DNA of 49,338 bases, from assembly GCA_013388755.1 (NCBI GenBank), contig JACAEQ010000127.1:1-49338 (forward strand), read 5' to 3'. A program made the translations under genes and the position numbers. Of this stretch, positions 1 through 49,338 are shown one piece after another. The notes beneath the pieces were generated by a model. That model was not told the DNA's origin. It made no database searches and saw only the letters and a program-made list of their open reading frames with translations. Source of the DNA: Chloroflexota bacterium. GTDB lineage: Bacteria > Chloroflexota > Chloroflexia > Chloroflexales > Roseiflexaceae. Every line of letters starts with the position of its first letter. The first letter of the stretch is position 1.

Positions 1-75
1 GTCGGCGGTGGCGCGGTCGGAGCGGCCGCGGTCGGCGGTGGCGCGGTCGGAGCGGCCGCGGTCGGCGGCGGCGCG
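1..75. repeat. 30-bp tandem repeat in the phosphatase gene
   Basis: Two exact 30-bp units lie at 1-30 and 31-60, followed by a diverged half unit to 75. Read on the minus strand they encode an Ala/Pro/Thr-rich decapeptide repeat (PTAAAPTAPP register) in the extracytoplasmic tail of the PP2C protein. The array continues off the left edge, so copy number is unknown. Confidence 0.9.
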
Positions 76-1100
76 CTGATCCCTGGCGCCAGGACGGACG
101 GATAGGCTACAAAGAGGGTCACCGCCGACAGTGCTGCAAATAGCACGAATGCGAGCAGCGCACCGTGCCAGGTCAATCGTCGCGGCGCCGGCGGCTCGTA
201 TGCCGCGCGCGGGCGCAACGTTGCGGCCGGGGAAATTGCCAGCTCGCCAGGCATCGCCGCACCGACTGCCGGAGCCGGCGTCTCTTCCTCCAGCGACTGG
301 TCTGGCACTACCGTAACCGGCAATTCGACCGTCGGTTGATCGGCTGCCGTGCGTTCCGCCGCATGTGCAGCCGGCAGATCGAGATCGTCAACGTGGGCGA
401 TGATTGCGGTAATGTTATCGGTTCCGCCACGTTCATTCGCCAGGTCAATCAACCGGTCAACTGCGTCGGTCAACGGCAACGTGAGCGCCGTCTGGCAGAT
501 CTCGTCATCGGTCACCAGGCCGTGCAACCCATCGGAAGAAAGCACGATTGTATCGCCGGCCTGCAGCGGGTAATGGAACAGATCAACCACGACCTCGGAT
601 TGATACCCCAGGGCACGGGTAATCACATTGCGATAATAGAGCGAGCGTGCCTGTTCGGCAGTAATGACGCCGGCGGCCACCTGCTCACCCACCAGCGAAT
701 GGTCGCGCGAGATCTGGCGAATCGCGCCGTCGCGAATCAGGTATGCCCGGCTGTCGCCCACATTGGCAATGTGCAGCATCCCCTGGTAGAGTAACGCCGC
801 AACCCCGGTTGTACCCATGGTGCCGCGCCCCTCGGCATGGATGCGCTCATTCGCGCGCTCGAAAGCCTTCTGGAGTACCTCGGTGCGATCCTCCGATGGA
901 TCGCCATAATAGCTGCTAAGAATCGTCTCGACGCCCAGGTGACTGGCGACCTCGCCGGCGGCGTGGCCGCCCATGCCGTCGCAGACAACCAGCAACTCGC
1001 CGTATTGCTCGACTCCTGCGCCCTCGCCGACGCCAAAGTCGTCCTCGTTATGATCGCGCGTCTTGCCGACATCGGTGCGAGCGCTATGGCGCAGCTTCAT
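1..1100 (-). CDS. PP2C-family Ser/Thr protein phosphatase with C-terminal membrane anchor (partial)
   Basis: Metal-dependent protein phosphatase of the bacterial Stp/PppA type, which reverses Hanks-type kinase phosphorylation. The catalytic domain spans about residues 1-245: N18-E19-D20, the metal motif DGMGGH at 41-46, GTTGVAALL, ANVGDSRAYL, RDHSLVGEQV, LSSDGLHGLV and the closing DNITAIIAHV. After a linker, one membrane segment lies near residues 312-333, followed by an Ala/Pro/Thr-repeat tail, so the catalytic domain should be cytoplasmic and the tail outside. The ATG at 1100 is preceded by an AAGGTGG ribosome site. The reading frame is open to the left edge, so the C-terminus is missing. 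No kinase gene is adjacent; a kinase-like protein lies at 16196-18376. The family assignment is firm; the tail's role is unknown. Confidence 0.93.
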   Translation of the reverse strand, partial: MKLRHSARTDVGKTRDHNEDDFGVGEGAGVEQYGELLVVCDGMGGHAAGEVASHLGVETILSSYYGDPSEDRTEVLQKAFERANERIHAEGRGTMGTTGVAALLYQGMLHIANVGDSRAYLIRDGAIRQISRDHSLVGEQVAAGVITAEQARSLYYRNVITRALGYQSEVVVDLFHYPLQAGDTIVLSSDGLHGLVTDDEICQTALTLPLTDAVDRLIDLANERGGTDNITAIIAHVDDLDLPAAHAAERTAADQPTVELPVTVVPDQSLEEETPAPAVGAAMPGELAISPAATLRPRAAYEPPAPRRLTWHGALLAFVLFAALSAVTLFVAYPSVLAPGISAPPPTAAAPTAPPPTAAAPTAPPP

Positions 1101-1140
1101 GGACCACCTTCGAACAGGAGATATGTCATGATGACGCGCA

Positions 1141-1169
1141 AGTATAGCATGCCGGCATGAGGGGTGCAA
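1141..1169 (-). promoter_or_regulatory. Sigma-A promoter of the PP2C gene
   Basis: On the minus strand there is TTGCAC (1164-1169), a 17-bp spacer, then TATACT (1141-1146) with an extended TGC (1147-1149). Initiation near 1134 would give a 5' leader of about 35 nt before the ATG at 1100. Confidence 0.7.
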
Positions 1170-1322
1170 ACACTATGTCTGGAAGAGCGCCAGCGTGCGA
1201 ACGCATGTCGGCGAAGCTGAAACGCGCTCGAGCCACCCGCATCAAACGCACATCAGCGCACGCCACAGTCATAGCTTCTACCTGTACTGCTTCGCGAGGT
1301 CTGCGCACCCTGTGTCCGCCAG

Positions 1323-1352
1323 GTCATCGCGAGCGAAGCGAAGCAATCCCCC
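1323..1352. repeat. Interspersed GCGAGCGAAGC repeat, copy A (partial)
   Basis: The stretch GTCATCGCGAGCGAAGCG followed by AAGCAATCCC matches the left arm of longer palindromic copies at 6946-7050, 45451-45531 and 46258-46360. Only one arm is present here. The 1101-1399 interval otherwise holds just the PP2C promoter. Confidence 0.65.
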
Positions 1353-1399
1353 CTACGATGAAGCAGTACATATAGCAGGAGACGTGTGAACACGCTCGT

Positions 1400-1825
1400 T
1401 CAGTGTTGTACTTCTCGTGCCTGGATGCGCCACAGGGTCGGGCCGGGGCTGCGAAGGGCCGGCTGGCTGATGAAGGGATCGAGGACCGCGCGCAGTGCAG
1501 TGTCATCTATGGGCTTTTGCAGAAAACCGCTCACCATATGCAACCGGGCAAAGACCAGAATGTCCGGATGCGCCGACATGAGTACAATGGGGGGGAGGGG
1601 TGTGCCGCGTGCGCGCAACCGGCGAACAACGTCGCCGCCGCTAAAACTGGTCAATTCATAATCGAGAATGATCAGATCGAAGGAGATCTGGCGTGTCAGG
1701 CTCAGCGCTGCACTACCATCAGCCGCCGGCACAAGCTGCAGATTCTCGTAGCACGAGCGCAGCAGTTCGCAGAATGCGTCACGGAAGACGCGGTTATCGT
1801 CGACGACAAGGACATTGACAGGCAT
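1400..1825 (-). CDS. Single-domain response regulator
   Basis: CheY-like receiver protein of 141 aa with no output domain. Key residues are visible: acidic pair D9-D10, phosphoacceptor D55 in LIILDYEL, S84 in VLMSAHPD at the Thr/Ser position, and K104-P105 in FLQKPID. About 20 residues follow the receiver fold. It probably acts by protein-protein contact or as a phosphorelay intermediate. No histidine kinase is in the window, so its partner is unknown. The ATG at 1825 is chosen because it opens the hydrophobic beta-1 strand NVLVVDD; the Shine-Dalgarno sequence is weak (GAG). It stands alone between two intergenic regions of about 300 bp. Confidence 0.88.
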   Translation of the reverse strand: MPVNVLVVDDNRVFRDAFCELLRSCYENLQLVPAADGSAALSLTRQISFDLIILDYELTSFSGGDVVRRLRARGTPLPPIVLMSAHPDILVFARLHMVSGFLQKPIDDTALRAVLDPFISQPALRSPGPTLWRIQAREVQH

Positions 1826-2089
1826 GGGCGTCTCGGTTCTCGCGAATGTGCGTTTAATCTCCTGCCTGCATCTTAGTCGAACGCGGGCACCGTTCCATTA
1901 CCGGGCTTAGCAGGAGCGCAGGAGGAAGAGCTGAACCTGAGACTGTTCAGAGCCGGAGGTTCGAGGAGGCCCCGCCGGAGCATCTATGTCGGCGGCGGGA
2001 AGGCTTTCGTATGCGTCAGCACCGTCGCCCCGCCGACGGAAAGACATCATTTCCAGGAAAAGCGCCAGCAGTTGTCCGAGTCCTCCGAT
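1826..2089. other. Intergenic region without recognisable gene
   Basis: It separates the divergent response regulator and glycosyltransferase genes. I see no ORF with protein-like composition and no strong hairpin with a T-tract. A weak TAAGAT -10-like hexamer for the response regulator lies near 1872, on the minus strand. Confidence 0.4.
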
Positions 2090-2118
2090 TTGCGCGCCGC
2101 GCGTCCCCCTGCTACACT
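2090..2118 (+). promoter_or_regulatory. Promoter placing the start site at or next to the GT2 start codon
   Basis: TTGCGC (2090-2095), a 17-bp spacer and TACACT (2113-2118). The ATG of the downstream gene begins at 2129, only 10 nt after the -10 hexamer, and no Shine-Dalgarno sequence precedes it. The predicted transcript is therefore leaderless or nearly so. Confidence 0.55.
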
Positions 2119-2128
2119 ACGCGCCGCC

Positions 2129-3064
2129 ATGAAGAGTATCGGCGTTGCCATCGTGTCATTCAATACGTGCGATCTGCTGGCTGCATGTCTGGGGTCGCTG
2201 CGCCGCTGCACCCTGCCGTTGCGCGTGGTGGTCGTGGAGAATGCGTCAACCGACGGCAGCGCGGCAATGGTGCGTGCGCGCTTCCCGGAGGTCGAGTTGA
2301 TCGAACCCGGAGGGAACCGGGGTTTCGCGGCAGGGACCAACCTGGCGTTGCGGGCATTGTGTGCAGGCGAGCACCCACCGGCCCATCTCCTGCTGCTCAA
2401 TCCTGATACCATCGTTCACCCCGGCGCCATCGAGACCCTGGTCGCGTTCCTCGATGCGCATCCGCGCGTCGGCGTTGTCGGGCCGCGGCTGCTCAACCCG
2501 GATGGAACGATGCAACATGCGGCCTTTCGCTTCCCGACACTGCTGATGACCGTGCTCGATCTCTTTCCACCTGGCGAGGCAATGCCGGGGCGCCTGTACG
2601 GCTCCTGGTGGCATGGTCGCTATCCACAGGAGCGGCTGGGCGACAGGCCATTTCCGATCGATCACCCCCTCGGGGCATGCATGCTTGTGCGGCGTGAGAC
2701 GCTTGCACAGGTCGGCCTGTTTGATGAGGCATACTTCATGTATACGGAAGAGGTTGACTGGTGCTACCGGGTGCGGCGCGCCGGCTGGGCGATCTGGCAG
2801 GAACCGCGCGCGCGGGTGACACACGTCGGTGGCGCGGCGACCAGCCAGTTTCGGGCACGAATGTTCGTGGCACTCTATGCCAGCCGTATGCGCTTCTTCC
2901 AGTTATGGTACGGAGCCGCTGCCGCCCGCCGCCACAGGGCCATCATCCGCGCCGGTATGCTGCGCCTTACATTGCTCACCTGGCGCGACTATGCGAATCA
3001 ACGCATCACCTGCGATACACTCCGGTCGCGGCTGTGGGCCTATGGGAGTGTCTTTCATCTGTGA
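2129..3064 (+). CDS. Glycosyltransferase family 2 (WbbL/rhamnosyltransferase-like)
   Basis: A 311-aa inverting GT-A glycosyltransferase. The N-terminal strand VAIVSFNTCDLLAACLGSL, the nucleotide-binding ENASTDGS and GGNRGFAAGTN, the DxD-equivalent LLLNPDT, and the acceptor-side EEVDWCYR match the WbbL-type rhamnosyltransferase subfamily, which extends lipid-linked surface polysaccharides at the inner membrane face. The upstream frame stays open from 2072, but homology-like sequence begins at the ATG at 2129, directly after the -10 box. The stop overlaps the next gene's GTG start (GTGA at 3061-3064), so the two are translationally coupled. The third gene of the cluster is a paralogue. The sugar donor and acceptor cannot be read from the sequence. 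Confidence 0.88.
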   Translation: MKSIGVAIVSFNTCDLLAACLGSLRRCTLPLRVVVVENASTDGSAAMVRARFPEVELIEPGGNRGFAAGTNLALRALCAGEHPPAHLLLLNPDTIVHPGAIETLVAFLDAHPRVGVVGPRLLNPDGTMQHAAFRFPTLLMTVLDLFPPGEAMPGRLYGSWWHGRYPQERLGDRPFPIDHPLGACMLVRRETLAQVGLFDEAYFMYTEEVDWCYRVRRAGWAIWQEPRARVTHVGGAATSQFRARMFVALYASRMRFFQLWYGAAAARRHRAIIRAGMLRLTLLTWRDYANQRITCDTLRSRLWAYGSVFHL

Positions 3065-3846
3065 GCCATACACAGACCACCGCGATGGACTCGCTGTCGG
3101 TTGCGATCATTGCCCGTGACGAAGAACGGCATATCGGCGAGGCCATCGCCAGTGTCACCGGACTGGCCGGCGACGTGCTGGCGCTCATTGACGATCGCAC
3201 CCGCGATGCAACCGCAGATACCTGCCGGGCGCGCGGCGCGCGGGTAGAGATCGAGCCATGGCGCGGCTTTCCGGCGCAGCGCAACCGCGCGCTCGGCCTG
3301 TGTACCGGCGACTGGGTTCTGTTTCTCGATGCCGATGAACGCGTGACGCCGGAACTGGCCATGGAGATCCGTGCGACCTTGAACGCCGATCCGCCCCTGG
3401 CAGGCTACTGGATCCCGCGCTACAATCTGTTCTTTGGCCGGCGCGTGTTTGGCGGCGGCTGGTACCCCGATCCGCAGCTCCGGCTGTTACGGCGCGGGCG
3501 GGCGCGCTACGACGAGACACGCCTGGTGCATGAGTTTGCCGAACTGGATGGGCCGGCCGGCCAGTTGCACGGCCACCTGTTGCACCTGAACATTGAGCGT
3601 TTTGATGAACTATGGCGCAAGCAGCGATCGTATGCGATTCAGGAAGCGCACACGCTCTATCTGTCCGGTGTACGCGCGCGCTGGCGCAACTTTGGTGGCG
3701 CGCCGGCGCGTGAATTCTACCGCCGCTTCATTACGCTCCGCGGCTACCGCGACGGCGCGCTCGGGCTGGTTCTCTGCGCGACGCTGGCCCTGTTCGAGGT
3801 GGTGAAATATGCGCATCTCAAAGGATTGCCGGAGCCGGGGAGGTGA
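3061..3846 (+). CDS. Glycosyltransferase family 2 (WaaE/KdtX-like)
   Basis: A GT2 enzyme of 261 aa from the overlapping GTG, or 253 aa from the ATG at 3085. Features are LSVAIIARDEERHIGEAIAS at the N-terminus, LIDDRTRDAT, GFPAQRNRALG, the catalytic-site DxD in FLDADERVTPEL, and the C-terminal EFYRRFITLRGYRDGALGL that typifies WaaE/KdtX-like enzymes acting on LPS core or other surface glycans. One C-terminal hydrophobic stretch (LGLVLCATLALFEVVKYA) may sit at the membrane. It is the middle member of a three-gene cluster. Overlap with the upstream stop favours the GTG; the protein motif itself starts at the ATG. Confidence 0.86.
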   Translation: MSHTQTTAMDSLSVAIIARDEERHIGEAIASVTGLAGDVLALIDDRTRDATADTCRARGARVEIEPWRGFPAQRNRALGLCTGDWVLFLDADERVTPELAMEIRATLNADPPLAGYWIPRYNLFFGRRVFGGGWYPDPQLRLLRRGRARYDETRLVHEFAELDGPAGQLHGHLLHLNIERFDELWRKQRSYAIQEAHTLYLSGVRARWRNFGGAPAREFYRRFITLRGYRDGALGLVLCATLALFEVVKYAHLKGLPEPGR

Positions 3847-3859
3847 CACCGATACAGCC

Positions 3860-4804
3860 ATGCTTGCCATCATTATCGTCTCCTGGAACGTGCGCAACCT
3901 GCTCGATCGCTGCATCACCTCGATCCATGCCGCGCTCGACAGCGCCGGCATCGCATACCGAGTCATCATCGTTGACAACGCCTCATCCGACGGGACACCG
4001 GCCATGCTGCGCGCGCAGCACCCTGACGTTGAGTTGCTCGAAGCCGGGGGCAACCTGGGGTTCGCCGGGGGGAACAACCTGGCGCTGCGACGCCTGCTCG
4101 CCGGACCTGCGCGGGGCGATGTCCAGTATGTGCTGTTGCTCAACCCCGATACCGAGATCATTGACGGCGCAATCGTGGAGTTGCTGCGCTACCTTGAGGC
4201 TCACCCGGACATCGTGGTCGCCGGGCCACGCCTGCGTTACCCGGACGGAGCGCCACAGTCGAGCCGGCGGCGCTTTCCCACGCCGGGAGTGTTTTTCTGG
4301 GAAAGTACGCCGCTGGAACAGCGCTGGCCGGGCAATCCGTGGGCGCGGCGCTACCGTTGCGCCGACACACCCGATGATCGTGCGCAAGCGGTGGACTGGC
4401 TGGTGGGTGCGGCGCTGATGGTGCGCCGGAGCGCGATAGAATCCGCCGGCCTGCTCGATGCCGGCTTTGCCATGTACTCCGAGGAACTGGAGTGGCAACT
4501 GCGTCTCACGCGCTATGGCCGTATCGTCTATCTTCCCACCGCCGAGATCATCCACCACGAGGGGAAGAGCAGCGAACAGCATCCAGCGCGGCGGTACATC
4601 AATTTCCACCGCAGCCGGCTGCGATTTGCGCGTATGCGATATGGCGCCGGTTTTGCGCTGCTGCTCAAGCGATTCGTGGTTGCAGCGTACAGTATGGAAC
4701 TGGCGATCGAGGCCGGTAAGTGGCTGCTGGGCCACCGGCGAGCGCTACGTTCGCAACGTATCGTCGCCTATCTTGCATTGCTTCGCGCGCTGGTGGGCGA
4801 GTAA
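3860..4804 (+). CDS. Glycosyltransferase family 2 (paralogue of the first gene)
   Basis: A 314-aa GT2 protein clearly related to the gene at 2129-3064. It has LAIIIVSWNVRNLLDRCI, IIVDNASSDGT, GGNLGFAGGNN, the DxD-equivalent LLLNPDTEI, a WLVGAALMVRR segment and YSEELEWQLR. The ATG at 3860 lies 13 nt past the preceding stop and begins the conserved beta strand; in-frame codons upstream overlap the previous gene. The shared layout with the first gene suggests local duplication around the WaaE-like gene. It is expected to act in the same surface polysaccharide pathway. It converges on typA with 35 nt between stops and no clear terminator. Confidence 0.88.
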   Translation: MLAIIIVSWNVRNLLDRCITSIHAALDSAGIAYRVIIVDNASSDGTPAMLRAQHPDVELLEAGGNLGFAGGNNLALRRLLAGPARGDVQYVLLLNPDTEIIDGAIVELLRYLEAHPDIVVAGPRLRYPDGAPQSSRRRFPTPGVFFWESTPLEQRWPGNPWARRYRCADTPDDRAQAVDWLVGAALMVRRSAIESAGLLDAGFAMYSEELEWQLRLTRYGRIVYLPTAEIIHHEGKSSEQHPARRYINFHRSRLRFARMRYGAGFALLLKRFVVAAYSMELAIEAGKWLLGHRRALRSQRIVAYLALLRALVGE

Positions 4805-4839
4805 CCGTTCACACCTGTCCGGCGCACGCCTGCCTGCAC

Positions 4840-6681
4840 TTATGTTGTGCCCGCCAGCGCCATCTCGCGGCGCTTCTGCTCGCGCTGCCGTTCATTGAGG
4901 GTTAGCAAGCGCTTGCGCAACCGGAAGCTCTTCGGCGTCACCTCGACCAGTTCGTCGTCGCTGATATACTCGATAGCATCATCGAGGCTCAGATTACGCG
5001 GTGCTTCGAGGCGAATCCCCTCCTCAGCCGTCGAGGAGCGAATATTCGTCAGATGCTTGCGGCGGCACACATTCACCTCCAGGTCGCGCTCGCGAATGTG
5101 CTGGCCGATGATCATCCCTTCGTACACCTCGACACCGGGCGTGATGAACAGCGTACCGCGCTCCTGGGCCTGGTTCAGGGCGTAGGCAGTAGCGACGCCA
5201 CTTTCGGAAGCGATCAACGAGCCGTTGGCGCGGGTGATGATCTCACCGGCCAGCGGTTCATAACCGATGAACAGTGCATTCATCACCCCTTCGCCACGTG
5301 TCGCGGTCAGAAATGTCTGGCGAAACCCGAGCAGGCCGCGCGTCGGCACATGAAAGATCATGTGGACCAGGCCCCCTTCGCGGATGCTCATGTCGCGCAT
5401 CTGGCCACGCCGCTGCCCCATCAACTCGATCACCGCACCCTGATAGTTTTCGCCGACCTCCAGTTCCACCTGCTCAATCGGTTCATACCGGACGCCGTCA
5501 ATCTCTCTGAAGATCACTTCCGGGCGCGACACCTGGAACTCGTACCCTTCGCGGCGCATGGTTTCGATCAGGATCGTGAGGTGCAATTCGCCGCGCCCAC
5601 TGACCGCGAACGCGTCAGGCGAGGCGGTATCCGCCACACGCAGCGCCACATCGCGCTCGATCTCCTGATACAGACGCTCGCGCAGTTTGCGCGAGGTGAC
5701 GTGCGTTCCTTCGCGCCCGGCGAACGGACTATTGTTGACGCTGAAGGTCATGCGCACCGTCGGTTCCTCGACGGCGATCGGCGGCAGAGCCTCGGGTTGC
5801 TGCGCATCGGCGATTGTATCGCCGATACCTGCGTCGCCAATGCCCGCCAGCGCAATAATATCGCCGGCCTCGGCCTGCTCCACCTCGCGCCGATCCAGGC
5901 CGCTGAACACGAACAACTGATTGACCTTCGCCTGGGCGATGCTGCCGTCGCGAGCGATGTGCGCCACAGCCTGGCCCTTGCGGATCGTGCCGCGCCGCAG
6001 CCGGCCAATCAGGATTTTGCCCTTGTAGTCGTCGTAGGTCGTGTTGGTGACCAGCAGTTGTGCCGGCCCGTCAGGATCGACATCGGGGCCGGGGATCTGA
6101 TCGAGAATCGCGTCGAACAGCGGCTCGAGCGAGTCGTGAATCTTGAGCGGCGAGCGCCCTGCGACGCCCTGGAGCGCGTTGGTATAGATTGTCGCGAACT
6201 CTGCCTGTTCATCCGTTGCACCCAGCTCGACGAACAGGTCGAACGTCTCATTGATGACATGGTTGGGCCGCGCGTTGGGCCGATCGATCTTATTGACGAC
6301 CACAATCGCCCGGTGGCCCGCCTGCAACGCTTTGCGCAACACGAAACGGGTCTGCGGCATGGGCCCGTCAACGGCATCAACCAGCAGCAGCACGCCGTCA
6401 ACCATGTTCATCACTCGTTCGACCTCACCGCCGAAGTCGGCATGGCCCGGCGTGTCAACGATATTAATCTTCACGCCACGGTAGATGACGGCGGTGTTCT
6501 TGGCGAGAATGGTAATACCGCGCTCACGCTCGAGGTCGTTCGAGTCCATCACGCGCTCGGCGACCTGCTGGTTATCGCGGAAGATGCGCCCCTGGCGCAG
6601 CAATCCGTCCACCAGCGTCGTCTTACCATGATCAACATGGGCGATAATGGCGATATTGCGGATGTCGTCACGTCGAGTCAT
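4840..6681 (-). CDS. typA: Translational GTPase TypA/BipA
   Basis: A 613-aa ribosome-associated GTPase of the EF-G class, implicated in ribosome assembly and stress adaptation. The G domain occupies the N-terminus: P-loop [15 protein letters not shown], switch I region [23 protein letters not shown] and [10 protein letters not shown]. The EF-Tu-like domain II, EF-G-like domains III and V, and the BipA C-terminal domain follow, ending in a basic [18 protein letters not shown] stretch. Length is normal for the family. The ATG at 6681 opens the conserved [19 protein letters not shown] sequence. It is monocistronic, with a promoter about 70 nt upstream. Confidence 0.97.
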
Positions 6682-6749
6682 TGCTTTGCACCAAAAAACG
6701 CCCCGGCCGGAAGGTCGAGGCGATCGAATAGCTTCGTCTTTCTAGAAAT

Positions 6750-6778
6750 AGTGTACCACAGATTGGAGTGTGTGTCGA
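6750..6778 (-). promoter_or_regulatory. Promoter of typA
   Basis: Minus strand: TCGACA (6773-6778), 17-bp spacer, TACACT (6750-6755) with extended TGG (6756-6758). The leader of roughly 60 nt has a GC-rich run followed by GTTTTTT just before the start codon. Confidence 0.65.
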
Positions 6779-6862
6779 CGGCGGAACAGACAGCGACAGG
6801 GCTCCTGCAAAGACACTGCTGGCGAACCCGGGTACGCGGGCCTGCGCCCCGCATGCGCCTAC

Positions 6863-7095
6863 CGTCATGCATGGGCGGGAACGATTATGCCGCAGAATCA
6901 CGCTGGAAGCATGGGGGTGCCACTCCGAAGAACAGATCGTTTGCTGTCATTGCGAGCGCAGCGACACGATCGAGCGGCGCGAGCGGAGATTGCGTCAGCC
7001 AGGCGTCACCCGCTACACGCTGTCGCTGACGCGCCTCGCTATGACCGCAGACGGTCGTTCATGCGCCCGCGTGACGTCATGCATGGGCGGGAACG
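6863..7095. repeat. 21-bp direct repeats bracketing palindromic repeat copy B
   Basis: The same 21 bp (core CATGCATGGGCGGGAACG) occurs at 6863-6883 and 7075-7095, 212 bp apart. Between them, 6946-7050 is a full copy of the interspersed palindromic repeat: it opens GTCATTGCGAGCGCAGCG and closes with the complementary CGCCTCGCTATGAC. The arrangement resembles a small inserted cassette, but no transposase is present. Confidence 0.7.
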
Positions 7096-7151
7096 GTCAT
7101 CTCGCGAGCGGGTAAGAGAGCGCGACCACCTCAAGGTTGCGCAGCGCCCGT

Positions 7152-7277
7152 TCAAATGATCAGGGTTGCCGCGTCGGCGCGCCTCACCCGAAGCCCATGA
7201 TGGCCGGCGGTGATCGTGCCGCCTCTGGCAATCACACGCAGCCGTACACTCAACGACCCTGCCCATTCGCCAGGCCG
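7152..7277 (-). pseudogene. Remnant of a GH95-like (alpha-fucosidase family) gene
   Basis: Immediately after the TAG of the GH57 gene and in the same frame there are 41 sense codons before a TGA. They include VRLRVIARGGTITAG and LRVRRADAATLII. From memory of family GH95, the N-terminal beta-sandwich domain contains a VRVLAEGGTVTA...L.V.GADAVTLL segment that this matches closely. There is no start codon of its own, no catalytic domain and no upstream part, so it looks like a decayed fragment. Alternatively it is chance or read-through sequence; a profile search would decide. Confidence 0.5.
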
Positions 7278-9722
7278 CTACCCCGTCTGGCTCAGATACC
7301 CCGCCATACTGACGCCAAGCAGTGTTGCAGTGGCGGCAAACCGCTCGGTCCAGATGCGCGCCCGCTGGTCGCCGGCCTGTGCGCGCGCTGCCAGTACCGG
7401 GTAATGCACGGTGCGGATCTCGAACAGGTCGTTCTGGGCGCGCCACAGGTCAATCTCGAACGGCAGCGCGCGCGCGAGACGCGCCAGGCCCAGCAAGCGA
7501 TCGAGCAGCGGCGCAGACTCGGGATCGGTGTGCAACCGTGCGGCCAGGCGTTCGATCGCGTGGCGTAGTTCGCTCAGCAGTGGCTCACGCGCGACCGACA
7601 CCCCGGCGCGGCGCGCCGAGTCGACCAGTGTGCGGGCGCGGTCGAGATCAGGCGGATCTGCCGTCAGTGCGCGATACACTGCCGCGCTCATGGCATACTC
7701 CGCGGCGGTCGCCACCTCCGGCGGTAAGGGAATCCCCTGGTTGGTCAGAAATGAAATCAGCGGCGTATGGCGATCGTAGAGGCGCTGGTACGCGGCAGCG
7801 GTCTCCTCCAGCGCGGGCGCCAGGATGGCCTGCACAATGGCGCGCTGTTCATCGTAGAAGACCGATTTGAGCGAGTAATCGAGGCGTTCAAAGTGCTGCG
7901 TCAGCGTCTGCACAATCCCGGCCAGATCGGCGCGTTCAAACGCTGGCGAGATCGTATGCAGCAGGTCGGCATAGCTGGCGGCGCCATCCTCGGCGCGCAC
8001 CCCGCCAATCAAGTTCTGATCGCCCAGGTGCAGCACACCATAGCGCAACTCCGCCGACTCCAGCGTAATCGTTGAGGTAATGCGCGCCACGCCAATTGCC
8101 AGTTTCGCCCGCCCGGCCTCCATCATCCGATGCCGGCGCTGTTCGACCGTATAGCAGTAGACGCGCGCAGGATCGGTGTGCGCATCAAAGAGCGAACTCG
8201 CCGCATAGTGCGCCGCGACCTGGCGCAGATCCACAATATGCGGCCGCACCAGTTGTTCATAGACGCCACGGCCATGACCGAACTGCGGCATGTTGCTCGG
8301 CGCCTCGGCCAGCCGGCGCATGAACTCCGGCTCGAGATCGTCGCCATCGAGGGTGCGGGCAAGCTGAATGGCGCGCGCGGCGTACTGTAATATCTGCACC
8401 GTCTCGATGCCAGAAATGTCGGCAAAGAACCAGCCGCAACTGGTATACATCAACATCGCCTGGCGCTGGATTTCGAGCAGGTGAAGCAGCTCAACCTGTT
8501 CCTCGGCGCGCAATTCGCGCGTCTCGTGTTCGGCCAGGAACGTATTGATCGATTCGGGCGAGCGGTCGAGCACGACGCGAATATAGTCGTCGCGCGCGGC
8601 CCATGGATCGAGCAGCAGGTGTTCAGCGGCAACCTCAAAGCGCGCTGCCAGTGTGTCCCGCAGCCAGTCGAGCGCCGCGCGCAACGGTGCGCGCCATGCC
8701 TGGTGCCAGCCGTGGCGTTCGCCGGTGCTGCAACCGCAGTCGCTGCGCCAGCGCTCAATACCATGAAAACAACTCCACGACGTGCGTTCGGCAATCTGAA
8801 CCTCGTGGGCAGGCGGATGGAGTGCGAGAAACGCTTGATAATTCGTCAGGCGCGCCAGTTGTTCACGCTCGATGTAGTGCAATGCATACGCCAGCGCCAT
8901 GTCGCCACGGCGATGGTGATGACCATAGGTTTCGCCATCGGTGGCAATATGCATCAGTTGCGCGCCGCTGCGATGGTTGAACCCGCCGGCCAGGCGATTG
9001 GCAAAGTTACCGCCGTTGTAGAGCAACCCTTCGAAGGCCACAGCGCGCGACACCAGGCCATCATAGAAGAACAGCGCAATCGACCGACCGGAAGGCAGGC
9101 GCTGCACATAGGGCATGGTCGGGTCAATTTTCCCGCCGGTCACATCGTGCCACTCGGCGGTGCCAATCTCGCGCACGGCACGGGCCTGGTAAGGCGACAG
9201 AATGGTAAAGCGAATCCCGTGCTCGACCAGGGTTTCGAGTGTTTCAAGATCGACCGCTGTCTCGGGCAGCCACATACCCTCGGGCACGCGGCCAAAGCGG
9301 CGCTCAAAGTCACGAATACCCCAGAGCACCTGCGTGCGCTTGTCGCGCCGATTGGCCAGCGGCAGAATCATGTGATTATAGGCCTGGGCAATCGCCGAGC
9401 CATGGCCGGAAAAACGCGCCCGGCTCTGGCGATCGGCCTCGATAATAGCGTGGTAGGTTGCCGGCGCACGCTGCTCCAGCCAGGCGAGGAGCGTCGGGCC
9501 AAAGTTGAAGCTGATCCGGCTATAGTTGTTGACAATCTGGACGATACGGCCATCACCATCGTGGATGCGCGAGGCGGTATTCGGCGTATAACACTCGGCA
9601 GCAACGCGCTCGTTCCAGTCGTGGTAGGGATGCGCCGAATGCTGCGGCGCGATCGTCTCGAGCCACGGGCTTTCGCGTGGCGGCTGGTAGAAATGCCCAT
9701 GGATGCAGATATATCGTTGCAC
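7278..9722 (-). CDS. GH57-family glycoside hydrolase with DUF3536 domain
   Basis: An 814-aa protein related to glycoside hydrolase family 57 (alpha-glucan amylases and branching-type enzymes). The N-terminal GH57 barrel shows YICIHGHFYQPPRE, NYSRISFNFGPTL, GMWLPETAVDLETL (the LPE motif carries the candidate nucleophile Glu) and ATDGETYGHHH. The C-terminal half matches the DUF3536 pattern (CSWFADISGIE-like region, here CGWFFADISGIETVQ). The start is the GTG at 9722, one base after the lutB stop, with AGGA upstream; this implies translational coupling, and longer upstream extensions would overlap lutB. The substrate is unknown, possibly an intracellular alpha-glucan. Its position in a lactate-oxidation operon is unusual. 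Confidence 0.85.
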   Translation of the reverse strand: MQRYICIHGHFYQPPRESPWLETIAPQHSAHPYHDWNERVAAECYTPNTASRIHDGDGRIVQIVNNYSRISFNFGPTLLAWLEQRAPATYHAIIEADRQSRARFSGHGSAIAQAYNHMILPLANRRDKRTQVLWGIRDFERRFGRVPEGMWLPETAVDLETLETLVEHGIRFTILSPYQARAVREIGTAEWHDVTGGKIDPTMPYVQRLPSGRSIALFFYDGLVSRAVAFEGLLYNGGNFANRLAGGFNHRSGAQLMHIATDGETYGHHHRRGDMALAYALHYIEREQLARLTNYQAFLALHPPAHEVQIAERTSWSCFHGIERWRSDCGCSTGERHGWHQAWRAPLRAALDWLRDTLAARFEVAAEHLLLDPWAARDDYIRVVLDRSPESINTFLAEHETRELRAEEQVELLHLLEIQRQAMLMYTSCGWFFADISGIETVQILQYAARAIQLARTLDGDDLEPEFMRRLAEAPSNMPQFGHGRGVYEQLVRPHIVDLRQVAAHYAASSLFDAHTDPARVYCYTVEQRRHRMMEAGRAKLAIGVARITSTITLESAELRYGVLHLGDQNLIGGVRAEDGAASYADLLHTISPAFERADLAGIVQTLTQHFERLDYSLKSVFYDEQRAIVQAILAPALEETAAAYQRLYDRHTPLISFLTNQGIPLPPEVATAAEYAMSAAVYRALTADPPDLDRARTLVDSARRAGVSVAREPLLSELRHAIERLAARLHTDPESAPLLDRLLGLARLARALPFEIDLWRAQNDLFEIRTVHYPVLAARAQAGDQRARIWTERFAATATLLGVSMAGYLSQTG

Positions 9723-9723
9723 G

Positions 9724-11139
9724 CTAGCTTCCTGCCCTCTTCCGCTCTTCCCAGAGTTCGGTGAAGGTTTTCGGCGCGAATGCCGGAAAATCGCGCTGCT
9801 TCGTCCACTGATCGAGTGGCGGCGGCAACCAGCCGACGCGCCCATCGCGCCCGAGCATGCGCGTCCCGAGGGATGCCAGCTTTCCGCCCATGCCGTACAG
9901 CGCCGGATTGGTCATTGCCTGGCGCCAGCCGAACATTGCCAGCGGTTCGTACGGTTCGTACTTGCCGTTCTTCACCGCATCGGCGCGCAGGCGCAACAGA
10001 AGGTCGGGAATGGCGATTTTCACCGGGCAGGCCCATTCACATGCACCGCACAGGCTGGAGGCATGCGGCAATTTGTGAACGTCCGGCAGTTCCGGTTGCA
10101 GCAACGGGGTCAGGATGGCACCGATCGGCCCGGAGTAGACGCCACCGTATGCGTGGCCACCGATCGACTGATAGACCGGGCAGGCATTGAGGCATGCGCC
10201 GCACCGAATACACATGAGTGCCTCGGCATACCCGCCGCCGATGATATCTGAGCGGCGATTATCGAGTAACACCAGGTGGAACTCATCGGGCCCGTCAGGT
10301 TCATGCGGGCGGCGCGGCCCGCTGATGACCGAGGTATACACCGAGAGACGCTGACCGGTAGCCGAGCGAGCGAGTACCTGCAACAACACTCCCAGGTCAT
10401 CAAGGTTCTCACAGATCCGCTCGATACCCATGATTGCGACGTGTATCCGTGGCGCCGTTGTGGTCAGGCGCGCATTCCCCTCATTCTCGACAATCACAAT
10501 CGCGCCTTCGTTCGCCACACCAAAGTTCACCCCGCTGATGCCCATATCGGCCTGAAGGAAGCGCTGGCGCAGCGCCGTACGTGCCGTACGCGTCATGGTT
10601 GGAATGTCGTCGGTCGGCGTCATGCCCAGATGCTCGACGAACAGGTCGCGCACCTGTTCACGGGTCTTGTGGATCGCCGGCGCAATAATGTGTGACGGTG
10701 TCTCTCCGGCAAGTTGAATGATATACTCACCAAGATCGGTTTCGATCACATCGAGGCCGGCATGCTCGAGGGCTTCGTTCAGATGGATCTCTTCCGAAGC
10801 CATGGACTTCGATTTGACAATCGTGTGCACGCCGCGTTGCTGCGTCAGGTCAATGATATACTGCCGCGCCGCCGCGCCATCTTCGGCCCAGCAGACATGG
10901 CCGCCGCGCCGTTCGATCATATCGGCGAGGCGGGCCAGCAGTTCATCGAGCCGGGCCAGCGCCCCGGCACGGATCGCACGCGCCCGATCCCGCAGAGCCT
11001 CGAAGTCGTTCACGGCCGCAACGGCGCTGGCGCGATTGCCGATGAAGCGCGTTGTCGCGCGCCCGAGCGCCGTCTGCAACGAATCATCGTGCAGCGCGCT
11101 CTCGACGCGGTCGAAGAATGCGATGGTGTGTGTCGTCAT
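9724..11139 (-). CDS. lutB: LutB/LldF-type L-lactate oxidation iron-sulfur protein
   Basis: A 471-aa subunit of the LutABC-type L-lactate dehydrogenase, a cytoplasmic Fe-S system that oxidises lactate to pyruvate. A LUD domain fills about residues 60-290 (IVKSKSMASEEI, NFGVANEGAIVIVENEGN). Two cysteine clusters bind 4Fe-4S centres: CIRCGACLNACP near 309-320 and CGACEWACP near 361-370. The C-terminal RDFPAFAPKTFTELWEERK resembles the family tail. The start ATG at 11139 gives a normal length. It follows lutA by 64 nt of TTCAACG-type repeat sequence and is coupled to the GH57 gene downstream. No lutC homologue occurs in the window. Confidence 0.93.
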   Translation of the reverse strand: MTTHTIAFFDRVESALHDDSLQTALGRATTRFIGNRASAVAAVNDFEALRDRARAIRAGALARLDELLARLADMIERRGGHVCWAEDGAAARQYIIDLTQQRGVHTIVKSKSMASEEIHLNEALEHAGLDVIETDLGEYIIQLAGETPSHIIAPAIHKTREQVRDLFVEHLGMTPTDDIPTMTRTARTALRQRFLQADMGISGVNFGVANEGAIVIVENEGNARLTTTAPRIHVAIMGIERICENLDDLGVLLQVLARSATGQRLSVYTSVISGPRRPHEPDGPDEFHLVLLDNRRSDIIGGGYAEALMCIRCGACLNACPVYQSIGGHAYGGVYSGPIGAILTPLLQPELPDVHKLPHASSLCGACEWACPVKIAIPDLLLRLRADAVKNGKYEPYEPLAMFGWRQAMTNPALYGMGGKLASLGTRMLGRDGRVGWLPPPLDQWTKQRDFPAFAPKTFTELWEERKRAGS

Positions 11140-11155
11140 AAGGTATTCTCGGTCT

Positions 11156-11220
11156 GGTTCAAGGTGCACACGTTCAACGTACCCCATTCAAGCGTGCCAA
11201 CGTTCAACGTTCAACACGAT
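11156..11220. repeat. TTCAACG-type degenerate repeat between lutA and lutB
   Basis: Several irregularly spaced units of GTTCAACG or CATTCAAGC fill the lutA-lutB gap. The stop codon of lutA (TGA within GTTGAACGTTGA on the minus strand) lies inside the repeat. The same kind of sequence follows the stop of the gene at 16196. Confidence 0.65.
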
Positions 11221-11947
11221 TCGCCAGCACTTCGGCGATATGGCACGCGCGCACCCGTGATTTTGCACGGCTGAGGCCACCAGCAATCTGGGTCATACAG
11301 CTTGTGTCGCCGGTCACCAGCACATCACAACCGCACTGGTCAATATGCGCCAGCTTCCGGTGCAGCATGGCTTCGGAGATCTGATGTTGCTTGACCGCGA
11401 ACAGGCCGCCGAACCCGCAGCACTCATCGCTGCCGGGCAATGGCACGATGGTGGCGCCGGCGACGTGTTCGAGCAGCACGCGTGCCTGCCGGCCCAGCCC
11501 CATGTAGCGCATGCCGTGGCAGGCATCGTGGAAGGCAATCGTCCCGGAGAAACGCGCCCCGACATCGCTGACGCCCAGCACATCTACGAGATACTCGGTC
11601 AGTTCGTAGGTGCGAGCCGCCAGTTCCTTCGCCGCCGCCGCGTGACGCGTGCCGTGGAACAGTTCGTGGTACAAATGGCGAATCATCGCGCCACAGGAAC
11701 CTGACGGCAGCACAACGTCGCCCTGATGACGCAGCACCTCGATCGTGCGCCCGGCGACGGCATACGCATCGTCGCGAAAACCGGCATTGAACGCCATCTG
11801 GCCGCAGCACGTCAGGCCACGCGGAACCGTTACCTCGACACCCTGGCGTTCAAGGAGTTCAGCAGTTGCCAGCCCGACGGCGGGGTAAATCTGATCAACG
11901 ATGCAACTGACAAACAGCGCGACGCGCCGGCGCGGTTGCGCGGTCAT
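11204..11947 (-). CDS. lutA: LutA-type L-lactate oxidation protein (CCG domains)
   Basis: A 247-aa protein with two cysteine-rich CCG domains, the glycolate-oxidase-subunit/heterodisulfide-reductase fold that holds a non-cubane Fe-S centre. Visible motifs are VSCIVDQIYPAVG and LTCCGQMAFNAG in the first domain, and FHDACHGMRYMGLG and DECCGFGGLFAVK in the second. It is the first gene of lutA-lutB-GH57 and is expected to act with LutB in lactate oxidation coupled to a quinone or other carrier. The start is the ATG at 11947 (a GTG at 11950 is equally placed) behind an AAGGG ribosome site. The last codons run into a repeat. Confidence 0.92.
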   Translation of the reverse strand: MTAQPRRRVALFVSCIVDQIYPAVGLATAELLERQGVEVTVPRGLTCCGQMAFNAGFRDDAYAVAGRTIEVLRHQGDVVLPSGSCGAMIRHLYHELFHGTRHAAAAKELAARTYELTEYLVDVLGVSDVGARFSGTIAFHDACHGMRYMGLGRQARVLLEHVAGATIVPLPGSDECCGFGGLFAVKQHQISEAMLHRKLAHIDQCGCDVLVTGDTSCMTQIAGGLSRAKSRVRACHIAEVLANRVER

Positions 11948-11987
11948 CACATGGCCCTTCTGTTTCAGACGCAAGCTTCTGCTGCGC

Positions 11988-11996
11988 ATTATAACA
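11988..11996 (-). promoter_or_regulatory. Extended -10 promoter of the lutAB-GH57 operon
   Basis: Minus strand TGTTATAAT: a perfect TATAAT (11988-11993) with the TGn extension. No good -35 hexamer lies 16-18 bp upstream, typical of extended -10 promoters. Expected leader is about 35 nt. Confidence 0.7.
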
Positions 11997-12167
11997 AATC
12001 CAGCGTGGCGCCGGTTCTAATGAATCTCTTATGTACGGCCATGCATCCTTTCCGGCACGGCATGCGTCTATCATGGTGAGCATAGATAACGCGGCGGAAC
12101 CGCAGGGTCATTTTAGCAGGCATCCAGCAGCACGCTCAATGCAACCGCCGCCATATCCCCTCTTTCA

Positions 12168-12193
12168 CGGTCGCCGGTGTGCGACCGTTTTTT
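12168..12193 (+). terminator. Orphan plus-strand intrinsic terminator
   Basis: CGGTCGC (12168-12174), loop CGGTGT, GCGACCG (12181-12187), then TTTTTT (12188-12193). The sequence and T-tract are oriented for plus-strand transcription, yet every annotated gene from 4840 to 18376 is on the minus strand. The interval 11997-12322 holds no other feature I can support; an unannotated short plus-strand RNA is possible. Confidence 0.65.
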
Positions 12194-12322
12194 GATCTCT
12201 GGTGTGGAGCGCACGAAAGCAACGGACGCGTGTGATCCCGCATGTCCCGGACGGTGTGGATGGCTTCCCGATGGGCCGGCGGCGCATCGCACACATGATT
12301 GGCGCGGTGCGATAGAACAGCC

Positions 12323-12367
12323 GGGGCGGTGGGTTGCGGCAGCGCCGCCGCCATAACCCACCGCCCC
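12323..12367 (-). terminator. 13-bp hairpin downstream of the Fe-S oxidoreductase gene
   Basis: A perfect 13-bp inverted repeat, GGGGCGGTGGGTT (12323-12335) and AACCCACCGCCCC (12355-12367), with a 19-nt GC-rich loop, begins 33 nt after the stop at 12401. There is no clear T-tract, so it may be a weak or Rho-assisted terminator or an mRNA-stabilising hairpin. Confidence 0.55.
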
Positions 12368-12400
12368 CTGGTCACCCTTCCCGGTTCCCGCGGCCTTGTG

Positions 12401-14584
12401 CTACCCGAGCGATTCGAGCAACAACTCGGCCATGTCCTTCCGCGCCAGTTGTTCATCAAGGCCGGCATTCTTCGCCGCATCCTCGAACATGACCATGCAG
12501 AACGGGCAACTCAGCGCCAGCGTTTCCGGCTTCTCACGCATGAGTTGTTCGAGGCGGATGGCATTCACGCCCTTCGTTCCCCATCCCTCCATCCAGACAT
12601 TACCGCCGCCGCCACCGCAGCACATGGCGCGCTCGCGGTTCCACTCCGGCGCTTCGACCAGTTGCAGGCCCGGGATCGCGCCCAGGACGGCGCGTGGCGG
12701 ATCATAGACGTCGTTGTAGCGGCCAATGTAGCAGGGGTCGTGGTAGACCACTTTCTGGTTCACCGGTTGCTGTGGTTTCAATCTGCCCTCGCGCACCAGT
12801 TGCGCCAGCATTTCGGTGTGATGCACCACCTCGTAATCAATCCCGGCGCGCCCGCCGAACTGCGGGTATTCGTTCTTGATGGTATTAAAGCAGTGAGCGC
12901 AGGTTGTGACGATCTTCTTGAACTTATACTGGTGCATTGTCTCAATATTAGCCTGCGCCTGCGCCTGGAACAGGAGTTCCTCACCCATGCGGCGGGCCGG
13001 GTCGCCGGTGCAACTTTCCTCCTCGCCCAGGATGGCGAAATCAACCCCTGCACGGGTCAGCAGTTGTACCATGGCGCGGGCGACGCGCTTCGAGCGCTCG
13101 TCGTAGGCTGGCGCGCAGCCAACCCAGTAGAGCACCTCGGCAGTCTCTTTTTCGGCCATGGTTGGCACATCGAGGTTTTCGACCCAGGCAGTGCGGTCGC
13201 GCGCAGGCAGGCGCCAGGGGTTGCCGGCGCGCTCGATGCCTTCGAGCACGCGTTTGACATTCGATGGCACCTCGCTCTGGATCATTGTCAGGTTGCGCCG
13301 CACGTCGACGATCAGATCGACATGCTCGATCATTGCGGGGCATTCTTCCATGCAGGCGCGGCAGGTTGTGCATGCCCAGATCTCGTTCTCACCGTAGAGC
13401 TCATGCTCAATGAGCGGCAGCGTTTCGCGGTTACCCTCTATCCGGGCGTATACTGGCGCGCGCTCGGCAAGTGGTTTTGGCGGCTCACCATACTGGTCGG
13501 TCGTCAGGGCCGGATGTGATCGCCCCAGGCTGCCATCATGCAGCAACACCGGTTCGCCACGCTGCAGGTTCGCCATCTTGGTGATCAGGAACTTCGGCGA
13601 GAGCTGCGATCCTGAGGCGTAGGCCGGGCATTTCGACTGACAGCGACCGCATTGCATGCAGGCGTCGAAATCGAGGCGCTGCTTCCAGGTGAAATCAGCC
13701 AGCGTCGCCACCCCCAGCCGTGGCTCATCCTTCTCAATCTCGGCCTCCAGGTCGGGAATGGGGGTAAGCGCGCCTTTCGGCGCCAGGTCGCGGAAGAATG
13801 TGTTGAGTGGCGTGTAGAAGATATGCTGCAGCTTGGAGAATGGGATTGATGCGATAAAGGCGAAGGTGACCAGGGTATGGCTGAACCAGAAGAACATGTG
13901 CAGACCAAGCCCTACCGGGCTACCGTCGCCAAGACCAATACCACGGAACAGTGTCGCCAGGCCATACCCGACGAAAGCGCGTGGTGCCCAGTCTTGCACA
14001 AACACCGGCACGCCGGCGATGGTCTGGTTCGCCAGGCGCAGGCCCTCGATAAAGTAGCCACTGATACCGATATACCCGAGCACTGCCAGGCTCCACAGAT
14101 CGGTGCGCCGGTTGTGCAGCCGGTCCGGATGCCTGGCATAGCGCCGGTAGGCCGCCCACAGGATGCCGGCGACAAACACCAGGCCCATGAAATCCATGAT
14201 CAGCTCATAATTCTTGTAGAACTCGCCAACCAGGATTTTGCCGGCATCGTGACCCATCAGCGGGACGGTGAAATCTTCCTCGACGGCAATGATATCGGTA
14301 CCGATGAACAGCGCCAGGAAGCCGAAGAATACCAGCGCGTGCATCGTGCCTGGCCGACGGTCCTTGAGGGTCTTCTTCTGGCCGAACACCTGCACCAGCG
14401 ATTCGACGATTCGCCCTCCCAGGTTTGCGATCCGGGCATCAGGGCGCCCCTTGCGCCAGCGGTTGACGTCGCGCAGAATGCCCCAGGTCATCACGGCCAG
14501 TACGATCAGTGCTGAACCATACACCGTGAGTGATCCCAGTGTCTCGCCAATGTTCCAGTAGATCTCGCGAAAGGCTTCAGTCAT
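12401..14584 (-). CDS. Membrane-anchored Fe-S oxidoreductase (ETF:menaquinone oxidoreductase/HdrD-like)
   Basis: A 727-aa fusion. Residues 1 to about 275 are a multi-pass, nitrate-reductase-gamma-like membrane domain (for example LIVLAVMTWGIL, GTMHALVFFGFLALFIGTD, HMFFWFSHTLVTFAFIAS). Two 4Fe-4S clusters follow: CMQCGRCQSKCP near 308-319 and CTTCRACMEECP near 403-414. Then come two CCG-type domains: a first with ESCTGDPARRMGEE, and a second with YHDPCYIGRYN and CCGGGGGNVWME. This architecture is that of the EMO-type ETF:menaquinone oxidoreductase, which passes electrons from acyl-CoA dehydrogenases via EtfAB to quinone, and is related to HdrD. The ATG at 14584 has GGGGAG seven bases upstream. 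It is monocistronic with a strong promoter. EtfAB genes are not in the window, so the partner is inferred. Confidence 0.85.
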   Translation of the reverse strand: MTEAFREIYWNIGETLGSLTVYGSALIVLAVMTWGILRDVNRWRKGRPDARIANLGGRIVESLVQVFGQKKTLKDRRPGTMHALVFFGFLALFIGTDIIAVEEDFTVPLMGHDAGKILVGEFYKNYELIMDFMGLVFVAGILWAAYRRYARHPDRLHNRRTDLWSLAVLGYIGISGYFIEGLRLANQTIAGVPVFVQDWAPRAFVGYGLATLFRGIGLGDGSPVGLGLHMFFWFSHTLVTFAFIASIPFSKLQHIFYTPLNTFFRDLAPKGALTPIPDLEAEIEKDEPRLGVATLADFTWKQRLDFDACMQCGRCQSKCPAYASGSQLSPKFLITKMANLQRGEPVLLHDGSLGRSHPALTTDQYGEPPKPLAERAPVYARIEGNRETLPLIEHELYGENEIWACTTCRACMEECPAMIEHVDLIVDVRRNLTMIQSEVPSNVKRVLEGIERAGNPWRLPARDRTAWVENLDVPTMAEKETAEVLYWVGCAPAYDERSKRVARAMVQLLTRAGVDFAILGEEESCTGDPARRMGEELLFQAQAQANIETMHQYKFKKIVTTCAHCFNTIKNEYPQFGGRAGIDYEVVHHTEMLAQLVREGRLKPQQPVNQKVVYHDPCYIGRYNDVYDPPRAVLGAIPGLQLVEAPEWNRERAMCCGGGGGNVWMEGWGTKGVNAIRLEQLMREKPETLALSCPFCMVMFEDAAKNAGLDEQLARKDMAELLLESLG

Positions 14585-14721
14585 AGAGGTGCTCCCCAGG
14601 GCCATACGGCCAGACCAGGCGGGCGACAGAGGTTGGGTGCAGGTGAAGCGCTGTACAGGATGATTCAGCCAGGTGAGGGGCAGTGCTTCAGATCTGCCTG
14701 GTGCATTGTCAGCGTAAGCGC

Positions 14722-14750
14722 AGCATACCACCGTGCTTCCAATGCGTCAA
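14722..14750 (-). promoter_or_regulatory. Strong sigma-A promoter of the Fe-S oxidoreductase gene
   Basis: Minus strand: TTGACG (14745-14750), 17-bp spacer, TATGCT (14722-14727) preceded by TGG (extended -10). The leader is about 130 nt. The rest of 14585-14871 holds no ORF. Confidence 0.72.
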
Positions 14751-14871
14751 AATGCACAAAACGCGCGCAGGGCGTGTGCAAACGCTTTACAATGCGCCAT
14801 CGCCCTGCGCTGCTCGCGCCAATCCTAGCACGCGACTATGCCGTATAGAGAGAAGAGGAATCAGCAGGAAG

Positions 14872-15039
14872 TTAAGAGGTCGTAACCGGATGGGATGCGG
14901 CGACAGATGCCGGCTCGACGATCACGATATGACCAGTGATTGCGTTCCGAACCCGATACGTCGGTACCCCACCTGCCAGATTGACATTGATCTGCCCGAC
15001 GCGCCCATGCTGTGATCGATCCATTGGTTCCCCGCCCAT
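14872..15039 (-). CDS. Small hypothetical protein
   Basis: A short protein of 55 aa from the ATG at 15039, or 50 aa from the ATG at 15024. The composition looks protein-like: GRVGQINVNLAGG, then PTYRVRNAITGHIVIVEPAS, ending HPVTTS. I do not recognise the family. An exact 15-bp tandem duplication (15021-15035 and 15036-15050) repeats a GGGGAACCAATG ribosome-site-plus-start block, so two in-frame starts each have a GGGG five bases upstream. It lies 28 nt downstream of the zinc dehydrogenase stop on the same strand and is probably co-transcribed with it. It may be a lineage-specific protein; a spurious ORF cannot be excluded. Confidence 0.5.
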   Translation of the reverse strand: MGGEPMDRSQHGRVGQINVNLAGGVPTYRVRNAITGHIVIVEPASVAASHPVTTS

Positions 15040-15050
15040 TGGTTCCCCGC
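15021..15050. repeat. 15-bp tandem duplication of a ribosome site and start codon
   Basis: CCATTGGTTCCCCGC occurs twice head to tail. On the minus strand each unit reads GCGGGGAACCAATGG, that is, a Shine-Dalgarno sequence plus ATG. The 15-bp length keeps both starts in frame. Confidence 0.85.
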
Positions 15051-15067
15051 GCTCAATGCTTTCGCGT

Positions 15068-16093
15068 TCAAGCCGGTCGCAACACGATCTTTGCCGCCCG
15101 CGCCTTGCCGGCCAGCAACTCCTCAAATGAATCCGGCCCGGCAGCCAGCGGTCGCTCTTCCAGCCAGTCGCCACTCAGCGGAACGTGCCCCGCTGCCAGG
15201 AGCGCCAGCGCGCGGGCAAAGTCGGCGGAGGTATAGGCGAAACTACCGGTCAATGCAATCTCCTGCCGCACCAGATAATTGGCAGCGAACGGCGACTCCT
15301 CTTCATGCAGACCAACATAGACGACGCGCCCCCCGGGCGCGACGGCGCGTATCGCCTGCTCGCGCGTCGCCGCAACTCCGACTGCATCGATCGCTGCATC
15401 CGCGCCACCGGGTGCGAACGCCTGGATCGCGGCAAGTACATCGTCACGCGCGCTGACCGTTGCCGTTGCGCCCCAGCTACGCGCCAGCACCAGGCGCGAC
15501 TCGACAACATCACTGACCAGTACTTGCGCCACGCCGGCCGCGCGGGCCGCAACCAGGCACAACAACCCGATCGGACCGGCCCCCAGGATGACGAGCCGTT
15601 CCGCGTCGCCGGCATGCGCGACGGCGCGCACACCGCATGCCAGCGGTTCAGTGAGCGACCCAGCAACCATGGAGAGGTGATCGGGCAGCGGCAGACAGAG
15701 AGCGGCAGGAACGGCGACATATGTCGCGAACGCCCCCGGGCGATGGGCGCTGATCAGGCTGCGGTTGCGGCACAGGTTGGCGCGCCCGACGTGGCAGCGA
15801 TCACACGTGCCGCATGTCACCAGCGGGTTGAAGGTCACCCGTGCCGCGGTGCGCGCTGGCGTGCCGTCACCCAGCATGGCGTCAACGGCGGCGACAATCC
15901 GACCCGCAGCTTCGTGCCCCATGATCAATGGCGGGCGACGCAAGCTGTTCAACCCCAGGTAGCCGCTCAGTTCGGAGCCGCAGATACCGACCGCCTCCAC
16001 CGCAACCAGCACCTCGCCCGGCCCGGGGACGGGAACCGGCTCCTGGCGCAGTTCCATCCTGCGCGGCCCCAACCAGACTAGCGCATCCATCAT
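15068..16093 (-). CDS. Zinc-dependent medium-chain dehydrogenase (threonine/sorbitol dehydrogenase type)
   Basis: A 341-aa MDR-superfamily NAD(P)-dependent alcohol or polyol dehydrogenase. Catalytic zinc ligands are C38 in GICGSEL and H60-E61 in MGHEAAG; the structural zinc site is C94, C97, C100 and C108. The Rossmann motif LGAGPIGLLCLVAARAAG lies in the middle, and GGRVVYVGLH follows. The start at 16093 (ATGATG; 16090 also possible) begins the conserved MDALVW sequence; the ribosome site is weak. It lies downstream of the pseudokinase gene, separated by about 100 bp carrying TTCAAC-type repeats. Substrate specificity cannot be deduced; threonine, sorbitol or galactitol-phosphate dehydrogenases are the nearest types. 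Confidence 0.88.
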   Translation of the reverse strand: MMDALVWLGPRRMELRQEPVPVPGPGEVLVAVEAVGICGSELSGYLGLNSLRRPPLIMGHEAAGRIVAAVDAMLGDGTPARTAARVTFNPLVTCGTCDRCHVGRANLCRNRSLISAHRPGAFATYVAVPAALCLPLPDHLSMVAGSLTEPLACGVRAVAHAGDAERLVILGAGPIGLLCLVAARAAGVAQVLVSDVVESRLVLARSWGATATVSARDDVLAAIQAFAPGGADAAIDAVGVAATREQAIRAVAPGGRVVYVGLHEEESPFAANYLVRQEIALTGSFAYTSADFARALALLAAGHVPLSGDWLEERPLAAGPDSFEELLAGKARAAKIVLRPA

Positions 16094-16154
16094 GGTCGTC
16101 TTACTTTCTTTACTGGTGGGCAAGCGCGCAACGTATCTGTCTGTTGAAACTTGC

Positions 16155-16190
16155 GAGTTCAACGTCCCACCTTCAACCTTCAACGTTTAC
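16155..16190. repeat. TTCAACG/TTCAACC degenerate repeat 3' of the pseudokinase gene
   Basis: On the plus strand GTTCAACGTCCCACC is followed by TTCAACCTTCAACG. It begins 6 bases beyond the stop of the gene at 16196 and resembles the block after lutA. Confidence 0.6.
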
Positions 16191-16195
16191 ACCTT

Positions 16196-18376
16196 TCATG
16201 GCGCGCGGGCGAGGAAGTTATCCACAATGACCGTAGCCGGCTCAGAAAGCTCCAGCTGCGACGAAATGCATGCACCGGCCCGGCCGCCTGTAAACGGGCT
16301 CGGCGGCGTCGTCGCAACATGTTTGCTGTTGATCCAGAGCTGGATCTCATCCGGCTTCCGCACCACCCACAGGGTATTTGTCCCGTTTCCACTAATGATC
16401 ACATCGTCCGGGATGAGACCGGTACTGCGCTCGGTAACGAACGAGCCATCTACCAGCGTACTGAACTGCCAGCGTCTATCGTTGGTGATTTCGAAGAACA
16501 GTGCACTCTGCGCTTCGGGCTGTACATCGAATGCAATCCCGACCAGTGCAGGCGCGCCAACGGTCTGGAACGCAACGCTCAGTTCGATATTGTAGGTGTC
16601 ACCCAGGTCGCGGTTCCAGTAGTACCAGGCAATCTGGTCCGGCGCTTTCATGGTGAGGTAATACAGATTGTCACGCAGCACCGCGCGGCGCGTTTCATTA
16701 TCAACCTGGGCCCAGATCGCCTTGGTGCGCTCGCCACGGTCATAGGTTTCGAACAGCAAACGGCGGAGACCCTGCACCTGGGCCTGGTAATCGGCAATAG
16801 CGAGCGTCCCTGGTTGTGGCTCAAGCACCTGCGGCGCCGGCGTTGCCGTTGGCACGGCGGCGGTCCGTTGCGCCACGACGGCGACGGTCTGGCGTGCGAC
16901 GGCAGTTGCCGTCTGCCCTTCGCTGGCCTGACTTGCGCCGGCGGTCGCCGTCTGCCCCTCGGTGCGGGCAGTGGCCGTGGCCTGGCGCGCTTCGGCAATC
17001 GCGGTGGCAGTGGCATTCTGGCGCGCTTCAGCGGTCGCGGCGCTTCCGCCGCCTGATGATGTCTGTGCTGTGGGCGATGGTCGTACACCCCCGCCCGGTG
17101 TCACGGCAACCGCCACGATCCCCGGCAGGCCGCCACGTGACTGGAGTGCTACGTAGCCGCCAGTGCATACCGCCAGCAGGATCACCGCTGCAATGATACC
17201 GGGGATCAGCAGGCCGCGCCGGCGTTGTGGCGTCACTGCAGGGACCGTCTGGCCACCTTGCCCTGCGACCGGTGGAATTGGTGGCGGCGCAGGTGCGTCA
17301 ACTGGATGTGACGCCGGCGCGTCCCGTGGCGGCATCGTCGCCGTCGGCGCGTCCAGCGGCGGTGTCGTCGCCGTCGGCGCGTCCAGCGGCGGTGTCGTCA
17401 CCGTCGGCGCGTCCAGCGGCGGTGTCGTCACCGTCGGCGCATCAGGTGGGCGCGGCGCCGCCACGATCGGGACACCGGCCGGAGCGGTCACCGCCGGTGC
17501 AGGCGCCTGTGGCAGGCTCGCAACGAATGCACGGATCGCGCCACGCGGATCGGCAGCCGGCAGTTCAGCACCGCACTTGCGACAGAAACGCGCGCTGGCG
17601 CGATTCATCGTCGCACAGCGCTTGCACGCCTGATCCGGCGCAGCCTGAAACAGATCGCGCTGGACGGTAGCCGCGGATGCACTGGCCCGAGAACCATCGA
17701 GCGCCAGCAAACGCCGGACAATGTCCGCCAGCGCTACCGGCAGGTCCGGGCGCAATTGCTGTAGCGGAGGAAGCGTATCGCGCGTGAGGCGTTCGGTTGC
17801 CGGCGGCGGTGACATACCGGCGAGGAGCGTATAGAGCGTCGCGCCGATGGCATACAGATCGGTGCGCGGATCGCCCTCGGCAAAGGGCGCGACGGCGCCA
17901 CCCGCCACGCCAGGGTTCACCAGGTAGACCTGGCCGGCGGTTGTGACCCGGATATTCGCCGGTCGCACGTCACGATGGAGAAGAGGTGGCGTCCAGCCGT
18001 GGAGGTGATCGAGCGCCTCAATCACCGGCTGCATCAGCCGCAGCGCAGCGTCCGCGTCAAGGCGACCGTGCGGTACGCGGGCGCGTAGCTCATCAAGATT
18101 GATGCCGGGAACATGATCAGCCACCAGAAAGCGGCCAAGCGGTGTCGTGAACGCATCGACCACCGCAGGAAGCGCAGCATTGCGCGCTGCTGCGAACGCC
18201 GCCGCCTCATGGCTGAATTGAATGTCGATATTGGCGGCACTACGAGTGACAGCCTTGATGTCAACCGGTTGCCTGGTGCGCTGATCGCGCGCCAGGTACA
18301 GATCGCCGAACGCGCTGCGGTCGAGCAGCCGTTCCACAACATAGCGATCCTGAAGAAGCGTGCCAGGCGTCAACAC
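16196..18376 (-). CDS. Ser/Thr-kinase-like protein, probable pseudokinase, with C-terminal beta-sandwich-like domain
   Basis: A 726-aa PknB-like architecture: kinase-like domain (about 10-245), zinc ribbon CKRCATMN...CRKCGAELP (about 253-275), Pro/Thr repeats, one membrane segment (LLIPGIIAAVILLAVCTGGY, about 393-413), an Ala/Thr-rich stalk, and an extracytoplasmic domain of about 190 aa resembling concanavalin-type sandwiches (GDTYNIELSVAFQTVG, ELSEPATVIVDNFL). The glycine loop is eroded (LLDRSAFGDLYLARD keeps only G24). K41 and H134-R135-D136 with N141 remain, but DFG reads N154-P155-G156 and no APE motif is visible, so metal binding and catalysis are doubtful. The GTG start at 18376 follows GAGG. 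It may sense an external ligand and signal by binding rather than phosphorylation. Confidence 0.85.
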   Translation of the reverse strand: MLTPGTLLQDRYVVERLLDRSAFGDLYLARDQRTRQPVDIKAVTRSAANIDIQFSHEAAAFAAARNAALPAVVDAFTTPLGRFLVADHVPGINLDELRARVPHGRLDADAALRLMQPVIEALDHLHGWTPPLLHRDVRPANIRVTTAGQVYLVNPGVAGGAVAPFAEGDPRTDLYAIGATLYTLLAGMSPPPATERLTRDTLPPLQQLRPDLPVALADIVRRLLALDGSRASASAATVQRDLFQAAPDQACKRCATMNRASARFCRKCGAELPAADPRGAIRAFVASLPQAPAPAVTAPAGVPIVAAPRPPDAPTVTTPPLDAPTVTTPPLDAPTATTPPLDAPTATMPPRDAPASHPVDAPAPPPIPPVAGQGGQTVPAVTPQRRRGLLIPGIIAAVILLAVCTGGYVALQSRGGLPGIVAVAVTPGGGVRPSPTAQTSSGGGSAATAEARQNATATAIAEARQATATARTEGQTATAGASQASEGQTATAVARQTVAVVAQRTAAVPTATPAPQVLEPQPGTLAIADYQAQVQGLRRLLFETYDRGERTKAIWAQVDNETRRAVLRDNLYYLTMKAPDQIAWYYWNRDLGDTYNIELSVAFQTVGAPALVGIAFDVQPEAQSALFFEITNDRRWQFSTLVDGSFVTERSTGLIPDDVIISGNGTNTLWVVRKPDEIQLWINSKHVATTPPSPFTGGRAGACISSQLELSEPATVIVDNFLARAP
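17341..17442. repeat. 30-bp tandem repeat in the kinase-like gene
   Basis: Three near-identical 30-bp units (17341-17370, 17371-17400, 17401-17430) and a partial fourth encode DAPT(V/A)TTPPL repeats between the zinc ribbon and the membrane segment. The first two units differ from the third by one base, indicating recent expansion. Confidence 0.9.
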
Positions 18377-18419
18377 ATAAGCCTCATTTCAGCGGAGCGC
18401 GGTCGTGGTATGCCTACGT

Positions 18420-18448
18420 ATTGTAGGTTCCTCCGTTGTCAGAGTCAA
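18420..18448 (-). promoter_or_regulatory. Promoter of the kinase-like gene
   Basis: Minus strand: TTGACT (18443-18448), 17-bp spacer, TACAAT (18420-18425). The leader to the GTG at 18376 is about 38 nt. It is divergent from the sugar dehydrogenase promoter. Confidence 0.68.
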
Positions 18449-18571
18449 TCAACACACCTATGAAAAGGCCGGCAACCAGCGATGCGAGCTATGCCGGCCC
18501 TGATCCATCCAGGTGACAAAAACAGGACCATTCTCCTACGCGCAGGTCATATCCAGACGCACCGCCCCCCC

Positions 18572-18577
18572 TATAAT
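18572..18577 (+). promoter_or_regulatory. Putative -10 box of the sugar dehydrogenase gene
   Basis: A perfect TATAAT follows a run of C residues, about 105 nt before the start codon. No convincing -35 hexamer is at the correct distance. Confidence 0.45.
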
Positions 18578-18682
18578 CGCACATGTCTCCAGCGCAGGCG
18601 CAACCCCGCTCATCCACGCCGCCCCATCTTCGTATGCGCCATCTGCCGCCGGATCAGAACATCACACGAAAAGGAGAGTGCC

Positions 18683-19855
18683 ATGCCCCGTCGCTGGTTG
18701 AGTGCACCCCTGCTCCTGAGCATCCTGGCCGTCGCGCTACTCTGGCAAAGCGAAACTCGCGCAGCTCCCGACTTCGAGATTGATATCGTAAAGACCGGCC
18801 TGGACCGCCCATGGAGCATCAACTTCGCTCCTGATGGCCGGCTCTTCTTTACCAGCCGCAGCGATACCAGCATCCGTCTCAGGGCGCTGAACCTGGTGAC
18901 CGGCGAGATACAGGTATTCAACAGTTCGCCGCCGAGCCCGGTGCGTGTCGAGAGCGAGGCAGGCGTGCTTGGTATGGAACTGGACCCGAACTTCGCCGAG
19001 AACGGCTGGGTGTACATCTGTTACAGTACCTATGGCGCCGGCATGGCGAAACAGAATCGCCTGTCACGCTTCACGGTCAACGTCGGTAGCGCCACGATCG
19101 GCGACGAACTCCCGTTGATTGACGGCATGGTCGGCGCGCTGACCCACAACGGCTGCCGTGTCGTTGTTTCGCCCGACAACCGCTACCTGTTTGTAACGAT
19201 GGGCGACGCCAGCAACGCTTCACTGGCGCAGAACCTGGACAGCAGCGGCGGCAAGACGTTCCGCATCTTCAAGGATGGTTCGGTTCCGACCGATAATCCG
19301 TTCTACGCCGCCGGGCAGCTCCCGCGCTCACTCATCTGGACGCTCGGACATCGCAATCACCAGGGACTGGCGTTTCAACCGGCCACCGGCAGGTTGTGGA
19401 GCACCGAACACGGCCCCAGCCAGAAAGATGAGTTGAACCTGCTGCAGCAAGGGCGCAACTACGGCTGGCCGACATGTCTTGGCATCCAGCCGGCATGCAC
19501 CGGTGTGGCAAACTATGCCCCGGCGATCGCCGAGTACGATACAGATGTCACGGTTGCAACATCGGACATGACGTTCTACACGGGCAATGCCTTCCCGGAA
19601 TGGCAGGGAAACCTGTTTTTCGTCACACTCAAGACCGGCAGGCTCTACCGGCTGCGTCTGAACAATGAGACGGTGGCCGAGCAGGAGATCCTGATCAACT
19701 TCCAGTATGGCCGTCTGCGCGACGTAACGGTCGGGCCGGATGGATATATCTACATCTCAACCGACAATGGCGGCTCAAATGATCGCATTCTGCGCCTGCG
19801 CGCCATGGAGATCGAGCGACCGTTCCGTGCCTTTCTGCCATTCGTTCACAAATAA
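18683..19855 (+). CDS. Secreted PQQ-dependent sugar (glucose/sorbosone) dehydrogenase
   Basis: A 390-aa six-bladed beta-propeller quinoprotein of the soluble glucose dehydrogenase/Asd family, oxidising aldose sugars outside the membrane. A signal peptide spans about residues 1-27 (WLSAPLLLSILAVALLW, cleavage near ETRAA). Family motifs are LDRPWSINFAPDGRLFFTSR, HNGCRVVVSPDNRYLFVTMG with the candidate catalytic His, and GHRNHQGLAFQPATG followed by EHGPSQKDELNLL and GRNYGWPT. The ATG at 18683 has AAGGAGAG eight bases upstream. The protein ends RAFLPFVHK, similar to the short YLPLV-like tails seen on many exported Chloroflexota proteins. The physiological substrate and electron acceptor are unknown. 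Confidence 0.87.
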   Translation: MPRRWLSAPLLLSILAVALLWQSETRAAPDFEIDIVKTGLDRPWSINFAPDGRLFFTSRSDTSIRLRALNLVTGEIQVFNSSPPSPVRVESEAGVLGMELDPNFAENGWVYICYSTYGAGMAKQNRLSRFTVNVGSATIGDELPLIDGMVGALTHNGCRVVVSPDNRYLFVTMGDASNASLAQNLDSSGGKTFRIFKDGSVPTDNPFYAAGQLPRSLIWTLGHRNHQGLAFQPATGRLWSTEHGPSQKDELNLLQQGRNYGWPTCLGIQPACTGVANYAPAIAEYDTDVTVATSDMTFYTGNAFPEWQGNLFFVTLKTGRLYRLRLNNETVAEQEILINFQYGRLRDVTVGPDGYIYISTDNGGSNDRILRLRAMEIERPFRAFLPFVHK

Positions 19856-19977
19856 GTAACAGAACGTATACGGTAGCACATTTCTGGCTTCGCCATACCC
19901 TGCGGCAATCGTAAGGCAGAACACAACGGGCGCCAGCAGGCGATGATGTACTATCATGCCGCATGGTGCCGTGTTGC

Positions 19978-20276
19978 TCACGGCGCAATGCGCGCTCGCC
20001 CGACGCTTCCAGCATCCGCATATTCCGCCACCATGCTGGCGTTCCAGGCGCCGCCGCTGGCGGTAATCATGCCAGTGAGCAGGTACGGAAGCAGGGCAGC
20101 GCCGCCACATCAAGGCTGATCGCCGGACCACGCACCTCGGCAGGGGCGGTTTCGGCCAGCCAGATGCCGGCGGCCAGTAGACTGAGGATGATCAGAACGA
20201 TAATGGCGTCGGCGCCGGTGAATCGCGGGCGATCCGGTGGCGTGGGCGTGAAGATCCGGCGGCTGACGGGCGCCAT
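19978..20276 (-). pseudogene. Internally deleted ABC anion-transport permease (COG4986-like)
   Basis: From the ATG at 20276 the frame encodes a permease-like N-terminus: one membrane segment (DAIIVLIILSLLAAGIWLA) and VRGPAISLDVAALP, which in full-length duplicated NitT-type permeases continues into the first transport domain. Here it jumps within about 10 bp, and into another frame, to LPYLLTGMITASGGAWNASM (codons from 20088 down to 19978), a segment normally found near the C-terminus. Hundreds of codons are therefore missing. The original frame stops at 20067. The recognition rests on memory of the family's conserved ISLxPxxLPYY and TASGGAWNAS motifs. A promoter-like sequence persists upstream. 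Non-functional. Confidence 0.78.
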
Positions 20277-20323
20277 GGCGCATGTGCTCCGTTCTGGCAA
20301 TACCCTGAATGGATCACTCGCAG

Positions 20324-20332
20324 AGTATACCA
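20324..20332 (-). promoter_or_regulatory. Extended -10 element upstream of the permease pseudogene
   Basis: Minus strand TGGTATACT, about 50 nt before the ATG at 20276 and inside the glmS-pseudogene gap. It would still drive transcription of the broken gene. Confidence 0.5.
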
Positions 20333-20366
20333 GAGGTCCGGGTCATCCCACGGCGCCTGTCCCCGT

Positions 20367-22211
20367 TCATTCGACCGTGACACTCTTCGCCAGGTTGCGT
20401 GGCTGGTCCACATCACAGCCGCGTCGCACGGCGAACTGGTAGGCCAGCAATTGCATGGGCACACTGGTCAGCACCGGCGTCAGCAACGGCAACGTCTCCG
20501 GCACTTCGATCACATAATCGGCCTTGGCGGCGATCAATGCATCACCTTCGGCGGCAATGGCGATCACATGGCCGCCGCGCGCCCGCACCTGCTCGATATT
20601 CGAGATCATCTTCTCATACACGCCATCACGCATGGCAATACAGACCACCGGCAGATCGCGATCAATCAGCGCGATCGGTCCGTGTTTCATCTCGCCGGCT
20701 GGATACCCTTCGGCGTGGATGTAGCTGATTTCCTTCAATTTCAACGCGCCTTCGAGCGCCACAGGATAATTTGCCTGGCGACCAAGGAATAGCGCATCGC
20801 GCGCACCGTGATAGCGTTCCGCGAGTTCCTCATAGATTGCGTGCTGCTGCAGGATACGCTCAACCTTGCCGGGCAATTCGATCAGCGCCTGGATATACCG
20901 CCGCACCTCGCCTGCCGCCAGTACACCGCGTGCCGCGCCCAGCCGTAGCGCCAGCAGGTACGCTGCAACCAGCATGGTAGTGAATGCCTTTGTGGAAGCG
21001 ACGCCAATCTCCGGCCCGGCATGCAGATAGATCGCGCCGCCATCGGCAAGGCGTGCCGCCTGGCTCCCAACGGCATTGACGATCGCGATGCTTTTCGCCT
21101 GCTGTCGCCGCGCTTCTTCCATCGCGGCCAGCGTGTCAACGGTTTCACCGCTCTGGGTGATCGCCAGCACTGCGGCGTTCCGGCCGATCAGCGGCTCGCG
21201 GTAGCGGAACTCTGAGCCATAATCAACCTCAACGCGCACACGCGCCAGCGCTTCGATGGCGAACTTCGCCACCAGCGCGGCATGCCAGGCCGTGCCGCAG
21301 GCAACGGCGCAGATACGCTCCAGTTGCCGTAACTCGCGTTCACTGAAGGTCAGTTCATCAAGCATGACCGCGCCGTCATCCAGGTCGATCCGGCCACGTA
21401 ACACATCGGTCAACGCACGTGGCTGCTCGAAAATCTCCTTCTGCATAAAATGCTTGAAGTCGCCCCGGGCCGCCGAAACCGGATCCCACGGGATCGTCAT
21501 TGGCGCACGTTCGATAGTTGCACCATCCAGCCGGTACAACCTGACCTGCCCGGCCTCAATCACCGCCAGTTCGCGATCTTCGAGAAACAGAACCTGCCGC
21601 GTATAGTCAAGAATGGCCGGCACATCGGATGCGACAAAGGTCTCGCCATCGCCAAGCCCGATCACAATACCACCGGCGTGCCCCAGGCGCGCGGCAACGA
21701 TCCGCCCCGGCTCACGGCGCGTCATGGCGACGACCGCATTGCCGCCGCGCAGCTCTGCCAGGGTGCGCCGCATCGCCTGCTCCAGCGAACCAGTCTCCTC
21801 GTAGTACTCGCCCAGCAGGCGGGCAATCACTTCGGTGTCGGTCTGGGAGGCGAATTGATGGCCGTGAGCGACCAGGCGTTCTTTCAATTCGAGATAGTTC
21901 TCGACAATACCATTCTGAATGACGACGATGTCGCCCGAGGCGTCACGGTGCGGGTGAGCATTTTCTTCGGTGACGCCGCCATGGGTGGCCCAGCGGGTAT
22001 GGCCGATACCGCAGCGCCCGACTACCGGTCGCTCGCGCAGGTGCGCCGCCAGGTTGCCGAGTTTACCGACGCTGCGCCGCAATTGGAGCTGCCGCCCATC
22101 ATCAACGGCGATACCTGCCGAGTCGTAGCCGCGATACTCGAGCCGCCCCAGCCCGCCAAGCAGAACCTCACTGGCGTCACGCGGGCCGGCGTATCCAACA
22201 ATACCGCACAT
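20367..22211 (-). CDS. glmS: Glutamine-fructose-6-phosphate aminotransferase (isomerising)
   Basis: A 614-aa enzyme making glucosamine-6-phosphate, the entry step to UDP-GlcNAc for peptidoglycan and surface glycans. The class II glutaminase domain starts with the catalytic Cys directly after Met (CGIVGYAGPRDASEVLL, EYRGYDSAG, GIGHTRWATHG). Two SIS sugar-isomerase domains follow (AITQSGETVDTLAAM, ASTKAFTTM, EGALKLKEISYIHAEGYPAG), and the C-terminus NLAKSVTVE is typical. Length is normal. The ATG at 22211 has AAAGGGG six bases upstream. I see no glmS ribozyme-like sequence in the leader; regulation is not evident. Confidence 0.97.
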   Translation of the reverse strand: MCGIVGYAGPRDASEVLLGGLGRLEYRGYDSAGIAVDDGRQLQLRRSVGKLGNLAAHLRERPVVGRCGIGHTRWATHGGVTEENAHPHRDASGDIVVIQNGIVENYLELKERLVAHGHQFASQTDTEVIARLLGEYYEETGSLEQAMRRTLAELRGGNAVVAMTRREPGRIVAARLGHAGGIVIGLGDGETFVASDVPAILDYTRQVLFLEDRELAVIEAGQVRLYRLDGATIERAPMTIPWDPVSAARGDFKHFMQKEIFEQPRALTDVLRGRIDLDDGAVMLDELTFSERELRQLERICAVACGTAWHAALVAKFAIEALARVRVEVDYGSEFRYREPLIGRNAAVLAITQSGETVDTLAAMEEARRQQAKSIAIVNAVGSQAARLADGGAIYLHAGPEIGVASTKAFTTMLVAAYLLALRLGAARGVLAAGEVRRYIQALIELPGKVERILQQHAIYEELAERYHGARDALFLGRQANYPVALEGALKLKEISYIHAEGYPAGEMKHGPIALIDRDLPVVCIAMRDGVYEKMISNIEQVRARGGHVIAIAAEGDALIAAKADYVIEVPETLPLLTPVLTSVPMQLLAYQFAVRRGCDVDQPRNLAKSVTVE

Positions 22212-22765
22212 CGGGTGCCCCTTTCTATACTGATTGTTGATTGCCTGGTTGCAGATTGAGAAATCCAGGGTTCAGTACCGCAGGCGCTGCACCGCCATGC
22301 CTGCCGTGTGCACAGCCGCACGCCGCGCCACGGCCACTGGCGCGCCACGTAGATTGTGCGGGTTGCCCTGTACTGCAAACGAGCGCCTGGCCACATGGGG
22401 CATACTGTGGCGCACCGGCGCAATGCGATATGTGGTGCTCGCTACGCTCCGCCTGTCCCACCTGTCGCCAGGCGGCTTTGCCGGAGCGCTTGCGGGCGGC
22501 TGCACGCCCGGGAGGCATCCGCTGATCTCTCGATGTTCCGCCGGTCAAGGGCCGGCGTTAGCCCCGCCTCGCAGCAGGGAACCTCCACCTCGTCAACTGC
22601 GGGTGCGATACCCGCAGCCCATGCGCTTGTTCCACGGTTCTACTGATCGCCACCTCCATCGTGCCCCCTGCAGCGCCGCCAGATCCGATCGCCGGCGCGC
22701 TGTTCGCATTCCGCTGCCAGCATACGCCATGCGCCATCCGGGAGTCAAGCAGTATGAAACAACTG
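22212..22765. other. Long intergenic region without a supported gene
   Basis: About 550 bp upstream of glmS. Open frames here are Arg/Ala/Pro-rich and show no motif or ribosome site, so I do not call a gene. Small hairpins exist, for example CTGCGGGT-GCGAT-ACCCGCAG near 22599-22620. It may be decayed coding sequence. Confidence 0.4.
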
Positions 22766-22972
22766 TCAATAACAGGACTTACGTGGTCGCCCGTGTGAGC
22801 GACTCGTGTAACCGATCGTCTTGCCTTCGGCAGAGTGGACGTACCTTCTCTGGTGGTGCGATGTGGCGGCTTCGCTGCCACATCGCACCATCTTGATCAT
22901 GAATACCATGCTACCGCAGGCTCTGGCGGAGCCAGGAATACGCCACCGCGTAAGTCGTATCAATAACAGGAC
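22766..22972. mobile_element. Candidate MITE-like non-autonomous element
   Basis: The 13-mer TCAATAACAGGAC occurs at 22766-22778 and again at 22960-22972. Between and overlapping these copies are imperfect terminal inverted repeats: GACTTACGTGGT at 22776-22787 and the complement of GACTTACGCGGT at 22944-22955. The interior of about 190 bp encodes no transposase and carries a perfect 14-bp hairpin. A short element flanked by direct repeats fits a MITE, although the right end has three extra bases before the direct repeat. Confidence 0.5.
22854..22890 (+). terminator. Perfect 14-bp hairpin inside the MITE-like element
   Basis: TGGTGCGATGTGGC (22854-22867), 9-nt loop GGCTTCGCT, GCCACATCGCACCA (22877-22890). 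It is followed by TCTTGATCATG, not a true T-tract. It could terminate or simply be the structured core of the element; strand is not decided by sequence. Confidence 0.45.
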
Positions 22973-23139
22973 ACCGATCGCTTTGCGTCTATGGTAGGAT
23001 AGTGTCGCGAGGTCCGATCATATTGATCAAACCGGTAGACCGGGCGTTCTGGTGTGATTCGCGCCGTAGAACCACGCTCCGGAGCCATGATCGGCGTTCT
23101 GGAGGTCTTGCGGCACAACCGTGCGGCAAAGGAGCAACT

Positions 23140-24330
23140 ATGCCAGGCAGGTCCGCCCACCGCGTGGCGAGTTTCGGTACCACAATCTTCACAGAAATGA
23201 GCGCGCTGGCGCTGGAGCATGGCGCCATCAATCTTGGCCAGGGGTTTCCCGATTTCCCCGGCCCGGCATTCATCAAGGAGGCTGCGGCCGCTGCGATTCA
23301 TGCCGACATCAACCAGTATGCGCCCATGCCCGGCCTGCCCCGGCTCCGGCAGGCGATCGCCGCGCAGTGGGAGCGCGACCATGGCCGCGCCATCGACTGG
23401 CAGAGCGAAGTAACCGTTACCAGTGGCGCTACCGAGGCGTTGTGCGATGTGATGCTGGCGCTGCTTGATCCTGGTGAGCGCGTGATCGTCTTTGAACCGG
23501 CATACGATGCGTATGTGCCGGACATTGTCCTGGCAGGCGGAACGCCGCTGCCGGTCCGGCTCTACCCGCCAGACACCGCGCACCCGGCGAGCTGGTGGTT
23601 CGATGAAGCGGAGCTACGCGCCGCCTTTGCCAGGCGCCCGGCCTTGATCATCGTCAATTCGCCGCATAACCCCACCGGCAAAGTCTTTACACACCCTGAA
23701 CTGGCACTGATTGCCGCACTCTGCCAGGAGTACGACACACTCGCCGTTACCGACGAAGTGTATGACCGGCTGGTATTCAACGGCGCGACACATGTTCCAC
23801 TGGCAACGCTTCCTGGTATGTGGGAGCGAACGCTGACCCTCAATAGTGCCGGGAAGACCTTCAGCGTCACCGGCTGGAAAATTGGCTATGCGGTCGGTCC
23901 GGCGCACCTGAACCATGCGTTGCGCCAGGCACACCAGTGGGTCACCTTCGCCACGTCGTCGCCATTGCAGGAGGCTGTCGCCGTGGCGCTGGACGAGGCC
24001 CCGCGCAATGGATATTATCGCGATCTGGTGCGGGAATACGATGAACGACGCATCCTGCTGTGCCATGTTCTCAGCAGTGCCGGCCTGGCGACATTGCCGG
24101 TTGAGGGAGCATACTTTGTTTCCGCCGACATCGGCGCACTCGGTTATACCGATGATCGCGCATTCTGCCGCTGGTTGACGACCGAGATTGGTGTGGCGGC
24201 GATCCCGACTTCAGTCTTCTACAGTGACACGGCAGGAATACCTGGCCTTGCGCGTTTTTGTTTCGCCAAGCGTATCGAGACGATCCAGACCGCCGCCCCG
24301 CGCCTGACGGCGCTGCGCGTGCGCGGGTAA
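23140..24330 (+). CDS. PLP-dependent aminotransferase, class I/II (methionine/kynurenine aminotransferase type)
   Basis: A 396-aa fold-type I aminotransferase. Visible are INLGQGFPDFPGP, NQYAPMPGLPRLRQAIA, VTVTSGATEALCDVMLAL, NSPHNPTGKVF, TDEVYDRLVF and the PLP-lysine segment NSAGKTFSVTGWKIGY (Lys of SAGKT). These match the YbdL/kynurenine-aminotransferase branch that uses methionine, glutamine or aromatic amino acids with 2-oxo acids. The ATG at 23140 follows AAAGGAG at 23127-23133; codons further upstream are non-conserved. It lies in a short plus-strand run with two unrelated genes, with about 145 bp to the next, so co-transcription is uncertain. Confidence 0.92.
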   Translation: MPGRSAHRVASFGTTIFTEMSALALEHGAINLGQGFPDFPGPAFIKEAAAAAIHADINQYAPMPGLPRLRQAIAAQWERDHGRAIDWQSEVTVTSGATEALCDVMLALLDPGERVIVFEPAYDAYVPDIVLAGGTPLPVRLYPPDTAHPASWWFDEAELRAAFARRPALIIVNSPHNPTGKVFTHPELALIAALCQEYDTLAVTDEVYDRLVFNGATHVPLATLPGMWERTLTLNSAGKTFSVTGWKIGYAVGPAHLNHALRQAHQWVTFATSSPLQEAVAVALDEAPRNGYYRDLVREYDERRILLCHVLSSAGLATLPVEGAYFVSADIGALGYTDDRAFCRWLTTEIGVAAIPTSVFYSDTAGIPGLARFCFAKRIETIQTAAPRLTALRVRG

Positions 24331-24475
24331 GGGTGCAGGATGCCAACAACGATTCAAGCGCCGGGTGTGGATGGAACATGCAAAGACGAGTTTCTGGCGC
24401 AGTATGTGTTGCGGCACGCCGTTCCTCTGCCAGTTGTGGGTGTACAATTGGCCATAAGCCAGGGAGGAACCATCA

Positions 24476-25522
24476 ATGCCGTCTTTCGAGAGCAATCAGT
24501 TATCTGGTGCGGATCTTGATGAATGGGTCAACCATGGTTTGATCACGTCCGATCAAGCTGCGGCCATTCGCCGCCATCTGGCCGAGCATGGCGCGGTTGC
24601 TGGCCGAGGGGGAAGTGCGCCGCGGCGCGGCGGGCTCAACCTGCTGACGATCGCCGCCTATTTCGGGGCGTTCCTGCTGGTGCTGGCATACACGCTTTAT
24701 GTTGGCCTGCAATGGGAGCAGCTATCGTACCTGGTGCGGGCAGTGATCGCCGCCGTAACGATTGCCGTGTTCTGCATGGCCGGCGAGTTGCTCCGGCGCA
24801 ATCAGTACATCACCGCGGGTAATCTACTGATCTTCGCGGGAGTCGGCGTCGTGCCGTTGCTGGTGCACACCCTGTTCGGCGCGGCGCAGATCTGGCCAGA
24901 AGAACCGGCCTATGGCGAATTCTACCGGCGGGTTGTGTTACCGCAGTGGATCGCCATGGAACTTGCAGGAATCGCCGCGGCGCTGGTCGCCGTCTGGGTT
25001 ACCCGTTTTCCGCTCATCACGCTGCATATCGCCGTCTGGACATGGTTCCTCTCGATGGACCTGGCGCGGTGGGCGTTCGGCAGCACTGGATGGATGTGGG
25101 ACGATCGAGAACGGCTGGTTGGCGCCGTTGCAGGAGTCGCCATGCTTGGAGCCGGCGTGGTGCTGCAGTGGCGTACCGTGCGTGATTACAGTCTGTGGCT
25201 CTACCTCGCCGGGCACGTGGCGCTCCTGATCAACCTGGGTACACTCGCGCTGGACCGCGGGCAGGATATCTACGGGCTTACCTTTCTGGCCATCCATGTC
25301 GGTTTTGTTGCCGCCAGTGTCTGGCTGCAACGCAGGATCGTTCTTGTTTTCGGCGCACTCGGGTGTTTCATCTATGTGACCTATCTGGCGTTGAGTGTCT
25401 TCGAGGGTGCGCTTGGTTTCGTCGTCGCGGTCGGCGTCATCGGGTTGTTGCTCCTGCTGGGGACCGTCGCCTATCAACGTTTCGGGGGTGGCACGCTGGC
25501 GGCACGCCACGTGAAACAGTGA
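24476..25522 (+). CDS. Multi-pass membrane protein (DUF2157-like)
   Basis: A 348-aa integral membrane protein. A short N-terminal cytoplasmic region (DLDEWVNHGLITSDQAAAIRRHL) resembles the head of DUF2157-type proteins. Roughly ten hydrophobic segments follow, for example LLTIAAYFGAFLLVLAYTLY, AVIAAVTIAVFCMAGELL, GNLLIFAGVGVVPLLVHTLF and GFVVAVGVIGLLLLLGTVAY. There are no obvious catalytic residues. The ATG at 24476 has a GGGAGG ribosome site, and a TACAAT -10-like hexamer lies near 24447. It precedes the lipid glycosyltransferase by 57 bp on the same strand. The function is unknown. Confidence 0.82.
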   Translation: MPSFESNQLSGADLDEWVNHGLITSDQAAAIRRHLAEHGAVAGRGGSAPRRGGLNLLTIAAYFGAFLLVLAYTLYVGLQWEQLSYLVRAVIAAVTIAVFCMAGELLRRNQYITAGNLLIFAGVGVVPLLVHTLFGAAQIWPEEPAYGEFYRRVVLPQWIAMELAGIAAALVAVWVTRFPLITLHIAVWTWFLSMDLARWAFGSTGWMWDDRERLVGAVAGVAMLGAGVVLQWRTVRDYSLWLYLAGHVALLINLGTLALDRGQDIYGLTFLAIHVGFVAASVWLQRRIVLVFGALGCFIYVTYLALSVFEGALGFVVAVGVIGLLLLLGTVAYQRFGGGTLAARHVKQ

Positions 25523-25579
25523 TGCCGATCCTGTCGTCATACATGCCGCCGGGATCACAAGCGTGAGGAGTGAGAGCTT

Positions 25580-26770
25580 ATGCGCATGACGCGCATCCTG
25601 ATACTGACAACCGATGCAGGCAGCGGGCATCGTAGTGCGGCCCAGGCGGTCGAAGCGGCGCTGCTGCAGCGCTATGGTCATAGTGTCCAGGTCTCGATCG
25701 CGAACCCGCTGCGTGAACCGCCAAGCCCGCCGCTGCTGCGCCAGGCAGAAGAATACTACCTTGCAACCGTGCAGCGCGCGCCGGAGCGATACGACCGGGC
25801 ACACGCCCTGACGAATGCCGCTGCTTCCGCCGCACTCTTGCGCAGCGCCATGGGGCTGGCGGTTGGTGATGCGTTACGTAACCTGCTGGTTCGGCACATA
25901 CCGAATGTCGTTATCAGCGTCTATCCACTGTTCACATCACTGGTCGCGGATGCCTATCGCAGCGCGCGTGGCCGCCCTGGCCTGATCACGGTCGTGACCG
26001 ACCTGGGCGATGTGCACCATGCATGGTTTTCGCCAGGCGACGATATCTGCGTTGTTCCAACGGCACGGGTGCGCACGCGGGCGCTCGGCTGCGGCATGGA
26101 TCCGCAGCGCGTCCGTATTGTCGGTATTCCAGTTCATCCGCGTTTTGCGGTGCAACGTGCCGCACCGGAGATGCTCCGTCGCGAACTCGGGTGGCTCCCC
26201 ACCCTGCCGACGATCTTGCTGATCGGTGGCGGCGCCGGGGTTGGCCCGCTGGCGGAGCTTGCCATCGCCGCTGACGAAGTATGCCAGCCGGTACAACTTG
26301 TTATCGCCGCCGGGCGCAATAACGAACTGGCAGCCACCCTGCGCGCGCGCGCGTGGAAGAATCCGGTGCACATCTACGGATTTGTTCCGCTACCCGATAT
26401 GATGCACGCAGCCGACATTGTGGCGACGAAGGCGGGCGGATTGAGCGTAAGCGAAGCGCTGGCAGTGGGGCGGCCCTTATTGATCTATGGCGCTGCGCCA
26501 GGGCAGGAGGCGGGGAACCTGGAGTATGTGGTACGGCGCGGCGCGGCGCAATACACACCGGATGCCACCCGGTTTGTCGAGGCGCTACAGCGCTGGATCG
26601 AGCGTCCTGAAGCGCGGCAGGCAGCGGCAGACGCGGCGCGTATGGCAGGTCGGCCGCTGGCGGCATTCGAGATCGCAGACCTGGCATGGGAGCTGGCCCT
26701 GACGCGGGTTGCGGCTCCCCGACTGGCGCCACGTGTTTCTCTGGGGGATTGGCTGAGTTCGTGGCGTTAA
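25580..26770 (+). CDS. MGDG-synthase/MurG-like glycosyltransferase (GT28 type)
   Basis: A 396-aa GT-B glycosyltransferase. The N-terminal MGDG-synthase-like domain has ILTTDAGSGHRSAAQAVEAA (glycine-rich GSGH loop) and TVVTDLGDVHHAWFSPGDD. The C-terminal donor-binding domain has LLIGGGAGVGPLAEL, IYGFVPLPDMMHAADIVATK and AGGLSVSEALAVGRPLLIY. Enzymes of this class transfer galactose or glucose to diacylglycerol, and phototrophic Chloroflexota contain such glycolipids. The ATG at 25580 follows GAGGAG. It is the last gene of a plus-strand run and converges on groEL across a strong hairpin. The exact sugar and acceptor are inferred only from family. Confidence 0.85.
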   Translation: MRMTRILILTTDAGSGHRSAAQAVEAALLQRYGHSVQVSIANPLREPPSPPLLRQAEEYYLATVQRAPERYDRAHALTNAAASAALLRSAMGLAVGDALRNLLVRHIPNVVISVYPLFTSLVADAYRSARGRPGLITVVTDLGDVHHAWFSPGDDICVVPTARVRTRALGCGMDPQRVRIVGIPVHPRFAVQRAAPEMLRRELGWLPTLPTILLIGGGAGVGPLAELAIAADEVCQPVQLVIAAGRNNELAATLRARAWKNPVHIYGFVPLPDMMHAADIVATKAGGLSVSEALAVGRPLLIYGAAPGQEAGNLEYVVRRGAAQYTPDATRFVEALQRWIERPEARQAAADAARMAGRPLAAFEIADLAWELALTRVAAPRLAPRVSLGDWLSSWR

Positions 26771-26796
26771 GATAAACCGCGGTACGAACCATGCAA

Positions 26797-26828
26797 GTGC
26801 GCCCCTTCTCGTGTGAGAAGGGGCGCAC
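26797..26828. terminator. Bidirectional hairpin between convergent genes
   Basis: A 14-bp perfect stem, GTGCGCCCCTTCTC (26797-26810) and GAGAAGGGGCGCAC (26815-26828), with a 4-nt loop lies between the stops of the glycosyltransferase (26770) and groEL (26863). There is no T-tract on either side, but position and stability suit a shared terminator. Confidence 0.7.
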
Positions 26829-26862
26829 CAGTTGAGCACAACCGGAGTTGGAAGTATTGGAA

Positions 26863-28500
<1,638 letters not shown>

Positions 28501-28523
28501 GGGAGTTCCTGTCCTCCTCGTCG

Positions 28524-28829
28524 TTAATCCTCAACGATGCCCAGAATGTCCTTCTCGGACAGAATAAGGTACTCGACGTCGTCAACCTTGAACTCGGTAC
28601 CGCTATACTTGGCGAATACCACCTTGTCGCCGGGCTTGACATTCATCGGGACGCGCCGGCCATTGTCGTCGATGCGCCCTTCGCCCACGGCCAGGACGGT
28701 ACCCTCCATCGGGCGCTCCTTGCTGGCCGTATCAGGCAGGAAGATGCCGCCCTTGGTCTTTTCTTCGCGCTCGACAGGCTTCACAACCACACGGTCGGCG
28801 AGCGGCCGGATGCGGAAATCCGTGCCCAT
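28524..28829 (-). CDS. groS: Co-chaperonin GroES
   Basis: A 101-aa co-chaperonin that caps GroEL. It shows [20 protein letters not shown], the mobile loop [31 protein letters not shown], and [17 protein letters not shown] near the end. The ATG at 28829 is preceded by GTAAGGAGG. It is first in the groES-groEL operon; CIRCE lies 45 bp upstream of the start, within the leader. Confidence 0.99.
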
Positions 28830-28873
28830 ATGCGTGTGACCTCCTTACATGTGCCAGGATCAAACTGCAGCGG

Positions 28874-28900
28874 TTAGCACTCTGTCTGGGTGAGTGCTAA
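28874..28900 (-). promoter_or_regulatory. CIRCE operator (HrcA binding site) of groESL
   Basis: A perfect consensus: TTAGCACTC (28874-28882), 9-nt spacer, GAGTGCTAA (28892-28900). The palindrome extends to 14 bp per arm (AGCGGTTAGCACTC). It sits just downstream of the -10 box, where bound HrcA repressor would block initiation. Confidence 0.98.
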
Positions 28901-28909
28901 CCGCTGACT

Positions 28910-28938
28910 ATACTACCGAAAGCGGGCGTGTTTGTCAA
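28910..28938 (-). promoter_or_regulatory. Sigma-A promoter of groESL
   Basis: Minus strand: consensus TTGACA (28933-28938), 17-bp spacer, TAGTAT (28910-28915). The expected start near 28903 lies within the extended CIRCE palindrome. Confidence 0.85.
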
Positions 28939-28946
28939 GTCCTATT

Positions 28947-28973
28947 CTAGCACTCTTGACGGGAGAGTGCCAG
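28947..28973. promoter_or_regulatory. Second, degenerate CIRCE-like operator
   Basis: CTAGCACTC, a 9-nt spacer (TTGACGGGA), then GAGTGCCAG: 15 of 18 consensus positions with the exact CIRCE spacing. It lies 9 bp upstream of the groESL -35 box and 71 bp upstream of the glpX extended -10 element. It may be a second HrcA site for groESL, or one acting on glpX. Confidence 0.65.
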
Positions 28974-29043
28974 TAGACATAAAGGGCGCCCGGGCATAGC
29001 ATCGGTGGTGCCACAGGATACGGTGACTACCTTCCACATATCG

Positions 29044-29052
29044 TGTTACAAT
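29044..29052 (+). promoter_or_regulatory. Extended -10 promoter of glpX
   Basis: TGTTACAAT (29044-29052) with a poor -35 region (GTGACT near 29023). The leader is about 85 nt to the ATG at 29145. Confidence 0.6.
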
Positions 29053-29144
29053 CGAGGCGGATCGCCCTGTGCTGCTGTGGAACCGGTGACGGTCGTGTGA
29101 TAGCGTGCTCTGTTCTGGTCGTTGTATCGTCAAGGAGGCTGCGG

Positions 29145-30134
29145 ATGCGACTCGAGCGAAACCTGGGAATGGATCTGGTACGCTGCACCGAGGCGGCTGC
29201 CTTACGCGCCGCTCGCCTCATGGGTCGTGGCGACAAAAACGCCGCCGATCAGGCGGCCGTTGATGCCATGCGTTTTGCACTCGACAGCGTACCGATGGAT
29301 GGCATCGTCGTGATTGGCGAGGGCGAAAAGGATGAGGCGCCGATGCTGTATATCGGCGAGAAGGTCGGCTCTGGCGAGCCGCCGGAAGTGGATGTCGCCG
29401 TCGATCCGGTCGAAGGCACGACGCTGCTCGCCGAGGGCATGCCGGGTGCCATTGCCGTCGTCGCTCTGGCCGAGCGCGGCGCATTGTATCACTGGTCCGG
29501 CATTGCATACATGGACAAACTGGCGGTCGGGCCGCAGGCGCGCGGGGCGATTGACATCAACGCGCCGGTGGAGGAGAACATTCGCAACGTCGCACGCGCG
29601 TTGAACAAGGAGGTCGAGGATATCACGGTGGTGGTACTCGATCGCCCGCGCCACAAAGACCTGATCCGCCAGATCCGCGAGACGGGCGCGCGTATCAAGC
29701 TGATCCTGCACGGCGACGTATCAGCCGGCGTCATGACCGCGATCGATGATCCGCCTGCCGATATGCTCATGGGCATTGGCGGCGCACCCGAGGCCGTCAT
29801 CACTGCATGCGCCATGAAATGCATGGGCGGCGAGATTCAATGCAAGCTCTGGCCGCGCAACGATGATGAAAGTGCGCTCGCGGCCGCCAACGGCATCGAT
29901 CTCGAGCGTGTCTATCGCACCTCTGACCTGGTGCGCGGCGAGAATGTCTTTTTCGCGGCAACCGGCATCACAGAAGGCGAGTTTCTGCGCGGGGTGCGCT
30001 ACTACGGCGGCGGCGCGCGCACCTATTCCGTGGTGATGCGCTCAACATCCGGTACGGTGCGCTACCTGGAAGCCCGTCACGACTGGAACAAATTGATGCG
30101 TATTTCGGGTGTTGATTACGCGCACGGGCGGTAG
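29145..30134 (+). CDS. glpX: Class II fructose-1,6-bisphosphatase (GlpX)
   Basis: A 329-aa gluconeogenic phosphatase (F1,6-BP to F6P; many homologues also hydrolyse sedoheptulose-1,7-bisphosphate). Class II motifs are GRGDKNAADQAAVDAMR, VIGEGEKDEAPMLYIGE, the metal/phosphate motif VAVDPVEGTTL, ILHGDVSAGVMTAI, and GIGGAPEAVITACAMKCMGG. Length matches the family. The ATG at 29145 follows AAGGAGG at 29132-29138. It is divergent from groESL across 315 bp carrying both CIRCE-like sites. Its role fits the glyoxylate-shunt genes in this window. Confidence 0.97.
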   Translation: MRLERNLGMDLVRCTEAAALRAARLMGRGDKNAADQAAVDAMRFALDSVPMDGIVVIGEGEKDEAPMLYIGEKVGSGEPPEVDVAVDPVEGTTLLAEGMPGAIAVVALAERGALYHWSGIAYMDKLAVGPQARGAIDINAPVEENIRNVARALNKEVEDITVVVLDRPRHKDLIRQIRETGARIKLILHGDVSAGVMTAIDDPPADMLMGIGGAPEAVITACAMKCMGGEIQCKLWPRNDDESALAAANGIDLERVYRTSDLVRGENVFFAATGITEGEFLRGVRYYGGGARTYSVVMRSTSGTVRYLEARHDWNKLMRISGVDYAHGR

Positions 30135-30145
30135 CACCTGGGAAC

Positions 30146-30211
30146 GGAGAATTGAGAACCGGGAATTGTGGTCGTTGCTCTTGTCTTCACATACCTGGTT
30201 CTCAATTCTCC
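30146..30211. terminator. 15-bp inverted repeat between convergent glpX and rmlA-like genes
   Basis: GGAGAATTGAGAACC (30146-30160) and its exact complement GGTTCTCAATTCTCC (30197-30211), with a 36-nt loop, start 11 bp after the glpX stop. It can form a hairpin on both transcripts. Its composition resembles the simple repeats found 3' of other genes here. Confidence 0.6.
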
Positions 30212-30222
30212 ATGCTGCGTTC

Positions 30223-31290
30223 TTACAGCACGCCGACGTGCGAATGATCGCCAAGAACCAGCCGGTACGCCTTCGGCTTGCGCGGTGAGCGGGTGATTTC
30301 GACATGCCGCCCGATCAGGCTGTCTTCCAGCCGGTGAGGCAGATCGCGGATGGTGCAATGCTCCAGTACGATCGAATGCTCAATCTCGGCGCCTTCGATG
30401 ATGCAGTTATGGTAGATCGAGGTGAATGGCCCGATATACGCATTGACGATCTGTGTGCCCTCGCCGATGATCGCCGGGCCACGAATGGTGCTGTTAATGA
30501 TCTCGGCGCCCTTCTCGATGATCACCTTGCCGATCAGATGTGAGTCGCGATCAACGAAGCCCTCCACCGACCCGGTCATCTCCTCCAGGATCAAGCGATT
30601 GGCCTCCAGCATATCGTCTTTCTTGCCGGTGTCGATCCACCAGCCATCGTGGACGTACGGGAAGACGCGCCGCCCGTGCTCAACGAGCCACTGAATGGCA
30701 TCGGTGATCTCCAGTTCGCCGCGCCACGATGGCCGGATCGCCTCCACTGCATCCCAGATGCTCCGGTCGAACATGTAGATGCCAACCAGCGCCAGATCCG
30801 ACGGCGGCTGGCGCGGTTTCTCCACCAGCCGGACAATCTGGCCGCGTTCATCAAGCACGGCGACACCATACTGTTCGGGCGACGCCACACGCTTGAGGAC
30901 AATCTGCGCATTAAAGTCGCTGGCGCCAAACTGCTGCAGCAACGGCGCGATACCCCCCTGAATGCAATTGTCGCCCAGGAACATCACAAATCGATCGTCG
31001 CCGAGAAAATCGCGCGAAATCTTCACTGCGTGCGCCAGGCCCAGCGGTTCATCCTGCTCAATGTAGGCAATCCGCACCCCCCAGCGGCTACCGTCGCCGA
31101 CGGCGGCGCGCACTTCGGCGCCCGTACTGCCAATGACCACGCCGATCTCTTCAACACCTGCATCGCGAATCGTCTCAATAACCCGGAACAGTACCGGCTT
31201 GTTCGCCACCGGAACCAGTTGTTTGGCACTGGTGTACGTGATCGGGCGCAGGCGCGTTCCCTTGCCGCCGCTCAGGACCAGTCCTTTCAT
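30223..31290 (-). CDS. Glucose-1-phosphate thymidylyltransferase (long RmlA-like nucleotidyltransferase)
   Basis: A 355-aa sugar-nucleotide pyrophosphorylase. The N-terminal catalytic domain has LVLSGGKGTRLRPITYT, NKPVLFRVIETI, VMFLGDNCIQGG, VEKPRQPPSDLALVGIYMF and DGWWIDTGKKDDML. The extra C-terminal hundred residues form a left-handed beta-helix (IGKVIIEKGAEIINSTIRGP, IIGEGTQIVNAYIGPFTSI), as in archaeal/Chloroflexota RmlA-like proteins rather than the shorter E. coli enzyme. It likely makes dTDP-glucose for deoxysugars such as rhamnose. The ATG at 31290 has AGGAAGG upstream. rmlB, rmlC and rmlD are not in the window. It fits the glycosyltransferase cluster at 2129-4804. Confidence 0.9.
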   Translation of the reverse strand: MKGLVLSGGKGTRLRPITYTSAKQLVPVANKPVLFRVIETIRDAGVEEIGVVIGSTGAEVRAAVGDGSRWGVRIAYIEQDEPLGLAHAVKISRDFLGDDRFVMFLGDNCIQGGIAPLLQQFGASDFNAQIVLKRVASPEQYGVAVLDERGQIVRLVEKPRQPPSDLALVGIYMFDRSIWDAVEAIRPSWRGELEITDAIQWLVEHGRRVFPYVHDGWWIDTGKKDDMLEANRLILEEMTGSVEGFVDRDSHLIGKVIIEKGAEIINSTIRGPAIIGEGTQIVNAYIGPFTSIYHNCIIEGAEIEHSIVLEHCTIRDLPHRLEDSLIGRHVEITRSPRKPKAYRLVLGDHSHVGVL

Positions 31291-31411
31291 TCGTACTATC
31301 CTTCCTGGCTGTTGTATGGCGCACGGCATACTCCGGCGCAAGTCACTATTGTAGCGTATGTTCGTCGCCGGCGATACACCAGGCAACCCTTCGTTGTGGC
31401 GATCGCAAACA

Positions 31412-31441
31412 GGGCGCCCGTGCAATACTGCACGGGCGCCC
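31412..31441 (-). terminator. 13-bp hairpin downstream of the NlpC/P60 gene
   Basis: GGGCGCCCGTGCA (31412-31424), ATAC loop, TGCACGGGCGCCC (31429-31441), 40 bp past the stop at 31481. On the minus strand it is followed by TGTTTGC, a weak T-tract. It lies upstream of the rmlA-like start and probably separates the two transcripts. Confidence 0.65.
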
Positions 31442-31480
31442 ATCGTCCCAGACCTTTGTTCACAGTGACGCTCTGGCGTA

Positions 31481-33091
31481 CTAGCGACGTACGCGAATGG
31501 CGCCATAGTAGCGCGATGTCCAGTACGAACCCCAGATACTCGACACCTGCACGCCATAGCGTGGTGTCATCGCATGCACCATGCGCCCGCCGCCAATATA
31601 GAGTGCCACGTGGCTGATACCGCGCCGCCCACCGGTATTCCGGAAGAAGACCAGGTCACCCGGCGCCAGGTTTTCCATCGGGCCGACGGATGCGCCGTAG
31701 GCGGTATTGAATTGCGCAGCGGCGGTACGCGGCAGGTTCACACCAAACTGGCGATAGACATAACTGGTCAGGCCACTGCAATCGAAGCCACTTCCCGGGC
31801 TTGCACCGCCCCAGCGATACCGGTACCCGACGAATTGCACCGCAAAACTGGCCACATCACCACTCGCCGGGATATTCGCCAGGCCGGCGCTGGCGCCGGG
31901 CCGCCCTCCGGCAGCGACCGGCAACGCCGGAAAATCGCGGCTGAGCGGCACCCGGCGCAACACATGCGCCGTCGTATTCACCAGATCGCTGAAAACCCAT
32001 GCCTTCGTACCATCTGGCAAGCGCACCCGCAACCAGTCCTTGTACTTGCCGATCAGGTCAAGTTGCACGCCTGCATCAATTCTGCCGACGCGGTCGTAGC
32101 GCGAGTCAGGCCCCTTGCGCAAATTGACACTATTCTCCGCAACAAAGCCAACCAGCGCCGGGTTGGGATCGGGCACCGTCTCGGCTACCAGCAGGCGCTT
32201 TACCACCGACGGATCGACATCGAGGAACTCCCCCTTGACCCAGCCATCCAGGCCACCCGGCACACCGACGTGGAACCAGTCCTGATAGATTTCGTACAAC
32301 TCGATCTGCGACGCCTGCTGCAGGCTCATCATCGGCACATAATTCGTACCGGGCCCATCGCGCAACTGCAGGCCACTCTCGCGCACCGTTGCAACCTTGG
32401 GTGGCGGTGGTGGCGGAATGGCGCTTTCCTGCACCTCGAAGAGCGTATACGATGCCGCCTCCGAGATATTCAGCAATTCGCCGGAGATCCAGTAGACCGG
32501 CGCGTCCACCCGTTCACGGATCTGGAACCAGTCGCCGTGGCGGCCTATGACCTGGATCGGCGTATCGCCTGATATGCGCCCCACCGCGTCATACTCGGTT
32601 CCAGGGCCGCTTCGCAGATAGACGCGTTCGCCTGCAACCGTCGCAGGGACGACAATCGGCGCCAGCGCCTCGCTACGGGAAATGAGCGAGAGGGGTACCG
32701 GGATGTCGCCATTATCCTCAAGCGGAGCATCACCGATTTCGGCAGCGGCATCAATGGTCAGCGGCGCCAGCGGCACCGTGAACTCACCCTCCCCCTGACT
32801 CGCCGCTGGCGCGGGGACCGCTGGCGCAAGCACACCGGGGCGAAGCTGCGACAACAGCATCGCGAGTGGAATCAACAGCACGACAAGCACATGCAGCGCC
32901 ACACGAGCCGGGAACAGAGCAAGGAGATGGGCAGGGGAACCGAACCAGGTAGAACGAAGTGTATGCCATCGGGTAGTGAGTGCCTGGGTGAGCGATGTTT
33001 GTTGCCGACGCCTGGCGAGTGCGCGCCGCTCTAACGACTCAAGACTGTACGGTTCTGACGGCGCCAGACCTCGATGACTTTGCTCGATCAT
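31481..33091 (-). CDS. SH3b-NlpC/P60 peptidoglycan endopeptidase, membrane-anchored
   Basis: A 536-aa cell-wall hydrolase. A cytoplasmic N-terminus precedes one membrane segment (VALHVLVVLLIPLAMLLSQL, about 65-84). Three bacterial SH3 domains follow: YLRSGPGTEYDAVGRISGDT, LQLRDGPGTNYVPMMSL and VNLRKGPDSRYDRVGRI. The C-terminal NlpC/P60 domain has the catalytic Cys in FDCSGLTSYVYRQFG, the His in GISHVALYIGGG, and a second His in MVHAMTP. Such enzymes cleave gamma-D-Glu-diamino-acid or related stem-peptide bonds. The ATG at 33091 has AGGAGA upstream. It is monocistronic, with a consensus-like promoter about 115 bp upstream. The exact bond cleaved is unknown. Confidence 0.92.
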   Translation of the reverse strand: MIEQSHRGLAPSEPYSLESLERRALARRRQQTSLTQALTTRWHTLRSTWFGSPAHLLALFPARVALHVLVVLLIPLAMLLSQLRPGVLAPAVPAPAASQGEGEFTVPLAPLTIDAAAEIGDAPLEDNGDIPVPLSLISRSEALAPIVVPATVAGERVYLRSGPGTEYDAVGRISGDTPIQVIGRHGDWFQIRERVDAPVYWISGELLNISEAASYTLFEVQESAIPPPPPPKVATVRESGLQLRDGPGTNYVPMMSLQQASQIELYEIYQDWFHVGVPGGLDGWVKGEFLDVDPSVVKRLLVAETVPDPNPALVGFVAENSVNLRKGPDSRYDRVGRIDAGVQLDLIGKYKDWLRVRLPDGTKAWVFSDLVNTTAHVLRRVPLSRDFPALPVAAGGRPGASAGLANIPASGDVASFAVQFVGYRYRWGGASPGSGFDCSGLTSYVYRQFGVNLPRTAAAQFNTAYGASVGPMENLAPGDLVFFRNTGGRRGISHVALYIGGGRMVHAMTPRYGVQVSSIWGSYWTSRYYGAIRVRR

Positions 33092-33204
33092 GGAGCATCT
33101 CCTGACGGTAGACCCCGCGACACACAACACATAACAGCCCGTTGTTCACAACAGGCCACGCCAGCACAGCGGGGAGTATCGTTGAAGGATCTCACGATTG
33201 CGCG

Positions 33205-33233
33205 AGTGTATCACAGGACGTTAAAAATTGCAA
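33205..33233 (-). promoter_or_regulatory. Promoter of the NlpC/P60 gene
   Basis: Minus strand: TTGCAA (33228-33233), 17-bp spacer, TACACT (33205-33210) with extended TGA. The remaining 33234-33367 interval holds an imperfect hairpin around ATGAGCAAGCTCAT and no gene. Confidence 0.65.
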
Positions 33234-33367
33234 ACGAATCATCTCTTTCACTACTACCATGCTGCGGAGCGAATGAGCAAGCTCATCGTGGAGCAGCCGT
33301 TTACCAAATATAAACCAGCTCTGCATTCCCGTCAAGCAAGCTAGCATCGTGCTATCGCCAGCGATGG

Positions 33368-34084
33368 TTAAAGATCGTCAACGATATGACGCAGGACGTC
33401 GGGAACGTCGGTAATGATCCCATCAGCCTCAAGCGCAATCAGCCGGGTCATAATGGCGGGATCATTGACCGTCCAGACATTCACGCGGTAACCGGCGCGG
33501 CGGACAAGGGGCAGCACGTGGTCAAGGAGCGGAATCTGGTAGGCCGGATGCCATGCAACGGCGCCAGCGCTTTTCAGATCGAGAAACGGCCAGCTTTCAC
33601 GGAGGCGTATATCGGGGCGAAGGGTCTGGACGCCCATCAGGTAGGCGCGGGGCAGTTCAGGCGCCACAGCGGCGATCTCAGCGAGCGCCTGGGGCCAGAA
33701 CGACGAGATCAACACCAGTTCCACGACGCGTTCATTGCGCACAAGACGGGCAACGTCAGCGCCCATGCCGGGGCCCTTGAGCTCGATATTGAGCCGCATA
33801 CCCTGATCGCGCGCGAAGGCGCATACCTCGGTCAGGGTTGCCACGCGCTCACCGCCGATGCTGAGCTGGCGCAGATCGGCAAGGGTGCAGTGCGCCACGG
33901 TCCGTCCGTGCGCTTCCCAGCGCTCCGTCGTGTCATCATGGAACACGACAAGCTCGCGATCGGCGGTGAGTTGAACGTCGAGTTCGCACATGTCGGCACG
34001 CTGGCGCACGGCAAGCTCGAACGCGCGCATCGTATTCTCCGGTGCGTATGCTGATGCGCCACGATGAGCGATCACCAGGGTCAT
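33368..34084 (-). CDS. Glycerophosphodiester phosphodiesterase (GDPD)
   Basis: A 238-aa cytoplasmic GlpQ/UgpQ-type enzyme hydrolysing glycerophosphodiesters to sn-glycerol-3-phosphate and an alcohol. Motifs: VIAHRGASAYAPENTMRAF (HRG, PEN), the metal ligands in CELDVQLTADRELVVFHDD (E, D, H), LNIELKGPG, and VNVWTVNDPAIM with a terminal DGIITDVPDVL. There is no signal peptide, favouring the UgpQ class. The ATG at 34084 has AAGGA nine bases upstream; an in-frame ATG at 34105 is less well placed. It lies 72 bp downstream of the SWIM gene, past an intrinsic terminator, so it probably has its own weak promoter. Confidence 0.93.
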   Translation of the reverse strand: MTLVIAHRGASAYAPENTMRAFELAVRQRADMCELDVQLTADRELVVFHDDTTERWEAHGRTVAHCTLADLRQLSIGGERVATLTEVCAFARDQGMRLNIELKGPGMGADVARLVRNERVVELVLISSFWPQALAEIAAVAPELPRAYLMGVQTLRPDIRLRESWPFLDLKSAGAVAWHPAYQIPLLDHVLPLVRRAGYRVNVWTVNDPAIMTRLIALEADGIITDVPDVLRHIVDDL

Positions 34085-34100
34085 AGTGTATGTTCCTTGC

Positions 34101-34136
34101 AACAAAATCCCCGCTCCAGGGGGCCGGAGCGGGGAT
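34101..34136 (-). terminator. Intrinsic terminator of the tandem-SWIM gene
   Basis: On the minus strand ATCCCCGCTCC, an 8-nt loop and GGAGCGGGGAT form an 11-bp stem (34108-34136), ending in GATTTTGTTG, 20 bp after the stop at 34156. Confidence 0.82.
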
Positions 34137-34155
34137 GGCTGGCTGATGGCGACGA

Positions 34156-34698
34156 TCAGTTCAATGCGCTAACAAGGCGCTCATCGGTGGGAATGCTACC
34201 GGGTTCGCGTGCCGCCGCCGGCAACATCGGCGCGAGTATGCGTTGCAGCGCCATGACATGCGCGCACGTGTTCCAGGTGCGGAACGTTGTGCAATCACAC
34301 ACCCAGCGCGACTCAACCAGCGTCAGCGTGTGATCGTTGTTGCTGCCACGGAACCGGGCATGCAACGAATCAATCTCGATGCGCTCCAGTTCGTGCGCAT
34401 ACCGTCGCGACTTGTCGATCATGCTGATGAGCTCGGAGTGAATGATGACCGGGCCTGGCTCGCGCGCCTCAGGCGACAGCATCGGCTCCAGCACCTTCTG
34501 CATCGTCATCACGTGTGCGCACACATGGCGCAGATGGAACACTTCGCAGTCACACTTCCAGTGACCGCCCTCAAGCCTGACCATATGCTCATTATTGCCG
34601 CCGTGAAAACGGACGGTAATCTCATCAAGTGCGATGCGCTCCGGTTCCTGCGCGTAGCGCCGGGCTTTCTCAATCTTCCCGATCAGGTCCGAGTGCAT
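34156..34698 (-). CDS. Tandem SWIM-type zinc-finger protein
   Basis: A 180-aa protein made of two copies of a module of about 80 residues, offset by 85 aa. Each module has an N-terminal helix with (K/R)RYA, a strand (F(H/R)G(G/S)NN(E/D)H), then a CxC-x8-CxH zinc site: C49, C51, C60, H62 and C134, C136, C145, H147. That spacing is typical of SWIM fingers, which mediate DNA or protein contacts. No transposase, helicase or other enzymatic domain is attached, which is unusual because SWIM fingers are commonly part of larger proteins. The ATG at 34698 has GAGGAGG seven bases upstream. The gene is preceded by a promoter-terminator unit (34821-34984) that may attenuate it, and ends in an intrinsic terminator. 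The role is unknown. Confidence 0.82.
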   Translation of the reverse strand: MHSDLIGKIEKARRYAQEPERIALDEITVRFHGGNNEHMVRLEGGHWKCDCEVFHLRHVCAHVMTMQKVLEPMLSPEAREPGPVIIHSELISMIDKSRRYAHELERIEIDSLHARFRGSNNDHTLTLVESRWVCDCTTFRTWNTCAHVMALQRILAPMLPAAAREPGSIPTDERLVSALN

Positions 34699-34820
34699 GT
34701 GCGCCTCCTCATCTATTGTATTGCCGCAGGAGCGTCAATCCGGCCAGATCCGCTTGCGCCCTGCTATGCGTCTGCTGATGGATTGCGTCGCACCGCCAGG
34801 TCTTCTCCCGCACCACGCCA

Positions 34821-34860
34821 AAAACCGAAGCGGCACAGGATCACATGATCCTGCGCCGCT
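34821..34860 (-). terminator. Intrinsic terminator of the candidate small RNA
   Basis: On the minus strand, AGCGGC and AGGATCA pair with TGATCCT and GCCGCT (34829-34860) with small internal mismatches and a 2-nt apical gap, followed by TCGGTTTTTGG. Confidence 0.7.
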
Positions 34861-34949
34861 CACGTTGCCCGATATTCACCTGGCTCTGCGATTCGCATGG
34901 CAGATGGCCCTCACTGGTGCCGCACGATCGCGCTCGTGCTTAACCTCTG
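34821..34949 (-). ncRNA. Candidate small RNA or attenuated leader
   Basis: A consensus-like promoter (34956-34984) predicts a start near 34949, and an intrinsic terminator ends near 34821, giving about 130 nt. The RNA contains no plausible ORF. Near its 5' end there is a GCACGA-GCGCGA-TCGTGC hairpin, and the terminator stem closes it. It could be an independent sRNA, or the leader of the SWIM gene if some polymerases read through. I do not recognise a known RNA family. Confidence 0.5.
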
Positions 34950-34955
34950 GTTAGC

Positions 34956-34984
34956 ATTATAGCCATCTGGACAAGACGAGTCAA
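34956..34984 (-). promoter_or_regulatory. Strong sigma-A promoter upstream of the candidate small RNA
   Basis: Minus strand: TTGACT (34979-34984), 17-bp spacer, perfect TATAAT (34956-34961). It is among the best consensus matches in the window. Confidence 0.78.
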
Positions 34985-35105
34985 GCATTACGCCAAGCCT
35001 GTTCAAAACTGCGACCGGGGCTTCCTGATGCCAAAAATCGCGCTGTATGCATTGGCATGCCGGCGCATCGCGAGGAGGCAGGTTGTCCGATCTCAACCAT
35101 TGAGA

Positions 35106-35190
35106 TGGTGGGGACGGAGGGACTCGAACCCTCACGGATCGCTCCACAAGTTCCTAAGACTTGCGCGTCTGCCAGTTCCGCCACATCCCC
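35106..35190 (-). tRNA. tRNA-Leu(UAG)
   Basis: A type II tRNA with a long variable arm. The 7-bp acceptor stem pairs GGGGATG (35190-35184) with CGTCCCC (35116-35110) with one G-T pair. The anticodon stem CAAGT/ACTTG closes the loop CTTAGGA, giving anticodon TAG (Leu, CUN codons). The T-arm has GGTTCGAGTCC. The discriminator A at 35109 is followed by an encoded CCA (35108-35106). A perfect 7-bp hairpin (ATCTCAA...TTGAGAT, 35091-35107) immediately follows and may help end or process the transcript. Confidence 0.95.
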
Positions 35191-35201
35191 ACGACGCCTT
35201 T

Positions 35202-35231
35202 ATTCTAGCATGTGGTCGGTGCCGCATGCAA
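35202..35231 (-). promoter_or_regulatory. Promoter of tRNA-Leu
   Basis: Minus strand: TTGCAT (35226-35231), 18-bp spacer, TAGAAT (35202-35207) with extended TGC. The -10 box ends 11 bp before the tRNA 5' end. Confidence 0.6.
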
Positions 35232-35260
35232 CTCAGGGCTGTCTGGTGCGTGTTCAGATG

Positions 35261-35337
35261 TACCGCCGAGCACGCAGAGGAGCGCAGAGCATGGGCCTTT
35301 TGAAATCCTCTGCATCCCTCCGCACCCTCTGCGGTAC
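35261..35337. repeat. Imperfect palindromic GCAGAGG repeat
   Basis: TACCGCCGAGCACGCAGAGG and GCGCAGAG on one arm answer CTCTGC, CTCCGC and CCTCTGCGGTA on the other, around an A/T-rich centre. This resembles the widespread ACCGCAGAGGCGCAGAGG-type interspersed repeat of bacterial genomes. The remainder of 35191-35472 is non-coding. Confidence 0.6.
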
Positions 35338-35472
35338 ATACGTGTTCGGTACATGTGTCCACTATCCGCATAATGGCCGAGAGCCTCGCTGCCACAGGCC
35401 TTACTGCAGAATCAGCGGCACCACATAACCTCGTCTGACCCACGGCTGGATGCTCCGGGCAACCCGGCGCCG

Positions 35473-36819
35473 CTATCCTCGAATAATCGCCAGTGCCTCG
35501 TCGCGGCGACGCTCCATTTCGTCGCGCGTCGTCGCCTCCAGGTTCAGGCGCACCAGCGGTTCGGTGTTCGAAGCACGCACATTCATGTGCCAGGTAGGAT
35601 ACGTCACCGACACACCATCGAGATACTCGACAACACCATCGGCGTACGCTCTGGCCAGCGCTTCCATCCGCCCACGGGGGTCGGCAACGGTCGAGTTGAT
35701 CTCGCCGGAGATAAAATACTTCGCCTCCAGCGGCGCCAGCAACGCCGACATTGACTGGCCGCTGGTTGCCAGCATCTCCATGATCAGTAATGACGGAATG
35801 ATCCCCGAGTCGGCATAATTGAAATCGCGGAAGTAGTAATGCCCGGTGACCTCGCCGCCAAACAGGGCATTTTCGTCGGCCATGCGGCGCTTGATGAAGG
35901 CGTGGCCGACGCGTTCCATGAGTGGCGTGCCGCCGGTGGCGCTGATCAAGTCGCGTACCGCCCACGAAGCGCGCACGTCATAGACGATGTTGCTGGCCGG
36001 CGCGCGTTGCAGCAGGTAGCGTCCCAGCAGCGCGGTCAGAAAATCGCCCGACACAAACCGGCCGCGGTCATCGATGACGAAGAAGCGATCGCCATCACCA
36101 TCGAAAGCGAAACCGGCCGCGGCACCTTCGGCAACCACGCGCTGCTCCAGTTCGGCGCGATTTTCAGGCTGCAACGGATCGAGACCATGGTTGGGCAGAT
36201 TGCCGTCCGGTTCGAGATAGAGCCCGATGAACTCGATCGGCAGGCGCTCATATATCCGCTGGAGTATCGGGCCGACCGTGCCATTACCAGTGTCGGCGAC
36301 GAACTTGAGCCCTTTGCCGCGCAGTCGCTCGACGTCAATCAGGCCAAGCACCGCCTCAACGAACTCGTCCGACAGGTCGAGCGATCGCATACTACCGGTG
36401 CGCGATGCCGTTGCATACGCGTCCTGCTCGACGATGCGGCGCAGATCCTGAATACCTTCGGCGCCACTCAGCAGATAGGGCATCTGGCGCACCATTTTGA
36501 AACCATTGTACTGCTTCGGGTTATGCGAGGCGGTCACCATCATACCTGGCAGGCCGAGCCTGGTACACGCAAAGTAATACTGATCGGTGCTGACCAGGCC
36601 GATATTCACCACGTCGGCCCCCTGCTCCATAATGCCGCGGGTGACAGCTGCAAAGATCGACGGCCCTGACAGGCGCATGTCGTGGCCGACAATCACCTGA
36701 CTGGCCTGGAGAAAGGTAACGAATGCCCGCCCGATGGCATAGGCGCCTTCTTCGTTCAATTCGGTAGGATAGATGCCGCGAATGTCGTAAGCTTTGAAGA
36801 TGCCGGGTGTTATCTGCAT
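35473..36819 (-). CDS. manB: Phosphomannomutase/phosphoglucomutase
   Basis: A 448-aa alpha-D-phosphohexomutase interconverting hexose 1- and 6-phosphates, feeding GDP-mannose or UDP/dTDP-glucose synthesis. The four family signatures are visible: IFKAYDIRGIYPTELNEEGA, the phosphoserine loop TASHNPKQYNGFKM (Ser near residue 96), the metal loop FDGDGDRFFVID, and the sugar-recognition GGEVTGHYYF with the C-terminal VRASNTEPLVRL phosphate site. The ATG at 36819 starts the conserved sequence and has AGGA upstream; open sequence further upstream is antisense to the SDR gene and is not coding. It likely supplies substrate to the nucleotidyltransferase and glycosyltransferases in this window. Confidence 0.95.
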   Translation of the reverse strand: MQITPGIFKAYDIRGIYPTELNEEGAYAIGRAFVTFLQASQVIVGHDMRLSGPSIFAAVTRGIMEQGADVVNIGLVSTDQYYFACTRLGLPGMMVTASHNPKQYNGFKMVRQMPYLLSGAEGIQDLRRIVEQDAYATASRTGSMRSLDLSDEFVEAVLGLIDVERLRGKGLKFVADTGNGTVGPILQRIYERLPIEFIGLYLEPDGNLPNHGLDPLQPENRAELEQRVVAEGAAAGFAFDGDGDRFFVIDDRGRFVSGDFLTALLGRYLLQRAPASNIVYDVRASWAVRDLISATGGTPLMERVGHAFIKRRMADENALFGGEVTGHYYFRDFNYADSGIIPSLLIMEMLATSGQSMSALLAPLEAKYFISGEINSTVADPRGRMEALARAYADGVVEYLDGVSVTYPTWHMNVRASNTEPLVRLNLEATTRDEMERRRDEALAIIRG

Positions 36820-36946
36820 TCCCTGTTCCTTTCTTGCGACTATCGGCGCGCGGGTGGGCGGAATGCCATACGCCGCATTCAGGTGATAGAATGCAACTGA
36901 AGTTGATGGAAGGCCTGAAGCGTCGGGCGCCGTGTGTACCGGCCCG

Positions 36947-36955
36947 ATTATAGCA
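36947..36955 (-). promoter_or_regulatory. Extended -10 promoter of manB
   Basis: Minus strand TGCTATAAT with no good -35. The leader is about 120 nt. It faces the divergent SDR gene, whose own promoter I cannot identify. Confidence 0.65.
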
Positions 36956-37009
36956 TCAATCACTGCTGCGGCAGTGTGCGTGCTGCAACGCAAACGAAGG
37001 AAACGCACC

Positions 37010-37813
37010 GTGGCACTGCGAGGCAGTCTGGTTGTCGTCACCGGCGCATCGTACGGGATCGGCGCGGCGGCGGCGCGCGTCTTCGGCAGAAATGGCGCGC
37101 GCGTGGCACTGCTGGCGCGAACCGCCGCCGCGCTTGACGCGGTCGCATACGACATTCGCGCGCAGGGCGGCGTGGCGCAGGCGTACCCGGTTGACCTGAC
37201 CGATGCGCCGGCGGTTGCCGCTGTGGCGCAGCATATCATCGCCGACCTTGGCATTCCTGACGTGCTGTTGAGTAATGCCGGCTCAGGGCGCTGGTTGTTC
37301 GTGGAGGAAACCGAACCCGATGAGGCTGTGGCCATGATGGCGATGCCGTATTTCGCGGCATTCTACATCACACGGGCGTTTCTGCCGCCGATGCTGGCAC
37401 GCGACCGTGGTCACCTGGCCTATGTCAACTCGCCGGCGTCGCTGGTTGCATGGCCGGGCGCAGCGGCATACACTGCGGCGCGCTGGGCACTGCGCGGTTT
37501 TGTCGAGGCGCTGCGCGCCGATCTCCACGGCACCCGCTTACGAGTGACATCGATCATACCCGGCCTGGTGGCAACGACCTATTTTGAGCACAACCCCGGC
37601 GTCCTGGAGCGCGCGCCCGGACTGGCACGGCGCCTCCTGCCGACGCTGACCGCGGAAGAGGCCGCTACAGCCATTGTGCGCGGCATTGCGCGCGGCGACC
37701 GTGAGATCATGATGCCGGGCAGGTTGCGCCTGCTGTATGCCGTCCATGCCGTGGCACCGAGGCTGGTACGCTGGCTTACCGTGGCGACCGGCGCAAAACG
37801 CGGCGAGCGCTAA
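37010..37813 (+). CDS. SDR-family protein with altered catalytic residues
   Basis: A 267-aa short-chain dehydrogenase/reductase fold. The nucleotide motif TGASYGIG and the NAGS turn are intact, with GARVALLART and DLTDAPAVA between. The active site is atypical: YVNSPASLVAWPG supplies the Ser, the Tyr is present in AAAYTAARWALRGF, but the YxxxK lysine is Arg (YTAAR), and the usual Asn of helix 4 is missing (MPYFAAFYITRAFLP). Activity may be altered or lost. The start is the GTG at 37010 behind GAAGGA. It ends 2 bp from the convergent small gene. The substrate is unknown. Confidence is high for the family, low for the function. Confidence 0.88.
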   Translation: MALRGSLVVVTGASYGIGAAAARVFGRNGARVALLARTAAALDAVAYDIRAQGGVAQAYPVDLTDAPAVAAVAQHIIADLGIPDVLLSNAGSGRWLFVEETEPDEAVAMMAMPYFAAFYITRAFLPPMLARDRGHLAYVNSPASLVAWPGAAAYTAARWALRGFVEALRADLHGTRLRVTSIIPGLVATTYFEHNPGVLERAPGLARRLLPTLTAEEAATAIVRGIARGDREIMMPGRLRLLYAVHAVAPRLVRWLTVATGAKRGER

Positions 37814-37815
37814 TA

Positions 37816-37980
37816 CTACGCCGCCTCGCGAAAATATTCCCCACTGATCAGCTCGAATACCAGCTGATCAAGCGTCACTTCCGCCTCGTGATAGGTCCGC
37901 GCGAAGCCAACCAGTTCGCCGTCAAGATACATGGCGTAGTCGTGCGTGTCGCGGTCGTAGATGATTTCTTTGCAGTACAT
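37816..37980 (-). CDS. Small conserved-looking hypothetical protein (54 aa)
   Basis: A 54-aa acidic protein, with MYCKEIIYDRDTHDYAMYLD and then GELVGFARTYHEAEVTLDQL, ending in FELISGEYFREAA. The composition and the GGGGAAGAG ribosome site before the ATG at 37980 support a real gene; a consensus-like promoter lies 80 bp upstream. The first half looks like a beta-hairpin and the second like a helix. I recall similar short proteins in Chloroflexota, but no function is known to me. It converges with the SDR gene with 2 bp between stops. Confidence 0.75.
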   Translation of the reverse strand: MYCKEIIYDRDTHDYAMYLDGELVGFARTYHEAEVTLDQLVFELISGEYFREAA

Positions 37981-38059
37981 GCTCTTCCCCCGATCGTGTG
38001 ATGGCCGTTGCGGCTGCCATGGACGCTGGTTCGAGGTCACCCGGTGACTGACCACCCAT

Positions 38060-38087
38060 AGTATAGCACATGTGTTCTATCTGTCAA
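38060..38087 (-). promoter_or_regulatory. Promoter of the 54-aa gene
   Basis: Minus strand: perfect TTGACA (38082-38087), 16-bp spacer, TATACT (38060-38065) with extended TGC. A second TTGACA lies at 38269-38274 on the same strand without a matching -10. Confidence 0.72.
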
Positions 38088-38210
38088 GTGTCTGGAGTGA
38101 CGCTGGTCACGCGCGCAATCGGCCAGCCAGGCGTATGCCAGGGCCCGCCCGCCCGCGGGACGGCGTTCTTTTCCGCGTTGCGACCGCCTTCCCACCGCCG
38201 GATGATTGAC

Positions 38211-38235
38211 CCTGGAGGGCGGCCCGCCCTCCAGG
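38211..38235. other. 11-bp palindromic hairpin in the 37981-38365 intergenic region
   Basis: CCTGGAGGGCG, GCC loop, CGCCCTCCAGG. It has no T-tract on either strand. Apart from this and the small-gene promoter, the 385-bp interval shows no gene. Confidence 0.5.
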
Positions 38236-38365
38236 CCACCCTGCTGGTACGCCACCGCGGACGTTGTGTCAAGTGACCCCTGCGCTTGCGGCACATGACC
38301 GGCTCGGGTATGATGTCGCTCTGGTTGTTTCTGCGTGATGTCGCTTATTGATCCAGGACGCTGCC

Positions 38366-41020
38366 GTGCGCCGTCCCGTTCGTTCTGGCATCGCCCGCTA
38401 CGCCGCTTTCCTGGCCGCGCTGAGGCGGGCGTTGCCTGGCGCGATCGTGGTGCTCCTGCTGGTATCTGGCGCGCGCGTCGCTCAACCGCACCAGCACGTC
38501 CGTGTCGCTGATCCGGATGCACGCAGGATGCTGGCTGGCTTCCACGCGCTCGAACAAAATCCAACCGATGTCTTCCGCTGGTCGCGCCCGGACGCCGCAC
38601 TGTTCCTCTCTGGCTTCGACGGGCGCCCGGCGTTTGTGACCCTGCGCCTGGCGGCGCCACGTGACGCTGGCGATCCGCCGCCGCTCCTCGTGGTGAGTGT
38701 GCGTGGCCGTTCGATGGGATCGTTTGTCGTGGCGCCGGAGTGGCGTCACTATCGGGTGCTCATCGCGACCGATCCGGCCGGTGACACGCCGTTGCTGCTG
38801 CGCACGGCCGCCTATCGCCCCGCCGGCGACGCGCGCGATCTGGGAGTGGCGCTCGCGGCGATCACTACCGCGCCGGTGCTGCACGTCGCGTGGTTTCCGC
38901 CGCCGGTGCGCGCCATCTTTCTCGGCTCGTGGCCGCTTCTCGGCTGGCTGCTGCTTGTCTGGCGCTCCCGGCCCACAGGCCGGCGCGCATCCGTCGCGCG
39001 CTGGTCGGGAGTGACCCTGCTGGCGCTACTGGCCGGCTGGGCCGCTGCATTTCCGGTGACTTCCGGCTATCTGCTGCCCACGATCGGCTGGCCGTGGTGG
39101 CCGGTGCTCCCGATTGTGATGATCGTTGCCTGGCCGTCGGTTCTCTCGGTGGTGCGCCAGGGTGCCGGCTATGCGCGTTCCGCCGCACCGCGGTCGTTCT
39201 GGAGTGGCGTGGGCCTTGCGTTCGCTGCGGTCATCGCGATGCGTCTGGGAGTATCGCCGGTCGTCGGATTTGCCATACTTGCCGCCGGGGTGGCTCTGGC
39301 TGTCACCACTATCGGCGAATGCCACGCCGGCGCTCTGGCTCACGAACGTGCAGGAGGCGTGCCGGTGCTGCGCGGCGAGGCGCTGGCGCTGGCTGGAATA
39401 ACCGCCGCTGCGCTTGTGCTGCGGCTCTACCGCCTGGATGATCTGCCTGCCGGCCTGTGGCGTGACGAGGCGCGCCACGGCCTGCTGGCGCTCCAGATCT
39501 GGAACGACCCATCCTACAGGCCGGTCTACGTGGTCGCCGGGGCGGATCTGCCGGCATTACTGTTCTACCTGATGGCGCCAGTGCTGGCGTTGCTGGGGCC
39601 GGGTGCAGGTGCCGCACGGCTGGTGAGCGCAGTGGCGGGGGCGCTGATGCCGCTGGCACTCTGGTGGGCAGCGCGGCCAGTCATTGGCGCGCGGGCGGCG
39701 GTATACGGCGCGGCGCTGCTTGCCTGGGCGTCATGGGGGCTAAGCATGAGTCGCTGGGCCTTTCCCGCGACTCTCGATCACCTGCTGGAACTGGCGGCCG
39801 TCGGGTGCATGTGGCGCGCGCTTGCGCCGCAGATGCTGTCGAATCGCGGCAACAGACGACGCGCACTGGCCGGCATGGCGCTGGCCGGCGCGCTGGCCGG
39901 CATGGCTGCCTATGCCTATCATACCGGTCGCCTGGCACCGCTTACGCTGGCACTGTTGACCGCGTTGCGTCTCGGTCGCGACGGGCGCGCCTGGCGTCAC
40001 GCAGCAGCGGCGCTCGCCGCCGCCATGATTGCCGGCCTGCTCGTGCTCACACCGCTGCTCCGATTCATCCTGGAGGATTTCGAGGGATACAACCGGCGCA
40101 CCGGCGCCGTGGCAATTGTCAACAGCGAGGATCTTGAACAGCGCGCTCCCCTGCTGTTACTGTTCAACAACGGTCTGCGCTACCTATTTATGTGGCATGT
40201 GTCAGGCGATCCTAACGGTCGCCATCATGCGCCGGGCGCGCCCATGCTCGATCCGCTGGCTGGAACGCTTCTGGCTATGGGCATCGGGCTGGCGGCGCGC
40301 TGGCGCCCGGGTACGCGCGTGCCACTGGCCTGGGTCGCACTGGCGTTATTGCCCGGCATATTCAGCACCGATGCCCCGCATGCGATGCGGTCGCTTGGCG
40401 CGCTGGCGCCGGCATGCATGCTCGCGGGTGCAGCACTCGATGGCATGCATCGTGCAACGTCTGGCGCGGTACCACGCCGCCGGGCGAATGGCGCCATCGT
40501 GCCGACGATCCTGGCCGTGAGCCTGGCATTCAATACCTGGCTCTATTTCGACGTGATGCCGCATGACCCGGCAGTGTATCGCGAGTTCGACCTGATCGAA
40601 ACTGCCATGGGGCGGGCCGCCCGGGCACCGGCGCTATCGTCTGATCCCGAGATGCAGGCGGTCCAGGTCTATCTCGACCGGCGCGTGGCCGGCAGCGATG
40701 TCGTCCGGTTCTTGACGACCGGGCTGAGGATCGGCGTTTTCGACGGTGCGCAGTTGTCACAACCGGCGGGCCGGAGCGCCCTTGTGCTGCTCCTGCCGGA
40801 CACCGCCGCAACGGAACGCGCGGCCGCCCTGGCCGCCCTCGGGCCGTCGGCCCGTGAACTGGTCGCGCCGTGCTTCCCCGATGGCAAAGCACCGCTGTTC
40901 ATCGCCTATAGCGTAGGCGACGGCGCGCAACGGTTGCTGGAAGAAACGTTTGGCCCCTACCTGCCGGTCAGCAGAAATTCGCCATACTCCGCAGCGATGG
41001 TAAAACCCAGGCGCCTGTAG
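38366..41020 (+). CDS. GT39/ArnT-like integral membrane glycosyltransferase
   Basis: A protein of 884 aa from the GTG at 38366 (a TTG at 38348 is possible). About a dozen hydrophobic segments, a soluble region around residues 40-170, and a C-terminal soluble tail. The central segment LRLYRLDDLPAGLWRDEARH carries the Asp-Glu pair expected in the first external loop of PMT/ArnT-type (GT39, GT-C) enzymes, which transfer sugars from polyprenyl phosphates outside the membrane. Further support comes from WGLSMSRWAFPATLDHLLEL and YAYHTGRLAPLTLALL. The last 64 bp overlap the 3' end of the convergent acetyltransferase gene. It is longer than typical GT39 proteins because of the N-terminal domain. Acceptor unknown. 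Confidence 0.82.
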   Translation: MRRPVRSGIARYAAFLAALRRALPGAIVVLLLVSGARVAQPHQHVRVADPDARRMLAGFHALEQNPTDVFRWSRPDAALFLSGFDGRPAFVTLRLAAPRDAGDPPPLLVVSVRGRSMGSFVVAPEWRHYRVLIATDPAGDTPLLLRTAAYRPAGDARDLGVALAAITTAPVLHVAWFPPPVRAIFLGSWPLLGWLLLVWRSRPTGRRASVARWSGVTLLALLAGWAAAFPVTSGYLLPTIGWPWWPVLPIVMIVAWPSVLSVVRQGAGYARSAAPRSFWSGVGLAFAAVIAMRLGVSPVVGFAILAAGVALAVTTIGECHAGALAHERAGGVPVLRGEALALAGITAAALVLRLYRLDDLPAGLWRDEARHGLLALQIWNDPSYRPVYVVAGADLPALLFYLMAPVLALLGPGAGAARLVSAVAGALMPLALWWAARPVIGARAAVYGAALLAWASWGLSMSRWAFPATLDHLLELAAVGCMWRALAPQMLSNRGNRRRALAGMALAGALAGMAAYAYHTGRLAPLTLALLTALRLGRDGRAWRHAAAALAAAMIAGLLVLTPLLRFILEDFEGYNRRTGAVAIVNSEDLEQRAPLLLLFNNGLRYLFMWHVSGDPNGRHHAPGAPMLDPLAGTLLAMGIGLAARWRPGTRVPLAWVALALLPGIFSTDAPHAMRSLGALAPACMLAGAALDGMHRATSGAVPRRRANGAIVPTILAVSLAFNTWLYFDVMPHDPAVYREFDLIETAMGRAARAPALSSDPEMQAVQVYLDRRVAGSDVVRFLTTGLRIGVFDGAQLSQPAGRSALVLLLPDTAATERAAALAALGPSARELVAPCFPDGKAPLFIAYSVGDGAQRLLEETFGPYLPVSRNSPYSAAMVKPRRL

Positions 41021-41742
41021 CAGGCGATCGCTGCTGTATTCTCAGCATGAACATTCAGGCCGACGAGATCGACGGTTTTCAGTAATGACCGGCACAACGC
41101 CGCGGTAACTGTCGTCGCCAGTCCGCGCCCGCGCGCGGTGGGCAGCGTGGTAATGTTCCCCAGTGCGGCAACGCGGTAGGCTTCCGAATAGACATGGACA
41201 CCTGCCACGCTGACGAGGTCGTCATGCTCGCGAATGCCGAAATACTGGCCGGTCTCCAGCATGCGGGGGTCGAACCAGTTACCGGGATAACTGCGCGCAT
41301 AGAACGCTACCAGTTCAGCGGTTGCCGCCGGCGTCAGGCGTTCGACTCCGGATATATCAACGCCTTCCAGGCACGATGGGTCACTGAGGCACATCTTGAG
41401 ATGCGGGCCATGCGGCTCGAGCGCATAGTCTGCCGTGAGGGCATCGCGCGCTTCGGGGCTGAAGTGGCCATAGAACCGTCGCGGCAGCAGATGCTTCACC
41501 TGCTGCAGCAACGTACCGAGCGCCGTCGCCGGCGAACGCCCGGTCGCCAGCAGCGCCGGAAGGTCACCGCCGGTGTAGAGCAACGCAATCGCGCAAAGTC
41601 CCTCGCCATCCAGGAGTCCATACCAGACGGTATACGGCCAGAAGAAATCATCGAGGTCACCGAGCGCATAGAGGTGCAGCGCCGCGTCACGACGCAGATA
41701 CGTAGCAATCGTGTGTTTATCGTGAAGGAAGACGGCACGCAT
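40957..41742 (-). CDS. GNAT-family N-acetyltransferase (two-part, GCN5-related)
   Basis: A 261-aa protein. The N-terminal half (MRAVFLHDKHTIATYLRRDA, FWPYTVWYGL) is a degenerate GNAT-like module. The C-terminal half is a canonical GNAT fold with VSVAGVHVYSEAYRVAALGN, the acetyl-CoA loop TLPTARGRGLATTVTAALCR and LNVHAENTAAIACYRRLGF. It acetylates an unknown amine. The ATG at 41742 has AAGGA nine bases upstream. The 3' end overlaps the convergent membrane glycosyltransferase by 64 bp. It lies 44 bp downstream of a second acetyltransferase, suggesting an operon. Confidence 0.86.
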   Translation of the reverse strand: MRAVFLHDKHTIATYLRRDAALHLYALGDLDDFFWPYTVWYGLLDGEGLCAIALLYTGGDLPALLATGRSPATALGTLLQQVKHLLPRRFYGHFSPEARDALTADYALEPHGPHLKMCLSDPSCLEGVDISGVERLTPAATAELVAFYARSYPGNWFDPRMLETGQYFGIREHDDLVSVAGVHVYSEAYRVAALGNITTLPTARGRGLATTVTAALCRSLLKTVDLVGLNVHAENTAAIACYRRLGFTIAAEYGEFLLTGR

Positions 41743-41786
41743 CAGCGTTATCCTTGCATACGCCGCGCGGCAGGGCTGATTGCGCC

Positions 41787-42290
41787 TTATACGCGATTCC
41801 ATGCAGCCAGGCGATCACTCAGGAGCTCAAGCGGCGCCGAACAGAAGAAGCGGCGGTGACGTTCGAACCCGAGCCGCTCATACCAGGCGCGTGCGCGGTC
41901 ATTCTCCCAGCCGACTTCCAGTTCGACCGCGCGGCAGGCGTGCATGCGGGCATAGGGAAGAATACTGGACAGCAGATCGCGGGCCAGGCCATGCCCACGC
42001 CACGCCGGCGTCACATACAATTCATCAACCAGCAGAAAGCGCCCGCCGGCCTCTACCGAGAGCCCCAGTGTCGCAACGACATACGCGGCGATGACCGAAC
42101 CAGCCGCGGCGACATGCACGAGACCATAGTCGGGGCGCTCCAGAAGGAGGCGCAACGCGGCGGTTGTACGCTCTGGATCGAACGGGTCGCCGTCGCCAGT
42201 GTGGAGCGCCGCGACCAGCGGCAGAAGCGCGTCGAGGTCGTCTGGCGTGAATGGTCGGATCGCAGGTCTGATGGCGTGATCGTGGTTCAT
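41787..42290 (-). CDS. GNAT-family N-acetyltransferase
   Basis: A compact 167-aa GNAT domain: IRPFTPDDLDALLPLVAAL at the N-terminus, GRFLLVDELYVTPAWRGHGL containing the acetyl-CoA pyrophosphate loop (RGHGLA), and VELEVGWENDRARAWYERLG. The ATG at 42290 begins the fold; the upstream frame to 42404 lacks protein character. It is the first of two consecutive acetyltransferase genes, downstream of aceA. Substrate unknown. Confidence 0.87.
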   Translation of the reverse strand: MNHDHAIRPAIRPFTPDDLDALLPLVAALHTGDGDPFDPERTTAALRLLLERPDYGLVHVAAAGSVIAAYVVATLGLSVEAGGRFLLVDELYVTPAWRGHGLARDLLSSILPYARMHACRAVELEVGWENDRARAWYERLGFERHRRFFCSAPLELLSDRLAAWNRV

Positions 42291-42354
42291 GGCGCCATCA
42301 TAGCATACACCGGCGCGCGACAGTAGCGACGTGGCAATGCAACGTCGTGGCGGC

Positions 42355-42389
42355 GTTGTAGAGACGTTGCATGGCACCGTCTCTACAAC
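42355..42389 (-). terminator. Hairpin after aceA (GTAGAGACG-type repeat)
   Basis: A perfect 12-bp stem, GTTGTAGAGACG (42355-42366) and CGTCTCTACAAC (42378-42389), with an 11-nt loop, 18 bp after the aceA stop. The sequence resembles the GTAGAGACGTTGCATGCAAC-type palindromes scattered in many bacterial genomes. A nearby GCAACGTC repeats part of it. No T-tract follows, so termination is not certain. Confidence 0.6.
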
Positions 42390-42407
42390 CCTATCGCCTG
42401 GCACCGA

Positions 42408-43688
42408 TCAATGGAACTGCTCCGTCTCGGTCGACCCGGCAAGTGCGGTCGTTGATGAGGTTCCGCCCGAAATAATCGTCGCCACCTCATCGAAGTAGCC
42501 GGTGCCCGCCTCGCGCTGGTGACGTGTCGCCGTGTAACCATCCTTCTCGGCGGCAAACTCCGCCTGCTGCAGGCGCACATAGGCCGTCATACCTTCGGCG
42601 GCGTACGCCTTCGCCAGTTCAAACGCATTGAAGTTGATCATGTGCCAGCCGGCAAGCGTAATGAACTGGAACCTGTACCCCATCGCAGCCAGTTCGCGCT
42701 GGAACTTCGCGATCGTCGCGTCGTCGAGGTTGCGCTTCCAGTTAAATGATGGCGAGCAGTTATAGGCCAGCATCTTGCCCGGGAACTTCGCCTGAATCGC
42801 CGCTGCGAACTCCTTTGCTTCCGCCAGGTCAGGGTGACCCGTCTCGCACCAGACCAGGTCGGCATAGGGAGCGTATGCCAGGCCGCGGGCGATCGCCGAC
42901 GGCAGGCCACTCTTGACGCGGTAGAACCCTTCGGTGGTGCGCTCGCCGGTGAGGAACTGGTGGTCGTATTCATCAACGTCGGAAAGCAGCAGCGTGGCTG
43001 CCTGCGCGTCGGTGCGAGCAATCAGCACCGTGGGCACATCAAGCACATCGGCGGCCAGGCGCGCCGCCGTCAGCGTGCGGATGAACTGCGATGTCGGCAC
43101 CAGCACCTTGCCGCCCAGGTGACCGCATTTCTTCTCCGAAGCCAGCTGATCCTCGAAGTGCACACCCGCGGCACCGGCCTCAATCATCGCCTTCATCAAC
43201 TCAAATGCGTGCAGCGAACCACCGAATCCCGCCTCGGCATCGGCGACGATCGGGGCGTACCAGTAGATGCCATTGTGCCCTTCCGACGCATAGATCTGGT
43301 CAGCGCGCATCAACGCGTTGTTCAACCGCCGCACCAGCGCCGGAACGCTGTTAGACGGGTAGAGGCTCTGATCCGGGTAGGTCTGTGACGCCAGGTTATT
43401 GTCAGCCGCGACCTGCCAGCCACTCATATAGATCGCTTTGAGGCCGGCCAGCACCATTTGCGTCGCCTGCGCGCCGGTAAGCGCGCCGAACGTTGCAACA
43501 TACGGCTCGGTCTGCAGCAAATCCCACAACCGGCGCGCGCCTGCGCTGGCCAGGCTGTACTCAATCTTCAGCGTCCCACGCAACCGTACCACATCCGCAG
43601 CGCTGTAATCGCGTTTGATACCCTTCCAGCGCGGGTCGGTCGCCCAGCGCCGCTCCAGTTCGGCGATTTCCTGGTCTCGATTCATCAT
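42408..43688 (-). CDS. aceA: Isocitrate lyase
   Basis: A 426-aa glyoxylate-shunt enzyme cleaving isocitrate to succinate and glyoxylate. The catalytic signature KKCGH sits near residues 185-189 ([12 protein letters not shown]). Other conserved parts are [66 protein letters not shown] and [14 protein letters not shown]. Length fits the bacterial short form. The ATG at 43688 (43685 also possible) follows AAGGAG. It lies 23 bp downstream of malate synthase in an aceB-aceA operon, and supports net carbon gain from acetyl-CoA. Confidence 0.98.
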
Positions 43689-43711
43689 GGCAACACTCCT
43701 TCGTGTACAGG

Positions 43712-45283
43712 CTAATCCAGCCGGCGATAACCGGGAATGGTCAGGAACTCTACAAACTCCGGCGACAACACCAGTTCATCAAGCAATTCAGCCGCCTGGC
43801 CGAAATGATGCGGCCCCTCGCGCCCGGCCAGGAGCCCATGCAGCTCTTCGTCCCGAATCGCCCGGTACATGGCAGCATCAATCGTGCGCCCATCATCAAG
43901 CCGCGCGGCATAGCGCACCCACTGCCAGATCTGCGAACGGGCGATCTCGGCGGTCGCCACATCTTCCATCAGATTGTGGATCGCCACTGCGCCGCGGCCA
44001 TTGAGCCATGCCTCGATATACTGCAACGCGACGTTGACGTTATTGCGCAGGCCGGCTTCGGTGATCGTGCCTGTCGGCAAGGTCAGCAGATCGGCAGCGG
44101 TAACATGGACCTGCGGCACATACTGGATCTGGTGATCCCCCTGGTACGCCGCGTTAAACACGTCAAGCACCGTCGGCACCAGATCCGGATGCGCCACCCA
44201 CGCGCCATCGAAGCCCTGTTTCGCCTCGCGCTCTTTGTCGGCGCGCACCTGCGCCAGGGCACGCTCGGTGATCTCCGGTTCGCGGCGATTGGGGATGAAG
44301 GCCGACATACCGCCGAGAGCGTGGGCGCCGTGCCGGTGACATGAATACACGACCAGTTCCGCAGCCGAGCGCAGGAAGTGTACCGCCATGGTCACCTGTG
44401 CCCGGTCGGGGAAGATCCAGTCGGCACGGTGATTGAAGGCTTTGATGAAGCTGTAGATATAGTCCCAGCGGCCAAGATTGAGCCCACTGCTATGTTCGCG
44501 CAGTTCGTAGAGGATTTCCTCCATCTCAAATGCGGCAAGAATGTGCTCAATCAGCACCGTCGCGCGGATCGTGCCGCGCGGAATACCGTGCCGGTCCTGT
44601 GCGAAGTTGAAGATATCATTCCACAGGCGGGCTTCAAGATGGCTCTGCATTTTCGGCAGGTAGAAATACGGCCCACTGCCGCGTTCAATCAACTCCTGCG
44701 CATTATGGAAGAAGTAGAGGCCAAAGTCGAAAAACGCCCCGGCAACCGGCTCACCATCAACGTGCAGATGCTTTTCAACCAGGTGCCAGCCGCGCGGGCG
44801 TACCGCCAGCGTGGCGACCGTATCGTTCAGGCGGTACTCGCGCCCTTCCGGACTGACGAAGCGAATCGTGCGCCGGATGGCATCGCGCAGATTGATCTGC
44901 CCCTGAACGACGTTTTCCCAGGTCGGCGCATTGGCGTCTTCAAAATCGGCCATGAAGACCTGGGCCCCGGAATTGAGCGCATTGATCACCATGCGCCGGT
45001 CGGTCGGGCCAGTGATCTCGGTACGCCGATTGGCGAAATCGGCGGGAATGGATGCGACCTTCCAGTCACCGCCGCGGATAGCGACCGTCTCGGGCAGAAA
45101 ATCGGGCAAGGTTCCGCCTTTGAGAGCGGCCCAGCGTTCCTCGCGCGCCGCGAGCAATGCCCTGCGACGCGGTTCGAACTCGCGCGCCAGCGCTGCAACG
45201 AAATCGAGCGCCTCAGCGGTAAGGATCTCCAACCACGCCGGCGTGGTCGGGCCGAGCAATTCGACACGGTTCGGTGTGCTCAC
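43712..45283 (-). CDS. aceB: Malate synthase (A type)
   Basis: A 523-aa enzyme condensing glyoxylate with acetyl-CoA to malate. Conserved parts are [91 protein letters not shown] and [18 protein letters not shown]. Length and motifs place it with malate synthase A rather than G. The start is the GTG at 45283 behind a perfect AAGGAGG. It is the first gene of the aceB-aceA operon. Its position beside aceA gives a complete glyoxylate bypass. Confidence 0.98.
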
Positions 45284-45349
45284 TATGTTCCTCCTTGAAA
45301 CAGTCGAGCGGTACCCGTATCTTAGTGACGCGAGTTACAATGTTTGAGG

Positions 45350-45355
45350 ATTATA
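45350..45355 (-). promoter_or_regulatory. Probable -10 box of the aceBA operon
   Basis: Minus strand TATAAT about 67 bp before the GTG start, with a TATACT 15 bp further upstream (45370-45375). No convincing -35 is seen, so an activator may be needed. Confidence 0.5.
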
Positions 45356-45450
45356 CTACCACCAGTATACGACATGTGATGACGCAATGCGACAGAATAC
45401 AGGAACCGTTCATGCTTTCGAGCCTATCCGAAGAACGAATTGGATGGCAG

Positions 45451-45531
45451 TGCGAGCGAAGCGACGCAATCTCCTTATCAAACGCCGCGATTGCTTCAGC
45501 CACACGTCGCTCGCCGCAGGCTAGAGCAACG
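45451..45531. repeat. Interspersed palindromic repeat, copy C
   Basis: It opens TGCGAGCGAAGCGACGCAAT, continues with a CGCGATTGCTTCAGCCAC right arm and ends GCTCGCCGCAGGCTAGAGC. It is related to copies A (1323), B (6946) and D (46258). It fills most of the aceB-cvpA gap. Confidence 0.7.
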
Positions 45532-45627
45532 TGCGAGAACCTTGCGCCCGGTGGGGCGCGCAGCGAGCAGGAACGGCGGCCCACCCGCAGATCATGGTTG
45601 CTGCTCACCGCTCTGGATGGTCAGCCA

Positions 45628-45636
45628 TGCTATAAT
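45628..45636 (+). promoter_or_regulatory. Extended -10 promoter of cvpA
   Basis: TGCTATAAT with a perfect hexamer and no good -35; about 37 bp before the ATG at 45674. Confidence 0.7.
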
Positions 45637-45673
45637 GCAGCGCGCGCCGTCGGATAGCGGATAGGAGCGTGTC

Positions 45674-46228
45674 ATGAACGTTATCGACATCTTGTTCCTG
45701 CTGGCGGTACTCGGCGGCCTGGCGCTCGGGTTCTTTCAGGGCACCATCAAGCTCTTGATCGCAATCATTGCGTTCTATGTCAGCATTATTCTTGCAAGCC
45801 TCTATTTTCAGTCGCTGGGGCGATTTTTTCGCGAGCGCTTCAACACGACGACCGATGTGGCGCAGATTGTGGCATTTGGCGTACTGTTGCTGATCTCATT
45901 CCTGTTGCTCACGGTTGCCGGGCTCTATACCTTTCGTTATGCCAGAATGCCGGCCAGCCTCGATTTTGTTGATCGGATTATCGGCACTTTGTTCGGCCTG
46001 GTGCTTGGTGCGCTGTTCCTCGGCATGCTGGCGGTGCTCCTCGAACAACTCTTCGTGTTTCGCGACACGGCGGGCACCATTACCTTCCCGATTGTACGTG
46101 CGTTTCAGGCCGGTGTGCGCGGTTCGTTCCTGGTGCAGTTCTTTGCCAACAACATTCTGCCGCTGATCTATTCGTCGGTGCGGCCGGTATTGCCGCGCGA
46201 GTCGGAGATTATTTTCCGGCTGCGTTAA
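45674..46228 (+). CDS. CvpA-family membrane protein
   Basis: A 184-aa membrane protein with four predicted helices: IDILFLLAVLGGLALGFFQG, TIKLLIAIIAFYVSIILASL, IVAFGVLLLISFLLLTVAGL and IIGTLFGLVLGALFLGMLAV. The first two and the DRIIGTLFGLVLGALF segment match the CvpA (colicin V production) family, broadly conserved inner-membrane proteins linked to envelope stress. The ATG at 45674 has AGGAG upstream. It precedes mutS2 by about 220 bp containing a palindromic repeat; cvpA and mutS2 are neighbours in many bacteria. Confidence 0.87.
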   Translation: MNVIDILFLLAVLGGLALGFFQGTIKLLIAIIAFYVSIILASLYFQSLGRFFRERFNTTTDVAQIVAFGVLLLISFLLLTVAGLYTFRYARMPASLDFVDRIIGTLFGLVLGALFLGMLAVLLEQLFVFRDTAGTITFPIVRAFQAGVRGSFLVQFFANNILPLIYSSVRPVLPRESEIIFRLR

Positions 46229-46257
46229 GTACCTCTCCGAAAACCCATGGGCATGCT

Positions 46258-46360
46258 GTCATTGCGAGGAGCGCCAGCGACGAAGCAATCTACCGGCGTG
46301 AGAGGAGATTGCTTCAGCCACGCGTCGCTCGCTGCAAACGGTCGCTCGCGCAATGCCACG
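46258..46360. repeat. Interspersed palindromic repeat, copy D
   Basis: The most complete copy: GTCATTGCGAGGAGCGCCAG and GAAGCAATC on the left, GAGATTGCTTCAGCCACGCG and CTCGCGCAATGCCAC on the right. The outer and inner arms are each complementary. It lies between cvpA and mutS2. Confidence 0.75.
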
Positions 46361-46449
46361 AGGCGTAGCGGTTGTCGGATAGGCACGAAGGCGAAGATCC
46401 GTAGACCAGCCGGGCGAAGCGCGCATGTTGCTCAAGAAAGTTTCCAGTT

Positions 46450-49008
46450 GTGACCATTAGCCCGCAATCACTCGAGACACTCGAGTTCCCCAAAATATGC
46501 GCCCGGCTCGCTCGCTACGCCGCCTTCTCGGCGTCACGCGATCTGGCGCTTGCCCTGACGCCGAGTGTCGACCCATCTGATGTGCAACGACGCCTGCGCC
46601 TGACCGACGAAGCGCGCCGCTTGCTCGACGAGGCGCCCGATGTGAGCATCGGCGGCGCGCGCGATGTGCGTGGCCCGGTTGGGCTGGCGCGTCGCGGCGG
46701 CGTATGCGACGCCGCGGCGTTTCTTGAGATTGCCGCGACCCTTGCCAGCGCCCGGCGTCTGCGCGCATCCCTGCTCAAACTCGATGCCGCTGCCTTCCCC
46801 CTGTTGCGCGAACTGGCCGTCGATCTGCCGGTTCTGCCACAGATTGAGGAGGCGATTACCCGCACGATCGGCGATGACGGCCAGGTGCTCGACAGCGCCA
46901 GCCCGCAACTCGCCCGGCTGCGTTTTGAGGTGCGCGTGGCGTTCGGGCGTCTGCAGGAGAAGCTACAACATCTGATTGCGTCATCGCAGGGGGAGTCGCT
47001 GCAGGAGCCGATCATTACGGTACGCAACGGGCGGTACGTTGTGCCCGTCAAGGCCAGTCACCGGCGCAATATCCGCGGCCTGGTGCACGACCAGTCGGCC
47101 AGTGGCGCAACGCTGTTCGTCGAGCCGCTGGCGGTTGTCGAGCTCAATAACAAGTGGCGTGAATTGCAACTGGCTGAGCAAGAAGAAGTTGAGCGCATTC
47201 TGGCCGAGCTTTCCGACCAGGTGGGCGGTCATGCTGAGGCCATCGTCGCCGGTGTCGAGACCCTGGCAGCGCTCGACCTGGCCTTCGCCATGGCGCGCTA
47301 TGCCACGGCGCTGCGCTGTGTGATGCCAGAGATTATTGATGCGGCGCCCGACTCGCGTGAGCCGCACCTGGTATTTACTGCCGCCCGCCATCCGCTGATC
47401 GATCCGCAGACGGTCGTTCCTATTGACATGCGCCTCGGCGGGCCGTTTCGTCTGTTACTGATCACCGGGCCGAATACCGGCGGTAAGACGGTGGCCTTGA
47501 AGACCACCGGCCTCCTGACGCTCATGGCCCAGGCAGGGCTGCACATTCCGGCTGCCGAGCCTTCACGCCTGCCGGTGTTCAGCCATGTCTTCGCCGATAT
47601 TGGCGATGAGCAGAGTATCGAGCAGAGCCTCTCGACCTTTTCGTCACACATGACGAATATCATTCGCATCTTGCAAGCCCTGGATGGTTCGATGGAACCG
47701 GAGCGCGCCGAACCGGGCGTTCCTGTCACACCGCCGCCCTCACCGGACGAACTTACCCGCCTGTCAAACTGGCGCAAGGTCGAACCTGGCCAGTGGGCGC
47801 CGCTTGAGCCGCGCCAACCCGCGCCCGGGCTGGCACTGGTGCTCCTCGACGAACTCGGTGCCGGTACCGACCCGGTCGAGGGGGCTGCACTGGCGCGCGC
47901 AATTATCGAGCGCCTGCTCGAACGTCGCGTGCTGGGAGTCGCGACGACCCACTATGCGGAGCTGAAAGCGTTTGCCTACGCAACTCCCGGCGTGGAGAAC
48001 GGTTCCGTCGAGTTTGATGTCGAAACGCTCGCGCCAACCTATCGGCTGACCATCGGCTTACCCGGCCGCTCGAATGCGCTGGCGATCGCTGCGCGCCTGG
48101 GGCTTGCGCCGCAACTGGTGGAACGCGCGCGCGCGACAATGGCGCGCGAAGATGTCCAGGTCGAAGACCTGCTGGCGGGTATTCACCGCGAGCGCGACGC
48201 TGCTGCGGCCGAATTGCGCCGTGCGGAGGAGTTGCGCGCCGACGCCGAGAAGTATCGCAACCGCCTGGCGGAGGAGTTGCACGAGTTTGAGGCGCGCCGC
48301 GCCCAGGAGTGGCACGCCGCGCGCGAACAGATTGAGGCCGAATTGCGCGCCGCACGCAGCGAGGTGCGCCGGCTGCGCGAAGAGTTCCGCTCGGTGTCGG
48401 TGTCGCGCCAGTGGCTCGAGGAGGCCGAGCGGCGCCTGCAAGAGGCGCGCGCACATCTTCCCGATGCACCGGCGAGCGCGCAACGCGCTGAAGCGGTGCG
48501 CCACCTTTCCACACCGCCCACGCCGCCGCGCCCGCTTCAACCCGGCGACACGGTACGCGTGCGTTCGATCGGGTTGAGCGGCGAGATCCTGGCGATCGAT
48601 GAAGAAGAACGGACCGCCGAGGTGCAGGTCGGCGGCTTTCGTATGCGCGCCGATCTTGCGGAACTGACCCGCGAGAAACCCGGCAACGGCAAGGGCGGCG
48701 CTGGCTCCGAACGACCGCAGTATGAGTCGAGTGGCACGTCGCTGCCAGCGCCGGCCAGCGTCTCGCTTGAACTGGATATGCGCGGCTGGCGCGCTGCCGA
48801 GGTCAGCGACCGCCTCGATCGCTACCTGAACGATGCATACCTCGCTGGCCTGCCGTGGGTGCGGGTCATTCATGGCAAGGGCGCCGGCGTGCTGCGACAG
48901 GTGGTGCGCGACACGCTCAAAGGGCACAGACTGGTCGCGTCGTTTGCGAGTGCCAGCGTGGCTGAGGGCGGCGAAGGTGTGACCGTCGTGCGCCTCCAGG
49001 AACGGTAA
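46450..49008 (+). CDS. mutS2: Endonuclease MutS2
   Basis: An 852-aa MutS2: core/lever domains (1-320), ATPase, coiled-coil, KOW-like and Smr nuclease regions. Walker A GPNTGGKTVALKT lies near 339-351, the signature DEQSIEQSLSTFSSHM precedes Walker B LVLLDELGAGTDPVEGAALA near 462, and the Smr domain has LELDMRGW (about 773) and HGKGAGVLR (about 808). The long charged stretch of about 570-680 is coiled-coil. A Pro-rich insertion of about 50 residues (around 410-458) separates the signature from Walker B, making the protein longer than the usual 780 or so. MutS2 suppresses homologous recombination or rescues collided ribosomes. The GTG at 46450 gives the conserved N-terminus; the ribosome site is weak. 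Confidence 0.96.
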   Translation: MTISPQSLETLEFPKICARLARYAAFSASRDLALALTPSVDPSDVQRRLRLTDEARRLLDEAPDVSIGGARDVRGPVGLARRGGVCDAAAFLEIAATLASARRLRASLLKLDAAAFPLLRELAVDLPVLPQIEEAITRTIGDDGQVLDSASPQLARLRFEVRVAFGRLQEKLQHLIASSQGESLQEPIITVRNGRYVVPVKASHRRNIRGLVHDQSASGATLFVEPLAVVELNNKWRELQLAEQEEVERILAELSDQVGGHAEAIVAGVETLAALDLAFAMARYATALRCVMPEIIDAAPDSREPHLVFTAARHPLIDPQTVVPIDMRLGGPFRLLLITGPNTGGKTVALKTTGLLTLMAQAGLHIPAAEPSRLPVFSHVFADIGDEQSIEQSLSTFSSHMTNIIRILQALDGSMEPERAEPGVPVTPPPSPDELTRLSNWRKVEPGQWAPLEPRQPAPGLALVLLDELGAGTDPVEGAALARAIIERLLERRVLGVATTHYAELKAFAYATPGVENGSVEFDVETLAPTYRLTIGLPGRSNALAIAARLGLAPQLVERARATMAREDVQVEDLLAGIHRERDAAAAELRRAEELRADAEKYRNRLAEELHEFEARRAQEWHAAREQIEAELRAARSEVRRLREEFRSVSVSRQWLEEAERRLQEARAHLPDAPASAQRAEAVRHLSTPPTPPRPLQPGDTVRVRSIGLSGEILAIDEEERTAEVQVGGFRMRADLAELTREKPGNGKGGAGSERPQYESSGTSLPAPASVSLELDMRGWRAAEVSDRLDRYLNDAYLAGLPWVRVIHGKGAGVLRQVVRDTLKGHRLVASFASASVAEGGEGVTVVRLQER

Positions 49009-49009
49009 C

Positions 49010-49338
49010 ATGACCATGCCGCAGTGGATGCTGCTTATCCTGCTGTTTACCGCGCTTGTTCTGCCGATCATCGGCGCACTCGCGCTACGCATCGCGTGGC
49101 CACACCTTCACGAACGCCAGCGCGCCGTCTTTGTAGTCGCTGTATTCGGGCCGGCATTCGGCGCAGCGCTGATGCTTGCGCGTAGTGACGTCACCAGCCT
49201 GCGCGTCGCCGGCCTGACGGTTATGTTGCCGATTGCAGCGCCTGTGGAGGCACCGGTCCCGTCGTTGCCACCACTGCCAGAACCGGACGTTCCGCTCCCC
49301 GAAGACACGCGGTCGGCACTGACCCCCCTGCCGACCAC
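49010..49338 (+). CDS. Hypothetical membrane protein (partial)
   Basis: It starts at the ATG at 49010, one base after the mutS2 stop, with AGGAA upstream; an ATG at 49016 is alternative. It reads open to the right edge (109 codons visible). Segments WMLLILLFTALVLPIIGALA and AVFVVAVFGPAFGAALMLA are likely membrane helices; a Pro/Glu-rich stretch follows (PEPDVPLPED). Tight coupling suggests co-translation with mutS2. No family recognised. Confidence 0.7.
   Translation, partial: MTMPQWMLLILLFTALVLPIIGALALRIAWPHLHERQRAVFVVAVFGPAFGAALMLARSDVTSLRVAGLTVMLPIAAPVEAPVPSLPPLPEPDVPLPEDTRSALTPLPT

Follow-up and report, generated by a model that had tools for sequence, protein, structure and literature searches.

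The region directly upstream of a tandem SWIM zinc-finger gene in a Chloroflexota bacterium of the Roseiflexaceae is probably the 5' part of the SWIM mRNA, acting as a ribosome-coupled transcription attenuator with a logic like that of the E. coli ampC and pyrBI leaders. In the window, by which we mean the whole 49,338-nt stretch of contig JACAEQ010000127.1 that was analysed, the layout on the minus strand runs from a promoter through a Shine-Dalgarno sequence, a mini-ORF, its stop codon on the terminator stem and the terminator hairpin to a second Shine-Dalgarno sequence and the SWIM gene. The same layout recurs in Chloroflexales, Herpetosiphonaceae, Anaerolineae and probable Dehalococcoides genomes, with almost no sequence in common.

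The sigma-70-type promoter TTGACT-17-TATAAT lies at 34956-34984 on the minus strand. The sequence-only reading had counted it among the strongest in the window, and it does score 11/12 and shares the top score with one other site across 30,000-40,000, a region with 10 promoter sites against 2.9 ± 1.8 in shuffles. An imperfect inverted repeat, GCTAACC-AGA-GGTTAAGC (34938-34955, minus strand), spans the predicted transcription start at about 34948-34951, and a GTTAAG motif occupies its position in many Chloroflexales. Elsewhere in the window, another strong promoter, TTGACA-16-TATACT with a TG element (38087-38060, minus strand), is located 5' of a small ORF at 37816-38055.

The intrinsic terminator that the same reading had placed downstream of the promoter is also present. 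The hairpin occupies 34820-34861 on the minus strand, with a 15-bp stem (34861-34828) followed by CGGTTTTTGG, the tail being CGGTTTTT. The 130-nt leader transcript folds with -59.7 kcal/mol, compared to -44.7 ± 3.7 kcal/mol for shuffled sequences (z = -4.1). Covariation and conserved synteny with SWIM had been proposed as a check. The leader is linked to SWIM across the phylum, and in 20 Chloroflexales hairpins the covariation score is 0.296 against 0.175 ± 0.018 after shuffling, a value reached by 0 of 500 shuffles. The GCGG/GCCGC core is invariant in these 20 hairpins and the covariation lies elsewhere in the structure. Chance explains neither the promoter nor the hairpin, and both are real. 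Most Chloroflexales have a T tract that is interrupted and shifted (for example CTTGATGTTTT), which may make the hairpin a weak, leaky terminator there; canonical T tracts follow it in Anaerolineae and others. The hairpin might instead serve mRNA stability or processing, with the stop codon on the stem allowing the ribosome to protect or unwind it. This would account for the interrupted tracts but not for the canonical ones, and we regard it as highly improbable.

According to the sequence-only reading, nothing between promoter and terminator looked coding. This is contradicted by a 12-codon mini-ORF, MRIAEPGEYRAT, at 34860-34898 on the minus strand (ATG at 34898, TGA at 34862-34860), whose position is conserved and which is led by the Shine-Dalgarno sequence GAGGG (34908-34912, minus strand) 9-10 nt 5' of the ATG. 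The mini-ORF is below the length limit of the window's ORF list, and was recognised because DNA conservation in five Roseiflexus-group genomes begins, in most of them, near its start. These genomes encode the peptides MRIK/ETPVEY..., MRSEAPVEYGTA (twice) and MRSKMPVGYGTA, the latter two types ending at a stop codon. In addition, they keep the promoter and the hairpin between tRNA-Leu(UAG) and SWIM. Across relatives, the mini-ORF starts with ATG, GTG or TTG behind an AAGGAGG-like Shine-Dalgarno sequence. The complete peptides are MKTCVTTWLRVV in Chloroflexus islandicus, MKIYVQYMSP in Herpetosiphonaceae, MKISFSLTTYPVT in Anaerolineae and MLKILIFYHLNKLRV in probable Dehalococcoides genomes, whereas that of Oscillochloris and Ca. 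Chloroploca begins with MGAK; the layout is found in Roseiflexus as well. Chloroflexus retains MKTCVTT with synonymous changes while the remaining peptide varies freely. In its codons 2-7, synonymous and nonsynonymous differences number 21:22 in frame versus 3:43 and 10:50 out of frame (49% synonymous versus 7% and 17%), with the third position varying most. The same synonymous excess was sought in the Oscillochloris and Roseiflexus types of mini-ORF, and none was found. Since the excess is confined to Chloroflexus codons 2-7, the position of the mini-ORF, rather than its sequence, is its main conserved feature.

In Chloroflexus leaders (for example L035, L045 and L049), an upstream CTCC could pair with the GGAG of the mini-ORF Shine-Dalgarno sequence in all copies. 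Sequestration of the Shine-Dalgarno sequence in the leaders is weak (mean z -0.5) and is suggestive in Chloroflexus only, where the CTCC..GGAG pairing is a possible second control layer.

The upstream regions compared came from close relatives, from 80 named loci of GTDB genomes and from 55 further genomes across the phylum. The layout is absent from families f16, f27, f37 and f43 and from the Roseiflexaceae genus g8, in which tRNA-Leu(UAG) and a canonical terminator stand directly 5' of SWIM with no mini-ORF (L042, L044, L046, L050, L093, L094 and L096). In the window, tRNA-Leu(UAG) is the upstream neighbor (35106-35190, minus strand), an adjacency conserved in Roseiflexaceae only. The SWIM gene (34156-34698, minus strand), with its Shine-Dalgarno sequence AGGAGG at 34704-34709 on the same strand, begins 129 nt beyond the hairpin; in relatives this distance is mostly 30-75 nt, with a median of about 48 nt. 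The sequence-only reading had left a choice between an attenuator controlling SWIM and an independent small RNA beside tRNA-Leu. A stand-alone micro-gene or small RNA sitting before SWIM by chance would explain why promoter and terminator form a self-contained unit, and the 129-nt gap in the window leaves it some space. However, the unit stays with SWIM across the phylum and not with the tRNA, the hairpin is only 30-75 nt from SWIM in most relatives, no further copy of the leader was found in the same genome, and a scan for promoter-like sites in the window returned none on this strand from the hairpin to SWIM. The small RNA was therefore rejected on spacing and linkage, and we give it very little chance of being the main function. 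The attenuator option, by contrast, is supported by the phylum-wide linkage and by a gap too short for a second promoter in most relatives. Since this gap has no room for another promoter, the SWIM mRNA most likely shares the leader promoter and would have to cross the hairpin.

The geometry was evaluated in 135 dereplicated SWIM loci with cumulative criteria: a promoter of at least 10/12, a hairpin with a T tail, a start codon led by a Shine-Dalgarno sequence, and a stop codon at or in the hairpin. These retained 94, 85, 74 and 52 loci, respectively, compared to 1.8%, 0.5%, 0 and 0 of 1,620 dinucleotide shuffles and to 38, 9, 2 and 1 of 734 control genes taken from 40 stretches of 20 kb, drawn from four relatives and the window. 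Promoter and hairpin were both present in 96 loci, and in these the start codon was picked only by Shine-Dalgarno strength and start-codon type, blind to the stop. The stop codon lies at or in the hairpin in 61 loci; in 23 others, among them Herpetosiphon and two Roseiflexus loci, it lies past the hairpin, and in the remaining 12 it precedes it. The 61/96 compare to 12/96 and 27/96 in the +1 and +2 frames, and to 34% in shuffled bodies (P = 2e-9). In 34 very divergent leaders, the stop is at or in the hairpin in 20, versus 4 and 8 in the other frames; counted from the stem base, positions -3 to +6 hold a stop 12, 0 and 2 times by frame. All of these tests take the dereplicated loci as independent, which holds only roughly. 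The modal placement has two bases of the stop codon inside the stem, and the window is no exception: the last two bases of the TGA at 34862-34860 are the first two of the terminator stem.

This placement bears on autoregulation by the SWIM protein. SWIM fingers have been proposed as binders of nucleic acids or proteins. By binding either the conserved GGCGGC..GCCGCC hairpin or the repeat that spans the transcription start, the protein might control read-through or initiation, with the mini-ORF only tuning the outcome. The invariant hairpin core in the 20 Chloroflexales and the presence of the inverted repeat in several clades are in line with such binding. On the other hand, hairpins of different classes share no sequence, being CACGCG..CGCGTG in Anaerolineae and GGCACCGG.. 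in Dehalococcoides-type genomes, and the layout with the stop on the stem is retained despite this complete change. Autoregulation also leaves the position of the stop codon unexplained, and we find it doubtful.

Ribosome-coupled attenuation would account for the stop codon as follows. RNA polymerase would start at the strong promoter and transcribe the mini-ORF with its Shine-Dalgarno sequence and then the hairpin. Should the hairpin be transcribed before any ribosome has come to the mini-ORF's end, it would form and transcription would stop after about 130 nt. A ribosome at or near the stop codon would instead cover about 10-12 nt past it, which is most of the 5' arm, so that the hairpin could not form and the polymerase would continue into SWIM. 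SWIM output would then track the loading of ribosomes and the completion of the mini-ORF relative to the polymerase, and the signal would therefore be growth rate or translation capacity, or else a condition under which release at the stop codon is slow. In position, the window has what such an attenuator needs, with a terminator-like hairpin in the leader and a ribosome binding site and ORF placed for a ribosome to cover it. The sequences themselves show the parts and their link to SWIM, a stop codon placed non-randomly, no amino-acid codon runs, no conserved antiterminator and, in most relatives, no room for a second promoter. We infer that the hairpin terminates in vivo and that the mini-ORF is translated, and likewise the direction of control (translation as ON) and the signal. 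Mini-ORFs that run through the hairpin, as in Herpetosiphon, the two Roseiflexus loci and others, would also fit occlusion by the ribosome. Against attenuation stand the interrupted T tracts, the stops before (12/96) and past (23/96) the hairpin, the missing synonymous excess in mini-ORFs other than those of Chloroflexus, and the lineages without the layout.

A mini-ORF ahead of a terminator is also the hallmark of leaders of the trp, whiB7 or erm type, in which its translation favors termination and ribosome stalling, specific to a drug, an amino acid or the peptide, would switch on SWIM by means of an alternative RNA fold. The MKTCVTT that Chloroflexus keeps with synonymous changes would suit this mechanism, as would a slight pairing of the leader with the 3' arm of the terminator (mean z -0.8). 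However, repeated regulatory codons or amino-acid runs were sought in the mini-ORFs of divergent leaders and none were found, leader pairing with the 5' arm, as expected of an antiterminator, stays at the level of chance with a mean z of about +0.2 to +0.4, and the peptide is unconserved between clades. With neither codon runs nor a part of the leader that competes for the 5' arm, a trp-type switch is unlikely, and a ribosome at the stop codon is the predicted conserved means of opening the hairpin that remains. Distance argues in the same direction. Amino-acid attenuators hold the terminator more than 20 bp from the stop codon (PMC4824070), whereas this distance is near 0 in the SWIM leader. 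Measurements in E. coli show that the ribosome represses a terminator almost fully when it lies a few bp past a stop codon, and that about 30 bp are needed to recover it; a terminator 30 bp past an AUG, however, loses only about 10% of its efficiency to translation, the ribosome being behind the polymerase (PMC4824070). Because of this small loss, attenuation at the SWIM leader would require the polymerase to pause there, or else its effect would be modest and graded.

We prefer to read the SWIM leader as an attenuator whose general type is known, but whose conservation in geometry only we did not find described. In E. coli ampC, the leader carries a ribosome binding site and a minimal start-stop ORF just before the terminator; the ribosome blocks termination and expression follows growth rate. 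Both leaders thus place a ribosome binding site and a short ORF directly ahead of the terminator. They differ in that ampC is a single enterobacterial gene with a start-stop ORF, whereas the SWIM leader has an ORF of 10-20 codons, another target and a phylum-wide distribution; growth-rate control is a property of ampC and would be a prediction for SWIM. In E. coli pyrBI, a coupled ribosome on the leader ORF represses the terminator, with a steep dependence on the distance from stop to terminator as the work is cited in PMC4824070. The mini-ORFs of Herpetosiphon and the two Roseiflexus loci run through the hairpin as the pyrBI leader ORF does. Unlike pyrBI, however, the SWIM leader normally has its stop on the stem, and its target is no pyrimidine gene. 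The pausing tract of pyrBI is U-rich and UTP-sensitive; inspection of the window leader showed no T run of at least 4 between start and hairpin. The trp, his and ilv leader-peptide attenuators likewise have a short translated ORF before a terminator, translation of the SWIM mini-ORF being predicted, and differ in their regulatory codon runs, their antiterminator and their stop-to-terminator distance. Rfam cis-regulatory families occupy a similar 5' position, but neither the window leader, at gathering and permissive cut-offs, nor the leaders of 17 relatives matched any Rfam covariance model. A search of the open literature for SWIM in Chloroflexi and for attenuators in Chloroflexus yielded no paper on either, and no published description of this leader.

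More tentatively, the leader could be a phylum-old Chloroflexota attenuator that senses ribosome availability and sets the SWIM level for translation or stress homeostasis. Its sequence would drift, and selection would perhaps act on geometry alone, namely the Shine-Dalgarno sequence, the 10-20 codons and the stop on the terminator stem. What usually reveals a leader-peptide attenuator is its codon runs or a conserved RNA fold, and the SWIM leader would escape both searches because only its stop-to-stem spacing is kept across the phylum. If confirmed, it would mean that geometry alone can preserve the occlusion of a terminator by the ribosome for very long periods, and it would provide a search rule for other such leaders. 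It would also draw attention to a widespread, uncharacterised Chloroflexota protein.

The SWIM family is present in 235 of 301 sampled Chloroflexota genomes. The window member, the presumed target, is a 180-aa protein with two CxC..CxH SWIM motifs. It carries the CxCxnCxH motif and matches PF04434 with an E value of 0.007, under the Pfam gathering score; membership in the SWIM zinc fingers is seen at the family level, 14 of 19 members matching PF04434 (best E 1e-6). The predicted structure is confident (pLDDT 87) and consists of two copies of one unit: a helix at the N terminus, three strands, and short helices around the zinc motif. A comparison with PDB folds gave no match (best E 0.13), and no sequence relatives were found among solved structures. 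In the tandem-SWIM protein of locus L030, the CDC of the first finger is changed to HDH, which suggests the loss of one zinc site. A GDPD phosphodiesterase gene (34105-33368, minus strand) comes next after SWIM in the window, and the same order is found in Chloroflexus (L102) and Chloroploca (L118). A second strong hairpin with a T tail (34136-34107, minus strand) lies between the two genes. An Rfam scan of the whole window at the gathering cut-off returned glmS and tRNA only, the former being a glmS ribozyme/riboswitch (RF00234, 68.8 bits) at 22435-22638 on the minus strand.
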